Shown: positions 1 through 54,242 of the stretch, piece after piece | Numbering within the stretch: position 1 is the first letter of the stretch | How the letters are laid out: every line of letters starts with the position of its first letter | From: Deltaproteobacteria bacterium | Lineage (GTDB): Bacteria > Desulfobacterota > Desulfomonilia > Desulfomonilales > Desulfomonilaceae | Assembly (NCBI GenBank): GCA_016875095.1 | Contig: VGSG01000016.1 | Span: forward strand, 1 to 54,242 | Direction of reading: 5' to 3' | Length of the DNA stretch: 54,242 nt | The notes under the pieces: model-generated | Seen by the model: only the letters and a program-made list of their open reading frames with translations | Databases searched by the model: none | What the model was told of the DNA's origin: nothing | Position numbers and translations under genes: made by a program

Positions 1-387
1 TTGTCAACCATCCTTGAATTCGTGATGACCACTGCGGAAGAAGTTCCAGAAAGACGGTCCGAAGGGCGTGCAAGCCCTTCTTGCAGCTCGCGCTCCAAGA
101 TCGCTACAGAGCGCTGCTCATCCTTTCAATTCACCCCCACTCTCTGCCTGGCAAGTCGCTGCTCACCCCACCCCAGTAGGCAGGTTTCTTGACCGGCGCA
201 ATAAAGTTCGATTTCCAATTCTAAGACCAACGCTACTTTCTGTCAACGATCACCACCCTACTTGGCTCCAGAAGCCATTCCTCTCTTTCGGTCCATATGG
301 CGAACAATCGATCGGAAACCGACGCTGCGCGGCTTGAGAGGCGCCCACAATCTCCAGCTCTTGAAACCGGTTCACACGGGTGACCGC
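1..387. other. No supported gene
   Basis: I see no convincing gene in this stretch. Two short open frames lack a ribosome binding site and any recognisable family. A hairpin with 7-bp arms (GAAGGGC at 61-67, GCCCTTC at 74-80, 6-nt loop) could be the end of a transcript entering from the left, but it has no run of T after it. The rest is probably the upstream region of clpB. Confidence 0.4.
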
Positions 388-425
388 TTGACAGGATCGG
401 GGCCGTGATTTACCTGTTAGGTAAA
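388..425 (+). promoter_or_regulatory. Candidate clpB promoter with a perfect palindromic operator
   Basis: TTGACA at 388-393 matches a -35 box exactly. Where the -10 box and transcription start would lie there is a perfect inverted repeat, TTTACCT-GTT-AGGTAAA (409-425). It sits 63 bp before the clpB start. The position suggests a repressor site rather than a classical sigma-32 promoter, whose consensus I do not see. The -10 box itself is not clear, so the promoter call is weaker than the palindrome, which is exact. Confidence 0.45.
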
Positions 426-488
426 GTCTCTGGCGCCTCGCATCTTGTCACAGAATAGGAAAAACCATCCGATCGTCGGGAGGAATGC

Positions 489-3086
489 ATGCGCGCGGAT
501 AGATTCACACTGAAATCCCAGGAAGGGTTGGAACTGGCGCAGAATACGGCCGCGAAAAAAGGGAATCCTCAGGTGGAGACCGAACACCTGCTCTTTTCCC
601 TTTTGTCCGACGAAGAGGGGACGTGTGTGGAAATCCTCAAACGCCTCGGCGTGGACGCTAATCGTGTCCGGAATGATGTCCAATCTGCTATCGATAAACT
701 CCCCCAGCAAACCGGCGGCGCCTTGGCGGAGAGGTATTTCTCGAATCGCCTCAGAGCCGTGCTTGAAGACTCATTCAAGGAAATGGAACAGCTCAAGGAC
801 GAGTATCTTTCGGTCGAACATATGCTCATCGCCCTGTCCGAAGCGACCGGCTCCTCCGCGCAATCGATCCTGGCGCGTCATGGCGTGACCAAGGATAGAA
901 TCTACACGATCCTTACCGATATACGGGGGACGCAGCGGATTACCGACCAAAATCCGGAAGAAAAGTACCAGGCCCTCAAGCGGTTTACGAGAGACCTTAC
1001 GGAACTGGCCGTCAAAGGGAAACTGGACCCCGTAATCGGCCGCGATGACGAAATCCGGCGCATTATTCAGGTTCTCTCGCGACGCACCAAGAACAACCCT
1101 GTGCTGATGGGCGATCCCGGAGTGGGAAAGACCGCGATAGTGGAGGGCCTGGCTCAGAGGATCGTTTCGGGTGACGTTCCGGAAAGCCTTAAGAACAAGC
1201 GAGTGCTCGCGCTCGACATCGGTCAGCTCATCGCAGGGACCAAGTATCGCGGGGAGTTCGAAGACCGTGTCAAAGCGGTTCTCAAGGAAGTCACCTCGTC
1301 CGCGGGGGAAATCGTTCTATTCATCGATGAGATGCATACTCTGGTAGGCGCGGGAGCTGCCGAAGGAGCAGTGGACGCGTCCAATATGCTCAAACCGGCC
1401 CTTGCCAGAGGCGAGCTGCGCTGCGTGGGCGCCACCACGGTGAATGAATACCGGAAATACATCGAAAAGGACGCGGCCCTTGAACGACGCTTTCAGCCGA
1501 TCTACGTGGCCGAGCCCTCCGTGGAGGATTCCATCGCGATCCTGCGCGGCCTGAAAGAACGGTATGAGGTCCACCACGGGGTGCGTATCCAGGACAGCGC
1601 GATCATCGCTGCCGTGACTCTCTCCAACCGCTACATCACCGATCGGTTCCTCCCCGATAAGGCGATCGACCTGATCGATGAGGCTTCGTCCCGCCTCAGG
1701 ATTGAGATCGACTCCATGCCAACGGAAATAGACGAGATCGAACGCCGCATCATTCAGCTTCAAATCGAGAAACAGGCCCTGACCAAGGAATCGGACGCGG
1801 CAAGTCGGGAAAGGCTCCAAAAAGTGAACGAAGAGATCGGGCGCCTCACAACCGAATCCGCGCAATTGAAGGAGAAATGGCAACAGGAAAAGGCCATAAT
1901 CTCGTCTATCAGGGAACTCAAGGAACGCCATGAGCGAGCCAAGACCGACGCGGCAAAGGCTGAACGCGAAGGAGATTTGAGTAGGGCCGCTGAACTGAAA
2001 TACGGCATGCTCATCGCCCTGGAAAAGGACATCAAGGAAAAGAACGAGGAATTGGCGTCAATCCAGAAGGATGGCGGCCTGCTCAAGGAGGAGGTGGGTC
2101 CCGAGGATGTGGCGGAAGTGGTTGCCAAGTGGACCGGAATACCCGTTTCAAAGATGCTCGAAGGAGAGCTTGAAAAATTGCTCAAGATGGAAGATCGCAT
2201 CGAGAAGCGCGTTATCGGCCAACACGAAGCGGTTGTCGCTGTTTGCGACGCGGTGCGACGCGCCCGATCAGGACTCCAGGATCCCAATAGACCCATCGGA
2301 TCGTTCATGTTCCTCGGACCCACAGGGGTGGGCAAGACCGAGCTGGCGCGGGCTCTGGCGGAGTTCCTCTTTGACGACGAACAGGCCATGGTTCGCGTGG
2401 ACATGTCCGAATACATGGAACGCCATTCGGTCGCTCGACTGATCGGCGCCCCCCCCGGATACGTGGGGTACGAGGAAGGTGGATACCTGACCGAAGCCGT
2501 GCGCCGTCGCCCCTACTCCGTGGTCCTCTTTGACGAGGTCGAGAAGGCCCATCCAGAGGTCTTCAACGCGCTCCTCCAGATCCTGGACGACGGACGTCTC
2601 ACCGACGGCAAAGGCCGCACAGTGGATTTCAAGAACACCATTATCATCATGACGTCCAACATAGGGTCGGCCGACATCCAAGATTTTGCGGGCAAGAACG
2701 AAGAGATGGTTCGCTCCCGGGTGATGGACGCGCTCCGACGGCATTTCAAACCGGAATTCCTCAACCGCCTGGACGATATCATCATCTTCCATGCGCTGAC
2801 CCGAGAGCAGATCAAGCAGATCGTTGACATCCAGATCGGGCGACTCAACAAGAGGCTTGCGGACAACAAGCTCGCAGTGCGACTCGACGGGTCCGCGCGA
2901 GACATGCTGGCTAACGAGGGCTTTGATCCTCATTTCGGAGCTCGGCCGCTCAAACGGGCCATCCAAAGGCTCATCGAGAACCCGCTGGCTCTGCGGATCC
3001 TCAAGGGCGACTTCAAACCGGGAGACACCATCCTGGTCACCACCGACGGCGACCACCTCGCCTTCGCCCAGGCCAAGGCCGCTTGA
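489..3086 (+). CDS. clpB: ATP-dependent chaperone ClpB
   Basis: Hsp100 disaggregase that works with DnaK/DnaJ/GrpE to pull proteins out of aggregates in the cytoplasm. The 865 residues match the usual ClpB length. The order is an N-terminal Clp repeat domain (about 1-150), a first AAA+ module with Walker A GDPGVGKT at 208-215, a charged coiled-coil middle domain (about 400-530) and a second AAA+ module with GPTGVGKT near 610. The long middle domain separates ClpB from ClpA and ClpC. The ATG start is preceded by GGGAGG with good spacing. The gene appears monocistronic: the next gene is convergent and a strong inverted repeat follows the stop. A palindrome upstream suggests repressor control. 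Confidence 0.97.
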
Positions 3087-3122
3087 AAGGCGTTGGAGAG
3101 CGCAAGACTTCTTGAGGGAGTC

Positions 3123-3155
3123 TCCGGGAACCCCCTTTTTGTTCGGGTTCCCGGA
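3123..3155. terminator. Inverted repeat between convergent clpB and yjbQ-like genes
   Basis: TCCGGGAACCC (3123-3133) and GGGTTCCCGGA (3145-3155) form a perfect 11-bp stem with a 12-nt loop rich in T. It lies between two convergent genes, so it could end transcription from either side. There is no T tract after the stem on either strand, so termination may need Rho, or the element may act in mRNA stability. Confidence 0.5.
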
Positions 3156-3170
3156 TTGCCGCAAGTCCCA

Positions 3171-3590
3171 TCATTCCCCAATGATCTTAACCAGCGCGCG
3201 TTTGCGGCGGCGGCCGTCGAATTCACCGTAGAAGATCTGTTCCCAGGGCCCGAAATCGAGTTTGCCTCCGGTGACGGCCACCACCACTTCTCTTCCCATG
3301 ATTTGGCGTTTGAGGTGAGCGTCGCCGTTGTCTTCGCCGGTTCGGTTGTGCAGATACTGGCTCACCGGCTCGTGGGGGGCCAATTTCTCAAGCCATTTGT
3401 CGTAGTCCTGATGCAGACCGGATTCGTCGTCGTTGATGAAGACCGATGCGGTGATGTGCATCGCGTTCACGAGACACAGGCCCTCTTTCACGCCGCTCTC
3501 CCGCACCGCCTCCTCCACATCGGAGGTTATGTTGACGAATCCCCGCCTCTGCGGCACGTTGAACCACAACTCCTTTCGATGCGATTTCAT
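3171..3590 (-). CDS. YjbQ/UPF0047 family protein
   Basis: 139-residue protein of the YjbQ (UPF0047) family, whose members have been linked to thiamin phosphate synthase side activity; the true cellular role is unsettled. Visible family marks are the [16 protein letters not shown] stretch, the [14 protein letters not shown] segment, and [19 protein letters not shown], whose His, Asp and Glu residues form the conserved pocket in this family. The ATG at 3590 is chosen because GAGGAGGA precedes it at ideal distance; the open frame extends further upstream but has no other good start. The gene is convergent with clpB and appears to stand alone. Confidence 0.88.
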
Positions 3591-3724
3591 GGTATCCTCC
3601 TCATTAAGAGCACAGGGCCGCGATTCTTCTCCGGCCTTTATTTCAGGGCGCCTTTCAAGAGGCAACAGGAAAAAATCCGCGCGCCGGTCTCGTGCTGGGA
3701 CGGCGCGGTCGCAGGAGCAAAGAC

Positions 3725-4171
3725 GTGACGACAATAGCCGACATCATGACAAAGGATGTGATCACCGTAACTGAAGAGACCCCCCTCAGGGAACTGGCGC
3801 GCATCCTCTCCGAGAAGCATATCAACGGCGTGCCCGTGGTGGATGACAAGGGCACGGTGCTCGGAGTGGTCTGCGAATCGGATCTGGTAGGCCAGAATCG
3901 GCCCCTGCATATCCCCACCGTCTTCGTGATCTTCGACTCATTTATCCCGCTGGAGAGCCCCTGGCGGCTCAAGGAAGAATTCAAACGGATCACTGCGACC
4001 AAGGTGGGCGATATATATTCCAGCCCCGCGGTAACCCTGAGCCCAAAGGACGACATTGCCGAAGCGGCGCGTCTGATGCAGGACAAGAGGTATTACACGA
4101 TCCCGGTTCTGGAAGGTGGGAAGCTGGTTGGCATAGTGGGCAAGGCGGACCTGATTCGGACGCTGTTATAG
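3725..4171 (+). CDS. CBS-domain pair protein
   Basis: 148-residue protein made almost only of two CBS domains (about residues 1-58 and 85-146), a module that binds adenosyl nucleotides such as AMP, ATP or SAM and regulates enzymes or transporters. The motifs [36 protein letters not shown] and the second copy [19 protein letters not shown] are typical. The GTG at 3725 is chosen because AGGAG lies 6-10 nt before it; an ATG at 3692 has no such site. The segment between the two domains ([22 protein letters not shown]) is common in stand-alone members. The ligand and partner cannot be told from sequence. Confidence 0.88.
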
Positions 4172-4270
4172 GAAGGTAGATAATTATGTTATTACAGACT
4201 GTTATTGCTTTTAAATGATGTATTGGTTCCAAAAAAAGCGGCATTTTTCTCGAATAAGCTTTAATATTTC

Positions 4271-4299
4271 TTGACAAGTCTTCGATATCATGTTTTAAG
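4271..4299 (+). promoter_or_regulatory. Candidate promoter of small RNA A
   Basis: TTGACA at 4271-4276, a 17-nt spacer, and TTTAAG at 4294-4299 make a good housekeeping-type promoter. It lies in a 391-bp gap between two genes on the same strand, 264 bp before larB, and is followed within 90 nt by a terminator-like hairpin. It may therefore drive a short RNA rather than larB. Confidence 0.5.
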
Positions 4300-4305
4300 A
4301 GGACT

Positions 4306-4394
4306 CGTTTCAGCGGGAGGCGTAGCCCGCTGCTCAACATACCTTTTTCCCCATGCGAAGCCCCGGTTCTCATCCTCCTTTCCGGGGCTTTGGT
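4306..4394 (+). ncRNA. Candidate small RNA A (two hairpins)
   Basis: Predicted transcript of about 88 nt starting roughly 7 nt after the -10 box. Hairpin 1 pairs CAGCGGG (4311-4317) with CCCGCTG (4326-4332). Hairpin 2 pairs AAGCCCCGG (4358-4366) with CCGGGGCTT (4382-4390) and is followed by TGGTTT. The loop of hairpin 2 exposes TCCTCCTT (4373-4380), the exact complement of a strong Shine-Dalgarno sequence, as in antisense small RNAs that block ribosome binding. It could instead be a leader of larB. The RNA is inferred from promoter and structure only, and I match it to no known family. Confidence 0.4.
4358..4394 (+). terminator. Hairpin ending small RNA A
   Basis: A 9-bp GC-rich stem with a 15-nt loop is followed by TGGTTT, a weak U tract. 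This is compatible with intrinsic termination but not a textbook case. Confidence 0.4.
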
Positions 4395-4562
4395 TTGTAC
4401 GGACCCACAGCGAACCCCTTTTGCCGATTGCTCAGGACTAGAGCCAATCCCTGCCCAGAACACGAGCTTCAAGGCAATTGGGAAAAGACAGAGCTTCAGA
4501 CAATCGCTATAATGGCCGAAGCGACGCGCCAAAGAAATCCCTAGGAGAGGTGAAGTCCGCAC

Positions 4563-5324
4563 GTGAACCGTGACCGTTTGATCAGTCTGTTGGAAGATGT
4601 GAAGGCAGGCCGTGTGGGAACCGATGAGGCCGCGCGGTTGTTTCAGGATCTCCAGACGGAGGACCTGGGGTACGCGTCGGTGGACCATCACCGCGCGCTG
4701 AGAATTGGTTTTCCCGAGGTCATCTATGGGCAAGGAAAGACCCCGGAGCAGATCGTAGGGATTTTTCGCAGCCTCCAATCCCGTCAGGACACGATCCTTG
4801 CCACCAGGGTGGATGAAGAGAAGGCCGGCCAGATACTTAAGGAGATCCCGGAGCTGGACCACAACCCCATTGCCAGAACCCTCCTCTGGACGCGCCATGA
4901 GATACGCATTCAAGGTCAGGGTCCGATTCTCGTCGTGGCCGCGGGCACGTCAGACCTGGCGGTGGCCGAAGAAGCAAAGGTAACGGCTCGCGCGCTCGGT
5001 AACAAGGTCGATTCTCTGTATGACGTGGGCATTGCCGGCATACACCGACTCCTCGAACACGGGACCAGGCTCAGAGCCGCTTCGGTCATCATAGCGGTCG
5101 CGGGCATGGAAGGGGCGCTCCCCAGTGTGATCGGGGGATTGGTAGATCGCCCGGTCATCGCGGTCCCTACGTCCGTGGGTTACGGGGCCGCGTTCGGCGG
5201 CATCGCAGCCTTGCTGGGAATGCTCAATTCCTGCGCGGCCGGTGTGGTGGTGGTCAATATTGATAACGGATTCGGCGCGGCCTATGCCGCAACGCTCATG
5301 AACCGTTCCCGAGACCGTTCTTAA
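4563..5324 (+). CDS. larB: LarB, nickel-pincer cofactor biosynthesis carboxylase/hydrolase
   Basis: LarB carboxylates the pyridinium ring of nicotinic acid adenine dinucleotide and hydrolyses the phosphoanhydride, the first step toward the nickel-pincer cofactor of lactate racemase and related enzymes. The 253 residues match the family. The N-terminal part carries the conserved DHHRALRIGFPEVIYGQGKT stretch. The C-terminal half (about 115-253) is PurE-like, with VAAGTSDLAVAEEA, VAGMEGALPSVIGGL, PTSVGYG and NIDNGFGA. The GTG start follows TAGGAGAGG. No larC, larE or larA lies in the window, so the rest of the pathway must be elsewhere. Its stop overlaps the stop of the convergent desulfurase-like gene. 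Confidence 0.92.
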   Translation: MNRDRLISLLEDVKAGRVGTDEAARLFQDLQTEDLGYASVDHHRALRIGFPEVIYGQGKTPEQIVGIFRSLQSRQDTILATRVDEEKAGQILKEIPELDHNPIARTLLWTRHEIRIQGQGPILVVAAGTSDLAVAEEAKVTARALGNKVDSLYDVGIAGIHRLLEHGTRLRAASVIIAVAGMEGALPSVIGGLVDRPVIAVPTSVGYGAAFGGIAALLGMLNSCAAGVVVVNIDNGFGAAYAATLMNRSRDRS

Positions 5325-6592
5325 TCCTCCAGGAAGTCCAGCTTTTCCGAAATCTGTTTGACGGCCTGCGTCGCGATCTCCACTTCTTCGAGAGTGTTGA
5401 AATAGCCCAGACTGAACCTGACCGTGCCGTCAGGGAAAGTTCCCAGGGCCTGGTGAGCCAACGGCGCGCAGTGCAATCCCACGCGAACCGATATATCGAA
5501 CTTCTGCTTGAGGATTGTTCCCGCCTCTTGCGGGTGCACGCTTTCGAATGTGGCCGGAATGGCCCTGCCGCCGCATCCCCCGATGGAGACTCGCAGCCCG
5601 TCCGGAAGCGCTTGGTCAAAGGTCATAGAGACGATCGAGACCTGCCTCTCCGGCTTGAGGGGCCCGTACAGGGTGAGGCCCGCCACCGCGTCGAGTCCGT
5701 CCACGAACGCCGTGAGTAACGCAGCCTCATGGCGTCGGATATTCTCCACGCCCGTTTCCAGCACGAACTTGACTCCCGCGCCCAGCCCGGCTATCCCCAC
5801 GTTGTTGCGCGTCCCACTCTCCAGAAGATCGGGGAAAACATCCGGCTGTTGGTCTTCTTCCGAACGGAGGCCCGTCCCACCCTGTTTCAGAGGCCGGACC
5901 ACGCGTCCTTCCCGCACGTACAGCCCGCCCGTGCCCTGCGGGCCGTACAGCCCCTTATGCCCCGCGAAGGCCAGATAATCGATCCCGAGAACCTGAACGT
6001 CTATGGGAACAGTACCCGCGGTCTGGGCTGCGTCCACCAGGAGCGGAATCTCACCGGTTGCTGCCCGGATGGCCGAAAGATCTTGAATCGCGCCGCACAC
6101 GTTGGACGCATGGTTCACCGCTACCAGCGCTGTATTGGGCCGGATGAGCTTCACGAGTTCCTGGGGCTTACAGATGCCCATCCGATCGCACGGGCAGACC
6201 GACACGGATATGACGCCTCTCCGCTCCAGGTCTCGGACCGGCCGGATGACCGAATTGTGCTCCATCTGGGTGATGATGACGTGATCTCCAGGGTTCACAA
6301 CGCCGTAGATCACCGTGTTGAGCGCCTCTGTGGCGTTGAGCATGAACGCGATGCGTTTCGGATCGGGAACGTTGAACAATCGCGCGAGAGAGGCCCGAGT
6401 TTCTTCCACGATTTCGGATGCTTCCATTGACAGGTCATGCCGCGATCTTCCCGGATTCGCGCCCACGTGTTCCATGAAATGGACCATGGCCTCCACGACC
6501 TGTGGCGGCTTGGGAAACGAGGTCGCGGCATTGTCCATGTAGATGACGGGGTAGCTGCTCTTGGAATGTCGGAGAGTCATATCATTAACCAT
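5321..6592 (-). CDS. Cysteine desulfurase-like class V aminotransferase
   Basis: PLP enzyme expected to take sulfur from cysteine as a persulfide and yield alanine. The 423 residues show the SufS-type start YMDNAATSFPKPP, the substrate/PLP segment NATEALNTVIYG, TQMEHNSVIRP, and the PLP lysine in FAGHKGLYGPQGTGG. The catalytic cysteine is in RVGLHCAPLAHQALGT near the C-terminus. This fits the stand-alone cysteine desulfurase subfamily rather than IscS or SufS in an iron-sulfur operon. It ends 3 bp inside larB, tail to tail. LarE-type sulfur insertion needs a sulfur donor, so the neighbourhood is suggestive but not proof. GTG 6595 and ATG 6580 are alternative starts; none has a clear ribosome site. 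Confidence 0.88.
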   Translation of the reverse strand: MVNDMTLRHSKSSYPVIYMDNAATSFPKPPQVVEAMVHFMEHVGANPGRSRHDLSMEASEIVEETRASLARLFNVPDPKRIAFMLNATEALNTVIYGVVNPGDHVIITQMEHNSVIRPVRDLERRGVISVSVCPCDRMGICKPQELVKLIRPNTALVAVNHASNVCGAIQDLSAIRAATGEIPLLVDAAQTAGTVPIDVQVLGIDYLAFAGHKGLYGPQGTGGLYVREGRVVRPLKQGGTGLRSEEDQQPDVFPDLLESGTRNNVGIAGLGAGVKFVLETGVENIRRHEAALLTAFVDGLDAVAGLTLYGPLKPERQVSIVSMTFDQALPDGLRVSIGGCGGRAIPATFESVHPQEAGTILKQKFDISVRVGLHCAPLAHQALGTFPDGTVRFSLGYFNTLEEVEIATQAVKQISEKLDFLED

Positions 6593-6884
6593 CACGGGCG
6601 CGGGCGCAGACTCGGCGGAGCGCAGCAGGTCATGGGGCGTCTTGGTGGCTGCGACTCATCTGACGTTGGTCTGCGCAATGCCTCATGAAGATTATAAGGC
6701 AGAACTCGGTGAACTGAAGCAATAGATCGGAGCAGGCGCGTACGCAGGTCGGCCAAAGGGTTCGTAGAATGTGGCGACCCCGCGTTCTGCGCGGGGAACC
6801 GCATCGTACGCGCTGAAGACTTGGAGAGAGCAGTTTTCGCAACTATCTCTGAGAACCGGCGTCGGTTGTGGGATCGTGCGGTCT

Positions 6885-9263
6885 TTACCGGCCCTTCCCC
6901 TTGATCGCGGCCAGGACCTTCTCCGGCGACAGGGGCAGGTCTTTGATTCTCACGCCGATTGCATCCGCGACCGCGTTGGCGATAGCGGGAGCGGCCGGAA
7001 CGCACGCGGGCTCGCCGATGCCTTTGAGCCCGAACGGCCCTGACGGCTCGATGGGTTCCACGATGACCGGGTCGATCGGGATCTTGTCTTTGGCCGTGAG
7101 GAGTTTGTAATCGAGCAGGTTGGGGTTCATAACCCGACCCGCGTTGACCTGCATCTCTTCGGTCAGGCCGTAACCGGCTCCCATGATCGTGGCGCCGTAG
7201 ATCTGGCCTTTGACGAGCATGGGATTGATCGCGCGGCCCACATCATGCGCGGCCACGTAGTTGAGTATGGTGACTTGGCCGGTCTCTTGGTCCACCTGGA
7301 CTTCCACCCCGTGCGCGCCGAAGGTGTAACAACAGGAGAGATTTCCCTTCCCTTCCGCGTTGAGCATTTCATTAGGCGGGTCGTAGAACGCTTCGGCCAC
7401 AATCATTTCACCACGGCCGGTGCCGACCATGTGCGCGCTCCGTACGATTTGAGCTACAGGAAGTCGGAGCAGTTTGTTATCCGGATCGCTCTTCAGAAAG
7501 ATTTGGCCGTTGCTGATATCGAGGTTCTCGGGATTTGAGAGCAGGCTCAGGTCAACATCGGGAATTTTGAAGTCCGGGTCCTGGCGAGCCTTCTTTTGAA
7601 GGTTGCGCGAGATGAGCTGGCCCATCCATGTGGACGCCATCGCGAGCAGCTTTGCTCTCACCTGCGCGCCTGCCATGAGTATCGCGTGTCCGACCATGAA
7701 CGCGTGCCGGCTGGCGTGGGTCCCCACATCCCACGGGCAGATCTCGGTATCCCCTTGAAATATGTTCACATCCTGGGGCCGGAATCCGGTGGCTTCCGCA
7801 ACCATCTGCCTGATAATGGTCTCCGATCCTTGACCCTGATCCGTGCCGCCCGTGATCGCGGTCACCTTCCCTTCATCGTCCACCTTGAGGATCAGCCCCT
7901 GCGCGTCGGACCGATAGACGCGGGCTCCCCCGCCCACATGGAGAAAACAGGCAACCCCTACCCCGTGACCGTCATGCTTGCCCTGCTTCTTTTTCCAATC
8001 GAGACGGGTCTTGACCTCTTCCAGGCATTCCTTCATGGGGCAGGTGGTGATCTTGAGGCCCATTGGTGAGGTCTCGTTGGGCTCGTTGGCGTTGATCAAC
8101 CTGAATTCGATGGGATCGATACCTGCTTCCACGGCAAGCTGGTCCATGGATTGTTCCACCACGTACGTGGCCTGCGGATTTCCGTATCCTCTCATGGCCT
8201 GCGCATAGATGTTGTTCGTGTACACGCACGTGGCCCTGAACGAGATATTCGGGACTCGGTACAGGGTTGAGATGGGAACCATCATCACAGAGGGAGTGGT
8301 AGCGCCCCAGGAGGTATACGCGCCGTTGTCCAGGATCATTTCCACCACGCGGAAGGTCAACCGGCCGTCCTTGTCGCATCCTTGTTCGACCGTCCCAATG
8401 ATAGGCTGCCTGGGAGGGCTCGCGGTGAACTCTTCCAGCCGATCGAAGAGGATCTTTACCGGACACTTGGTCTTCCACGCGAGCAGCACCGCGATGAATT
8501 CATAGATGTCCGTATCGAGCTTGCTGCCGAAACTCCCGCCGACATACGGCGTCAGGATTCGAGTGCTGCCTCTAATCCCCAGGTTCCGGAGGAACATGTC
8601 GAGCCGATCTTTACCGCCGAAGGGGACATTCGTCACGCTGATGAATTGCAGGTTGTTGTTGACATCGAATTCCGCTATGCAGCCGCTCGTTCCCATACAA
8701 ACCTGGTGCACCCACGTGGTTCTAAAGGTATCCTTCACGACGAACGCCGACTCTGATCGGCCCTTTTGCACATCGCCCGCTTCGAGCTTCCACGGCAGAG
8801 GCAAGATATTGTTGCGCCTGGGCTTGCCCCTGGCGTCCACTTCATGGATAAGGGGAGCGCCCTCTTTCATCGCCTCGATGGGATCGAAGACCGCGGGCAG
8901 ATCCTCGTATTCCACTCTGATCAACTCCAGGGCCTCTTCCGCTATTTCCTCGTTGATCGCGGCCACCGCGGCCACCTCGTCCCGGAATTGGCGGACTTTG
9001 TCCCTTTTGAGAGCGATCTGATCGCCCAGGAATCCCACGCGCACGTCGGGAGTGTTGAACCCAGTGAGAACCGCGCGAACGCCTTGCAATCTTTCCGCTT
9101 TGGATGTGTCAATGTGAGTGATCCGGGCGTGCGGCCTCTTGCTGTATAAGATCTTCCCGTAGAGCATCCGCGGCGCCTTGATATCATTTATGAAACGCGC
9201 CTTGCCCGTCACCTTTTCCGCATCGAATCTCGGGTGCGATTTTCCAACAAATTGTTCAGCCAT
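6885..9263 (-). CDS. Molybdenum hydroxylase large (molybdopterin-binding) subunit
   Basis: Catalytic subunit of a xanthine dehydrogenase/aldehyde oxidoreductase-family enzyme, which hydroxylates a heterocycle, aldehyde or aromatic acyl compound with water-derived oxygen. The 792 residues contain the small a/b hammerhead domain at the start, then the Mo-pterin domains with PYVGGSFGSK, AMRGYGNPQATYVVEQ, GGTDQGQGSETI and, at the end, KGIGEPACVPAAPAIANA, where the Glu is the expected catalytic base. The AYRCSYR loop of CO dehydrogenase is absent. The substrate cannot be named. It is the last gene of an operon with the [2Fe-2S] subunit (3-nt gap) and the FAD subunit. The short MTGKAR segment shows no signal peptide, so the enzyme is cytoplasmic. 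Confidence 0.93.
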   Translation of the reverse strand: MAEQFVGKSHPRFDAEKVTGKARFINDIKAPRMLYGKILYSKRPHARITHIDTSKAERLQGVRAVLTGFNTPDVRVGFLGDQIALKRDKVRQFRDEVAAVAAINEEIAEEALELIRVEYEDLPAVFDPIEAMKEGAPLIHEVDARGKPRRNNILPLPWKLEAGDVQKGRSESAFVVKDTFRTTWVHQVCMGTSGCIAEFDVNNNLQFISVTNVPFGGKDRLDMFLRNLGIRGSTRILTPYVGGSFGSKLDTDIYEFIAVLLAWKTKCPVKILFDRLEEFTASPPRQPIIGTVEQGCDKDGRLTFRVVEMILDNGAYTSWGATTPSVMMVPISTLYRVPNISFRATCVYTNNIYAQAMRGYGNPQATYVVEQSMDQLAVEAGIDPIEFRLINANEPNETSPMGLKITTCPMKECLEEVKTRLDWKKKQGKHDGHGVGVACFLHVGGGARVYRSDAQGLILKVDDEGKVTAITGGTDQGQGSETIIRQMVAEATGFRPQDVNIFQGDTEICPWDVGTHASRHAFMVGHAILMAGAQVRAKLLAMASTWMGQLISRNLQKKARQDPDFKIPDVDLSLLSNPENLDISNGQIFLKSDPDNKLLRLPVAQIVRSAHMVGTGRGEMIVAEAFYDPPNEMLNAEGKGNLSCCYTFGAHGVEVQVDQETGQVTILNYVAAHDVGRAINPMLVKGQIYGATIMGAGYGLTEEMQVNAGRVMNPNLLDYKLLTAKDKIPIDPVIVEPIEPSGPFGLKGIGEPACVPAAPAIANAVADAIGVRIKDLPLSPEKVLAAIKGKGR

Positions 9264-9266
9264 GAC

Positions 9267-9767
9267 TCACTCCCCAGCGCCGGTCTGTTTCGCGTTTTTC
9301 AAAAGGAGTTCGGCCGCGTGCCTGACCGATTCCACTATTTGCACGTAGCCCGTGCAGCGGCAGAAGTTACCGGCCAGCGCGTGCCTTACCTCGTCCTCCG
9401 TGGGATTTGGATTCATGTCCAGAAGCGCCTTTGCCGACATGATCATCCCGGGAGTGCAGAATCCGCACTGAACGCCGGCCTTGTCGAGAAACGCCTGCTG
9501 AATGGGATGCAACTCATTCTCGGAAGAAACCAGCCCCTCAATGGTGAGGACTTGTTTCCCTTCCGCTTCCAGGACCGGGTATATGCAACTGTTGATAGGC
9601 TTGCCGTCCACCAGAACGGTGCAGGCTCCGCATTCGCCTTCGCCGCAGCCCATTTTGGCCCCGGTGAGCTCCAATTCGTCTCGCAACACCCTCAGCAGCG
9701 GCCAGTGAGGCTGAACCTCTACTTCAACCGGATCTCCGTTCACCGTGAATCGAATCGTCCTTCTCAT
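9267..9767 (-). CDS. Molybdenum hydroxylase [2Fe-2S] small subunit
   Basis: 166-residue electron-transfer subunit with two [2Fe-2S] clusters. The plant-type ferredoxin cluster is bound by CGEGECGACTVLVDG and a later cysteine in INSCIYP. The second, all-helical cluster is bound by QCGFCTPGMIM and FCRCTGY. This is the standard arrangement of xanthine dehydrogenase-family small subunits. The start at 9767 shares ATGA with the stop of the FAD subunit, a sign of translational coupling. An upstream extension of the frame runs inside the FAD gene and is not used. Confidence 0.95.
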   Translation of the reverse strand: MRRTIRFTVNGDPVEVEVQPHWPLLRVLRDELELTGAKMGCGEGECGACTVLVDGKPINSCIYPVLEAEGKQVLTIEGLVSSENELHPIQQAFLDKAGVQCGFCTPGMIMSAKALLDMNPNPTEDEVRHALAGNFCRCTGYVQIVESVRHAAELLLKNAKQTGAGE

Positions 9768-10642
9768 CCGTGCGCCGCTCCTTTCGCCCTCTCTATGCAC
9801 ATTAGCCCGGTGCGCCTGACCAGGACTCGGATCATTTCTTCGCGATACCATTGGGAGCCGCGGATCGTGGTTCTGGGGGAAGCCTCTCCCGCTGCTATCT
9901 TGCCTGCCTCGTCCAGGGCGCCTCTGTCCACCTCTTTGCCTTCGAGATAAGCTTCCGCTTTCCGCGCTCGCATCGGTGTCGGCGCGGCGACGCCAAGACT
10001 GATGCGGGCCTTGGCGCATGTTTTTCCATCCTGGCCGAAGGAGAGGAGCACAGCCACGCCCAGTATGGGCAGATCCATGGCCTTGCGCCGCGTGTGTTTC
10101 CAGTAGGCCATGCCCGTGTTCGGGGACGGTCGAGGAATGGAAAAATGCGTAACGATCTCACCCGAGGCAAGCGCGGTACGGGATGGGCCTTTGAAAAACT
10201 CGGCGATCGGCATCGTCCGTTCACCCTGCGGTCCGGCTATGTGCGCCACAGCATCCAGAGCCAGCAGCGGCGGCGCGGTATCGGCGGAAGGCGCCGCATT
10301 GCAGATATTTCCGCCTATGGTCGCGCTGTTCCGCACCTGGACTGACCCGAGATTCGACACCGCGTCCAAGAGTATAGGGAAATGCTCCCTGATGATAGGC
10401 GAAAGCTCCAGGGTCCGGTGGGTGGTCGCGCTCCCGATCTTCAAGTCGCTCTCGTACGTGACAAAGCTCAGCTCGGGAACGTTCCTCAGAGATATCACAT
10501 ACTCCGGTGATATGATCTTCTTCTTCCACTGGACCATAAGGTCAGTGCCTCCCGCCACGAGCTTGGCCTTTTCGCCGTATCTACCGAGCAGCTCCAAGGC
10601 TTCTTTCAGTGAAGTGGGTTTCAAGTATTCGTAGGATCTCAC
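9764..10642 (-). CDS. Molybdenum hydroxylase FAD-binding subunit
   Basis: 292-residue medium subunit that carries FAD and passes electrons from the iron-sulfur subunit to the acceptor. Family marks are YEYLKPTSLKEALELL, LVAGGTDLMVQWK, and SVQVRNSATIGGNICNAAPSADTAPPLLALDA. There is no [4Fe-4S] insertion of the kind found in 4-hydroxybenzoyl-CoA reductase. An ATG at 10678 would add MTCPHCPSEVAE, but the GTG at 10642 has GGAGG 8 nt before it and gives the usual family start MRSYEYLKP, so it is preferred. It is the first gene of the three-subunit operon. Confidence 0.93.
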   Translation of the reverse strand: MRSYEYLKPTSLKEALELLGRYGEKAKLVAGGTDLMVQWKKKIISPEYVISLRNVPELSFVTYESDLKIGSATTHRTLELSPIIREHFPILLDAVSNLGSVQVRNSATIGGNICNAAPSADTAPPLLALDAVAHIAGPQGERTMPIAEFFKGPSRTALASGEIVTHFSIPRPSPNTGMAYWKHTRRKAMDLPILGVAVLLSFGQDGKTCAKARISLGVAAPTPMRARKAEAYLEGKEVDRGALDEAGKIAAGEASPRTTIRGSQWYREEMIRVLVRRTGLMCIERAKGAAHG

Positions 10643-10979
10643 TTCCGCCACCTCCGATGGGCAATGTGGGCAGGTCATCTCTTTCCGGTCAGTAGCGATG
10701 ATGGGGACCGGCGCATTTCCGGCGCAGAGCCACCTATACCATGAAAATCAGACCCGTGGAAACACGAGAATGCCTGGCAGCTTGAGCATTCACCTGCGCG
10801 GAGAAGCGCCGACTCAACCAAGTCATTGCCAGGAGTGAACGGTGGGACAAACGTCCCACGGCTCGTTTCTTCGAGACTCGACTTCTCTGTCGGGGTTTGG
10901 AAAACCGAGATACGGTATGAACTTCCTGAAGGGGCCTACTGAAATCACTGATAATACAGTTCTTCAAGTAGTTTAGAGT
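10643..10979. other. Upstream region of the hydroxylase operon, no gene seen
   Basis: A 337-bp stretch between the hydroxylase operon and the small RNA B promoter. No open frame with a ribosome site or known family is visible on either strand. It must hold the promoter of the hydroxylase operon, but no clear -35/-10 pair is recognisable. Confidence 0.4.
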
Positions 10980-11008
10980 TTGACATCCCCAAGCCTCGCG
11001 TGTATGCT
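10980..11008 (+). promoter_or_regulatory. Candidate promoter of small RNA B
   Basis: TTGACA at 10980-10985 and TATGCT at 11003-11008, 17 nt apart, form a strong housekeeping-type promoter. No protein gene follows on this strand; the next feature is a hairpin and an intrinsic terminator within 95 nt. Confidence 0.6.
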
Positions 11009-11014
11009 TCATCG

Positions 11015-11101
11015 TGTTATTTTCATTATTCATTGGCCGGTGAAAGCCGGCTGTCGTTAAGTCCGGCGGAGGGTATAGGGGTTACGGTCGGACTTTTTTT
11101 A
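11015..11101 (+). ncRNA. Candidate small RNA B
   Basis: Predicted RNA of about 86 nt lying alone in a 504-bp gap, opposite in strand to both neighbouring genes. It contains hairpin 1 (GCCGG 11036-11040 with CCGGC 11047-11051, loop TGAAAG) and a terminator hairpin whose 23-nt loop is G-rich (GGAGGG and AGGGG). The strong promoter, short length and textbook terminator fit a free-standing small RNA gene. It matches no family I know. An alternative is the leader of a very short peptide, but no start codon with a ribosome site is evident. Confidence 0.55.
11059..11100 (+). terminator. Intrinsic terminator of small RNA B
   Basis: AAGTCCG (11059-11065) pairs with CGGACTT (11089-11095), and the stem runs into seven or more T. 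The T tract exists only on this strand, so the element cannot serve the neighbouring minus-strand genes. Confidence 0.7.
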
Positions 11102-11146
11102 TTGGTCAGGACAGACCGCGCGTTTCTCTCACCGCATACGGCCCGC

Positions 11147-12127
11147 TCATCCCAGATTCCTACGATACCATTCGATGCTTTCCTTGAGCCCGTCAAACAG
11201 AGAGTAACCTCCAGCGAATCCGAGCTTCACGCGCGCTAAAGTGGGATCGGCGGAAGAATGCATCACGTCTCCCACTCGCGGCGGTTCATGGCGAGGCTCG
11301 ATGCGGATCTCCAGCAGGTCCTGGAGTGCGCCGAGGAGTTCCAGAAGCGTCCATCGACCACCCATGCCGACATTATAAGATGCTCCAAAAGCTTCCGGCG
11401 CGGCATCCAGCGCGTGCAAATTGGCATGCGCCACGTCCCGCACGTACGTGAAATCGCGGCTCTGCAAGCCGCTACCATAGATCACGGGGGCATTTCCGGA
11501 GAGCAATGCGGTAACAAAGCGCGGGATTACCGCGGCATACTCGGAACCGGCATCCTGTCGGGGACCGTACACATTGAAATAACGCAACCCTATTGTTTCC
11601 AGGCCGTACAGTTGATGAAACAGGCGCCCGTATTCCTCATTCACCCTCTTGGTAAGGGCATACGGTGACAGAGGCGCTCCCTCACGGCCCTCTTTCTTGG
11701 GCAACTCGTCGCTGTCACCGTAGACCGCTGACGAGGACGCGTAGACCACCCGCCGAACGCCCCTCTGACGAGCGGCCTGAAATACGTGCAGCGTGCCGTC
11801 GGCATTGACCCGCTGAGTGGTAATAGGATCCTCCACTGACCGGGGAACACTCCCCAGCGCAGCCTGATGGAGTATGGCGTCCACACCTGCCACGGCTCTG
11901 TCGAGCGTATCTTGATCCCGTATATCGCCACGGAGGACCTCGAAATCCACACCGGCTTTCCAGCGTCCGTGGCCGAGTCCCTCCAGGTTTTCCGCCTTGC
12001 CTGTGCTGAAGTTATCCAACACGCGAACACGGTCTCCGCGGTTAAGCAGCTCCTCCACCAGATGGCTGCCGATGAATCCCGCTCCTCCTGTGACCAATAT
12101 GAATCTGCCGTTCGTCTCAACGGACAT
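11147..12127 (-). CDS. NAD-dependent sugar-nucleotide epimerase (UDP-hexose/UDP-N-acetylhexosamine 4-epimerase type)
   Basis: 326-residue extended short-chain dehydrogenase. It begins with the NAD-binding Rossmann motif VTGGAGFIGSHLVE, has GDIRD and the Ser/Tyr/Lys catalytic set (ASSSAVYGD, SPYALTK), and RYFNVYGPRQD. The segments AALGSVPRSVEDP and SEYAAVIPRF resemble WbpP-like UDP-N-acetylhexosamine C4 epimerases, so an N-acetylated substrate is likely but not certain. The ATG at 12127 has GGAG at good spacing; a GTG at 12139 is possible. It probably supplies sugar nucleotides for polysaccharide or protein glycosylation, perhaps for the glycosylation-type genes 3-13 kb downstream. Confidence 0.88.
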   Translation of the reverse strand: MSVETNGRFILVTGGAGFIGSHLVEELLNRGDRVRVLDNFSTGKAENLEGLGHGRWKAGVDFEVLRGDIRDQDTLDRAVAGVDAILHQAALGSVPRSVEDPITTQRVNADGTLHVFQAARQRGVRRVVYASSSAVYGDSDELPKKEGREGAPLSPYALTKRVNEEYGRLFHQLYGLETIGLRYFNVYGPRQDAGSEYAAVIPRFVTALLSGNAPVIYGSGLQSRDFTYVRDVAHANLHALDAAPEAFGASYNVGMGGRWTLLELLGALQDLLEIRIEPRHEPPRVGDVMHSSADPTLARVKLGFAGGYSLFDGLKESIEWYRRNLG

Positions 12128-12160
12128 TCCGTGCTCCACTCCACACTTTGCCTAAGGAAA

Positions 12161-12205
12161 AAGAGCGACCCTCAGACCACGCGGGCCGACACGGCGCTCG
12201 CTCTT
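12161..12205 (-). promoter_or_regulatory. Leader hairpin upstream of the epimerase gene
   Basis: AAGAGCGA (12161-12168) and TCGCTCTT (12198-12205) form an 8-bp stem with a 29-nt loop. Read on the minus strand the stem is followed by TTTCC, so a transcript toward the epimerase would pass a terminator-like hairpin about 34 nt before the start codon. It could act as an attenuator. It lies in the 319-bp divergent gap before the reductase gene, which holds no other gene. Confidence 0.3.
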
Positions 12206-12446
12206 GCCGTCCTTTGGTTGACAGAAAGAGGTACGGCATCCGTAACGAAAAATCTAGGGGAAAATCAGCGTAACTTGCAGACAAGCCCAGGGGCTGCTAT
12301 CCTTGCGGCGCTCTCCTATGCGATATCAACTGAACTGAAAGCCGGCGCGGGTGACCAAGGGAATAGGTGTGGGACAAGATCGTTGAGCTTTCATGGCGCA
12401 GAGAGGAATCGTGCGCTTGACTGTGCGCGCCTTGGAATAAAGCCGG

Positions 12447-13463
12447 ATGGATCATCAGGAAGTCGAAATAGCCATAAACGGCGAGAGGAAGATTCGGGTC
12501 CCAGGCGGCAAGACCCTTCTCGAATCGCTCAAGCAACACAAGATATTCGTTCCCGCAACGTGCGGCGGGCGAGCCACGTGCGCTTACTGCAAAGTGAAGA
12601 CTATTTCCGGCTTCGGCGCCGTCCTGCCCACCGAGGCGCCCGTGCTGTCGCCGGAGGAGACCCGGCAAGGGGTGCGCCTCGCCTGTCAGGTCAAGCTCCA
12701 GTCGGATGTGGCGATAGAGCTACCCGATGCGCTCCTCTCCACAAGAGAGTACCGGGCTCGAACTGACAAGATCACCGATCTGACATACGATACTAAGCTC
12801 TTCCACTTCAAACTCATAGCGCCTGCGACTATCAATTACCGCGCAGGGCAGTATATTCAGTTCCTGACGCCGGAGTACGGACACGTTTGCGAGTCGGTGT
12901 GTCGCTCATATTCAGTGTGCGGCGTTCCCACCGAAAGCGATAGGGTGGAGCTTATGGTGAGGCTGGTGCCCGAGGGGATTTGCACCACCTACATGTTCAA
13001 CCGTTTGCAGGAAGGCGACGAGGTAAGGTTCATAGGCCCATTCGGCGATTTCTATGTGCGAGACAGTGACCGGAGGATGATTTGCATCGCGGGTGGATCG
13101 GGCATGGCGCCCATCAGGTCCATGCTGCGCTCCATGACCCAGCAAGAGATCGCCCGCCGCAAGCCCATCTTCTTTTTTGGCGCCCGCGCAAAGAAAGACC
13201 TTTTCATGATCGAGGAGTGGCGAGAGTTCGAGCGAGCCCATCCCGGCTTCCGGTTCGTTCCTGCGCTCTCCAGGCCTGACCCTGACGATCGCTGGGAGGG
13301 GGAGGTGGGCCGCGTCACCGAGATTATCGACAAGTATGTGTCGGACTTTTCCAATGCAGAAGGGTATCTTTGCGGCAGCCCGGGGATGCTTAACGCATGT
13401 GTGGACGTTCTGACGAAAATGGGCGTGCCCGAGGAGCGAATTTACTATGACAAATACGACTGA
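12447..13463 (+). CDS. [2Fe-2S]/FAD/NAD(P)-binding reductase (NqrF-like, soluble)
   Basis: 338-residue electron-transfer flavoprotein. An N-terminal plant-type ferredoxin domain binds [2Fe-2S] through CGGRATCAYC and a cysteine in RLACQV. A ferredoxin-NADP reductase-type FAD domain follows, with CRSYSVCG in place of the common RxYS motif. The NAD domain has GGSGMAPIRSML and a C-terminal GYLCGSPGMLNAC. The layout resembles NqrF and phenol hydroxylase reductases, but the N-terminal membrane helix of NqrF is missing, so it is probably soluble. It overlaps the next gene by 17 nt and seems to form an operon with it and the TSUP exporter. Confidence 0.85.
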   Translation: MDHQEVEIAINGERKIRVPGGKTLLESLKQHKIFVPATCGGRATCAYCKVKTISGFGAVLPTEAPVLSPEETRQGVRLACQVKLQSDVAIELPDALLSTREYRARTDKITDLTYDTKLFHFKLIAPATINYRAGQYIQFLTPEYGHVCESVCRSYSVCGVPTESDRVELMVRLVPEGICTTYMFNRLQEGDEVRFIGPFGDFYVRDSDRRMICIAGGSGMAPIRSMLRSMTQQEIARRKPIFFFGARAKKDLFMIEEWREFERAHPGFRFVPALSRPDPDDRWEGEVGRVTEIIDKYVSDFSNAEGYLCGSPGMLNACVDVLTKMGVPEERIYYDKYD

Positions 13464-13920
13464 TCGGCAGCGCGGACTCGACAGCGAACCCTCGCTGGAA
13501 GAGCTGGAACAGGAGCTGCGCCGCTGGAACTATCTGCTCGATGAAGATCGGTCTCTGGCCAAGCTCCTCCAGGACGACGCTGCCGAGGTCTTGCGAACGG
13601 GCTTGGATCTGAGAGAAGTCTCCGCCAAGATGGAACGGTTGTACCGGGAAGGACGCAGAGGACTGGGCGCGCCCGTGCTCGTGGATGACAGTTTCAAAGT
13701 CACCGTCAGGGAAGACCGCGGGATCATTCCGTGTCTCTGGCGAGATCATTTTGCTTCGCCCAAAGCCATTATCGAGGCGGTCAACCTCAAGAACAATAGG
13801 ACTTTGACCTTCTCCGTGCTCGGATGGCACTTGATCAGCGCCCACGGCTTTTTCCAGGGCAAAGGCAGCCCATTCCGGATGGAACCCCGGGAACTCTTCG
13901 AATTCTTTGAAGAAACGTAG
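13447..13920 (+). CDS. Protein of unknown function, coupled to the reductase
   Basis: 157 residues, no family recognised. The first third is strongly charged and helical (SLEELEQELRRWNYLLDEDRSLAKLLQDDAAEVL), likely a coiled coil. The last part (HFASPKAIIEAVNLKNNRTLTFSVLGWHL) looks like a small folded domain. No signal peptide or membrane segment is seen. The ATG lies inside the reductase gene and is preceded by GAGGAG, so the two proteins are translationally coupled and may act together. Confidence 0.7.
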   Translation: MTNTTDRQRGLDSEPSLEELEQELRRWNYLLDEDRSLAKLLQDDAAEVLRTGLDLREVSAKMERLYREGRRGLGAPVLVDDSFKVTVREDRGIIPCLWRDHFASPKAIIEAVNLKNNRTLTFSVLGWHLISAHGFFQGKGSPFRMEPRELFEFFEET

Positions 13921-13963
13921 CCTTTCCGGGGCGCCGAATGAAACTTGAGGTGGACACGCGCAT

Positions 13964-14731
13964 ATGGGCGAGGAATGGATCGCACTCCCCGCAGGGCTTA
14001 TCATTGCCACACTTGCGACACTGGTAGGGTTCGGGGGCGGCATACTCTGGATGCCCTTCCTCATACTGGTGGCCCGCTTGGAGCCTGCGCAGGCTGTCGT
14101 GACTTCGCTGGTCATTCAGGTGGGAGGCATGGGGTCCGGGAGCCTGGCGGTCATAGCCGCGAAGAAAACGGATTTGCGGCTCTCCCTTTATCTCTCCGCA
14201 TGCGCCTTCTTGGGAATCCCCATTGGCGTGTGGGCGTCCAAACACGTCTCAGCGGATTCCATCATCTTCCTTCTTGGGGCTATGAGCTTGGCAATGGCTC
14301 TAGTCTTTGTCTATAGAGAAGACGATGACGACGCGTCCCTTGTGACACGGGTTTCTTTGCGCCGGGTCGCGCCGTATTTGTGGCTGGCCACGGCCTTTTC
14401 CGTCTTGACGGGTCTTCTCTCCATGGGAGTCGGAGATTTCTTGGTCCCCATACTCCGTAATCGACTCCGGTTGAGTATGGAGTCTTCGATGGCCGCGTGC
14501 CTAATAGTCATGGCCCTGAATGCCGCGCTTGCCGCGCTCTTACACATAGCCGCGGGAGACACTTTTTCCACAGGGCTGGCGCTCTGGGCAATCCCCGGGG
14601 TTCTTGTGGGAGGCCAAGTCGGGCCCCGATTGGCAGGTCGTATACCGGATCAGACCCTCAAGGAAATATTCATTTACGGTCTCACTCTTGCCGGAATACA
14701 CATGATCTTCACCATGCCCGGCAGCCACTGA
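13964..14731 (+). CDS. TSUP (TauE/SafE) family membrane transporter
   Basis: 255-residue integral membrane protein with about eight hydrophobic helices. The N-terminal signature VGFGGGILWMPFLIL and its second, weaker repeat (GVGDFLVPILRNRLRLS) are the internal duplication of the TSUP family, which moves sulfite, sulfoacetate or other small organosulfur anions. A short acidic loop (REDDDDAS) separates the two halves. It is the third gene of the reductase operon, 43 nt after the unknown protein. Export of a sulfur anion is plausible, but the substrate is not shown by the sequence. Confidence 0.88.
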   Translation: MGEEWIALPAGLIIATLATLVGFGGGILWMPFLILVARLEPAQAVVTSLVIQVGGMGSGSLAVIAAKKTDLRLSLYLSACAFLGIPIGVWASKHVSADSIIFLLGAMSLAMALVFVYREDDDDASLVTRVSLRRVAPYLWLATAFSVLTGLLSMGVGDFLVPILRNRLRLSMESSMAACLIVMALNAALAALLHIAAGDTFSTGLALWAIPGVLVGGQVGPRLAGRIPDQTLKEIFIYGLTLAGIHMIFTMPGSH

Positions 14732-14779
14732 TCGAGACCGGTGGAGATACTCGGAATATCACTGTGAACGCAAGCGGTT

Positions 14780-16552
14780 TCAGTCGGGATCCAAGGAAAT
14801 GCCGGGAGCCGCGCCTTCGGGCTGCGCGCGCCATCCGAGACGGAATTCGAGGTTACTGCTGCGCGGGAAACCCAGGGATAAGTATTTCTTGTAGCACTCT
14901 ACGGCCCGTTCTTTGTCATTTCGATCCAGGTGCGACACTGCGAGCAGCGCCCAAGCTCGGCCGTCTTGAGGGTCCACTTCGGTAGCTTTCTTGAATGCTG
15001 CGGCAGCTTCGTCAAGGCGCCCTTTCATACTCAAAACCCGGCCCACGTCAATATGGGACCGAGGATTCTGGGGTTCTTTGTCCTGTATGTCCCGGAAAAC
15101 CGCGAGGGATTCGTCCAGATGCCCTTTACGCGCCATGATGTTGGCCACCGCGCCCACGTACTTGGAATGCGCGGGATTCAGGGAAACCGCCATCTGGTAG
15201 CTTTCAAGGGCTCGGTCAAGCTCGCCGCGGGTTTCCAGAGCGCGGCCCAATCCGTAAAATGCCAAATCGGGTTTGTAATGAGAGTTGTCAATCACATAGC
15301 TCCAAAGGGTTACGCTATTCCTCCACACCGCGATCTGCTCGCGAGTTTGATATGCGTACGCCAAGGTCGCGGCGACCAACCACAGGATGAGAGCCCCCCT
15401 AAGAACCGCTGCAAATCGCACGGACCTGGCGGCAGCCGCCCATAACCTTCCGAAGCCAAGACCCACCAAAAGCCAGAAACTCAAGGTTGGAAGATAACTG
15501 TACCGATCGGCCACCGCGTGCCGGAATGACATGAACAGACCCAGCGCGGGCGCAAGCGTGATCAGGTAGTAGAACCATGCCGCGGCCCAGAGACGGTCTC
15601 CACGGAAGGCCCTGTGGATCACGAATCCCGTCACTATGATGACGAGCGCCGCTGAAAAAAGAAACTTGGGACTGAAATAATCCGCGTTCGGATCGAGTTG
15701 GTACAGAGGCACGAGCCCAAAGGGCGTCAAGCTCTTCTCAATGTAGAACACCATACCGTAGAACGCGTTCATGATTCTGACGCCCGGGGTTACGTACGAA
15801 AAAGGAATCGCAGCTCCCTTCGCAGCCAACAAGTTGAGGATCGCGGCGCCCGCGGCTATAGCGAGGAAAGGCGCTTTTTCCCAAACGCGCGTCAGGGCCG
15901 TTCGAAGATTCATTCGTTGGAGAGGATAGAAGTCCAATACGAGGAGGACCAAGGGGAGTGTCATGGACATGGGCTTGGAAAGCGCCGCCCCGACGCAAAG
16001 CGCCACTGCGATCAGGTAATTGATCCGGCGTCGGGACGTGGCCTCAGTCCGCACATATCCCAGGTACGCGATCAACGTTGCCAGGTAGAAGAGGGTGCAG
16101 AGCACATCCTTGCGTTCCGCAACCCACGCCACCGACTCCACCCGTAGCGGATGAACGCCAAAAAGCAGGGCAGCCGAGAACGCGGCCGCGTAGACCCGTT
16201 CACGGTCGACGATCAGTCCTTCTTGGAGACGCACGCACAGCGCGAAGAAAAGGAGCGCATTGAGGCAGTGGATCAGAACATTGACCAAGTGGTGGTACGA
16301 AGGATTCAAGCCGCCAAGGGCCACGTCCACCCCATGGGAAAGCCACGTCAACGGATGCCACACTCCCTGGTAAAAGGTTGTGAACATCCACGAAATCGCG
16401 CGCATGTCCAGGGTGCGGATGTGGTGATTGCGTGTCACAAACGCATAATCGTCCCAGTCCACAAAATCGTTTCCCGCGCTCGGCAGGAACGTAAATAGTA
16501 CTACTCCGAACAACGCCATATACAGGCAGGGCCTGATCGCCCGAAACGACAT
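14780..16552 (-). CDS. TMTC-like GT-C membrane protein with C-terminal TPRs
   Basis: 590 residues: about ten hydrophobic helices (residues 1-420), then several tetratricopeptide repeats (about 430-570). The first outer loop has FVDWDDYAFVTRNHHI, with the acidic DWDD motif expected for a lipid-phosphate-sugar-dependent GT-C glycosyltransferase. HPLRVESVAWVAERKDVL is the hallmark of the TMTC group, which in animals adds O-mannose to proteins. The gene faces away from the pilin gene, with a 411-bp shared upstream region, so pilin or another surface protein is a reasonable acceptor, though this is inference. Of the four relatives in the window, this is the only one that keeps the full acidic motif. 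A GGGAG site precedes the ATG. Confidence 0.82.
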   Translation of the reverse strand: MSFRAIRPCLYMALFGVVLFTFLPSAGNDFVDWDDYAFVTRNHHIRTLDMRAISWMFTTFYQGVWHPLTWLSHGVDVALGGLNPSYHHLVNVLIHCLNALLFFALCVRLQEGLIVDRERVYAAAFSAALLFGVHPLRVESVAWVAERKDVLCTLFYLATLIAYLGYVRTEATSRRRINYLIAVALCVGAALSKPMSMTLPLVLLVLDFYPLQRMNLRTALTRVWEKAPFLAIAAGAAILNLLAAKGAAIPFSYVTPGVRIMNAFYGMVFYIEKSLTPFGLVPLYQLDPNADYFSPKFLFSAALVIIVTGFVIHRAFRGDRLWAAAWFYYLITLAPALGLFMSFRHAVADRYSYLPTLSFWLLVGLGFGRLWAAAARSVRFAAVLRGALILWLVAATLAYAYQTREQIAVWRNSVTLWSYVIDNSHYKPDLAFYGLGRALETRGELDRALESYQMAVSLNPAHSKYVGAVANIMARKGHLDESLAVFRDIQDKEPQNPRSHIDVGRVLSMKGRLDEAAAAFKKATEVDPQDGRAWALLAVSHLDRNDKERAVECYKKYLSLGFPRSSNLEFRLGWRAQPEGAAPGISLDPD

Positions 16553-16819
16553 CTTGCGCGTACTCCCGGCTCACTATAGATGCCTCTCCGGATGATTTCA
16601 ACGGCAAGCTCGGGACACGGGCGACGGGTCGCTCAGAGGCGCGCGAACAAAGCTCGTCCCGGAGTGTCAACTCGGTTTACACACCTTTCCCCTGTTTCAT
16701 TCAACAGTTATGCCCGGCCAATCCGGCGCGCCAACATTTTTGGGCTGCCGGCCTCACGCCAAAAGCCCTCGATTCCGGAATCGGTTCACGTGATTTCAAT
16801 ATGTTGCCATTCATCGCCG

Positions 16820-16835
16820 TTGGCACGGAGATTGC
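16820..16835 (+). promoter_or_regulatory. Sigma-54 promoter of the pilin gene
   Basis: TTGGCACGGAGATTGCT (ending at 16835) is a perfect fit to the -24/-12 consensus of RpoN promoters, YTGGCACG-4 nt-TTGCW. It is about 130 nt upstream of the pilin ATG. Pilin genes of Myxococcus, Geobacter and Pseudomonas are controlled by sigma-54 with PilR, so the same control is likely here. The rest of the 411-bp divergent gap (16553-16963) shows no gene. Confidence 0.85.
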
Positions 16836-16963
16836 TCTCTACTTCCGCAAATATCCATGCCTGATCAGGGCCCTCCAGGGGCCTTGTCCGAACATAGCCA
16901 GGAAGCGGTATCAAGGAGCAAAGAAACCTATAAAACAGGACCTGATTACAGAAGGAGGAACGT

Positions 16964-17530
16964 ATGCTAAGGAAGATGCAGAACGCAAGAGGTTTCACAC
17001 TGATCGAGTTGATGGTCGTGGTCGCGATCATCGGAATCATCTTGGCCATCGCCATCCCGTACTACATCGCGTACAAGAGGACCGCGTGCGACCGCGCCGC
17101 CAACGCCGACGTCACGAGGATCGGCGCGGGTTTGGAGCGTCTGGGCAACGAGTTGGTGGACCTCAACTTCAACTGGGATGCGATTGCGTCCAGCATAAGC
17201 GACACGCAGCTCCTGTGGTTCGCAGGCACGTACTATGGCTGGGGAGGCCCGAACGCAAAGTGCGATGTTCGCGTCTTCGTGGATACTGGCGCCATGGAGG
17301 TCCGCGGATGGGCCGGGAGAGGTAGTAGACCTGCGGGCGCCACATCGCGGTACGTGTACCGGGTCACCCTGGTCGGCGGCACCGACATGCCTGCCACCGC
17401 GATCACCGGTCCTTCCGTCGGTCAAGGTCCAACGACTACCTGCTACTTAACGACTATGGTGGACGCGACCGGCGCCCTTTCTGCGCCGAGTGGCACGACA
17501 GCTTGCTCCGCGATTACCGGCGCGGAATAG
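16964..17530 (+). CDS. Type IV pilin (PilA-like)
   Basis: 188-residue prepilin. The leader MLRKMQNARG is cut by prepilin peptidase before Phe11; the mature N-terminus FTLIELMVVVAIIGIILAIA has the Glu5 and the hydrophobic helix of type IVa pilins. The globular part is rich in Gly, Thr and Ala and has cysteines near 46 and 89 and in the final quarter, one pair possibly making the C-terminal D-loop. A very strong ribosome site (AAGGAGGA) and a sigma-54 promoter point to high, regulated expression. It is followed by two hairpins. Major pilin is likely, as it is long and well expressed, but a minor pilin cannot be excluded. Confidence 0.93.
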   Translation: MLRKMQNARGFTLIELMVVVAIIGIILAIAIPYYIAYKRTACDRAANADVTRIGAGLERLGNELVDLNFNWDAIASSISDTQLLWFAGTYYGWGGPNAKCDVRVFVDTGAMEVRGWAGRGSRPAGATSRYVYRVTLVGGTDMPATAITGPSVGQGPTTTCYLTTMVDATGALSAPSGTTACSAITGAE

Positions 17531-17560
17531 CTGGCCTGAGCTTTCAAGTCGATGAGCATG

Positions 17561-17589
17561 GGCGGGGGACGGCCTTCAGGTCCCCCGCC
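17561..17589 (+). terminator. Strong hairpin after the pilin gene
   Basis: GGCGGGGGAC (17561-17570) and GTCCCCCGCC (17580-17589) form a perfect 10-bp stem with a 9-nt loop, 30 nt after the pilin stop. The T tract is missing, so it may protect the abundant pilin mRNA from 3' exonucleases rather than end transcription alone. Confidence 0.6.
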
Positions 17590-17601
17590 TAAAAGCAGAA
17601 A

Positions 17602-17648
17602 CCGCCCCAAGCCGGCCGTCCTGGGCAGAGACTCGGGGCGGCTTTTTT
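17602..17648 (+). terminator. Intrinsic terminator after the pilin gene
   Basis: CCGCCCC (17602-17608) pairs with GGGGCGG (17635-17641), followed by CTTTTTTG. With the hairpin just before it this gives a double stop that separates the pilin unit from the three TPR genes downstream. Confidence 0.75.
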
Positions 17649-17815
17649 GTGCAGAATCGATGTCGCTCATTGGACCGCCGCGAAGCGTTTCGCGTCCGTG
17701 CTCGGATCCGCGTCGGGACGCCACTCCCGGGCAAGCGTTCAGTAGCGCTCCTGACCAAGTCGTGCGATAATTCCTAAGACGCTTTTGAGCCCACATGCCT
17801 TTCCGGAAATCCGTT

Positions 17816-20398
17816 ATGCGAAAGATCAGCGCCTGGCTGTTTCTCTCGGTAGTTCTGTTGATTACCGGGATTGTGTACAAGTCAAGCGTGAGCCAGGATT
17901 TCGTGGGTTTCGATTTGTCGGCCTACAATGCGGTCCTTTATTCGAACTCGTTTGCGGACACAACCTGGCTTCTCTTCACGGACATGAGGGGCGCGCTGGT
18001 GCCGGGGTACTATGCGCCCCTCGGATCCGTGAGTCTTCTCTTTGACAAGGCCCTGATCGGCTCCGAACTGCCCGACGGCCGTGTGACCGCCTTCGTCAAC
18101 CTCCTGTTCCACGGCCTCAACGGCATTCTCCTCTTTCTCCTGCTCAGCCGACTGGGATTCTCTGTGGCGGCTGCTTGTATGGCCGCGAGTATATTCCTGC
18201 TCCACCCAATTCAAGTAAACAGCATTATGTGGTTTGCGGAGCGCAAGACGGTTATGGCCGCGTGTTTCTGCTTTCTTTCGTACTTGTGCTACCTGAGACA
18301 TCTGCAAGAGGGTGAAATAAGGGGCCACGATTACAGATCAGAGTCGGACTTTTCACCGCCCCCACTCACCTTACCCTCTCCCACCAGAAGAGAGGGTTTC
18401 ACTTGCTCACCCGTCCCTGTCCCACCAGGGGAAAGGGTTTCACCTCCTCACCCCCCCTACCATTGGTATGGGCTCGCGCTTGCCGCTTTTGCCGCAGCCT
18501 TACTGAGCAAGCCTACCGCAGTAGTATTACCTGCCATCATGGTCGTCGGGGAATGGTTGGGGATTCACCGAGGCGCACAGTTGGCTCCGGTAGCGACCGG
18601 CGTCCCCCGGATCAGGTCCGGGGCAGGCACTGCCGGTCACGGTGAGCCGCGTAGTGTGGGACAGCGGCTCGATAGAGCCGGTTTACTACGAATAGGGCCA
18701 TTCGCCTTACTAGCCGCGCTCATGTGCCTGATAACCATTCGGACCGAGGGCGCGCACGTGATGGATTTACCGATCGTCTCGCGGCCGTTTATCGCTTCAG
18801 CCGCGTTTTGGTTCTATGTGTGTAAAATTCTCCTCCCAATAGATTTGCTCGCTGTATATCCTAAATGGAACGTCAATCCAGCGGATTACGTGTGGTGGAT
18901 TCCGGTCATTCTCTCGGCTTTGGCGGCCTGGCTTTTCTTCAAATACCGGTTCCGCATCCGACGGGAGTTCTGGTGGGCCCTCGCATTCTTCGTGATTCCT
19001 CTCCTGCCGGTGGTAGGGTTGGTGAAGTTCGGATACTTCCAGTTCGCGTACGTGGGCAACCATCTGGCTTATCTGTCAATGGCCGGAGCAGCCGCGGGCC
19101 TTGCGCTTGTTCTTGAATCTCTGGTTGCGGCAATTGACGCGAGAATTGGTCGCATGCGCGCATCGGATCTTGCTCATTCAACAGACCAGGCCGAAATCCC
19201 CACTAACTCCCTTGCTGAAATCCCCCCTAACCCCCCTTTAGTAAAGGGGGGAAGAGTTGATATGTTGGGAAACGGCGCGGAGAGAGATTTGTTGACAAAG
19301 GGGACAAGAGGGAATCCCGATGCGGTAGGAGTTCTCGGCATCGAGCGAAAGCCGCTGGGACGTTTGGCAGGGAAGATGTTTTTTGCGGCCGTCGTATCGT
19401 ATCTTGCGGTCCTGTGCGCGATTTCCTGGGGTCAGGCAGCCCTCTGGGGCGACCCGGTCAAACTGTGGACACACAACAAGGAGCGATGCGATACCTGCTG
19501 GGACGTGCGGTACGCTCTCGGAGTTGTGTTCCTTTCATCGGGCCTTCGTGAAAAGGCGGCGTTGGAGTATGAAGGAATCATTAGTCGCGAACCGTCTCAT
19601 GCGAACGTGCTCAGTGATTTAGCCGTATTGCGCCTGAACCAAAACCGGATCGAAGAGGCCATCGATCTCCTGAAGCGAGCCATAAAGCACAAACCTGATT
19701 ACATCTTAGCGCACACCAATCTGGTTAGCGCATTGGCACGACAAGGTCGTTTCGAGGAGGCTGAGGAGTTGTTACAGCAGTCCATACGACGGTGGCCCAA
19801 CCATGCTCGACCGTACATGGCGCTTGGACTGCTCAGGATGGATAAAGGACGGTACGCCGAAGCAGAGGTCTTGCTAACAAAGGCGATCCAATTGGACCCG
19901 GTTCTTGTTACCGCATACTCCACGTTGGCGGACGCGGCCTTGCGGCAGGGCGCGATCGAAAAAGCCCATGAGGTTGCCCTCAGAGCCATCCGGCTCAAAG
20001 CAAACGATGTGGCAACCCTCAATATCCTGGGCGCGATAGAAGGAGAGCAAGGCCGCCCGGAAAAGGCATTGGAGTGGCTCCGTCGCGCTACGCGCCATGA
20101 GCCGAATTCTCCTGAGCCTCACCACAATATGGGTATCGCGCTCTTGGATCTTGGACGCTTTGGAGAGGCCCGCAAGAGCTTTGAGGATGCAATTCGTCTC
20201 AATCCCGAATTCGCCGAGGCCCATGAAAACCTTGGCCTTACGCTCATGCAATTGAAGATCCCGGACGAGGCGATCAAGCACCTTGAGAAGGCCGTCGCTT
20301 TGAATCCCGGCCTCGATCGAGCGCGTGACGCGCTGGAGGACGTCCGTAAGCTCCCCGACAAAGCAAACCGACCCGAGGATAAGAGAACCCCTCGCTGA
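17816..20398 (+). CDS. TMTC-like membrane/TPR protein, copy 1, with in-frame repeat insertions
   Basis: 860 residues: about ten to twelve membrane helices, then about eight TPR units. It keeps the TMTC-type segment HPIQVNSIMWFAERKTVM, but the first-loop acidic motif is changed from DWDD to GFDL (FVGFDLSAY). The start at 17816 gives 27 residues before DFVG, exactly as in copies 2 and 3, and has GGAAA before it; an ATG at 17795 is less likely. It is about 130 residues longer than its two tandem relatives. The extra residues sit in three places, and all three correspond to dispersed DNA repeats read through in frame. It is the first gene of a likely operon of three relatives and a histidine kinase. 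Confidence 0.8.
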   Translation: MRKISAWLFLSVVLLITGIVYKSSVSQDFVGFDLSAYNAVLYSNSFADTTWLLFTDMRGALVPGYYAPLGSVSLLFDKALIGSELPDGRVTAFVNLLFHGLNGILLFLLLSRLGFSVAAACMAASIFLLHPIQVNSIMWFAERKTVMAACFCFLSYLCYLRHLQEGEIRGHDYRSESDFSPPPLTLPSPTRREGFTCSPVPVPPGERVSPPHPPYHWYGLALAAFAAALLSKPTAVVLPAIMVVGEWLGIHRGAQLAPVATGVPRIRSGAGTAGHGEPRSVGQRLDRAGLLRIGPFALLAALMCLITIRTEGAHVMDLPIVSRPFIASAAFWFYVCKILLPIDLLAVYPKWNVNPADYVWWIPVILSALAAWLFFKYRFRIRREFWWALAFFVIPLLPVVGLVKFGYFQFAYVGNHLAYLSMAGAAAGLALVLESLVAAIDARIGRMRASDLAHSTDQAEIPTNSLAEIPPNPPLVKGGRVDMLGNGAERDLLTKGTRGNPDAVGVLGIERKPLGRLAGKMFFAAVVSYLAVLCAISWGQAALWGDPVKLWTHNKERCDTCWDVRYALGVVFLSSGLREKAALEYEGIISREPSHANVLSDLAVLRLNQNRIEEAIDLLKRAIKHKPDYILAHTNLVSALARQGRFEEAEELLQQSIRRWPNHARPYMALGLLRMDKGRYAEAEVLLTKAIQLDPVLVTAYSTLADAALRQGAIEKAHEVALRAIRLKANDVATLNILGAIEGEQGRPEKALEWLRRATRHEPNSPEPHHNMGIALLDLGRFGEARKSFEDAIRLNPEFAEAHENLGLTLMQLKIPDEAIKHLEKAVALNPGLDRARDALEDVRKLPDKANRPEDKRTPR
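18365..18459. repeat. Tandem 41-bp palindromic repeat inside copy 1
   Basis: Two 41-bp units (18365-18405 and 18406-18446) and the start of a third, each beginning CTCACC and ending in GGGTTTCAC plus three bases. Each holds a small inverted repeat (ACCCTCT with AGAGGGT in unit 1). The insert encodes a Pro/Ser/Arg-rich stretch of about 45 residues absent from copies 2 and 3, in a loop between membrane helices. The sequence type is that of dispersed intergenic palindromes. Confidence 0.7.
18595..18638. repeat. Nested palindromic repeat inside copy 1
   Basis: Outer arms GACCGGC (18595-18601) and GCCGGTC (18632-18638) enclose inner arms CCCCGGA (18605-18611) and TCCGGGG (18617-18623). It resembles the common dispersed CCCCGGATCAGGTCCGGGG type. 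It is read through in frame and adds about 14 residues compared with copies 2 and 3. Confidence 0.6.
19217..19253. repeat. CCCCCCTTT-type palindromic repeat inside copy 1
   Basis: CCCCCCTTT (19231-19239) and AAAGGGGGG (19243-19251) form a perfect 9-bp stem with a 3-nt loop, preceded by GAAATCCCCCCTAA. A relative of this element lies between genes at 45589-45666. Together with flanking bases it gives about 65 extra residues in a loop just before the last membrane segments of copy 1. Confidence 0.7.
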
Positions 20399-20434
20399 AA
20401 CTTGCGGGATTCGTCACTCCGCTGGAAAGGCTTC

Positions 20435-22612
20435 ATGCGCACTAACCGCATCCGATTAATCCTGCCCCTCACTCTGATACTCGTGGGGGTGGTCTACCTG
20501 TCTCACATGCAGCCGGACTTTGTGGGTCTGGATTTGGCATCGTACGAAACCGTGCTCTATACGAACGATTTCTTGAACACATCATGGCGTTTGCTCGGAG
20601 ACCTGCGCGGGAAGCTGGTGCCGGGCTATTTCGCTCCTCTCAGCTCTGTCACGCTCATCTATGACAAGGCGCTGATAGGATCCGATCTACCGGACGCTCG
20701 TATCACGCTCGCCGTCAACTTGCTGTTCCATTGTCTGAATGGAATTCTCCTGTTTCTACTCCTCACCCGGCTTGGCGCCTCCGGCTTCGCGGCGTCTGCG
20801 GCCGCGTGCGTATTTCTGCTCCATCCGATGCAGGCGCCATGCGTTATGTGGTTCGCAGAACGAAAAACGGTGATGGCTGCTTGTTTCTCGTTCCTGTCGT
20901 ATTTGGCGTACCTGAAATATCGGCGAACTCAGAGCCGCCATTTCTATGCCCTCTCCCTCGCGGCTTTTGTGGGAGGACTGCTGAGCAAGCCCACGGCGGT
21001 GGTTCTGCCGGCGATACTGCTCGTCGGAGAATGGCTTGGCCTGCATCGCGCCGTAGCGCCGACGCACAACGGCAGTCACGAACCGAAGGGGTTCCGACAC
21101 TGGGTTGATCGAACCCAATTGATCCCGCTGGCGCCGTTTTTCGTTTTGGCCTTGGGAATTAGTGTGGTGACCCTCCGGACCGAAGCGGCGGACCTGGTAA
21201 ATCTTCCCGTCCTCCAGCGCCCATTCATTGCTTCAGCCGCGCTCTGGTTTTACCTTTACAAAATCGTGTGGCCTCTGAACTTACTCGAGCTTTATCCCAA
21301 GTGGGATGTCAATTTTCGGGATTTCTTGTGGTGGATTTCGCTGGTTTTCTCAGCCGTTTCTGTATGGGCGGTGGTAAGATACCGGCGACAAATTTCCGGA
21401 CAATTCCGGTGGGGACTGGCGTTCTTTGTGATCCCTCTCTTACCTGTGGTGGGCGCCGTGAAGTTTGGTTACTTCCAGCACGCGTACGTGGGCAACCACC
21501 TGGCGTACCTTTCTATTGCCGGCGCCGCCTTTTGCCTGGCGCTTCTAGCTGAAGGCCTCCGGCAATGGGCGGGCCCAAAGGTCGGAACGCTCGTCGCCGC
21601 GGGGCTGCTCGTCTATATGGCATTCCTATTCGTCCTGACTTGGCGCCAGGCGGGTATTTGGAGCGACCCGATCGGATTGTGGCGTCATAACGTGGCCCAA
21701 TGCAGTTCATGCGCACGCGCGCGTTTGATGCTCGGGCACGCGCTGAGGGACTCAAACCAGCTCGATCAGGCTTCCAAAGAATATGAAGAGATTTTGCGGT
21801 CAGCGCCCACCCATAACCAAGCGCGTCACGGCTTAGCCCTGGCGCGTCTGAGTCAGAATCGGCTTGGGGACGCAGCTCGGCTCTTAGAGGAGGCTGTCGC
21901 GCATAATCCCACGTCACCCGCTTCACAGAATAGCCTTGCATTTGTGCTCCTCCAGCAGGGCCGCGCGGCAGAGGCCACCCAACTCCTTGAAGAACTCATG
22001 GAGAGGTGGCCTCAGTTCGAGAAGCCGTATCTCACCCTTGCACAGGAGATGGCGCGTCGGAAGGAATACGCCGAGGCTGAGCGACTGCTCAAGAAGGCAA
22101 TCACCGTAAACCCGGATTTTGCCGCTGCCTACGCGACCCTGGCTGACGTGCGCCTGTTCCAGGGCGAACTCGAAGAGGCACAAGAGCTGGCCCGTCGCGC
22201 GATCCGACTTCGCGCTGATTACGCCATGGCATACAATACCTTGGGGCAGGTCGCTCTGATACAAGCTCGGGCCGACGAATCCGTCGAACTCTTCCGCCGG
22301 GCCTTGCGCTCTCAGCCGACTGCTCCCGAGCCTCACCTCAATCTGGGAGCGGCGTTCATGGCCTTGGGACGTTTCCCGGAGGCCAGAGAGAGCTTCGAAG
22401 CCGCAATCCGCCTTAGGCCGCAATTCGCCGAGGCCCATGCAAACCTGGGTTTTGCGCTCATGAACCTGCGGAACAGTGATGCAGCCATCGAACATCTTCA
22501 GAAGGCCCTTGACATGAATCCCGGATTGGACCGCGCGCGTGTGGTGTTGGAAGAGGCCCGGAAGGTCACCGGCACAAGACTCAGACTCGAGAATCATACC
22601 GCTCCTCGCTGA
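20435..22612 (+). CDS. TMTC-like membrane/TPR protein, copy 2
   Basis: 725 residues with the same plan as copy 1 but without the inserted repeats: membrane domain to about residue 400, then eight or nine TPR units. The first loop reads PDFVGLDLASYETVLYTNDF, so the DWDD acidic motif of GT-C enzymes is reduced to a single Asp. HPMQAPCVMWFAERKTVMAA is the TMTC-type segment. FAYVGNHLAYLS-like and WRHNVAQCSSC segments are shared by the three tandem copies. The ATG at 20435 has GGAAAGG before it; a TTG at 20402 lies only 3 nt after the previous stop and is less likely. The gap to copy 1 is 36 nt, which fits one operon. Confidence 0.82.
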   Translation: MRTNRIRLILPLTLILVGVVYLSHMQPDFVGLDLASYETVLYTNDFLNTSWRLLGDLRGKLVPGYFAPLSSVTLIYDKALIGSDLPDARITLAVNLLFHCLNGILLFLLLTRLGASGFAASAAACVFLLHPMQAPCVMWFAERKTVMAACFSFLSYLAYLKYRRTQSRHFYALSLAAFVGGLLSKPTAVVLPAILLVGEWLGLHRAVAPTHNGSHEPKGFRHWVDRTQLIPLAPFFVLALGISVVTLRTEAADLVNLPVLQRPFIASAALWFYLYKIVWPLNLLELYPKWDVNFRDFLWWISLVFSAVSVWAVVRYRRQISGQFRWGLAFFVIPLLPVVGAVKFGYFQHAYVGNHLAYLSIAGAAFCLALLAEGLRQWAGPKVGTLVAAGLLVYMAFLFVLTWRQAGIWSDPIGLWRHNVAQCSSCARARLMLGHALRDSNQLDQASKEYEEILRSAPTHNQARHGLALARLSQNRLGDAARLLEEAVAHNPTSPASQNSLAFVLLQQGRAAEATQLLEELMERWPQFEKPYLTLAQEMARRKEYAEAERLLKKAITVNPDFAAAYATLADVRLFQGELEEAQELARRAIRLRADYAMAYNTLGQVALIQARADESVELFRRALRSQPTAPEPHLNLGAAFMALGRFPEARESFEAAIRLRPQFAEAHANLGFALMNLRNSDAAIEHLQKALDMNPGLDRARVVLEEARKVTGTRLRLENHTAPR
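22388..22461 (+). repeat. Near-identical 74-bp tract shared by copies 2 and 3 (copy in gene 2)
   Basis: This stretch in the TPR region matches 24601-24674 in copy 3 at 73 of 74 positions, while the two genes differ much more outside it. It looks like a recent gene-conversion tract or a hot spot for recombination between the tandem genes. Confidence 0.65.
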
Positions 22613-22647
22613 AGTAGACTGGATAACTCACTTCCTGGAACGGTTTT

Positions 22648-24822
22648 ATGCCCACGAACCGCATCTGGATACTCCTTCCTCTAGCCCTCGTGCTCGTGGG
22701 GGTTGTGTACACTCCTCATATAGGGCCGGATTTTGTTGGATTGGATTTCTCATCGTACGAAAACGTCCTCTATACGAATGATTTCGTGAGCATCTCATGG
22801 CGCCTGCTCGGAGACGTGACGGGCAGACTGGTTCCGGGTTATTTCGCTCCTCTGGGCTCCATTACGCTCGCTCTTGACAAGGTCTTGATCGCTTCCGAGC
22901 TGCCCGACGCCCGGGTAACCGTTGCTATAAACGTGCTGTTTCACGGGTTCAACGGAATCGTCCTGTTCGTCCTGCTGAGCCGACTGGGTTTGTCTCCTCT
23001 GGTTGCGTCCGTGGCCGCGTGCATTTTTCTGTTGCATCCTATCCAGGTCGCGTCGGTCATGTGGTTCGCGGAACGCAAGACCGTCATGGCTGCATGCTTC
23101 TCCTTCCTGTCTTATTCCGCGTACCTGAAGCATCGCCAATTTGACGGCACAACCGCGTACGTGGCCGCACTCCTGGCGTATGTAGCGGGACTCTTATGTA
23201 AGCCAACCGTGGTTGTGTTGCCGGTGATATTCCTTATCGGGGAGCTTCTCGGAATGCACAGCGCTAAATCATCTTCGATCGATGTCGCGGACCGGGCGCA
23301 AAGCTTCGGCGGTCGGATTGATCCTACTCAACTGGCGAAGCTCGTGCCTTTCTTCGCGTTGGCCTTGGGAATGGGTCTTGTCACTGTCGGCACGGAGATT
23401 ACAGATAAAATCGACCTTCCTCTTTCCCACAGGCCCTTCGTCGCTGCATCCGCGTTCTGGTTTTACCTGTGCAAAATTCTCGTCCCGATGAATCTCCTGG
23501 CTGTGTATCCCCAATGGAAGGTGAACACTTGGAGTTATCTGTGGTGGATTCCGCTGCTCCTCTCTGTGTTGGCGGTCTACGTCCTGATTCGTTACCGGGG
23601 CCGCATTTCCAAACACTTCTGGCTAGGACTCGCGTTCCTTGTGATTCCGTTCCTGCCGGTGATAGGCATCATCCGATTCGGCTACTTCCAGTTTTCGTAC
23701 GTCGGCGATCACCTTGCGTATCTGTCCATGGCAGGTGGAGCTCTTTGCCTCGCGCTGATTGTCGAAGCGCTCTGGCAGCGGGCAGCTCGCAGGGGCCAAA
23801 ATTTTCTGAGAGCAAGCTTGTTCGCCTATTTTGCGCTCCTAACTTTCCTCACATGGCAGCAGACGGGAGTCTGGAGTGACCCGATCGGATTATGGCGTCA
23901 TAATGTCGATAGGTGCCCTTCATGCTTGGGCGCGCGTCTCGCGCTGGCAAACACGCTGTACGCATTCGGCCTTCAGGAACAGGCTGGCCCGGAGTATGAG
24001 GAAATATTGCGGAAGGTCCCCGACCATGTGAAAGCGCTCAATGGTTTGGCGTTGGCGCGCCTGAGTCAGGATCGCCCAGAAGACGCGATTCAATTGCTCA
24101 AGACTGCTATGTCCCATCATCCTGAGGAAAAACTCCTACAGCACAATCAGGCTGCCGCGTTGCAGGAATTAGGTCGCGCGCGAGAGGCTGTGGAAGTCCT
24201 GCAGAGAATGATTCAGCAGGACCCATTGTACGCGCCGGCGTACTTGACTCTTGGTCAAGCGATGCTCCATAGGAAAGCATATGCCGATGCAGAGAAGCTG
24301 TTTAGAAAAGCCATCGCAGTAAACCCTGATTTTGCGGACGCGCACGCGGCGCTGGCCCAGGCGTCCCTGGAACAGAGAAGACTCGAAGAAGCACGCGAGC
24401 TTGCTCTTCGGGCCATCCAGATCCGGGCGAATACTGTCATGGCTTACAACGCCTTAGGCCAAATCGCTCTGGTGCGAGAGCGCTCGGAAGAAGCCTTGGA
24501 GTTCTTTGGGCGAGCCTTGCGCTTCCGGCCGGACGCATGGGATGTTCACAGCAATCTTGGCGCGGCGTTCATGGCTTTGGGACGTTTTGCGGAGGCCAAA
24601 GAGAGCTTCGAAGCCGCAATCCGCCTCAGGCCGCAATTCGCCGAGGCCCATGCAAACCTGGGTTTTGCGCTCATAAACCTGGGGAACACGAATGCGGCGA
24701 TCGAGCATCTCCAAAAGGCTCTTGATATCAATCCATCGCTGTCCGCAGCCAGGGACGCGCTGGAGCGGGCGCGGGAGATATCGGCCGCGCCGAATTCGAG
24801 TTTCCCTCAAGGATTGCCTTGA
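22648..24822 (+). CDS. TMTC-like membrane/TPR protein, copy 3
   Basis: 724 residues, closest to copy 2: membrane domain (FVGLDFSSYENVLYTNDF in the first loop, HPIQVASVMWFAERKTVMAA, FSYVGDHLAYLSMAGG) and then TPR units to the C-terminus. As in copies 1 and 2 only one Asp of the DWDD motif remains. The gap of 35 nt to copy 2 and 22 nt to the histidine kinase fits one transcript. Three tandem copies with the same loss suggest a diverged activity, for example a different donor or acceptor, or a non-catalytic assembly role. No flippase or other polysaccharide gene is adjacent. Confidence 0.82.
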   Translation: MPTNRIWILLPLALVLVGVVYTPHIGPDFVGLDFSSYENVLYTNDFVSISWRLLGDVTGRLVPGYFAPLGSITLALDKVLIASELPDARVTVAINVLFHGFNGIVLFVLLSRLGLSPLVASVAACIFLLHPIQVASVMWFAERKTVMAACFSFLSYSAYLKHRQFDGTTAYVAALLAYVAGLLCKPTVVVLPVIFLIGELLGMHSAKSSSIDVADRAQSFGGRIDPTQLAKLVPFFALALGMGLVTVGTEITDKIDLPLSHRPFVAASAFWFYLCKILVPMNLLAVYPQWKVNTWSYLWWIPLLLSVLAVYVLIRYRGRISKHFWLGLAFLVIPFLPVIGIIRFGYFQFSYVGDHLAYLSMAGGALCLALIVEALWQRAARRGQNFLRASLFAYFALLTFLTWQQTGVWSDPIGLWRHNVDRCPSCLGARLALANTLYAFGLQEQAGPEYEEILRKVPDHVKALNGLALARLSQDRPEDAIQLLKTAMSHHPEEKLLQHNQAAALQELGRAREAVEVLQRMIQQDPLYAPAYLTLGQAMLHRKAYADAEKLFRKAIAVNPDFADAHAALAQASLEQRRLEEARELALRAIQIRANTVMAYNALGQIALVRERSEEALEFFGRALRFRPDAWDVHSNLGAAFMALGRFAEAKESFEAAIRLRPQFAEAHANLGFALINLGNTNAAIEHLQKALDINPSLSAARDALERAREISAAPNSSFPQGLP
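24601..24674 (+). repeat. Near-identical 74-bp tract shared by copies 2 and 3 (copy in gene 3)
   Basis: Partner of 22388-22461; one mismatch in 74 positions. Confidence 0.65.
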
Positions 24823-24844
24823 ACTCGTCCCCGGGGGTCGCGGT

Positions 24845-26995
24845 ATGAAGGCCGGTTCCGATATGAGTCAGAATCCGGACAATGTGAGCGCTGACCCGCA
24901 CGCAATACGGATCAAGTCAGCACAGATACAGCAGCTTTATCATCAATCTCGACCCGGCCTCTTGGGAGCGCTGATCAGCGCGTTCATCCTGGTCGCGGCC
25001 CTCCGGGACGAACTGCCTTACACAAACCTGCTTGGTTGGCTCTTGGCCTACTTGCTGGCGCAGTTGGCGCGCTATCTGCTGGTGATTAGATTTGACCGGG
25101 TCAAACCCCAAGGCGCTGCAACTCTCGCGTGGGGGAGATGGTTTGCTCTCACCACGGCTCTCTCCGGCCTGCTTTGGGGGATCTCGGCCGTTGTGCTTTT
25201 TCCCGCCCACTCACTTACTCATCAGTTCGTGCTGGCGGTCTTTGTGGCCGGTATAGGCTCGTCTGCGGCCGTGGTTTACTCGCCGACTCGAGAATGCCTT
25301 TTTCCTACTGTGTTGGCCACACTCCTGCCTGTCGCCGCCCGGTACTTGTACGAGGGTGAAGAAGCCCAGGTCACTATTGGATCCGTAATGGTCCTTTTCA
25401 CCGCAGTGCTGCTCTTGACAGGACGGCGCATGCATATGGCGAACACCAATTCGCTGCGACTGGGGTTTGAAAACAGCGACCTCGTTGCGTCACTCTCGGA
25501 AGAGAAACAGAAAAGCGACCTTCTCAATAAGAATCTGCGAGCTCGAATGGAGGAGAGCGAGCGGGCGAGCGACGCATTGAAAGAAAGTGAAGAGCGATAT
25601 CGGCAGCTTGTGGAACTCTCTCCTTTCGGCTTTGGCATTGCCGTGGACGGCATGGTGGTATTTGTGAACCCTGCGGCTGCGCGGTTGCTCGGCGCTGCAA
25701 GTCCGGAAGAGCTTGTTGGGAGGTCTATTCTCGATTTTGTGCATCCCGAGGATCTGCCCGCGGCCACAGAGAGGATCCGCCAGGTTTTTGGCGAAGGAAA
25801 GGTCGCGCCGCTTCGTGAGGAGAAGTTTGTTCGCCTTGACGGACGATCGGTCCATGTGGAAGTTACGGCCATGCCGTTTTCTTATCAAGGTAAGGTGGCT
25901 ATACAGGCGGTCTTCGGCGGTATCGACGAGCGCAAACAGGCGCAAGTAGCGCTGCAGCAGAGCGAGCAGCGATTGGAATTAGCCGTGGAGGCAGCGGGAC
26001 TCGGTCTCTGGGACCTGAACCTTCAGATGGGCGAGCTGGTCACCAACCGCATTTGGGGCGAAATCACCGGGTACTCGTCTGAAGAAATCTTCAAGACCGC
26101 ACACTCATGGGAAGGACTGATACATTTTGACGACTTGCCGCGCGTGCAGCGAACACTGAACGCGCATCTCAGCGGTGACGCTTCGCTCTTTGACACTGAA
26201 TTCAGACTTCTCACTCCAACCGGAGAGCTGAAGTGGATTTCAGGCCGGGCTCGGGTTGTAGAACGAGCCAAGGACGGCGGAGCGGTGCGACTGGTCGGAG
26301 TAATCCAGGACATTACAGACCGCAAGCAAGCCGAAGAAGATGTGAGAACCGCCCTGGAAGAAAAAGAAATCCTCCTCCGGGAACTTCACCACCGAGTCAA
26401 GAACAATCTTCAAGTGGTCTCAAGCTTGCTCAGACTTCAGTCACGGCACGTCAAAGACGAGCGCTCTCTGGACATGTTCAAGGAGGCCCAGACCCGAGTC
26501 GCCTCGATGGCGCTGGTTCACGAAGTGCTGTACCAGTCGAAGAATCTGGAGCGGATCGAAGTGAGCGGGTACGTCCACCACCTGGTCACGAGTCTCTTCC
26601 ATATGTATGGCGCGGGTCAGAATCGTATCAGGTTCAACGTTGGCGTGGAACCCATCTCCTGCGGTATCGACACAGCCATCCCTTTCGGCCTTATCGTAAA
26701 TGAGCTGGTAACCAACGCCCTGAAACACGCCTTCCCCGATAACCGAGAAGGGGAAGTAAACGTGGCCTTGCGTTCCTTGGCTCCGGAAGAATACCTGCTC
26801 ACGGTCCGTGACAACGGAGTGGGCCTGCCAGAAACTGTAGACTTTTTGAACACTTCATCCCTCGGGCTCAAGCTAGTGATTACCTTTGTCACACAACTCC
26901 AGGGGCAAATAGAGCTGAACAGAAATCACGGCACGGAATTCCTGATCAGATTCAGAGAAGTCTCGTCCACGCGAGACCAAGACCTCGACGCGTAG
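24845..26995 (+). CDS. Membrane-bound PAS sensor histidine kinase (HisKA_2 type)
   Basis: 716 residues. The N-terminal part (about 35-195) has about six hydrophobic helices; a short coiled coil and two PAS domains follow (ESEERYRQLVELSPFGFGIAV, and the PAC-linked DLNLQMGELVTNRIWGEITGYS). The kinase core is HisKA_2, with the phospho-acceptor in ELHHRVKNNLQVVSSLLRLQ, an N box NELVTNALKHAF and a G box RDNGVGLPE. HisKA_2 kinases often regulate general stress or light/redox responses. No response regulator is nearby, so it is an orphan. The ATG at 24845 is chosen because the upstream extension runs inside copy 3. It probably shares a transcript with the TPR genes and may report on surface or pilus state. 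Confidence 0.85.
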   Translation: MKAGSDMSQNPDNVSADPHAIRIKSAQIQQLYHQSRPGLLGALISAFILVAALRDELPYTNLLGWLLAYLLAQLARYLLVIRFDRVKPQGAATLAWGRWFALTTALSGLLWGISAVVLFPAHSLTHQFVLAVFVAGIGSSAAVVYSPTRECLFPTVLATLLPVAARYLYEGEEAQVTIGSVMVLFTAVLLLTGRRMHMANTNSLRLGFENSDLVASLSEEKQKSDLLNKNLRARMEESERASDALKESEERYRQLVELSPFGFGIAVDGMVVFVNPAAARLLGAASPEELVGRSILDFVHPEDLPAATERIRQVFGEGKVAPLREEKFVRLDGRSVHVEVTAMPFSYQGKVAIQAVFGGIDERKQAQVALQQSEQRLELAVEAAGLGLWDLNLQMGELVTNRIWGEITGYSSEEIFKTAHSWEGLIHFDDLPRVQRTLNAHLSGDASLFDTEFRLLTPTGELKWISGRARVVERAKDGGAVRLVGVIQDITDRKQAEEDVRTALEEKEILLRELHHRVKNNLQVVSSLLRLQSRHVKDERSLDMFKEAQTRVASMALVHEVLYQSKNLERIEVSGYVHHLVTSLFHMYGAGQNRIRFNVGVEPISCGIDTAIPFGLIVNELVTNALKHAFPDNREGEVNVALRSLAPEEYLLTVRDNGVGLPETVDFLNTSSLGLKLVITFVTQLQGQIELNRNHGTEFLIRFREVSSTRDQDLDA

Positions 26996-27102
26996 ACCGC
27001 ATCGCGCAAGATCTACGGAGACCATCCGCACAAATTTGTTTCGGAAACGGGACAATCAGTAATATCATGTCCCGAGGTGGGGCCTGCCTGGGAGGTTAGC
27101 TT

Positions 27103-28632
27103 TTGCTTGCACGGGTGCATTCCGGAGCGCTGGTTGGGATAGACGCCTATCCGGTAGAGGTGGAGATAGACGTCTATCCGGGCATGCCTTCCATTACGGT
27201 GGTTGGTTTGCCCGACAGCGCGGTAAAGGAGAGCACGGCTCGGGTAAAGTCCGCGATCATTAACAGCGGGTACCCCTTCCCTGCGCGGCGCATCACCATA
27301 AATCTGGCGCCGGCCGGACTCAAGAAGGAAGGCGCGGGGTTTGATCTACCCATTGCCTTGGGGACACTGGCTGCGCTGGACCTTCTCCCTGCCGAGAAAC
27401 TCGAAGATTACCTGGTCGTGGGCGAAGTCTCCCTTGACGGCGCGGTGAAATGGGTGCGCGGCGCTCTCTCTCTGGCTATCAGCGCCCGTCAGCAGGGATT
27501 CAAGGGCCTGATACTTCCCGAGATGAACGCTAGGGAAGCCGCGGTAGTTGAGGGCATTGACGTATTCGGAGTCTCCAGCCTTCTGACCGCGACCGGCTTT
27601 ATCATGGGTCGGGTCCCGCTCCAACCTCGGCGACTCTCCTCCGAGGAACAGCCGCCCGACGCGGGCGCGTACCCCATCGATTTCAAAGAAGTGAGAGGCC
27701 AGGAATACGCGAAACGAGCGGTGGAAGTCGCCGCGGCAGGCGGGCACAATGTCCTGATGATCGGTCCCCCGGGCTCAGGAAAGACCATGATATCTCAACG
27801 AATTCCCACCATTCTGCCCGAACCGGTCTTCGAAGAATCCATCGAAACCACCCGGATCTACTCTGCCGCGGGCCTGCTCGGACGAAATGGGGCAGTCATG
27901 ACGGTCCGACCGTTTCGCTCGCCGCATCACACGGTCTCTGACGCCGGGCTGATCGGCGGAGGAATCATACCCCGGCCCGGCGAGGTGTCGCTTGCCCATA
28001 ACGGCGTGCTTTTTCTGGACGAGTTCCCAGAATTCAAAAAGAACGTCCTTGAGGTCCTCCGCCAGCCCATGGAGGACGGTGTTGTCACCATCTCTCGCTC
28101 GCAAATGTCGGTGACCTTTCCCGCCCGGTTCATGCTGGTTGCCGCGATGAACCCCTGCCCATGCGGATACCGAGGTGACCCCAAGCATGAGTGCAAATGC
28201 GGCGCCCTCGCTGTGCAACGCTATTGGAGCAAGATTTCCGGCCCGCTCTTGGACCGGATCGATATTCATGTGGAAGTTCCTGCCGTGAATTGGAAAGACG
28301 TCACCGGCAAGACCGAAGGTGAACCTTCCGCGCCTGTGCAAGAGCGTGTAAACAGGGCTCGCCGAATCCAGCTCGAACGTTTCCGGAACGCGGGGATCTA
28401 CTCCAATGCCCAGATGGGGGCCAGACACCTCAAACGCTTCTGCCCCCTCGGCCAAGAATCGCTGGCTGTGCTCGAGAAAGCAATGGACGTGCTCGGCCTC
28501 TCAGCGCGGGCGTACCATAGGGTGCTCAAAATAGCCCGAACCATCGCGGATCTGGAAGGCTCGGAAAACGTCTTGACCCCCCATGTGACCGAGGCGGTCC
28601 AGTACCGATCCCTGGACCGACGATACATGTGA
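27103..28632 (+). CDS. comM: YifB/ComM family AAA+ ATPase (Mg-chelatase-like)
   Basis: 509 residues, the full length of the YifB/ComM family. ComM is a helicase that extends branch migration during natural transformation in several bacteria. Domains: an N-terminal ChlI-type domain (VHSGALVGIDAYPVEVEID, GLPDSAVKESTARVKSAI), the AAA+ core with Walker A GPPGSGKTM, FLDEFPEF as Walker B, and a C-terminal Mg-chelatase domain with the cysteines MNPCPCGY and KCGA. The TTG start has GGAGG 7 nt before it and gives the family-typical first residues LARVHSGAL. Its stop overlaps an upstream frame of the selenoprotein-like gene. Confidence 0.92.
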   Translation: MLARVHSGALVGIDAYPVEVEIDVYPGMPSITVVGLPDSAVKESTARVKSAIINSGYPFPARRITINLAPAGLKKEGAGFDLPIALGTLAALDLLPAEKLEDYLVVGEVSLDGAVKWVRGALSLAISARQQGFKGLILPEMNAREAAVVEGIDVFGVSSLLTATGFIMGRVPLQPRRLSSEEQPPDAGAYPIDFKEVRGQEYAKRAVEVAAAGGHNVLMIGPPGSGKTMISQRIPTILPEPVFEESIETTRIYSAAGLLGRNGAVMTVRPFRSPHHTVSDAGLIGGGIIPRPGEVSLAHNGVLFLDEFPEFKKNVLEVLRQPMEDGVVTISRSQMSVTFPARFMLVAAMNPCPCGYRGDPKHECKCGALAVQRYWSKISGPLLDRIDIHVEVPAVNWKDVTGKTEGEPSAPVQERVNRARRIQLERFRNAGIYSNAQMGARHLKRFCPLGQESLAVLEKAMDVLGLSARAYHRVLKIARTIADLEGSENVLTPHVTEAVQYRSLDRRYM

Positions 28633-28736
28633 TTGCGGTTCGACGGCGAGAACGTTCGCGCGACTTTGCACATTTACTTTGCGTCTTCCGGAGAGATCGG
28701 ATCGTTACTGAGCCTCGGACACGCGAGGAGCTTTCC

Positions 28737-29837
28737 GTGACCGATCGCGTCAAAAGAAAGCTGAGCGCAAAACAGATCCTCGGCGATATTCGCTTGGGAA
28801 TGGACCCTCCCGGACTGAAGCGCAAGTATGGTCTCTCGGACAAAGCGTTTGAATCCATTTACAGGAAACTGTCGGAAGCGGGATTACTGACGGAATACGA
28901 ATTACGTCAATTGAAACCTATGCGCCGTTCGTTTGACGCTGCGCATGAAACGCCCGGTGCAACCCAGTGGCGTTGCCCGGCGTGTAATGCGCCGCAGCCG
29001 GCGGAAATGGGTGAGTGTCCCGCGTGCGGAGTCGTGGCGGCCAAGTTTGTCGCGCTCCAGGAGGAAGCGCGTCTTGCCACGGGCGCCGCGCCTCCTTCTG
29101 TTCTGGATGCTGCTCCAAGCCACGGGAAAGGCTGGACGAAGGTAGTTGTGGGCATATTGGTTTTCGCGCTTATCGGGGGAGCGATAGTCGTTTGGGCCAC
29201 TTATCGGGCAAAAGAGAAACCCCGTATTGCTCAACTGGATCTGGAAAGCGAATCTTCTCTGGAGACCTCGGGTGAAGCGGGCCACGATCGGGAGAACACG
29301 GGCGAGCTGGAAACCTCGAGCGTAGATTCCCTCGGCGATAACACAGCGGAAAGTCCAGGCGGGATCGTTTGGCCGAGTCCAAATGTCGCGGCCCGGCCGG
29401 AGCCGCTTCCTCCGATCGTCGAACCGCCCGCCCCGACGGTCGACCCGCATGCTCCGAGGGTTCAGCCTCCGCTGGAACCAAGCTCAGGTCCTCCTACGAC
29501 GCGCAAATATGTTACGGGCGTCTTGAGGCAGTTTTCGTCTAGCGACTTCAAAGAGGAAGTGGTCGAGGCTTCGAAAACCCATCCAGTGCTGTTTCAATTT
29601 TATAGCGATACGTGAATGCCATGCAGGCGGATGGCATCCGTCCTCAAGGAAGTGGCGAGAGAGACAAAAGGCCGGGCGGTTATAGGATTGGTCATGGTAT
29701 CGGACCGGGAATTGACGCGTGCCTTCGCAATTACGAGGATACCGGCGATTTTCGTGGTGCGCAACGCGGAGGTGACGGCATCGTTCTTAGGAGTGGTCCC
29801 GAAAGGGCGGATAGAACAAGCTTTGAGGGGCTCCTGA
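28737..29837 (+). CDS. Probable selenoprotein: zinc ribbon, membrane helix and thioredoxin-like domain with a UxxC site
   Basis: The frame runs 366 codons if the TGA at 29613-29615 is read as selenocysteine (residue 293). Order: a helical N-terminal module (KLSAKQILGDIRLGMDPPGL), a zinc ribbon (Cys80, 83, 94, 97), one membrane helix (133-154), a Pro/Glu-rich linker (165-255) and a thioredoxin-like domain (270-366). In that domain PVLFQFYSDT-U-MPC-RRM lines up with the WCGPC site, Sec replacing the first, attacking Cys. The frame after TGA stays in register and has the cis-Pro stretch RIPAIFVV. A SECIS-like hairpin follows the TGA. The GTG at 28737 has GAGGAG before it. The redox partner is unknown, and which side of the membrane the domain faces is unclear. 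A nonsense mutation is the alternative. Confidence 0.78.
29616..29646 (+). promoter_or_regulatory. Candidate bacterial SECIS element
   Basis: Directly after the in-frame TGA, GGCGGAT (29626-29632) pairs with ATCCGTC (29636-29642) around a GGC loop; one pair is G-U. The loop starts 17 nt after the TGA and begins with G, as expected for bacterial SECIS hairpins (the fdhF loop is about 18 nt away). A competing perfect 7-bp stem, ATGCCAT (29616-29622) with ATGGCAT (29631-29637), is also possible, flanked by ACG (29610-29612) and CGT. Which fold forms needs testing. Confidence 0.6.
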
Positions 29838-30103
29838 AGCTACCCGTGTCCATTTTCAATAACTGAAGATGAGGGGGGTGACGGACAATCAATAGGCCAT
29901 TACTTTTGGCAAATGCCCTAAATACCGCATCGGGGTCATTTGGTCTTGGTTCGGTGTGAAGATGCGCGCCTGGTTTCAAACACACCGGGGGAATTCTTCT
30001 GAGGTGAAAAGCTTTTCATAGTTCATATTGTTCAGATATTATGTGCCGGAGGCAACCCGGACGAGTGCATGGAGCAATCGGCATTGCTCAGGAGGGATCG
30101 ACC
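29838..30103. other. Gap without a supported gene
   Basis: 266 bp of lower GC content than its surroundings. I see no open frame with a ribosome site and no convincing hairpin terminator. It may contain the promoter of the following gene. Confidence 0.35.
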
Positions 30104-30853
30104 GTGGCGGGAAAGTCTGTGGAGAAGATTGCAAGAGAATCCCGGGCTGCGCGGCTCAGCGTGTGGGCTCTGATTCAGGCGGGGAAGACCGAGCGGGATG
30201 CGCTCAATGAGGCGCTGCCCATCTATGTGGATCAGGCGGGCCGACGGCGTAACACAAACCGGACCAGGACGCTTGGCCTTTGGAAGCGCGCAGGGCTTTG
30301 GCCGCCGCCGGAAGTAGGCCCGGACGGCGTTGACGATGCGGTCGCGGGTCGGGGGGAGGAGCTGTTGGTGGGTCAGCGAGAGTTGGACCCCTCGTCTTTT
30401 TCCGAACATTTTGAAAAATCTGAACCCTCACCGACGCGAATTCCTCCGGAATGGCTTGCCCATATCCGAGGACTCATCAACACCACGATCAACGCAGCCA
30501 TCCTTGATTATCATAACTTTCAGAACGATCAGATTGAAGAAATCGCCTCCAAAATCATCGACCGAAAACTCCCCCAAACCCTCAAGAACCTCCCCACGCT
30601 CGAAGCCGTCCACGCCCACGCGCTCCAACCCCCTCCCCGGCCCCCTACCATCCCGGGAACCCGAAAACACCTCATTCCCCGGGTCAAACTCCAGGGGACC
30701 TGCGATAAGGCCCTCTTCGAGTTCTTTGAAGAGGACAGACACCGGCGGGGTTACAACATCAGCCAAATGATCGATTTCATCCTCCACAACTTTTACAACA
30801 GGCCGGATCCGAGTGTCCGGAACGATATCTCGGACTTGACGGCAGAGCAGTGA
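30104..30853 (+). CDS. Unknown protein with a ribbon-helix-helix-like C-terminus
   Basis: 249 residues, family not recognised. The start GTG at 30104 has GGAGGGA before it; the frame is open upstream but has no ribosome site there. The N-terminal third is basic and helical (GKSVEKIARESRAARLSVWALIQAGKTERDAL). A Pro-rich stretch (LQPPPRPPTIPGTRKHLIP) links it to a C-terminal RVKLQGTCDKALFEFFEEDRHRRGYNISQMIDFILHNFY, which looks like the DNA-binding fold of ribbon-helix-helix proteins. This suggests a DNA-binding protein of an integrated element, but no integrase or transfer gene is nearby. Confidence 0.65.
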   Translation: MAGKSVEKIARESRAARLSVWALIQAGKTERDALNEALPIYVDQAGRRRNTNRTRTLGLWKRAGLWPPPEVGPDGVDDAVAGRGEELLVGQRELDPSSFSEHFEKSEPSPTRIPPEWLAHIRGLINTTINAAILDYHNFQNDQIEEIASKIIDRKLPQTLKNLPTLEAVHAHALQPPPRPPTIPGTRKHLIPRVKLQGTCDKALFEFFEEDRHRRGYNISQMIDFILHNFYNRPDPSVRNDISDLTAEQ

Positions 30854-30944
30854 ACGTCCCAACCGCCATGCGCCCCTTGTGGCCGGTGAATGATTAATCT
30901 AATCTAGGATCACGGCCTATGAAGGAGAAGAGGAGGCAGGCGCC

Positions 30945-31163
30945 ATGAACAGATCCGAAGTGCTCAAAGCTCTGGAGTGGGTGGACCTGGAGGCGCGGGA
31001 GGGCGATATTGACCGTCTTGCCAAGGCCAAGCTTGCGCTCGATGAGGAGCTTGCATCCAAGAGGAATACCGGTTCACGGGAGGAAGCCTATCGAATCGCG
31101 TTTGAGAGTTTTGTGAGGAAGCACGGCCGGGAGCCTCTGGAGGACATAACGGTCGATGAATAA
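30945..31163 (+). CDS. Small protein of unknown function
   Basis: 72 residues, strongly charged and mostly helical (LEWVDLEAREGDIDRLAKAKLALDEELASKRN). No known family. GAGGAGGCAGG precedes the ATG at good spacing and the composition is normal, so it looks real. It follows the RHH-like gene by 91 bp. A small DNA- or protein-binding regulator is possible but unproven. Confidence 0.6.
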   Translation: MNRSEVLKALEWVDLEAREGDIDRLAKAKLALDEELASKRNTGSREEAYRIAFESFVRKHGREPLEDITVDE

Positions 31164-31290
31164 GCGCTGGGGCGAGCAGGGATATGATGGCCCCGATGAA
31201 GCGCTTGTGACATATATCCGTGGCCGAGAATAATATTTGTTCGGCCACGAGACGGAAATTCCAAGTGGACGCAGCCGGTGAGCCCTTATT

Positions 31291-31416
31291 CGTCATTCCC
31301 GCGTAGAGCCTGCCCCTGGCTGGAACAGAGGCAGGAATCCGGAAGGTCACAAGCGGATCGTGGAAGACTTCGTATAAAACCCCCAAGGCTGGATTCCCGC
31401 TTTCTCAAGAATGACG
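31291..31416. repeat. MITE-like dispersed repeat
   Basis: 126-bp element with 8-bp perfect terminal inverted repeats, CGTCATTC (31291-31298) and GAATGACG (31409-31416), and internal motifs such as AGGAATCC and CTGGATTCCCGC. It is of the type often present in many intergenic copies in one genome. It fills part of the 380-bp gap 31164-31543, where no gene is supported. Confidence 0.7.
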
Positions 31417-31543
31417 GGGCGCAGCCGTCGCGAATCGTCCGGGGGTTTCGGCAATCGTCATATCAACTCTCCGAATCCCCTTCCCCAGGGGCTGCCTTTC
31501 CTTGTTTTCATCTATCAAGCGCCTTGCCCGGGTATGGGGTTTC

Positions 31544-32914
31544 ATGAGCCAGCGTTTCGGGAGGTTGGAGCGGATCTTCTCAAGCCTCGTTTTGGTCGGG
31601 GCTTCCGCGCTCTTGGTATCCGGTTTCTTTCTTGGCGCCTACCCCGTGACGAGAGGCTTGGCGCCTCTCGGATTCGTCCTATCAGTCCTGCTGATCGTGC
31701 CGGCTGCGCTTTTGACTGCCGCTGCCTTCCTGCTTCCCCAAGAGAAGAAGACCAATCTCGCCCTTCTGGTTGTTTCGGGGTCGCTTGGCCTGTTCCTGAT
31801 CGAAGGGGCCCTGTGGTTGACCGACCCGCGCCAATACGGCCGTAATCTGGCCGCGGCTCGCGCGCTTGGTCTCCCCTTTGATGAGCGATCACCGATCGAG
31901 GTGGTTTTCGATCTGAGGAAAGAAAGGAAGCGCGCGTATCCCTTGATCCCTGCGGCGCTCCTGAGGGATGCGGGCCGCCCGGCAGGGCTTGTCCCCTTGG
32001 CGGGGGTCGCTCATGCGACGGTGGTCTGGTGCAATGAGGGGGGAAAATACGCTGTCTTCTCCTCGGACGAGCATGGGTTTCGCAACCCGCGGGGAATGTA
32101 CGCGTCGGACCCTGTCGAAATTGTCCTTCTTGGGGACTCGCTCCTGCAAGGCGGCTGCGTGGGCGAGGATCAGGACATCAGCGCCTATCTGAGGTCTCTT
32201 TACCCGCGCACGCTCAACTTCGCCAATGCGGGCAACGGCCCGCTCAGTATGTTGGCCGGCCTCAGAGAATACGCGGCTCCACTCAGGCCAAAATATGTGC
32301 TGTGGGCGCATTATGAAGAGAACGATTTGCAAGAGCTGGAACTGGAGCGAAAAGACCCGCTCCTCGCTCGATATTTTGAATCCGCGTTCACACAGGGATT
32401 GGCCCATAGGCAACAAGAAATAAACAGCCTTCTCATGAGCTATGTGGACGAGCGGATCTTGGACCTTGACCGGGTGCTTATGGCGCAGCGCGTGGAAGTC
32501 GTGGGGAATCTCGCGCTGAACGCCCTTTGGCTCTTTCAGGTTCGCACAAGACTTGGCATCACCGCGGCGGATCTCCGAAAGCCCGAGGATGACAATTTCA
32601 CTCTCTTCAGAGAGATCCTGACTTCCGCTCGCAATGAAGCGGCTTCGTGGGGGGGCGCCTTGGCGTTTGTTTATTTGCCTTCTTGGCACGCTTTCGGCCG
32701 CCAAGGGCGCACAGACTCCGGTCGCGAACGGGTGCTCGCTCTGGTAGAAGATCTGGGAATCCCGCTCATTGACGTGAGCGCGGAATTCGCCTCTGTGAAA
32801 GATCCTCTCACCCTCTTTCCCTTTCGACTCTACAACCACTATAACCAAGAAGGATACAGGCTTGCGGCGCAGAGCATTATCCGCTTCCTCAAACAAGCTG
32901 AAGCCGGGCGGTGA
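31544..32914 (+). CDS. Membrane-anchored SGNH/GDSL-type hydrolase or acyltransferase
   Basis: 456 residues. Three N-terminal membrane helices (about 10-100) anchor a large domain outside the cytoplasm. The nucleophile block is VLLGDSLLQGGCVG; an Asn/Gly block is NAGNGPLS; and the C-terminal block NHYNQEGYRLAA probably supplies the catalytic His. Such proteins add or remove acyl groups on exopolysaccharides or cell-wall glycans. The ATG at 31544 is preceded by a GGGG site; a TTG at 31502 overlaps no domain and is less likely. No polysaccharide operon surrounds it, and the next genes are ruvB-mutL. Confidence 0.72.
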   Translation: MSQRFGRLERIFSSLVLVGASALLVSGFFLGAYPVTRGLAPLGFVLSVLLIVPAALLTAAAFLLPQEKKTNLALLVVSGSLGLFLIEGALWLTDPRQYGRNLAAARALGLPFDERSPIEVVFDLRKERKRAYPLIPAALLRDAGRPAGLVPLAGVAHATVVWCNEGGKYAVFSSDEHGFRNPRGMYASDPVEIVLLGDSLLQGGCVGEDQDISAYLRSLYPRTLNFANAGNGPLSMLAGLREYAAPLRPKYVLWAHYEENDLQELELERKDPLLARYFESAFTQGLAHRQQEINSLLMSYVDERILDLDRVLMAQRVEVVGNLALNALWLFQVRTRLGITAADLRKPEDDNFTLFREILTSARNEAASWGGALAFVYLPSWHAFGRQGRTDSGRERVLALVEDLGIPLIDVSAEFASVKDPLTLFPFRLYNHYNQEGYRLAAQSIIRFLKQAEAGR

Positions 32915-33148
32915 ATCGGCGTAGTTCTTGCCGCCGCGAAAATGCCCAAGGCGCGGTTTTCGTTCGTCCATTCCCATCGCACAGACTTGTTGAACATTTT
33001 TCGCGACCCTGTGATAAAGTGTCGCCGTCTTCGGGACGGCAACTAGGTCGCTGAGCGCCATGTTATGAGCCACTCGGAAGCGCGTTTGCAATTTTGGCCG
33101 CCGGTTTGCGTCCCGATCTGACCACTGAGAGCCTCGAGGATTCATCAG
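32915..33148. other. Gap before ruvB with a small UUCGG hairpin
   Basis: 234 bp without a supported plus-strand gene; a long minus-strand frame here is the antisense shadow of the SGNH gene. GCCGTC (33024-33029) and GACGGC (33035-33040) close a stable TTCGG loop about 110 nt before ruvB. It may be a leader structure or a Rho-type end of the upstream transcript. Confidence 0.35.
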
Positions 33149-34189
33149 ATGACAGCGGACCGTATGATCTCACCGCGACCTCTTTTGGAAGATCGGACAG
33201 CAGAGAGCGGGCTGCGGCCCAGCCGTTTGACCGAATATGTGGGCCAGAACAGGATCAAAGATAATCTCTCCATTTTCGTGCAGGCCGCTGCGGGTCGAAA
33301 CGAAGCCCTGGATCACATTCTCTTCCACGGCCCTCCCGGTCTCGGAAAGACGACTTTGGCCCACATCATAGCCCGTGAGATGGGAGTGCAGATACGATGC
33401 ACGTCAGGGCCGGTGGTTGAGAAACCGGGTGACCTGGCGGCAATCCTCACGAATTTGGAGAGCCGGGACGTGCTCTTTATCGACGAGATCCACAGACTCT
33501 CGCCCGTAGTGGAAGAGATCCTGTACCCTGCTATGGAAGATTTCAAGCTGGACATCATCATAGGGCAGGGGCCGAGCGCCCGCACGATCAAAATCGATCT
33601 CGCTGCCTTCACGCTCATCGGCGCGACCACTCGCAGCGGCCTGTTGACCAATCCCCTGCGGGATCGGTTCGGAATCGTCTTCCATCTGGAATTTTATTCG
33701 GTTGAGGAGCTCAAGCGGATCGTGGCGCGCACGGCGGCTCTGCTCAACGTGGAAATCGACGACGAGGGCGCCCTGGAGATCGCCGGACGCTCTCGCGCAA
33801 CCCCTCGAGTGGCTAATCGACTCACCCGACGGGTAAGAGATTTTGCTCAAGTCAAAGGCAGCGGACGGATTGACCTTGAAACGGCTAAAGTCGCGCTCGA
33901 CATGCTCGATGTGGACTCCTTCGGGCTGGAAAGCATGGACCGGAGATTCCTGGAGACTATTATCCACAAATTCGACGGCGGACCGGTGGGCATTGAGACG
34001 CTTGCAGCCGCAATCGGGGAGGAAAAGGACACTCTGGAAGATGTGTACGAGCCTTATCTGGTCAAGGAGGGTTTTGTGGATCGAACTCCCCGCGGACGGG
34101 TGGCAACGCGTCGCGCGTACGAGCATATGAAGGCGCTTGCCGGAACCTCCGGTCAGCAGCGACTCTTCGAGACGAGTATGTCGGACTGA
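33149..34189 (+). CDS. ruvB: Holliday junction branch-migration helicase RuvB
   Basis: 346 residues, the usual length. RuvB is a hexameric AAA+ motor that drives branch migration with RuvA. It begins with the family N-terminus ending in [21 protein letters not shown], has Walker [13 protein letters not shown], Walker [10 protein letters not shown], sensor 1 [18 protein letters not shown], and the C-terminal winged helix ([28 protein letters not shown]). ruvA and ruvC are not in the window. The 7-nt gap to mutL indicates a joint repair operon. Confidence 0.97.
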
Positions 34190-34196
34190 GAACCTC

Positions 34197-35969
34197 ATGG
34201 CTACCCGTATCGCCGTGCTTGACGAGAACGTCATCAATCGAATCGCGGCTGGAGAAGTGGTGGAGCGGCCGGTTTCGGTGGTGAAGGAGCTTGTGGAGAA
34301 TTCCATCGATGCGGAAGCCTCTTCCCTGGAACTCGACATCGAGAACGGCGGGAAAAAGCTGATTCGCATCCGGGACAACGGGACCGGGATGAGCCACGAT
34401 GACGCGTTTCTCGCGCTTGAGCGGCACGCCACCTCAAAGCTCCGTTCGGAAAAAGATCTGGTGGGCGTCCCTACCCTTGGATTCAGGGGAGAGGCCCTTG
34501 CGAGCATCGCGTCCGTCTCGAAGCTCAGGCTCATGACGTACGACGGAATTGAAGATTCCGGCGCGGTCATCGTGGTTGAAGGCGGGGTGTTGCGTAAGTC
34601 GGAACGGACGGGAATGGCCAGGGGAACCGTGGTGGAAGTGGCCAACCTCTTCTACAACACGCCGGTGCGCCGTAAGTTCCTCAAAGGGCCCTCTGTGGAG
34701 GCGGGGCACATTCAAGAGATGATTACGCGCTTCGCCCTCGCTCATCCTACGGTCGGCATTCACTACCGCGAAGACGGCCGGATCAAGCTGGACGCGCCGG
34801 CTGTGCGAAGCACGCTGGAGCGCGTGCACACGTTGTATAGCCGGGACGTGCGTGAAAACCTGATGCAGGTGGAGCGCTCGCTCGACGATATTCGCGTCCA
34901 CGGATTTGTGGCGCGACCGCCGTACGCGCGGTCGAATATGCGGTCGGTGCTCACCTTCGTGAACGGGCGATCGGTCCGCGATCGGTTGATCAATTCCGCG
35001 GTGAGCAAGGCTTTTGCCAACCTGATCGAACGAGGCCGCTATCCGCTGGCGACGCTCTTCCTGGAACTACCCCCGGATCAGGTGGATGTGAACGTGCATC
35101 CGCAAAAGGCGGAAGTGCGCTTTGTCAATCCGCAACTCGTGTTCAGCGTCATCGTGGACGGCGTGTACGAAGCCCTTACCGGCGCGCCGTTCACTCCGCC
35201 CCCAGGGCCCAAGGAACCGATTCTGCCCAAACCTCCCACTACACCAGTCTTACAGCACGTGAAAGACGAGCGGGAACGTGAGCAGCTCGCGCCGATAGCC
35301 ACGGCTGGAGGGCAGATATCCTCGCCAGTTCCTTCGCTGTCGCTCCCCGCGCTCGCTCCTGCTCCAATGCAAGAGCCGGAAAGCCGGTTCTCAACCCTTG
35401 GCGTTCTCGGGTCTCTGCCCGGTTCCTTTCTCATCCTGCACAGCGATGATGAGCTGATCGTCATGGATCATCACGCGGCGCACGAACGCGTGCTCTTTGA
35501 AGAGCTCAAGGCTGTGGACGACTCGGGAGTCGGTTTCGAATGCCAGGACCTGCTTATTCCACGAGTGCTGGAATATCCGCCTGTGGAAGCACGTGCGCTC
35601 GCTCAGCATCTCGAACTGCTGGAGCGCGTGGGCTTCCGCATCGAGGAATTCGGCCAGAACGACTTCGTGGTAAAGGGGGTCCCATCCTGGATCGGCGACA
35701 CGGACTTGGAGCGATTCTTCGGATCTTTGATTGACGTTATGCTCGACACCGGCCTGCGGGGCGATCCTCGTCGCTTTCGGGAAGAGTTGCTCAAGAGTAT
35801 GGCCTGCCATGCCGCGGTCAAAGGGTCAAAGACTTTGCAGCCTGAGGAGGTGCGAGCCCTGCTGAGAGATCTGGACCGCCTCGGAGCAATGGAAGTCTGC
35901 CCGCACGGCCGCCCGTTCTTGATCAAAATACCGTTTGCCGAGATAAGCAAGAAAATGGGGAGAAGATGA
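34197..35969 (+). CDS. mutL: DNA mismatch repair protein MutL (endonuclease type)
   Basis: 590 residues. The N-terminal GHKL ATPase has ELVENSIDAEASSLELDI, RIRDNGTGM and TLGFRGEALASIASV; the C-terminal dimerisation domain follows a Pro-rich linker (about 340-410). The C-terminal DHHAAHERVLFEE fits DxHA(x)2E(x)4E, and ACHAAVKG and CPHGRPF complete the metal site of the latent endonuclease. This is the MutL of bacteria without MutH. The ATG at 34197 gives the normal N-terminus MATRIAVLDENVINRIAAGEVV; the frame is open upstream into ruvB. It is coupled to ruvB. Confidence 0.96.
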   Translation: MATRIAVLDENVINRIAAGEVVERPVSVVKELVENSIDAEASSLELDIENGGKKLIRIRDNGTGMSHDDAFLALERHATSKLRSEKDLVGVPTLGFRGEALASIASVSKLRLMTYDGIEDSGAVIVVEGGVLRKSERTGMARGTVVEVANLFYNTPVRRKFLKGPSVEAGHIQEMITRFALAHPTVGIHYREDGRIKLDAPAVRSTLERVHTLYSRDVRENLMQVERSLDDIRVHGFVARPPYARSNMRSVLTFVNGRSVRDRLINSAVSKAFANLIERGRYPLATLFLELPPDQVDVNVHPQKAEVRFVNPQLVFSVIVDGVYEALTGAPFTPPPGPKEPILPKPPTTPVLQHVKDEREREQLAPIATAGGQISSPVPSLSLPALAPAPMQEPESRFSTLGVLGSLPGSFLILHSDDELIVMDHHAAHERVLFEELKAVDDSGVGFECQDLLIPRVLEYPPVEARALAQHLELLERVGFRIEEFGQNDFVVKGVPSWIGDTDLERFFGSLIDVMLDTGLRGDPRRFREELLKSMACHAAVKGSKTLQPEEVRALLRDLDRLGAMEVCPHGRPFLIKIPFAEISKKMGRR

Positions 35970-36133
35970 GATCCTTTATCTAAGGTGGGAGAGAGAAGAC
36001 CGAAGCAGCTACGAGCCACAATCATGTTGAGTCAGTTCTGAGATGGAATGGAGCAGAATCGCCTCTCAGTTCACCCAGGTGAGCCTCCTGTCGGAACAGT
36101 CCGCAAAGCCCAAGGCATCGGTGAGGGGTCAGA

Positions 36134-36490
36134 TTAGGGTGCACCAAGATGACCAAGGAGGTCGTCAATCGCCTTTTCCACGCCTAATGCCTGTCTACGT
36201 GCTTGTTCATATAATTCCTTCATCGCCTTTTGAAGCCCGTACTCATCTGAGATTTCGCCTTCCATGTCCGACCTTATTACCTCGATAATGTTTCCCTGAT
36301 CATTACGAATGCTCAAAACATAGGTCACTTTCCAGCCGTCCTCATCAAGCGACAGGGACACAGAATAATCTGGAAAAGCAACCTGGAACGTGTCAGGACC
36401 AGCGGTCGTCTCCCAAGGGATCTCGCCTTGCTGCGTTCGCGCATGGAGTTTCATCACAAGCTCTTTGAACTTGCGCTCGATCTGGGGCAT
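36134..36490 (-). CDS. Protein of unknown function
   Basis: 118 residues, family not recognised. The first part (MPQIERKFKELVMKLHARTQQGEIPWETT) and a beta-rich middle (FQVAFPDYSVSLSLDEDGWKVTYVLSIRNDQGNIIEVI) suggest a compact a/b domain, and the end is helical. GGTGAG precedes the ATG. It follows the membrane/coiled-coil gene by 10 nt, so the two are co-transcribed and probably work together. The pair has lower GC than its neighbours, which may point to later acquisition. Confidence 0.65.
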   Translation of the reverse strand: MPQIERKFKELVMKLHARTQQGEIPWETTAGPDTFQVAFPDYSVSLSLDEDGWKVTYVLSIRNDQGNIIEVIRSDMEGEISDEYGLQKAMKELYEQARRQALGVEKAIDDLLGHLGAP

Positions 36491-36500
36491 CTTTTCTCAC

Positions 36501-36995
36501 CTACCTCTCGGTTCTCTTAATCTCAACAAGCATGCGACTAAGCGTGTCCGTCTGCCTGCTTATTATAGCATTAAGTCCTGCAATATCCGTGTCAACTGTT
36601 TCTGCAACAGCCAGCAGCCTGTCCATCTCGTTCTCCATATTTGCCAACTGAGTAACGGCATTCATCAGGCCGGTCTTGTGCTCAGAGCTGAAGTTGGGAT
36701 TGGCCGCCCGAATAGCGACGAGAGACCTCCGTACCTCAGAATATTTGTGGGGCAGGATGTGCCAATCCTTTCCCCGGTGAAGAGTCTTGATCTCTTCTAA
36801 AGCCTGGATGGCTGCAGAAACAGCGGAGATGGTGTCAAAGCGCGCTATGGCTCTCCGCGCTTCTTCTGCTGCTTTTCTCGAGCGATGGACTCCGATATTC
36901 GTGAGTATGAAACCGATAATGACCACCACCAGACTGACAATACTAGCGATATCGCCCAGACGCCATTTCGCGATGAACTTCAGAGCCTCTTCCAC
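36501..36995 (-). CDS. Membrane-anchored coiled-coil protein of unknown function
   Basis: 164 residues. One N-terminal membrane helix (about 17-36, IVSLVVVIIGFILTNIGVHR) is followed by a long helical, charged region likely to form a coiled coil, with many Ala, Glu and Arg residues. No enzymatic motif is visible. It is the first gene of a two-gene unit with the 118-residue protein. The layout (membrane anchor plus coiled coil next to a small soluble partner) is seen in several unrelated accessory systems, but I cannot assign one. Confidence 0.65.
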   Translation of the reverse strand: MEEALKFIAKWRLGDIASIVSLVVVIIGFILTNIGVHRSRKAAEEARRAIARFDTISAVSAAIQALEEIKTLHRGKDWHILPHKYSEVRRSLVAIRAANPNFSSEHKTGLMNAVTQLANMENEMDRLLAVAETVDTDIAGLNAIISRQTDTLSRMLVEIKRTER

Positions 36996-37101
36996 AGCGG
37001 TCCCTTCAGACGGATGCGCGCACGCGCGCAGATGTAGCCCACTCGCCTGTACAGATCCAAAACTCTTCTCACGCTCCCTCTCAGCGGGGCGCGCATATAT
37101 A

Positions 37102-38136
37102 TCAGTGCAGGGTGATTCTGACCGGTTTGGCGAGGGTTACGTACGTGCCGTTTGCGGATTGACTGCGGCCTGTGACACCAACGTACATCTTCAATTTATT
37201 GGCAAGCTCTTGCACTGTGTGGTTCTTCATTCTGATGCAGCCGTGAGATTGATTCCCCCCGATGCTCCACGGCGAATCGGTCCCGTGTACCCGATATCCT
37301 CCGGAATCGATTATTTGGACCTTTGGCGCCACGGCGTCGAACTCTTCCTCATCCGCTCCCGGACCACCGCGCATCTCCCTCTTGGACAAAAGGGGCATCA
37401 TGTGGCCGCCGTATACGGTGCGGCTCGGAGACTGCCCCCAGGCCCATTCGCGATCGGGCGGAATCCACCAGGGGTGGTCATCGTAGATCATGGTAATGAA
37501 AAACCGGCCGCTGGGGGTGGGGTACTCCCCAGATCCCAGGCCGACGCCTGTTTCAAAGAGAACCTTCTGCTCAGTCCCTCTCAGGCCGATGAGCCGTAGC
37601 TTGTACTCGCGGCGGTACACATGGATTTCAAGCGCGGAATAGAGGCCGGAAGGATCCCCTACCAAGCTCCCCGTCTTTCTCAGCGCGGATCCATTAGGAA
37701 GAAGCGGCCATAGTCTTGGTCCCGGAATTACCACGGTCGGGCCCAAAGAGGCAACACGCGTCCAGCGCTGCGGCAAGAGACCTCTCCCCATTCCCGGAAG
37801 AGGAAGATTGGGAGCCGCGAGGCCGCGGTCGCGGACGGACCGGTTCTCATTGTCCCATCCGTAGCGGCCGGTCATCACATGACTCGCCAGCGCCTTAGGC
37901 CAATAGTTTTTGTCTGTCTTGAGTCTGTCAAAGGGAACGGAAAGTATGGTTTCGACGATTCCGAAGCCCTTGTCTTGTAGTTCGGGAGTGTCACCGGGTC
38001 GAATAACGCTCACCAGAACATCCGGGACGAAATTGTCCCTTGCCATAGCGGGCGCGGAGCAGATGAGAGATAATAGGCAGCAGACGACCAGCCCGTAAAT
38101 ACTCCGCTGCGCCTGCGCCCTCAAACACATATCCAT
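37102..38136 (-). CDS. L,D-transpeptidase (YkuD domain), exported
   Basis: 344 residues with an N-terminal signal peptide (LVVCCLLSLICSAPAMA, cleaved after AMA). The YkuD domain lies in the C-terminal half; the catalytic site is HGTDSPWSIGGNQSHGCIRM, with Cys as nucleophile and the conserved His, Gly and Arg. These enzymes make 3-3 crosslinks in peptidoglycan or attach proteins to it. ATG 38136 is chosen because GAGAAGGGT precedes it and it places the signal peptide correctly; the frame is open further upstream. It appears monocistronic. Confidence 0.88.
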   Translation of the reverse strand: MDMCLRAQAQRSIYGLVVCCLLSLICSAPAMARDNFVPDVLVSVIRPGDTPELQDKGFGIVETILSVPFDRLKTDKNYWPKALASHVMTGRYGWDNENRSVRDRGLAAPNLPLPGMGRGLLPQRWTRVASLGPTVVIPGPRLWPLLPNGSALRKTGSLVGDPSGLYSALEIHVYRREYKLRLIGLRGTEQKVLFETGVGLGSGEYPTPSGRFFITMIYDDHPWWIPPDREWAWGQSPSRTVYGGHMMPLLSKREMRGGPGADEEEFDAVAPKVQIIDSGGYRVHGTDSPWSIGGNQSHGCIRMKNHTVQELANKLKMYVGVTGRSQSANGTYVTLAKPVRITLH

Positions 38137-38254
38137 ACCCTTCTCTACCGAACACGTTCTGCCGGGCGGCGCCGACGGCCGATCCCGAAGACATCTCAAT
38201 CTATGGTATCAAGATAGCCAAATGCTCGTCCATGTCAAGTTCAAATCGAGAGCC

Positions 38255-38554
38255 CTACCGAAAAATCGGATACGGGTTGGCCCCGTACGAAACCCCGTGG
38301 CAGGGAAGCCTTTTGGACGGGCAAGCCGTCTGGATGGCGCACGGAACGGCTTGGCGTTGGATCCCCGGAATCCGGCATGGCGCCGCGCAAGGGCTGCAGA
38401 CCGGAGGAAATACGCAGGGCGCGGGAGAGAATTGATCCAAACAAGCATCATCCCGCGGTAGCCCGAACGACGGCATTGCGCCGGCCTGATCGGTGGTGAG
38501 CATTGCGCTTGCGCAGATAACCGCGACAGCAACTATACCGATGACCCTCTTCAT
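38255..38554 (-). CDS. Small cysteine- and proline-rich secreted protein
   Basis: 99 residues. A signal peptide (MKRVIGIVAVAVICASAMLT, probable cleavage after QAGA) is followed by a 73-residue mature part with nine cysteines and many prolines (CVFPPVCSPCAAPCRIPG). No known family. GAGG precedes the ATG and a promoter lies upstream. Such proteins may be disulfide-bonded envelope proteins or metal binders; the sequence does not decide. Confidence 0.65.
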   Translation of the reverse strand: MKRVIGIVAVAVICASAMLTTDQAGAMPSFGLPRDDACLDQFSPAPCVFPPVCSPCAAPCRIPGIQRQAVPCAIQTACPSKRLPCHGVSYGANPYPIFR

Positions 38555-38607
38555 TGCAGACCTCAGAAGCTACTTTAGAGACGCGCGACGCGTCCCCGTG
38601 AGTTGGC

Positions 38608-38634
38608 GTTATACAATACATTGATATTTGTCAA
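38608..38634 (-). promoter_or_regulatory. Candidate promoter of the cysteine-rich secreted protein
   Basis: On the minus strand TTGACA (38634-38629) is followed after 15 nt by TATAAC (38613-38608). Both boxes are close to consensus, the spacer is a little short. The -35 region is part of an inverted repeat ATTGACAAATATCAAT, a possible regulator site. The distance to the start codon is about 55 nt. Confidence 0.5.
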
Positions 38635-38867
38635 TATAATAGCACCTAAACGATCAAAATGTCAACTAATTCAGTAATTGACGGCCGTATCTGTTCCCCG
38701 ACTTCTTCGCGGATCGTTCGTTTCGCGAGATCCCCACATGGCCGCGATGTGACTGCTCGATACTCCCTCGGCTCAGAACTTGGTTACTTAAAAGATTCAT
38801 TGACGCGAGGAAAAGAGATCGATCGGGTTGGCTCAAGCGAAATCCCACGGCCCGATGTAGTCACCCC

Positions 38868-38953
38868 GGCCAACCCAGGATCGTGTTCCGGATCAGGTTC
38901 CGAGAGTCCGGAAAGTATTGAAGGAACTGGGTTCCGGCTTCCTCCGGAATGAC
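38868..38953. repeat. Degenerate dispersed repeat
   Basis: The 468-bp gap between 38640 and 39108 has no supported gene. Part of it (38868-38953) carries motifs of the CCGGAATGACA type repeated in opposite senses (GTTCCGGATCAGGTTCCG, AACTGGGTTCCGG, CCTCCGGAATGACA), like the MITE-like element at 31291-31416. It is degraded, so the borders are approximate. Confidence 0.45.
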
Positions 38954-39108
38954 AAGCTGCCGTATTTTACGCGGTTTCTCCTCCCCGGAGCAACTGAATC
39001 AATACTTCCTTATCGCTTTCCCCCTTGACCGAGAATTGACCTTTGGAATAATGGATGCGCATCTTCTCCTCAAGACAACAGCTCTAGCGTAAGACGTGAG
39101 GAGTGCGA

Positions 39109-39366
39109 ATGCCTAATGTGCGAATGAGAAGGCCCACCGCGGTCCGACCCGCGGCCAAGGCGAAAAAGAAAAGTCAGTTCCGGCAATTCCAGGCCACTGA
39201 ATTATATTGCCCAAAATGCGGTCGATCGATGCCCGTGCGAGAGCGGCTGCTGCTCGTCCTCCCTGAGGGCGACAAGTACGAATACCTCTGCGCGGCCTGC
39301 GGGACCTCGGTGGGAGATCGTATTGTTCGAGGCGAGCAGCGGCCGCTCCTCATCGTTCCGAAATGA
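39109..39366 (+). CDS. Small zinc-ribbon protein
   Basis: 85 residues. A basic N-terminal tail (MRRPTAVRPAAKAKKKSQF) leads to a zinc ribbon with two CxxC knuckles, YCPKCGRSMPVRERLLLVLP and LCAACGTSVG. The fold and tail suggest binding to nucleic acid or to a larger complex, but no precise family is recognised. The ATG at 39109 has GAGGAG before it and is preferred to the GTG at 39103. Confidence 0.7.
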   Translation: MPNVRMRRPTAVRPAAKAKKKSQFRQFQATELYCPKCGRSMPVRERLLLVLPEGDKYEYLCAACGTSVGDRIVRGEQRPLLIVPK

Positions 39367-39612
39367 GCGAGGAGCGAAACGATCCCGCGCCTCGCGGAAC
39401 AATCTTTTTTTTGGCGCCTGGGAGATTGCTGCGGGCTGCCCGCCCTCGTAACGATCATGGATGCGCTGCGGATTTATTTGTATGACACCAGAGTCGGGGC
39501 GCGATATCTGACGATCTGCCCGGCGGAGGAACGGTCGCGGCGCACGCGGAGAGGATGTTTTCCCGGGAGACTTATCGCGCACGCGGTTGTCGGACACAGC
39601 GGGTCGAGCGCT

Positions 39613-39801
39613 TCAACTTGCTTGGAGCCACAGCGGTAGCAGGAGTTCCTTCATTTGACGAGTATAGGACTTCAGCCACTTTTCATCGGGGAATCGGTTT
39701 CGTCCTATGGCCCTGCGGATCTCCTCCGCGAGGGGATGCTTTGGGAATTTTCCGAGGAACTGATCATACGTCTTGGAAAATTCTTGAAAAGCTGATGTCA
39801 T
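39613..39801 (-). CDS. Small acidic/basic helical protein of unknown function
   Basis: 62 residues, no family recognised (TSAFQEFSKTYDQFLGKFPKHPLAEEIRRAIGRNRFPDEKWLKSYTRQMKELL). GGAGG lies 5-9 nt before the ATG at 39801, a strong sign that it is translated. It is downstream of the hydrogenase terminator, so it has its own promoter, perhaps in the AT-rich stretch 39840-39905. Confidence 0.55.
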   Translation of the reverse strand: MTSAFQEFSKTYDQFLGKFPKHPLAEEIRRAIGRNRFPDEKWLKSYTRQMKELLLPLWLQAS

Positions 39802-39937
39802 AGTCACCTCCGGCATATTCGCATTTCGGTGTCCCCTGTTACTATGAGACGCTCTAGTATTAATTAAGTTTCAATACTTAGGCTTATATTATTATTCGTA
39901 TATATTCCGATAGCATCTGGCGCGGGGACCGACGGGA

Positions 39938-39970
39938 CAAAAAAAGAAGGACGGCGCAACCGCCGTCCTT
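39938..39970 (-). terminator. Intrinsic terminator of the hydrogenase operon
   Basis: On the minus strand a perfect 10-bp stem (AAGGACGGCG with CGCCGTCCTT, 39947-39970, 4-nt loop) runs into C followed by a run of T (39938-39946 region). It lies 25 bp after the stop of the large subunit, so it ends the operon. Confidence 0.85.
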
Positions 39971-39994
39971 CCTCAATCTAAGAGGCGTTAGTCC

Positions 39995-41659
39995 CTAGCT
40001 TACTCGGAACTTGTACACCTCATTGGTCTGCGGATCGATCACGTGGACCGCGCACGCGATGCACGGGTCGAAGGAGTGGACTGTTCTGAGGATTTCCAGG
40101 GGCTTCTTGGGATCAGCCACCGGGGTGCCGATGAGGGCGTTCTCCACGGGGCCTTTCTGGCCCGCATTGTCTCGCGGACCCAGGTTCCAGGTCGACGGGA
40201 CCACCTGCTGGTAATTCTTGATCTTGCCCTTCTCGATGTTGATCCAGTGTCCGAGGGATCCCCGCGCCACGTCGTTCAGGCCGAAACCCTGGCCGTTGAC
40301 GCTTTCATCGAGTTTGTAATCGGTGAAAGTCTTGGTATCGCCCTTCTTGATGTTCTCGATGAGGTCCATGGTCCACTTTTCGGCTCGCTTGAGATTGACC
40401 AGGCACTTGATTGCCCGCGCGCCTATGCGGCCCAGGGTGGAGAAGAGCGCGTCGGGTTTGGCGTCGAGCGCCTTGAGCACTCCGTCCACGGTCTCCTTAA
40501 TCTCTTTGTTGCCGCCGACGTACGAGACAAGGCACTGGGCAAGCGGTCCGACTTCCATTGCCTTGCCGTCGTACCGGGGCGCTTTGAGCCACGTATACTT
40601 GCCGTCTTTGTCCTTGGTGTTGGGGACCGCGCCCTTGAGCTGGTCGCCGCCGAGAGGCTTGGTTTCGCCCACGGCCGGGTTGAGCGGCTTGTCACCCTCG
40701 TACCACGAGCACTTCACATCTTCGGTGATCTTGGCCGGATCCACCGGGACCAGCGCAAGCTTGCCGTCCACGAGCGCTCCTCTTGGGAAGTAGAACGTGT
40801 CGGGCTCTTTATCACCTTCGGGGAAGTCGCCATAACAGAGGAAGTTCTTATTGCCGCCGATCTTGAACCAGTCTTTGTAGAATGACGCGACCGCCAAAAC
40901 GTCAGGGACGTATACTTCCTCAACGAACTTGATCTGCTCACGCAGCATGAAGAGGTAATGGGAAATACGGTCGGCGTCGAGCTGCTCGATCACCGTGACA
41001 CCACCGGGGAGATGACCTTGCAAGTGGGGGTTCTTTGCGCCCCAGATCGCGGTCATCTGCGCGGCGTAGACCTGCTGGCGGAGGTTGTCCAGGTAATGAC
41101 CGACAGCCATCAGGTTTGCTTCGGGGGGCAACTTGTACGCCGGGTGGCCCCAGTATGCGTTGGCAAAGGGGCCAAGCTGGCCTGAATCCACGAATGCCTT
41201 GAGTTTGCCCTTTAGGCCTTCGTAGTACTTCTTGCTCTGAGGGCGGCCGCTGACTTTGTCGGAGAGTTCCGCGGCCTTCTTGGGGTCTGCCTTGAGCGCT
41301 GAGACCACATCAACCCAGTCAAGCGCGCACAGTTGATAAAAATGGACCGGATGGTCATGGCCGTTCTGGGCCGCGTGGGTTAGGTTGCGGACGATTCTCG
41401 CGTTTGTGGGAATTTGGATCTTGAGCGCGTCTTCCACAGCCCTGACGCTCGCCAGAGAGTGCACCAGGGTGCACACGCCGCAGGAGCGCTGGGTGAGCAG
41501 ATGAGCATCCCTTGGGTCTCTCCCCTGGAGGATGATCTCCAGGCCACGAAAGAGTGTGCCGCTGCTCCACGCGTCCTTGACTTTCCCGTCTGCTATCTCG
41601 ACCTCGATACGGAGGTGGCCTTCTATCCTTGGAATTGGGTCAACCACAACTCTTGCCAT
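39995..41659 (-). CDS. [NiFe] hydrogenase large subunit
   Basis: 554-residue catalytic subunit of a periplasmic uptake hydrogenase that splits H2. The nickel is held by RSCGVCTLVHSLASV near the N-terminus and DPCIACAVH near the C-terminus. The 15 residues after that His (VIDPQTNEVYKFRVS) are the part removed by a maturation endopeptidase. All four ligands are Cys, so it is not a [NiFeSe] enzyme. It lies 58 bp after the small subunit, has its own ribosome site (AAGGAGC), and is followed by a strong terminator. No maturation genes, protease or cytochrome b subunit are adjacent. Similar two-gene units occur in Desulfovibrio-type (group 1) enzymes. Confidence 0.95.
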   Translation of the reverse strand: MARVVVDPIPRIEGHLRIEVEIADGKVKDAWSSGTLFRGLEIILQGRDPRDAHLLTQRSCGVCTLVHSLASVRAVEDALKIQIPTNARIVRNLTHAAQNGHDHPVHFYQLCALDWVDVVSALKADPKKAAELSDKVSGRPQSKKYYEGLKGKLKAFVDSGQLGPFANAYWGHPAYKLPPEANLMAVGHYLDNLRQQVYAAQMTAIWGAKNPHLQGHLPGGVTVIEQLDADRISHYLFMLREQIKFVEEVYVPDVLAVASFYKDWFKIGGNKNFLCYGDFPEGDKEPDTFYFPRGALVDGKLALVPVDPAKITEDVKCSWYEGDKPLNPAVGETKPLGGDQLKGAVPNTKDKDGKYTWLKAPRYDGKAMEVGPLAQCLVSYVGGNKEIKETVDGVLKALDAKPDALFSTLGRIGARAIKCLVNLKRAEKWTMDLIENIKKGDTKTFTDYKLDESVNGQGFGLNDVARGSLGHWINIEKGKIKNYQQVVPSTWNLGPRDNAGQKGPVENALIGTPVADPKKPLEILRTVHSFDPCIACAVHVIDPQTNEVYKFRVS

Positions 41660-41717
41660 TGCTTCGCTCCTTTTGAAAAGCTGATCTCACAGAGCTCGGA
41701 TCGGCTCTTCCGCCCGA

Positions 41718-42656
41718 TTAGTACTTGGCGACGTAGAAGGGGGCCATAGCGTCCCAGAAATCCGGTTCGCTGCACCCGATGCAGGGATGGCCTGCGCCCA
41801 CCGGCCAGTTGGTTCCCTGGTTCCACTTAATCTTCGGGCAGTTGTTGAAGGTGTCCGGCCCCTTGCAGCCCACTTTCGCCAGGCAGTAACCCTTGGCCGC
41901 GCCTTCGTCACCGAACACTTTTACGAACTCCTCATTCTCAAAATGGCCTCTTCTCTCGCAATTGTCGTGGATGAGGTACCCGTAGGCGAACAGCGGCCGG
42001 CCCTTGTCATCGAGCGCGGGGAGTTTGCCCAGCAGCAGGTAATGAACCACGGTTGCGACCATGTTGTCCGCGTTGGGAGGGCATCCCGGAATGTTGACCG
42101 TCTTGACGCCGGTGGCCGCCGAGATGCTCTTGGCTTCGGTAGGATTGGGTTTTGCCGCCTGCACGCCGCCAAAGGCAGAGCAGCTACCCACGCAGATGGT
42201 CGCCGCCGCGTTCTTCACTACCTCGGTAGTCATCTCCAACATTGTTTTTCCGTGGATCTGCCCGTAAGCCCCGTTGTCTTTGGTCGGGATAGCCCCTTCG
42301 CAAATGCAGATGTACTTGCCCTTCTGTTCCGCCACGGTCTTCTTGAGAATCTCCTCCGCCTGGTCGCCGGCCGCTGCCATTATGGTTTCGTTATAGGCCA
42401 GGTCGATAACGTCCAGGACGATGTCCGCGATCCACGGATGGGTGGTTCGTATGAATGACTCCACGCACCCGGTGCACTCGGCGTTGTTCAACCAGACGAC
42501 CGTGGGACGCGTCTTTGCGGCGGCCTCAGCGATTCTCGGAACAAATGACATGGGAAGTCCCAGAACGGTTGCCATCAAGCCGCAGAACTTCATGAAGTCC
42601 CTGCGTGACACCCCTTTCTCCACCAACCTTTCTGGCATCTCGATGGGCTTGTCCAT
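41718..42656 (-). CDS. [NiFe] hydrogenase small subunit, Tat-exported
   Basis: 312-residue iron-sulfur subunit. The N-terminal twin-arginine signal SRRDFMKFCGLMATVLGLP exports the folded heterodimer. The proximal cluster is bound by NAECTGCVESF, ICVGSCSAFGG and PGCPPNADN; the medial and distal clusters by IHDNCERRGHFENEEF, YCLAKVGCKGPDTFNNCP and HPCIGCSEPDFWD. There is no C-terminal membrane anchor, so the enzyme is probably soluble in the periplasm and passes electrons to cytochrome c. A strong ribosome site (AAGGAGG) precedes the ATG. It is the first gene of the operon; the 290-bp region upstream contains no clear sigma-54 or -35/-10 promoter that I can read. Confidence 0.95.
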   Translation of the reverse strand: MDKPIEMPERLVEKGVSRRDFMKFCGLMATVLGLPMSFVPRIAEAAAKTRPTVVWLNNAECTGCVESFIRTTHPWIADIVLDVIDLAYNETIMAAAGDQAEEILKKTVAEQKGKYICICEGAIPTKDNGAYGQIHGKTMLEMTTEVVKNAAATICVGSCSAFGGVQAAKPNPTEAKSISAATGVKTVNIPGCPPNADNMVATVVHYLLLGKLPALDDKGRPLFAYGYLIHDNCERRGHFENEEFVKVFGDEGAAKGYCLAKVGCKGPDTFNNCPKIKWNQGTNWPVGAGHPCIGCSEPDFWDAMAPFYVAKY

Positions 42657-42946
42657 AAGCTACCTCCTTCTCTAAGCAGTTTCGGGAACGGTTGGTTTTT
42701 CACGTTGACTTAAGAGACCGGCGGGAGCTCATTCAAAGTTCCCCCACTGGTCCGCCTCAAGCCCCAGACTTGTCGTTCATTCGCTCATATTGAGTTTTCT
42801 TGAAACGCGAAGGGCAAGAAGCGGCGCCGATTCATTTGGAATGAGCCTTGCACCCCTGGCAAGGGCCTAACATAGATGAGAAACGGCGCAAAATCAAGGC
42901 AAATGTTCAGCAATTCCAGAGTGCTACGATATTTCGGAGCGTGCCA

Positions 42947-44224
42947 CTAAACGCTCTGCTCCACCGCGGCCAACGTCCGCTCAATGTCCTCCTCCGAATG
43001 AGCCGCGCTCACAAACCAGGCCTCGAACGCGGATGGCGCCAGATAGATCCCTTGATCCAGCATCCGAGAGAAAAACTTCACAAACGCGCCCCTGTCCGAA
43101 GTGAGAACCTCTTCATAACAAGTGACAGGGCCGGGATTGAAAAAGAGCGACATCATTGACCCCACGCGGCGCAAAGTGTGGGGAATGCCTTTTCCGGCCA
43201 GAATGTCCTTGACACCTTTCGCGAGTTTCGCCGATCTGCTCTCCAGTTCTCGATAGACCTCCCCGGTCCGCAACAGCCTGAGCATTGTCAGTCCCGCGGC
43301 CACGGCCAAAGGATTCCCTGACAGGGTCCCTGCCTGGTACACCCCTCCTTCGGGCGCGAGAGACTCCATGATGGATCGCGGGCCGCCGAAAGCCCCCACG
43401 GGGAGCCCACCGCCTATGACCTTCCCCAGACAGGTGAGGTCCGGGATTACTCCGTAAAGCTCTTGCGCGCCCCCCGGCGCCACCCGAAAGCCGGTGATAA
43501 CTTCATCGAAGATGAGCAGCGCCGCGTGCTTGGCGCAGAGGTCCCGGAGTACCGCGAGAAACCCTTGTTGTGGCGGCACAACACCCATGTTTCCCGCGAC
43601 GGGCTCCAGAACTACCGCGGCCACCGAATCGGCGTGCTCGTTGAAACACGCGGCCACCTGATCCAGTTTGTTGTACTGGAGGACGATCGTCTCTCCTACC
43701 ACGGTTTCCGGCACGCCCATAGAGTCAGGAACTGAGAAGGTGGCCGCTCCTGAGCCCGCGCTTGCGAGGAGGCCGTCGGAATGGCCGTGGTAACACCCTG
43801 AGAACTTTATGATCTTGTTCCGGCCTGTGTAACCCCTGGCCAATCGGATGGCGCTCATTACAGCTTCGGTCCCGGAATTGACCAATCGGACCATTTCGAT
43901 GGAGGGGACCATCTCTGTGATGGTTTGGGCCATTTCCAATTCGCCGCGGGTGGGCGCGCCAAAGGACGTGCCGCGTTTCATGGCTTCTTCCAAGGCTTCC
44001 AAGACCCGTGGATGCGCGTGTCCGAGAATCAGAGGTCCCCATGAGCCCACGTAGTCGATGTATTCGTTTCCGTCTTCGTCTACGATCCGGGATCCCTTGC
44101 CGGAACGAATAAAGCGGGGTGGAAGGCCGACGGCCTTGAAAGCCCTGACCGGTGAATTCACCCCCCCGGGGATCACCTGCCTTGCCTGCTGATACAACAA
44201 CTCCGATATCTTTGCGCCGGGCAT
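42947..44224 (-). CDS. hemL: Glutamate-1-semialdehyde 2,1-aminomutase
   Basis: 425 residues, the normal length. HemL converts glutamate-1-semialdehyde to 5-aminolevulinate, the first committed tetrapyrrole step from glutamyl-tRNA. The motifs GGVNSPVRAFKAVG, FSGCYHGHSDGLLASAGSG, LIFDEVITGFRVAPGGAQ and the PLP lysine in LGKVIGGGLPVGAFGG are typical. The 15-nt gap after the AhbB-like gene shows an operon. hemA, hemB and hemC are not in the window. Confidence 0.96.
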   Translation of the reverse strand: MPGAKISELLYQQARQVIPGGVNSPVRAFKAVGLPPRFIRSGKGSRIVDEDGNEYIDYVGSWGPLILGHAHPRVLEALEEAMKRGTSFGAPTRGELEMAQTITEMVPSIEMVRLVNSGTEAVMSAIRLARGYTGRNKIIKFSGCYHGHSDGLLASAGSGAATFSVPDSMGVPETVVGETIVLQYNKLDQVAACFNEHADSVAAVVLEPVAGNMGVVPPQQGFLAVLRDLCAKHAALLIFDEVITGFRVAPGGAQELYGVIPDLTCLGKVIGGGLPVGAFGGPRSIMESLAPEGGVYQAGTLSGNPLAVAAGLTMLRLLRTGEVYRELESRSAKLAKGVKDILAGKGIPHTLRRVGSMMSLFFNPGPVTCYEEVLTSDRGAFVKFFSRMLDQGIYLAPSAFEAWFVSAAHSEEDIERTLAAVEQSV

Positions 44225-44239
44225 GATGTTCTTCCTCTG

Positions 44240-44728
44240 CTACTCATCGTCTCCGAAATAGGTCATGCTGGTCTTCTTGAGCTCGCGTTCGCTAAAGAGG
44301 ATCTCGTAATCCTTTACGCCCACAGCCTGGGACATTTGCCTGACAACGTCGAGGCACCCCTCTTTAGAAGAGGCGTGAACCATCGTAAAGAGCCGCGCGC
44401 CTTTTGCTCCGAACGGCGGGCGCTCGTAGCAATGAGTCACCTGCGGGAATCGGGTCAACAACCGGCCTACTTCGTCGACGCGGTCCGGCTCCACGGCCCA
44501 GATCACCATACCGTTAAATTCTATCCCAGCCTCGATGTGCCGTATCATAGCCCCGATCCGACGGATGACCTCTTGATCCTGCATGCGACGGATCCGTCGG
44601 ATTACCTCTTGCTCCGATATGGTCAACTCGTGAGCGATCTTTGCGTACGGTTCCGGGGACTCATCGAGGTCTCCCTGGAGGGCCATAAGGATTTTCTTGT
44701 CGATGCTATCCAGCTTTGCGTGCGACAT
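44240..44728 (-). CDS. ahbB: AhbB-like siroheme decarboxylase (AsnC/Lrp family)
   Basis: 162 residues. An N-terminal helix-turn-helix (DSIDKKILMALQGDLDESPEPYAKIAHELTISEQEVIRRIRRM) is followed by a ligand-binding ab domain (FNGMVIWAVEPDRVDEVG, VTHCYERPPF). Together with a partner, AhbA, it removes two acetate carboxyls from siroheme on the alternative heme route of sulfate reducers. The segment RRIGAMIRHIEAGIEFNG fits the AhbB group. AhbA is not adjacent. hemL follows in the same operon, which supports a role in tetrapyrrole synthesis rather than as a plain Lrp-type regulator. Confidence 0.78.
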   Translation of the reverse strand: MSHAKLDSIDKKILMALQGDLDESPEPYAKIAHELTISEQEVIRRIRRMQDQEVIRRIGAMIRHIEAGIEFNGMVIWAVEPDRVDEVGRLLTRFPQVTHCYERPPFGAKGARLFTMVHASSKEGCLDVVRQMSQAVGVKDYEILFSERELKKTSMTYFGDDE

Positions 44729-44779
44729 CAGTCTGGCATGCTCAATTAAATTGGCCTACTATATACTCCGGTGAGAATC

Positions 44780-45532
44780 ATGAACAGCGAAATGCGCGCC
44801 CTTTGTTTCGTCTTCCCCATGGGCATAGAAGCCGCGCCCTTTCTGGAGCGTGTCGAAGTGCGACGAGAGTGGTCAAGCGGCAAAGCTTGGCGCCGAGAGG
44901 CGTTTTTTGAAGGCCGTCATCTCCTGATCGTCAAGTGCGGAGTCGGTCCCGAGCGGGCTGCCGCATGTGTGCGCGCATTGCTCGAACGGCCGTCGGCCAT
45001 ACTGTGTGTGGGCACATCAGGGGCCCTGGCGCCGGAACTTGCTTTGCATGACCTCATTATCTCCTCGGAAACGGTCGATGCCGCTCGACCCGACCTGGTC
45101 CTCTCCTCGTCGGAATTCCTCGTGCATAGGCTCGCTGACGCGGTGGCTCACGTGGGCCTGCGCCACAGAATCGGGCGCCTGGCAACCTCGAATGAGGCTG
45201 TGTTTCATCCACGCCAACGGGAGCTTCTCCATCGATCGACCGGAGCGCACGCGGTGGACATGGAAAGCCACAGCATAGCCGTTGAAGCGCGCAAACTGGA
45301 CGTGCCGTTCGCTTCTCTTCGGGTGATTTCAGACCACGTAGATTCGCCTCCCCTGCCTGACCCGGCGGTTTTCAGAGGGTTGTGGCGCAGTCCGAGGCGC
45401 CTGCCCTCCAATCTGTTGGGGGCTTTGCGCTGGAGAGCTTTCATACGCAACTTTCGGCGCTCGGTGCGAATTCTACCGCCAGTGCTGGTGCGCTTCATGC
45501 GCGAATGGCGCCGGAGCCCGGAAGGCCCTTGA
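44780..45532 (+). CDS. Phosphorylase/nucleosidase superfamily protein (MTA/SAH nucleosidase-like)
   Basis: 250 residues. GVGPERAAACVRALLERPSAILCVGTSGALAPELALHDLIIS is the core of the MTAN/purine phosphorylase fold; HAVDMESHSIAVEARKLDVPFASLRVISDHVD carries the substrate-binding Glu and the catalytic Asp. The C-terminal part is basic and longer than in MTAN, as in hopanoid-linked relatives (HpnG), which is the main alternative. The ATG at 44780 has GGTGAG before it; a GTG at 44771 is less likely. It is divergent from the AhbB gene, with 51 bp between them. Confidence 0.7.
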   Translation: MNSEMRALCFVFPMGIEAAPFLERVEVRREWSSGKAWRREAFFEGRHLLIVKCGVGPERAAACVRALLERPSAILCVGTSGALAPELALHDLIISSETVDAARPDLVLSSSEFLVHRLADAVAHVGLRHRIGRLATSNEAVFHPRQRELLHRSTGAHAVDMESHSIAVEARKLDVPFASLRVISDHVDSPPLPDPAVFRGLWRSPRRLPSNLLGALRWRAFIRNFRRSVRILPPVLVRFMREWRRSPEGP

Positions 45533-45544
45533 GAGATCGTCAAC

Positions 45545-45564
45545 CGTGCAAAAGCTTTTGCACG
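45545..45564. repeat. Perfect 20-bp palindrome
   Basis: Ten-base arms CGTGCAAAAG and CTTTTGCACG meet without a loop, 13 bp after the nucleosidase stop. A hairpin would need a small loop, so a dimeric protein site is as likely as a terminator. Confidence 0.6.
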
Positions 45565-45588
45565 TCCGCGTTCTGTTATCCCAGGGAA

Positions 45589-45666
45589 AATCCCCCAGGC
45601 CCCGTTTACCAAAGGGAGATAGGTAGCGCCTCTTCCCCCTTTTCTAAAGAGGGATACAGGGGGATT
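45589..45666. repeat. CCCCCTTT-type dispersed repeat
   Basis: 78-bp element bounded by AATCCCCC (45589-45596) and GGGGGATT (45659-45666) with internal CCCCCTTTTCTAAAGAGGG. It is related to the repeat at 19217-19253 inside a coding region. It fills part of the 426-bp gap 45533-45958, where no gene is supported. Confidence 0.65.
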
Positions 45667-45958
45667 ATCGAAGCGATAAGACTCACCGGGGCCTTTCTTT
45701 CGTCCCGTGTAACTGAAAGAGATTACAGTTTTCACCACATCCTTCTTGACATTTGGACGCGCCGAGTTTAACCTGCGTGCGCTAGCCTTGCAGTCGCCCG
45801 GCGGAACGACCGTATCCTCCTTTTATGGAGCCATACCCTTTTTGTCATGACCGTCGGGCTTCTTTTTGCGCGCTGCCCGTGACACCCGCCTAGTCGAGTC
45901 GTTCCCCGGCAAATGAAAGATCGAGGCCAAGCGCTGTTTTGTTCTATGGGAGCGTTTT

Positions 45959-46591
45959 GTGAAAGAGCCGAAATCCATTGAGCCCCCGGGGTCCGTCAGC
46001 GCGGGCGAGCCCCAACCGTCCTCAGGCGCTCTGCCGAGGAATCGCGCGGATCTGGTCCTGCTCCTGGGTCTCTTGTCGCTCTGCCTTTGCTGGCCGTTGG
46101 GACTTGTCGCTTGGATCCTGGGCCGAACGGACTTGCGACGCATCCAAGCCGGTCAGATATCCGGCGAACGGGTCGGAGCGCTTAAACTGGGCATGGGGCT
46201 CGGGGTGGTGGGAATGGCGCTCTTCGTCACAACGATGGTGATTGCGTTTATCTCCCCTCCCCGCCTGCCTGTGTTCACCGACCTGTTCAAGGCCTTCAAA
46301 ACCTCGCCACTTCCGGCTCAACAAATGGCGTACGCGGGGGAATGGCATGGGAACCTGGGGACCGTCATCCGGGTTTATCCGGACGGAAGAGGTGACTTCA
46401 AAACTCGAAACACTTCGCTAACCGGCGGTGTGGTGACTATTGAGGAGCGTACTTTGTCTATCGGCCTTCTGTGGCTTACACGGACATGGCGCGTCGATGT
46501 GGCGCCGCACGTCAAAGACGGTGTCTGGATCATGGAACTGGACGGTGAGAAGTTCATGCGCCAAGGTCAGGGACCGGATATGGTCATATGA
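45959..46591 (+). CDS. DUF4190-like membrane protein
   Basis: 210 residues. Two membrane helices (about 32-54 and 72-100) frame the loop GRTDLRRIQAGQISGERVGALKLG, the layout of DUF4190-type proteins. The C-terminal part (about 120-205) is a beta-rich domain (GEWHGNLGTVIRVYPDGRGDFKTRN) of unknown role, probably outside the cytoplasm. The GTG start has GGGAG before it. The tail-to-tail gap to the MurD-like gene is 16 bp. Confidence 0.68.
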   Translation: MKEPKSIEPPGSVSAGEPQPSSGALPRNRADLVLLLGLLSLCLCWPLGLVAWILGRTDLRRIQAGQISGERVGALKLGMGLGVVGMALFVTTMVIAFISPPRLPVFTDLFKAFKTSPLPAQQMAYAGEWHGNLGTVIRVYPDGRGDFKTRNTSLTGGVVTIEERTLSIGLLWLTRTWRVDVAPHVKDGVWIMELDGEKFMRQGQGPDMVI

Positions 46592-46607
46592 ATCGAGCCG
46601 TCCACGA

Positions 46608-47939
46608 CTATCGAAGGATCTCTTGCACGATCTTGATGAATTGCTCCCCGCGGTCGAACTCGTTCCGGAAAAGTCCGAATGATGCGCATCCGGGCGAGAG
46701 GAGAATCACATCCCCGGGCTGCGCTTCAGCCACCAGCGCACGCACGGCTTTACTCAGATCGTTGAACCGTCCCACCACCTTGTTGATCCCGCCTGCGTGC
46801 GCCAGCTCTCGCTCAAGCCCAACCGTGCCTTCACCTTCCAGAAGGGCTATCTTTTCCGTTTTCTCCGCCGCGGCGATTGCGAAAGGAGCAGGGTCCAACT
46901 TCTTGTCCGCGCCCCCCGCGATGAGGAGTATGCGCCTGCCTTGAAGCGCTGCCAGGGCCGCGCAACCGGCGACCGGCGTGGTGCTGGTGGAATCGTTGAC
47001 AAACCCTATGCCGTTTTTCTCCCCAAGCCATTGGAGACGGTGCTCCACTCCTTGAAACGTCTCCACCGCCCCTCGGATGATCTCATCAGGCGCCCCCAGC
47101 TTTCTGGTGAGACAGACCGCGGCTGCCACGTTCTCTCGGTTGTGAGCGCCCGGCAAAAGAATTGACCACTGTTCGGGTATTTCACTGACGCTGAAGAACG
47201 CCTTCCCCGCGGGAGCTTCGTCCGCGAGCGCGGCAGTCTCCGGCTGATCCTTGTTGAAGAGGCAGAAGTCGTCTCCCGCCTGGTACTGGTAGATCGCCTT
47301 CTTGTCCCGGATGTACTCGTCCATCCCCGAGTACCGGTTGAGATGATCCGCATGGATGTTGGTGAAAACCGCCGCGTTCGGCGAGAGGCGCGCGTTGTGG
47401 AAACCCTGGAGCTGCCAGCTTGAAAGCTCCAGGACAACGATATCGGCCGGCCCGGCCTGCTCAAGGAGGGGCAATGTGGCTTCACCCATGATATTGCCGG
47501 CTAGAAAGACCCCGGGCCGAAACGAGGAGATAATTCTGTGCGTGAGCACGGTGGTGGTGGTCTTGCCCCGTGTGCCGGTAATGCCGACTACTTGGCCTTC
47601 AAAATGCTTGCAGAAGAGCGATTCGTCCATCTCGATCGGCACGCCGTGATCCGTGGCAACGGCGAGAAACTCGGAACTTCGGGGCACATCCGCATTTCGC
47701 AGAATCATATCGGCATGGATAAAGTCCTCTGGGTCGTGACGCCCCAGTTTGATTCTAAAATCCAGGCCGTCGAGCATTTTGAGAGACGGCGCGAGCTCAT
47801 CTTCGCTCTTCAGGTCCGTGATCGTAACCCGGGCGCCGCACCGTATGAGGAACTGGGTATCCTTGAGGCCGCGACCGAGCAGTCCCAGCCCCATGACAGT
47901 GATTCGTTTGCCTCGGAATAGACGCTTGGGATCGGGCAT
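46608..47939 (-). CDS. MurD-like Mur ligase
   Basis: 443 residues of the Mur ligase family. It has the N-terminal Rossmann start ITVMGLGLLGRG, the ATP loop GITGTRGKTTTTVLTHR (GTRGK instead of the usual GTNGK), the metal-binding NIHADHLNRYSGMDEYI, and the C-terminal SPGCASFGLFRNEFDRGEQF typical of MurD. MurD adds D-glutamate to UDP-MurNAc-L-Ala in the cytoplasm. Here it stands alone, outside a dcw cluster, and its N-domain is shorter at places, so it may be a second, special MurD. The substrate is therefore less sure than the family. ATG 47939 lacks a strong ribosome site. Confidence 0.8.
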   Translation of the reverse strand: MPDPKRLFRGKRITVMGLGLLGRGLKDTQFLIRCGARVTITDLKSEDELAPSLKMLDGLDFRIKLGRHDPEDFIHADMILRNADVPRSSEFLAVATDHGVPIEMDESLFCKHFEGQVVGITGTRGKTTTTVLTHRIISSFRPGVFLAGNIMGEATLPLLEQAGPADIVVLELSSWQLQGFHNARLSPNAAVFTNIHADHLNRYSGMDEYIRDKKAIYQYQAGDDFCLFNKDQPETAALADEAPAGKAFFSVSEIPEQWSILLPGAHNRENVAAAVCLTRKLGAPDEIIRGAVETFQGVEHRLQWLGEKNGIGFVNDSTSTTPVAGCAALAALQGRRILLIAGGADKKLDPAPFAIAAAEKTEKIALLEGEGTVGLERELAHAGGINKVVGRFNDLSKAVRALVAEAQPGDVILLSPGCASFGLFRNEFDRGEQFIKIVQEILR

Positions 47940-48005
47940 CAATCAACCATCAACAAGAATTCGCGCCCGCGGGAACCGCAAAATGTTCCGTCGCTAGCCT
48001 GAATC

Positions 48006-49508
48006 CTAGATAGCCCAGTCAGTGAGGTCCCCGGAAGTAATTTCCTCGGTGGCGGAGTTCTCTTCGCCGGTCAGCGTTTCGGGGGCGCTCCTGGGCGAGG
48101 CCTCATACCCGTACGGAATGACGCTGCACCGGGGGCAGACCTCGATGGGAGCTTCGTTATCAAATCCGCAGAGCGGGCAAACCGTCACCATGCCCTCGCG
48201 GGGGACCGCGCCCGCTGTGAGCTGCATGATCTCCGTATCCAGCGATATCACCAGATTTGCCAGATCTCTCACCACAATCTGGAGCATCTTGAGCTGGAGC
48301 GCGGGGTCGAGTTGATTGAAAAGCAGAGTGTTGATGCGCAGGAGCGTGCAATCCTCCACTGCAACGACCGACGCGGACCGCCTCCGTCGAGCGAACGCGC
48401 CGATCTCGCCGAAACAGGAGCCTGGAAGAAAATTGGAGAGGACCCGTGCGCCTTTTACCACCTTCACATTACCTTCCAGCAGGACGAAGAAATCGGAATC
48501 CGCGGAGTTCTCCCGTATTACATACTCGCCCGCGCCGCAAGTGACGAATTCACCGGCCTTGGCCATTTCGTCGAGTTCTGTCTCTGTAAACTGGGCGAAG
48601 AGCTGGAATTTCTTGAGCCGTTCCACCAGGTCTCGATCAAAGGCGAGGCCCCGATGCACACCCGACTTGAGACACTCCCCAAGCCGACCGGCCAACTCAC
48701 CGGCCGTGGAAAAGCGTTTGCCCGGGTCCTTATCCAAGCAGCGCTCGACAATGCGGTCCACAGCCTCGGTTACCTCGGGATTGATCCTCCCCGGGGGCAA
48801 AGGGGCCTCAGCGCAGATTTTGGAGAGGGTCTCTTGCACGTCCTTGCCTTTGAACGGGGCCTGTCGCGTCAATAACTCGTAGAGCACCACTCCCATTTGG
48901 TAGATGTCCACCCGATGGTCCTGCTCGCGGCCCAGAACTTGCTCGGGAGACATGAAACGAGACGATCCCACCAAGGCATGCCTCTGCTTTTTTAGGTGCT
49001 TACGGAAGCGCGCGATGCCGAAGTCGGTTATCTTCGGGACACCTTGCGTGGAGACGATGATGTTCTCAGGCTTGATGTCTCGGTGCACCACGCCTTTGGA
49101 GTGCGCGTAGTCGAGGGCCAGAGCAAGCTCATAGGCGATCTCCAGGGATTTTTGAATGCTGAAGCCTCCTGATCGCTGGTGTTGGAGGAGGGTCTTCCCG
49201 TAGACGAACTCCATAACGATGTACAGGATCTCCCCGGTCTTGCCCACATCGTAAATCACCACGATATTGGGATGAAGCAGGGCGCCCGCGGTTTGGGTCT
49301 CGAAGAAGAAATCGCGCAGGACCTTCTCTTTGGGGCTCCCGGGATTTACCATGCGTTTGAGGCTAAAGAGCTTCACGGCGACGGGTCGCCGAATGATTCG
49401 GTCCATGGCGAGGTATACTTTTCCCATCCCCCCTTTGCCCAAGGGTCGAATCATGTCGTATCGTTTGACTCGCTTTGGCTTTGAGCCTTCCGCTTCCAAT
49501 CCGACCAC
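48006..49508 (-). CDS. Ser/Thr protein kinase fused to a cyclic-nucleotide-binding domain and zinc ribbon
   Basis: 500 residues. A Hanks-type kinase fills about 15-285: GKGGMGKVY, VAVKLF with the ATP lysine, HRDIKPENI, DFGIARF and SPEQVLG. A cyclic-nucleotide-binding domain follows (about 300-420; FAQFTETELDEMAKAGEFV, PGSCFGEIGAFARRRRSASV), then a zinc ribbon (CPLCGFDNEAPIEVCPRC). No transmembrane segment is seen. The order resembles a cGMP-dependent kinase in reverse, so cNMP control of the kinase is plausible. It is 13 nt downstream of methionine aminopeptidase, which suggests an operon. A GTG start is used; the ribosome site is weak. Confidence 0.88.
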   Translation of the reverse strand: MVGLEAEGSKPKRVKRYDMIRPLGKGGMGKVYLAMDRIIRRPVAVKLFSLKRMVNPGSPKEKVLRDFFFETQTAGALLHPNIVVIYDVGKTGEILYIVMEFVYGKTLLQHQRSGGFSIQKSLEIAYELALALDYAHSKGVVHRDIKPENIIVSTQGVPKITDFGIARFRKHLKKQRHALVGSSRFMSPEQVLGREQDHRVDIYQMGVVLYELLTRQAPFKGKDVQETLSKICAEAPLPPGRINPEVTEAVDRIVERCLDKDPGKRFSTAGELAGRLGECLKSGVHRGLAFDRDLVERLKKFQLFAQFTETELDEMAKAGEFVTCGAGEYVIRENSADSDFFVLLEGNVKVVKGARVLSNFLPGSCFGEIGAFARRRRSASVVAVEDCTLLRINTLLFNQLDPALQLKMLQIVVRDLANLVISLDTEIMQLTAGAVPREGMVTVCPLCGFDNEAPIEVCPRCSVIPYGYEASPRSAPETLTGEENSATEEITSGDLTDWAI

Positions 49509-49521
49509 CTCGGAGAGACGC

Positions 49522-50295
49522 TTACGGACGCGACAGAATCACGGGTCCGTTGTTCGTTATGGCGATAGAATGCTCGAAATGGGCGGATAACATTCCGTCG
49601 GTCGTCACCGCGGTCCACTCGTCAGGGAGCAGTTTGATCCGCCAGGACCCTTGATTCACCATGGGTTCCAGAGCAAGGGTCATACCTACTTCCAGGCGAG
49701 GGTTCCAGCCCACGCCCCGGTAATTGGGGATCTGTGGAGGCTCGTGCATGGTCCTTCCGATACCGTGACCCACGAAGTCCCGAACCACCGAAAATCCGTT
49801 TGATTCCACATGCTCCTGGACCGCGGCCGATATGTCCTGCAGGCGATTTCCCCCGACCGCCCGCTCGATCCCCTTATAGAGCGATTCCTGCGTCACCTTG
49901 AGCAGCCGCGCGGCCTCGGGTGACACCTCGCCTACGGCATACGTCATGGCCGCATCTCCGACGAACCCCTTGTAGATCACTCCCACGTCCACGCCCACGA
50001 TGTCACCTTCTTCGAGCGCCCGCGGCCCGGGGATCCCATGAACCACCTCTTCATTCACCGAAGCGCAAATACAAGCCGGATACGGTTTATTGTTTCTCAT
50101 CCGGTAGCCCTTGAACGCAGGCTTGGCCTTGGCGTCCGCGATCATTTTCTCGGCCGCTTTGTCAAGCGCGGCCGTGGTAATCCCCGGACGCACCATGTCC
50201 CCGATGCAATTCAAGACAGCCGCAACGATGAGATTGGCTTCCCGCATGATTTCAATTTCTCTGGCTGTCTTGAGTATGATCATCCCCGGCTTCAT
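49522..50295 (-). CDS. map: Type I methionine aminopeptidase
   Basis: 257 residues. Cleaves the first Met from new proteins. The metal ligands are visible in order: DIVGVDVGVIYKGFVGDAAMTY (two Asp), RDFVGHGIGRTMHEPPQIPNY (His), LALEPMVNQG (Glu), and EHSIAITNNGPVILS (Glu in VTTDGMLSAHFEHS region). ATG 50295 has GAGGG about 9 nt before it; an ATG at 50283 would give the family-typical start MIILKTAREIEIMREAN and is also possible. It starts an operon with the kinase gene. Confidence 0.93.
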   Translation of the reverse strand: MKPGMIILKTAREIEIMREANLIVAAVLNCIGDMVRPGITTAALDKAAEKMIADAKAKPAFKGYRMRNNKPYPACICASVNEEVVHGIPGPRALEEGDIVGVDVGVIYKGFVGDAAMTYAVGEVSPEAARLLKVTQESLYKGIERAVGGNRLQDISAAVQEHVESNGFSVVRDFVGHGIGRTMHEPPQIPNYRGVGWNPRLEVGMTLALEPMVNQGSWRIKLLPDEWTAVTTDGMLSAHFEHSIAITNNGPVILSRP

Positions 50296-50544
50296 ACGGA
50301 TTGACCCTCGCACACCCGGAGGCCGCCTTGCCTCTGCGATGCCTATGACTCAGTGTGAGGCGCGCCGCTCCCCGGAGAACTCTCCCATTCGGACGGCGAT
50401 CCTATGACCGACCGTTCACTTCGCCGCGCGGAGGGCCGGTCATTGCTATCCACAGCGCCAACCATATCAGAAAAGGAGACCACCCGTGAAGGACCTCATG
50501 ACTTCATGGTTATGCCCAATCATTTCTCGAAGGGCCTTGAGAAA

Positions 50545-51378
50545 TCAACGTGTTCGGGCGAAGTCGCGCAGGATGCCCAGGTTAACGGGGTCCATGTCTT
50601 TGCCGTCGGCCTCTTTCGGTGTCTCGATGATCTTGGGCGCTTTTCTGAAGCGGTCGTCGCTCATGATCTTACGGAAGGGGCCCGGACCGAGCATTCCCCG
50701 CCCTATGTGCTCGTGGCGGTCCACACGCTCTCCCAATCCTTTCCTGCTGTCGTTCAGGTGAAATAGTTTAAGCCTCTCCAGTCCGACCCATCGATCCAGC
50801 TCGCTCCACACCGCCTCATACGTGCGCGGCGTCTTAAGATCGTACCCGGCGGCGAACGCATGGCAGGTGTCGATACAAACGCCGAACCTCTCCGGGTTGA
50901 TCGTGTCGTCCATAATCTTGCCCAATTGCTCGAATGTATCTCCCAGAGCGGTTCCCTGCCCGGCGGTGTTCTCCAGGAGAATCTTCACGCGGAAGCCGGA
51001 CGTGCTTTGGAGTAGCTGATCAAAGGCTTTGACGACGTTCCGAAGACCGGCCTGAGTTCCTGCGCCCCTGTGCGCTCCCGGATGCATCACGAGATAAGGA
51101 ATCTCCAACGCTTCGGCTCGCTCCATCTCGTCGAGAAACGCGGCCGCGGATTTCTTCCAAAGCGCGGCGTCAGGGGATCCGAGATTGATGAGATATGAGT
51201 CGTGGGCCACCACCAGTATTCCGGAATCAGAGCGCTTCCTTTTGAACTCCCCCACCTCTTCGGCCCGGAGCGGACGAGCCTTCCATTGCGTTGCGTTTTT
51301 CGTGAATATCTGGATTGCCGTGCATCCGAGTTCCGCCCCGCGGTCTATGGCCTCGTCAACTCCCCCTGCTATGGACAT
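50545..51378 (-). CDS. nfo: Endonuclease IV (Nfo), AP endonuclease
   Basis: 277 residues. Repairs abasic sites with three Zn ions in a TIM barrel. Ligand motifs: VVAHDSYLINLGSP, LVMHPGAHRGAG, ILLENTAGQGTALGD, VCIDTCHAFAAGYDL, FHLNDSRKGLGERVDRHEHIGRGMLG, KIIETPKEADGKD. The first ATG gives MSIAGGVDEAI, but homologs begin a few residues earlier with a strand ending LLGAHMSIAGG. Exactly those residues (ILLGAH) are encoded upstream in frame, yet without ATG, GTG or TTG; a rare start (ATT 51396 or CTG 51390) is possible. The 249-bp gap after the gene holds nothing I can support. Confidence 0.94.
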   Translation of the reverse strand: MSIAGGVDEAIDRGAELGCTAIQIFTKNATQWKARPLRAEEVGEFKRKRSDSGILVVAHDSYLINLGSPDAALWKKSAAAFLDEMERAEALEIPYLVMHPGAHRGAGTQAGLRNVVKAFDQLLQSTSGFRVKILLENTAGQGTALGDTFEQLGKIMDDTINPERFGVCIDTCHAFAAGYDLKTPRTYEAVWSELDRWVGLERLKLFHLNDSRKGLGERVDRHEHIGRGMLGPGPFRKIMSDDRFRKAPKIIETPKEADGKDMDPVNLGILRDFARTR

Positions 51379-51611
51379 GTGCGCGCCCAGGAGAATGGTC
51401 GTGTCGCCTATTCCCTTTTCGGTCGCTTGGCTTCTCCCCGGGCGGGAAACATGGATTTCTTCCTCGATTGCCCCAATCCTTTGCCGTGCCTCACGGTCTT
51501 TCTCTTTCCCGGCGCCATTGAATATGCTACCATTTGTCCTGTTTTTCCAGACCGCGGCGGAAGCTGTGACCGAGCTGCAACCGCCCCTGCGGAACGAGAG
51601 GTGTCCCTGCC

Positions 51612-53561
51612 TTGAACAAACAGGCGGCTCAGCCGATTATCTCCGACAAGAATATGTTCTACGCGCTCGCCGCATTGGTTTTACTCCTGAATCTCATTAC
51701 GGTTTTGCCGACGCTTGACACTGGTTTCTTATGCGACGATGAGGTGTACGAATCGTCGGCCAGAGGCGCTTCCTTATTGGCCGGAAAGAGCTGTCTTCAA
51801 CTCGCGTGGGACGACATGGTGGGCTGGATAACGCTGGGAAGATGGCACCCCTTGTTGTCGTATCGAATACTGGTTTTTTGCTATCTGGACAGATTTGCGT
51901 ACAAGGCTCTCACAATAGCTTTTGTGCTGTCAAACGTCATTTTGTTCGGCTACCTTGTATATTTGATCACTTCCTGTCGATGGTCGAGCCTGTTGTCCAT
52001 GCTCTTGCCTCCGGCCTTTTTCCAGTTCCGATGGGGTTATCATGACGCGTTTATAGCGTACTACTTCCTCCTTGAAATTATAGCTCTACTACTTTTCCTC
52101 TCTCTGATTATGTTCCTGTTTTATTTAAGAAACGGAAAGCGTTACCATTTTGGGCTGAGCGTTCTCTTCTATGCTTTATGCTCGTTGCTCTATGAAATAA
52201 CCTACGCGTTCTTTGTCTTACATTTTCTGGTCGCCTATTCCGAGTTGGGCAAAAGCAGGCTCCGAGAAACTTTGAGGATGTCTCTTCCCTTCTTCTGGGT
52301 CGCGGCGGCAAACGCCGCCGTAACGGTCTTCATAAGACTGGTCTTTGGGTCCGCGTATCAAGGAGTCAAGCTCAATTACGATCCGATCGCTTCGGCCGTA
52401 ACTTTTCTGAAACAGATCTATGCGGCTATTCCTTTGACCCATTACATCAACAATCTTTGGCTCTTCCCAAACGCGTTCGACTATGCCGTGACATGCTGGC
52501 TGGAGGATATTTTTGTTGTTTCCGCTCTATGGGCTGTTCTCTGTTACCTGGTCGGCAGGTTGTGGATCAGCTACGGTTGTGAGGCATCGCCTCGATCCAC
52601 GAAGACCATGCTGTTGCTTGGTTTGGGCCTGTGGATGATGCCCGCGCCTCTCATCGCTCTCACCGGGAAGTACCAGGAAGAGCTCCGTCTCGGTATCGGC
52701 TATCTGCCCGTGTACATTTCAGTATTCGGCGTAATGATGCTTGCCGTCGCGCTGTTCTGGAAGTTGTTTGAAGTCTTCAATAGAAGGTCTTCCTCCCTCG
52801 GGTCGGGGATCGGGGTGGTCGTGGCTTTGACGGGCGGTCTCGTTTGCGGGATCAATTACAATTACAATCAGGTGGGAGTTTCGCTGCACCGATACCATTA
52901 CTTGGAGGATCGGGAGGTCCTGGAGAAAGCCCTCGAATCCGGATTGATGAAAGACGTCTCAAACGATTCTTATCTGATCGGTCCTCGCCCTTATGACGCC
53001 CGGTTTTATCTCATGCATTCAGGAGTGAAACTGAAGGTGCTTTGGCCTTTCAGCTCCGAGTACAAAATTGAAGAGAGCGCGATGAAGGGCGTGATGCGCC
53101 TGAGTGAAGATCATGAGTTGTTCCGTGGTAGACCGAAACCTTACAGATTCGCCCCTCAAGACAATGTTTTTGTCGTCAGAAGTTTGGCCAAACCGGGGGG
53201 GGCGGGTTACGCTCTCTTGGCGAGAGTCAGCGCTCTGGACGCGCAGGGAGACCGGATCAACGGTATCGCTGCGGACAAGGTCTATGTGTTTTGGCAGAGC
53301 GGGTCGTTGTGTTGGAAACAAGCTCCTTGGCTGACCAAGGACAGCATACTGGTGGTCGGTCGTGTCCTGGACAGAACTACGCTCAAATCCAGGGGATGGG
53401 TTGAGTACACCCTGAGCAATCTCAAGTTGCGGAGCGCGAATTGCAACGGGAGGCTCTACGAGATCCCCTCCTCCGCGTTAAAAGGTCATCTGGACGTGCG
53501 CGCTCTTGACGTGGTGGCCAGGTCGCCCAACATTGAAACATCGGCTTTCAGGAGTCAGTAG
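51612..53561 (+). CDS. Large membrane protein, GT-C glycosyltransferase-like
   Basis: 649 residues with about ten hydrophobic helices in the first 420 residues and a soluble C-terminal domain (about 430-649). The first outer loop has LDTGFLCDDEVYESSARG, an acidic pair like those of GT-C enzymes that use lipid-linked sugars, and the layout recalls the TMTC-like proteins of this window, but there are no TPRs. The acceptor is unknown. The TTG start has GAGAGGTG about 10 nt before it; an ATG at 51654 is an alternative. It is divergent from nfo, and tail-to-tail with the next gene (12 bp). Confidence 0.68.
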   Translation: MNKQAAQPIISDKNMFYALAALVLLLNLITVLPTLDTGFLCDDEVYESSARGASLLAGKSCLQLAWDDMVGWITLGRWHPLLSYRILVFCYLDRFAYKALTIAFVLSNVILFGYLVYLITSCRWSSLLSMLLPPAFFQFRWGYHDAFIAYYFLLEIIALLLFLSLIMFLFYLRNGKRYHFGLSVLFYALCSLLYEITYAFFVLHFLVAYSELGKSRLRETLRMSLPFFWVAAANAAVTVFIRLVFGSAYQGVKLNYDPIASAVTFLKQIYAAIPLTHYINNLWLFPNAFDYAVTCWLEDIFVVSALWAVLCYLVGRLWISYGCEASPRSTKTMLLLGLGLWMMPAPLIALTGKYQEELRLGIGYLPVYISVFGVMMLAVALFWKLFEVFNRRSSSLGSGIGVVVALTGGLVCGINYNYNQVGVSLHRYHYLEDREVLEKALESGLMKDVSNDSYLIGPRPYDARFYLMHSGVKLKVLWPFSSEYKIEESAMKGVMRLSEDHELFRGRPKPYRFAPQDNVFVVRSLAKPGGAGYALLARVSALDAQGDRINGIAADKVYVFWQSGSLCWKQAPWLTKDSILVVGRVLDRTTLKSRGWVEYTLSNLKLRSANCNGRLYEIPSSALKGHLDVRALDVVARSPNIETSAFRSQ

Positions 53562-53573
53562 CCGCAACATTCG

Positions 53574-53834
53574 CTAGTCGGACGATTTCTTTTTCTTGCC
53601 CTCCACGTCTCCCATGCGGGCGTCAAAATCTTTCCAGAATTCGTCGTCGCATTGTTCCTTGCATTCCGCGCAAACTCCCCACATATGGGGGTCGCCTTCG
53701 CAGGGGCAATTCGAGTAACAAGCATTGCGGTCGAAATCAGCGCTTGCGGTTGCCACGAAATAAATGACCGGCGCCAGCGCAACAACTGCTGTGAGGCCAC
53801 ACAATAGGCTCAGCATTCTCATGGACTTATTCAT
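53574..53834 (-). CDS. Small cysteine-rich exported protein
   Basis: 86 residues. An N-terminal signal or anchor helix (MLSLLCGLTAVVALAPVIYFVATASA) is followed by an acidic, cysteine-rich part with a regular pattern, CYSNCPCEGDPHMWGVCAECKEQC, and a Lys/Asp-rich tail. GAGAGGTG precedes the ATG at 53834. The cysteines may bind a metal or form disulfides. No known family. Confidence 0.62.
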   Translation of the reverse strand: MNKSMRMLSLLCGLTAVVALAPVIYFVATASADFDRNACYSNCPCEGDPHMWGVCAECKEQCDDEFWKDFDARMGDVEGKKKKSSD

Positions 53835-54030
53835 CTTGAACACCTCTCTCAATAAGATCCTCAAATCGGGATGAGGCCGTGATCTCGACATTCATAGGTC
53901 TCAGTACACCCTTCCTCCACTTACGGCCCGGTTTCGTACTTCACATTCCAAGTTACCCCGTTGATTTCGTTTCAGTCAATGGGCCCCGCCACTCCACCCG
54001 GTTCTCTTTTCCAGCCTAGGATAGTGTGCT

Positions 54031-54242
54031 AGAGCTGGTTGCAAAACCTCTTATGGGCACTAACCGTGCGAAATCGCGCACGATTTAAGTGCTTGTTCTT
54101 TTAGAAGAAGTTGTGTATTTGACTCGCCGGAGGTAAGTCCGGTGAGCAAACGTGTCGTGTATCTGACTGATGAGCAGTGGAAGAAGATTGAGCCTCTCAT
54201 ACCCAAGCCTCCCCCTCGACCGAGGGGAGGCCGTCCCAGGGC
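54031..54242 (+). mobile_element. Left end of an IS5-type insertion sequence (runs off the window)
   Basis: A likely terminal repeat begins near AGAGCTGGTTGCAAAACCTC at 54031-54050, the GGTTGCAAAACC type seen at the ends of several IS5-family elements. The transposase frame starts 111 bp further in. The right end and the target-site duplication are outside the window, so the border is approximate. The stretch 53835-54030 before it has no gene I can support. Confidence 0.6.
54142..54242 (+). CDS. IS5-family transposase, N-terminal part (partial)
   Basis: 33 codons visible, translating to VSKRVVYLTDEQWKKIEPLI and then PKPPPRPRGGRPR. LTDEQWxxIEPLxP and RGGRPR are the N-terminal DNA-binding signature (DUF4096) of IS5/IS1031-type transposases. 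The GTG start has GGAGG 8 nt before it. The rest of the protein, including the DDE catalytic residues, lies beyond the window end. Confidence 0.82.
   Translation, partial: MSKRVVYLTDEQWKKIEPLIPKPPPRPRGGRPR

Follow-up and report, generated by a model that had tools for sequence, protein, structure and literature searches.

The window, a stretch of 54,242 nucleotides that is the entire contig C16 of a 4.7 Mb genome in 202 contigs, carries a gene in which codon 293, a UGA, is almost certainly read as selenocysteine (Sec), a reading drawn from the conserved sequence and the presence of the decoding machinery. The overall explanation that best fits the evidence, and which we hold with considerable confidence, is that the product is a UGA-decoded, membrane-anchored Sec-thioredoxin, probably a periplasmic reductase, that would derive from a duplicated Cys thioredoxin.

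An in-frame TGA at the active site of a thioredoxin domain

The initial annotation had claimed that the frame starting at 28737 is broken only by a TGA, that a thioredoxin C-terminal half continues behind it without any shift, and that the TGA falls on the first Cys of a CxxC motif to give U-M-P-C, and all three points were confirmed. The frame comprises 367 codons with two TGAs, the terminal one and codon 293 as the sole internal one, and its GTG start is aligned with the starts of the orthologs (Table 1). Past codon 293 the unshifted frame reads MPCRRMASVL...RIPAIFVV, and when the TGA was translated as Cys the Thioredoxin model PF00085 was matched with 49.2 bits against a gathering score of 23.5 bits. 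The proposed plan of a zinc ribbon, one membrane helix and a thioredoxin domain also held: the protein consists, in this order, of a predicted helical module (residues 5-60), the zinc ribbon, a single membrane helix, a linker and the thioredoxin domain.

Table 1. Coordinates of the candidate selenoprotein gene and its features in the window
Feature	Position (strand)	Remarks
Shine-Dalgarno-like GAGGAG	28725..28730 (+)	6 nt 5' of GTG start; direct sequence reading
Candidate selenoprotein gene	28737..29837 (+)	366 aa including one Sec, GTG start, TGA terminator
N-terminal ~55-aa module KxSAKQ...DIRxGM...KYGLS	28749..28916 (+)	predicted helical; without Pfam name
Zinc ribbon CxxC-x10-CxxC	28974..29030 (+)	four Cys invariant 5/5; weak zinc-ribbon Pfam/NCBIfam matches
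Single transmembrane helix, residues 136-154	29142..29198 (+)	mean hydropathy 2.76; model helix 133-158
Linker, acidic then Pro-rich	29205..29504 (+)	poor conservation, 15-30% pairwise; ~100 residues
Thioredoxin domain, residues 265-363	29529..29825 (+)	PF00085 E 5.7e-13; PDB thioredoxins E down to 1.9e-12
In-frame TGA, probable Sec293, first position of UxxC	29613..29615 (+)	TGA in 5/5 orthologs
Cys296 of UMPC	29622..29624 (+)	presumed resolving residue; invariant in 5/5
SECIS-like hairpin GGCGGAU[GGC]AUCCGUC	29626..29642 (+)	starts 10 nt past TGA; loop 17 nt past TGA
Pro336 codon	29742..29744 (+)	presumed cis-Pro of the thioredoxin fold; invariant in 5/5

The TGA and the frame behind it are conserved in five genomes

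The full-length protein was found in 5 of the 18 genomes of the family, the window's included; these represent four genera, G011 and G012 belonging to the same one. Every ortholog has exactly one internal TGA, in the identical column in all five, the active-site motifs being UMPC, UPAC, UPPC, UGPC and UGPC, and each matches PF00085. Conservation is strongest in the thioredoxin part, where pairwise identity amounts to 64-78% before U (mean 71.9%) and 44-70% after U (mean 62.1%). The corresponding means are 48.5% in the N-terminal module, 54.1% across the zinc ribbon and 21.3% along the linker.

This conservation bears on the reading that translation truly ends at the TGA, or that the gene is a pseudogene remnant with a decaying downstream frame. 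Open runs of at least 70 codons behind a TGA-ended ORF of at least 200 aa are indeed common in the window (8/32), as this reading would have it; however, the TGA, the frame and nearly the end point are common to 5/5 genomes whose proteins are 41-45% identical to that of the window, and the thioredoxin half past the TGA is conserved, which makes a real stop extremely improbable. The open run and the hairpin described below are each non-significant alone; the case rests on conservation, and what rises above chance is the homology across the TGA together with the conservation of the TGA in five genomes.

The distribution of the full-length protein appears narrow in our searches. The full profile matched 3 of 395 phylum genomes at E 1e-45 among the best 5 candidates per genome, all of them within the family, and by the same measure the 390 phylum genomes outside the family gave no full-length relative. 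A profile of the thioredoxin domain only matched 5/395 phylum genomes at E 1e-27 (best 12 candidates per genome) and 18/42 class genomes at E 1e-18, again all within the family; at the latter threshold the remaining 24 class genomes yielded no comparable thioredoxin domain. A wider scan of genome contigs, using an active-site pattern built from the query motif, yielded three loci, namely one full-length relative (L059) and two short thioredoxin matches. L059, from a MAG labelled Desulfomonile tiedjei, is on the same contig as the G014 copy and was dropped from the counts. Desulfomonile is classified in the Desulfomonilaceae (Desulfomonilia), to which the window would also belong, judging by the family assignment that it shares. 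A scan of viral contigs, in which the pattern had Cys at the TGA, gave no relatives; because this active-site pattern back-translates Cys at the TGA, the contig scans have reduced power for TGA forms. A full-length Cys ortholog did not turn up in the family, class, phylum and contig searches.

The hairpin behind the TGA is conserved at the DNA level

The bacterial SECIS model, as outlined in parts of PMC13188914, has a stem of 4-16 bp, a loop of 3-9 nt with a G within its first two positions, a distance of 16-37 nt from the TGA, and a minimum free energy of at most -7.5 kcal/mol. We found this geometry in 6/6 sequences, that is, the five orthologs and a short Sec form described below, with 7-8 bp, a GGC or GGA loop and a distance of 17 nt, and UGGCA matches the favoured N1-G-G-N-N2 form in which N1 is paired with N2. 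Simple-stem energies range from -5.9 to -9.8 kcal/mol, with -7.3 for the window and G012 and -5.9 for G014, so that 3/6 miss the value of -7.5 kcal/mol; the energy of the 41-nt window segment is -12.4 kcal/mol. Whole-segment folding compared with shuffles gave z = -1.13 and -0.88, and a hairpin at least as strong occurs at 103 of the 1748 TGAs of the window, both strands considered, for which reason we rejected the hairpin as stand-alone proof of Sec. Thus, of the initial annotation's claim of a SECIS-like hairpin, the GGC loop, its distance from the TGA and the geometry stand, and the element is conserved, but taken alone it is weak evidence.

The hairpin is kept at the DNA level beyond amino-acid need. 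The stretch CGGATGGCATCCGT is the same in all five orthologs. Among the 71 degenerate columns with an invariant amino acid, the codon is unchanged across 5/5 genomes in five, three of which fall within the hairpin (R298, A300, S301). Over residues 297-303, codon pairs are identical in 36/40 cases versus 258/670 elsewhere, and a value this high arose in 0 of 20,000 resamplings based on the codon usage of each gene. When the short Sec form is included, 42/42 pair cells are standard and the stem is 100% paired in 6/6. In G014 one stem pair is A-U instead of G-C, a change of both partners, and two pairs differ in one partner; covariation of the stem is weak alone, as the observed value was reached in 78 of 500 shuffles. 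Rfam models gave no match to the window at their gathering scores, and no tRNA was found in it. When a model of the hairpin region was run against the window's genome, only this gene appeared at E up to 1 among the best 150 of 965 candidates.

The genome encodes the selenocysteine machinery

Two checks proposed along with the Sec reading, a search for the Sec machinery and an inspection of homologs, both came out in its favour. In the window's genome we found a full-length SelB (391.7 bits versus a cut-off of 242.25), a tRNA-Sec with anticodon UCA (70.6 bits, gathering score 47), SelA (E 1.8e-178) and SelD (E 4.6e-105). SelB and tRNA-Sec were searched for in this genome, SelA and SelD in the 18 family genomes, where they lie above cut-off in 18/18 and 16/18, respectively. 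A second match of the tRNA-Sec model above cut-off is a tRNA-Trp. The selD of the window's genome (L100, G000:C7:103502-104416) is itself interrupted by an in-frame TGA, which gives U-A-A-K; UxxK is listed as the motif of selenoprotein SelD in the cited parts of PMC13188914. This selD is thus an apparent selenoprotein gene too and independently suggests that the genome uses Sec. As to the homologs, they continue beyond the site, with TGA in 5/5 full-length proteins and Cys in the short paralog of 18/18 genomes.

The same data speak to the proposal that the TGA is decoded as another residue (Trp, Gly or by near-cognate suppression), for which nothing beyond the open frame can be cited. Against it stand the full Sec machinery of the genome, the Cys that relatives have at that column, and the terminators of the orthologs, which are TGA in 4/5 and TAG in 1/5, meaning that TGA keeps its stop meaning and is not recoded throughout; we therefore give this proposal hardly any weight. 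Sec, on the other hand, is supported by the TGA of the orthologs, the frozen codons of the hairpin and the machinery.

Short Cys and Sec thioredoxins in the same family

A short thioredoxin with WCxPC is present in 18/18 family genomes (e.g. G000:C2:20179-20487), reading DFYADWCLPCR in the window's own genome, and a hydrophobic helix precedes the thioredoxin domain in 12/12 of those examined. Across the 18 genomes its thioredoxin domain is 41-51% identical to that of the window protein, and the EVVEAS and S-F-x-G stretches are largely common to both; however, it has no TGA, and its frames of 114-206 aa are too small for the N-terminal module or the zinc ribbon. In one of the 18 genomes, G014, there is also a short Sec-thioredoxin (C48:17205-17513; TGA at L095:3296-3298), which has UPTC, the same hairpin and a membrane helix like the window's, and a thioredoxin domain 43% identical to it, but in which the N-terminal module and zinc ribbon were not seen. 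Cys and Sec membrane-anchored thioredoxins thus occur within the same genome in 5/18 cases. Directly before the active site, where the Cys paralogs have W, the long Sec proteins have T and the short Sec form has L, a difference that makes classical thioredoxin activity uncertain. In a tree of 27 rows the Sec and Cys rows were split on one branch (95/94); owing to long branches and a midpoint root, the tree is silent on the direction of change.

Two further observations concern the Cys forms. In the window's genome the Cys paralog (region of L028:2342-3157 and L028:3174-3764) lies about 8 kb from selA and adjoins an ORF that resembles what we take to be YqeB of selenium-dependent molybdenum hydroxylase systems; the distance between paralog and selA is about 68 kb in G013 and megabases in G011. 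QFYSDTCMPC, the Cys counterpart of the window's QFYSDTUMPC, occurs in short thioredoxins at L060:4001-4273 and L061:4001-4321 in MAGs labelled Epsilonproteobacteria and Deltaproteobacteria, a match that is biased because one search pattern was made from the window motif.

Topology and the N-terminal module

The thioredoxin domain is likely periplasmic, a placement we favour since no export signal is apparent in the N-terminal part that carries the ribbon. In the reversed topology, the anchor would keep the Sec-thioredoxin domain on the cytoplasmic side of the membrane, and the helix flanks of the long Sec proteins agree with this, the C-terminal side being more positive in 5/5, against a periplasmic thioredoxin. 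This arrangement would, however, need the export of a zinc-ribbon N-terminus of about 130 residues without a visible signal peptide, and among 12 short Cys paralogs (with putative starts) 7 carry more positive charge on the N-terminal flank, 4 the same on both flanks and 1 less on the N-terminal one, which leans toward a thioredoxin outside the cytoplasm; we regard the reversed topology as improbable.

The N-terminal module of the window protein gave no Pfam model above cut-off. An AlphaFold model, made from two sequences and poor as a whole (mean pLDDT 48.1), has helices at residues 11-58 with block pLDDT of 67-81. The same genome holds 20 further matches to this module in different proteins, one of them at the N-terminus of a membrane protein that looks adenylate-cyclase-like by sequence reading (L025:1595-3952). 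The stretch of about 55 aa is apparently an unnamed, expanded domain.

The recurrence of this predicted helical module at 20 other places, including the adenylate-cyclase-like protein, and a RodZ-type layout weakly matched by 2/5 members (best E 0.0042) point to a transmembrane redox sensor in place of a general reductase, in which the Sec-thioredoxin would sense oxidants or substrates in the periplasm, with the module and ribbon relaying the signal in the cytoplasm. On the other hand, the window protein has no DNA-binding or signalling Pfam domain at cut-off, and one other member gives only a weak GntR match (E 0.044). Moreover, no neighbour gene shared between genomes was seen in the flanks, where ORFs were mechanically picked and ten were Pfam-scanned (the G012 contig is 3.6 kb), and so no partner is indicated. 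We consider such a sensor unlikely. The broader idea of a transmembrane selenium redox switch, with the state of the periplasmic Sec-thioredoxin relayed to the cytoplasmic ribbon and helical module so that the protein signals and does not only catalyse, is likewise rather doubtful.

Comparison with catalogued selenoproteins

Thioredoxin with UxxC (PF00085) is an established selenoprotein family in the cited parts of PMC13188914, PMC9312934 and PMC1794560, the first of these being a 2026 inventory of 119 selenoprotein families and subfamilies. The window protein resembles this family in PF00085, in Sec as the first residue of UxxC and in the SECIS-like hairpin just downstream. By description, however, the thioredoxin selenoproteins are small proteins in these parts of PMC13188914, whereas the window protein adds an anchor, the N-terminal module, the ribbon and the linker of about 100 residues. 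A zinc-ribbon membrane thioredoxin was not found among the entries catalogued in the parts of the inventory considered here, and the terms 'zinc ribbon' and 'transmembrane' are absent from its main text (PMC13188914). Neither on selenoproteins of Desulfomonile or Desulfomonilaceae nor on bacterial zinc-ribbon thioredoxin selenoproteins was a paper found in the open-licence literature.

Of the 13 NCBIfam matches of the window protein, none reached its cut-off. The protein attained 50.7 of the 96.8 bits of the stand-alone thioredoxin TIGR01068, from which it differs in being multidomain. In its thioredoxin part it was weakly matched by PDO_seleno_TRX TIGR02187 (19.8 versus a cut-off of 185 bits) and by TsoB NF045694 (13.9 versus 805 bits). 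A weak likeness to protein DG (NF049953) is confined to the zinc ribbon (4/5 members, best E 0.0083), with the window protein at 15.3 versus 130 bits and thus below cut-off; the Sec motif of protein DG, given as GUxG in the cited parts of PMC13188914, is unlike the UxxC of the window. As thioredoxin UxxC is already catalogued, the novelty lies in the architecture and not in Sec within a thioredoxin. The initial annotation's view of an unfamiliar selenoprotein plan thus stands for the membrane-anchored zinc-ribbon thioredoxin, apparently an uncatalogued architecture, but not for the UxxC thioredoxin, already listed in these parts of PMC13188914.

Discussion

We propose that the hairpin right behind UGA 293, together with SelB and tRNA-Sec, would direct Sec insertion. 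The one transmembrane helix would anchor the product, with the helical module and zinc ribbon before it and the flexible linker and UxxC thioredoxin after it. A function as a thiol-disulfide reductase seems rather likely; Sec would then be the attacking nucleophile and Cys296 the resolving residue, and the protein would most likely act on envelope proteins or small molecules that carry disulfides or related oxidised thiols. The thioredoxin domain, as a probably periplasmic one, would most likely be re-reduced by a CcdA/DsbD-type electron donor of the genome. DsbD_TM matches were found in 5/5 genomes with the gene, including four matches in the window's genome, but also in 7/13 genomes without it, so that they allow this mechanism and do not mark it. 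The gene probably goes back to a duplicate of the membrane-anchored Cys thioredoxin of the family in which Sec replaced Cys and to which the zinc-ribbon module was fused, if the change ran in that direction.

In summary, there is strong comparative support for adding this protein to the known selenoprotein architectures. An annotation taking the TGA as a stop would truncate the protein halfway through the active site. As Cys and Sec versions are found in the same genomes, why Sec replaces Cys is directly testable in this family.
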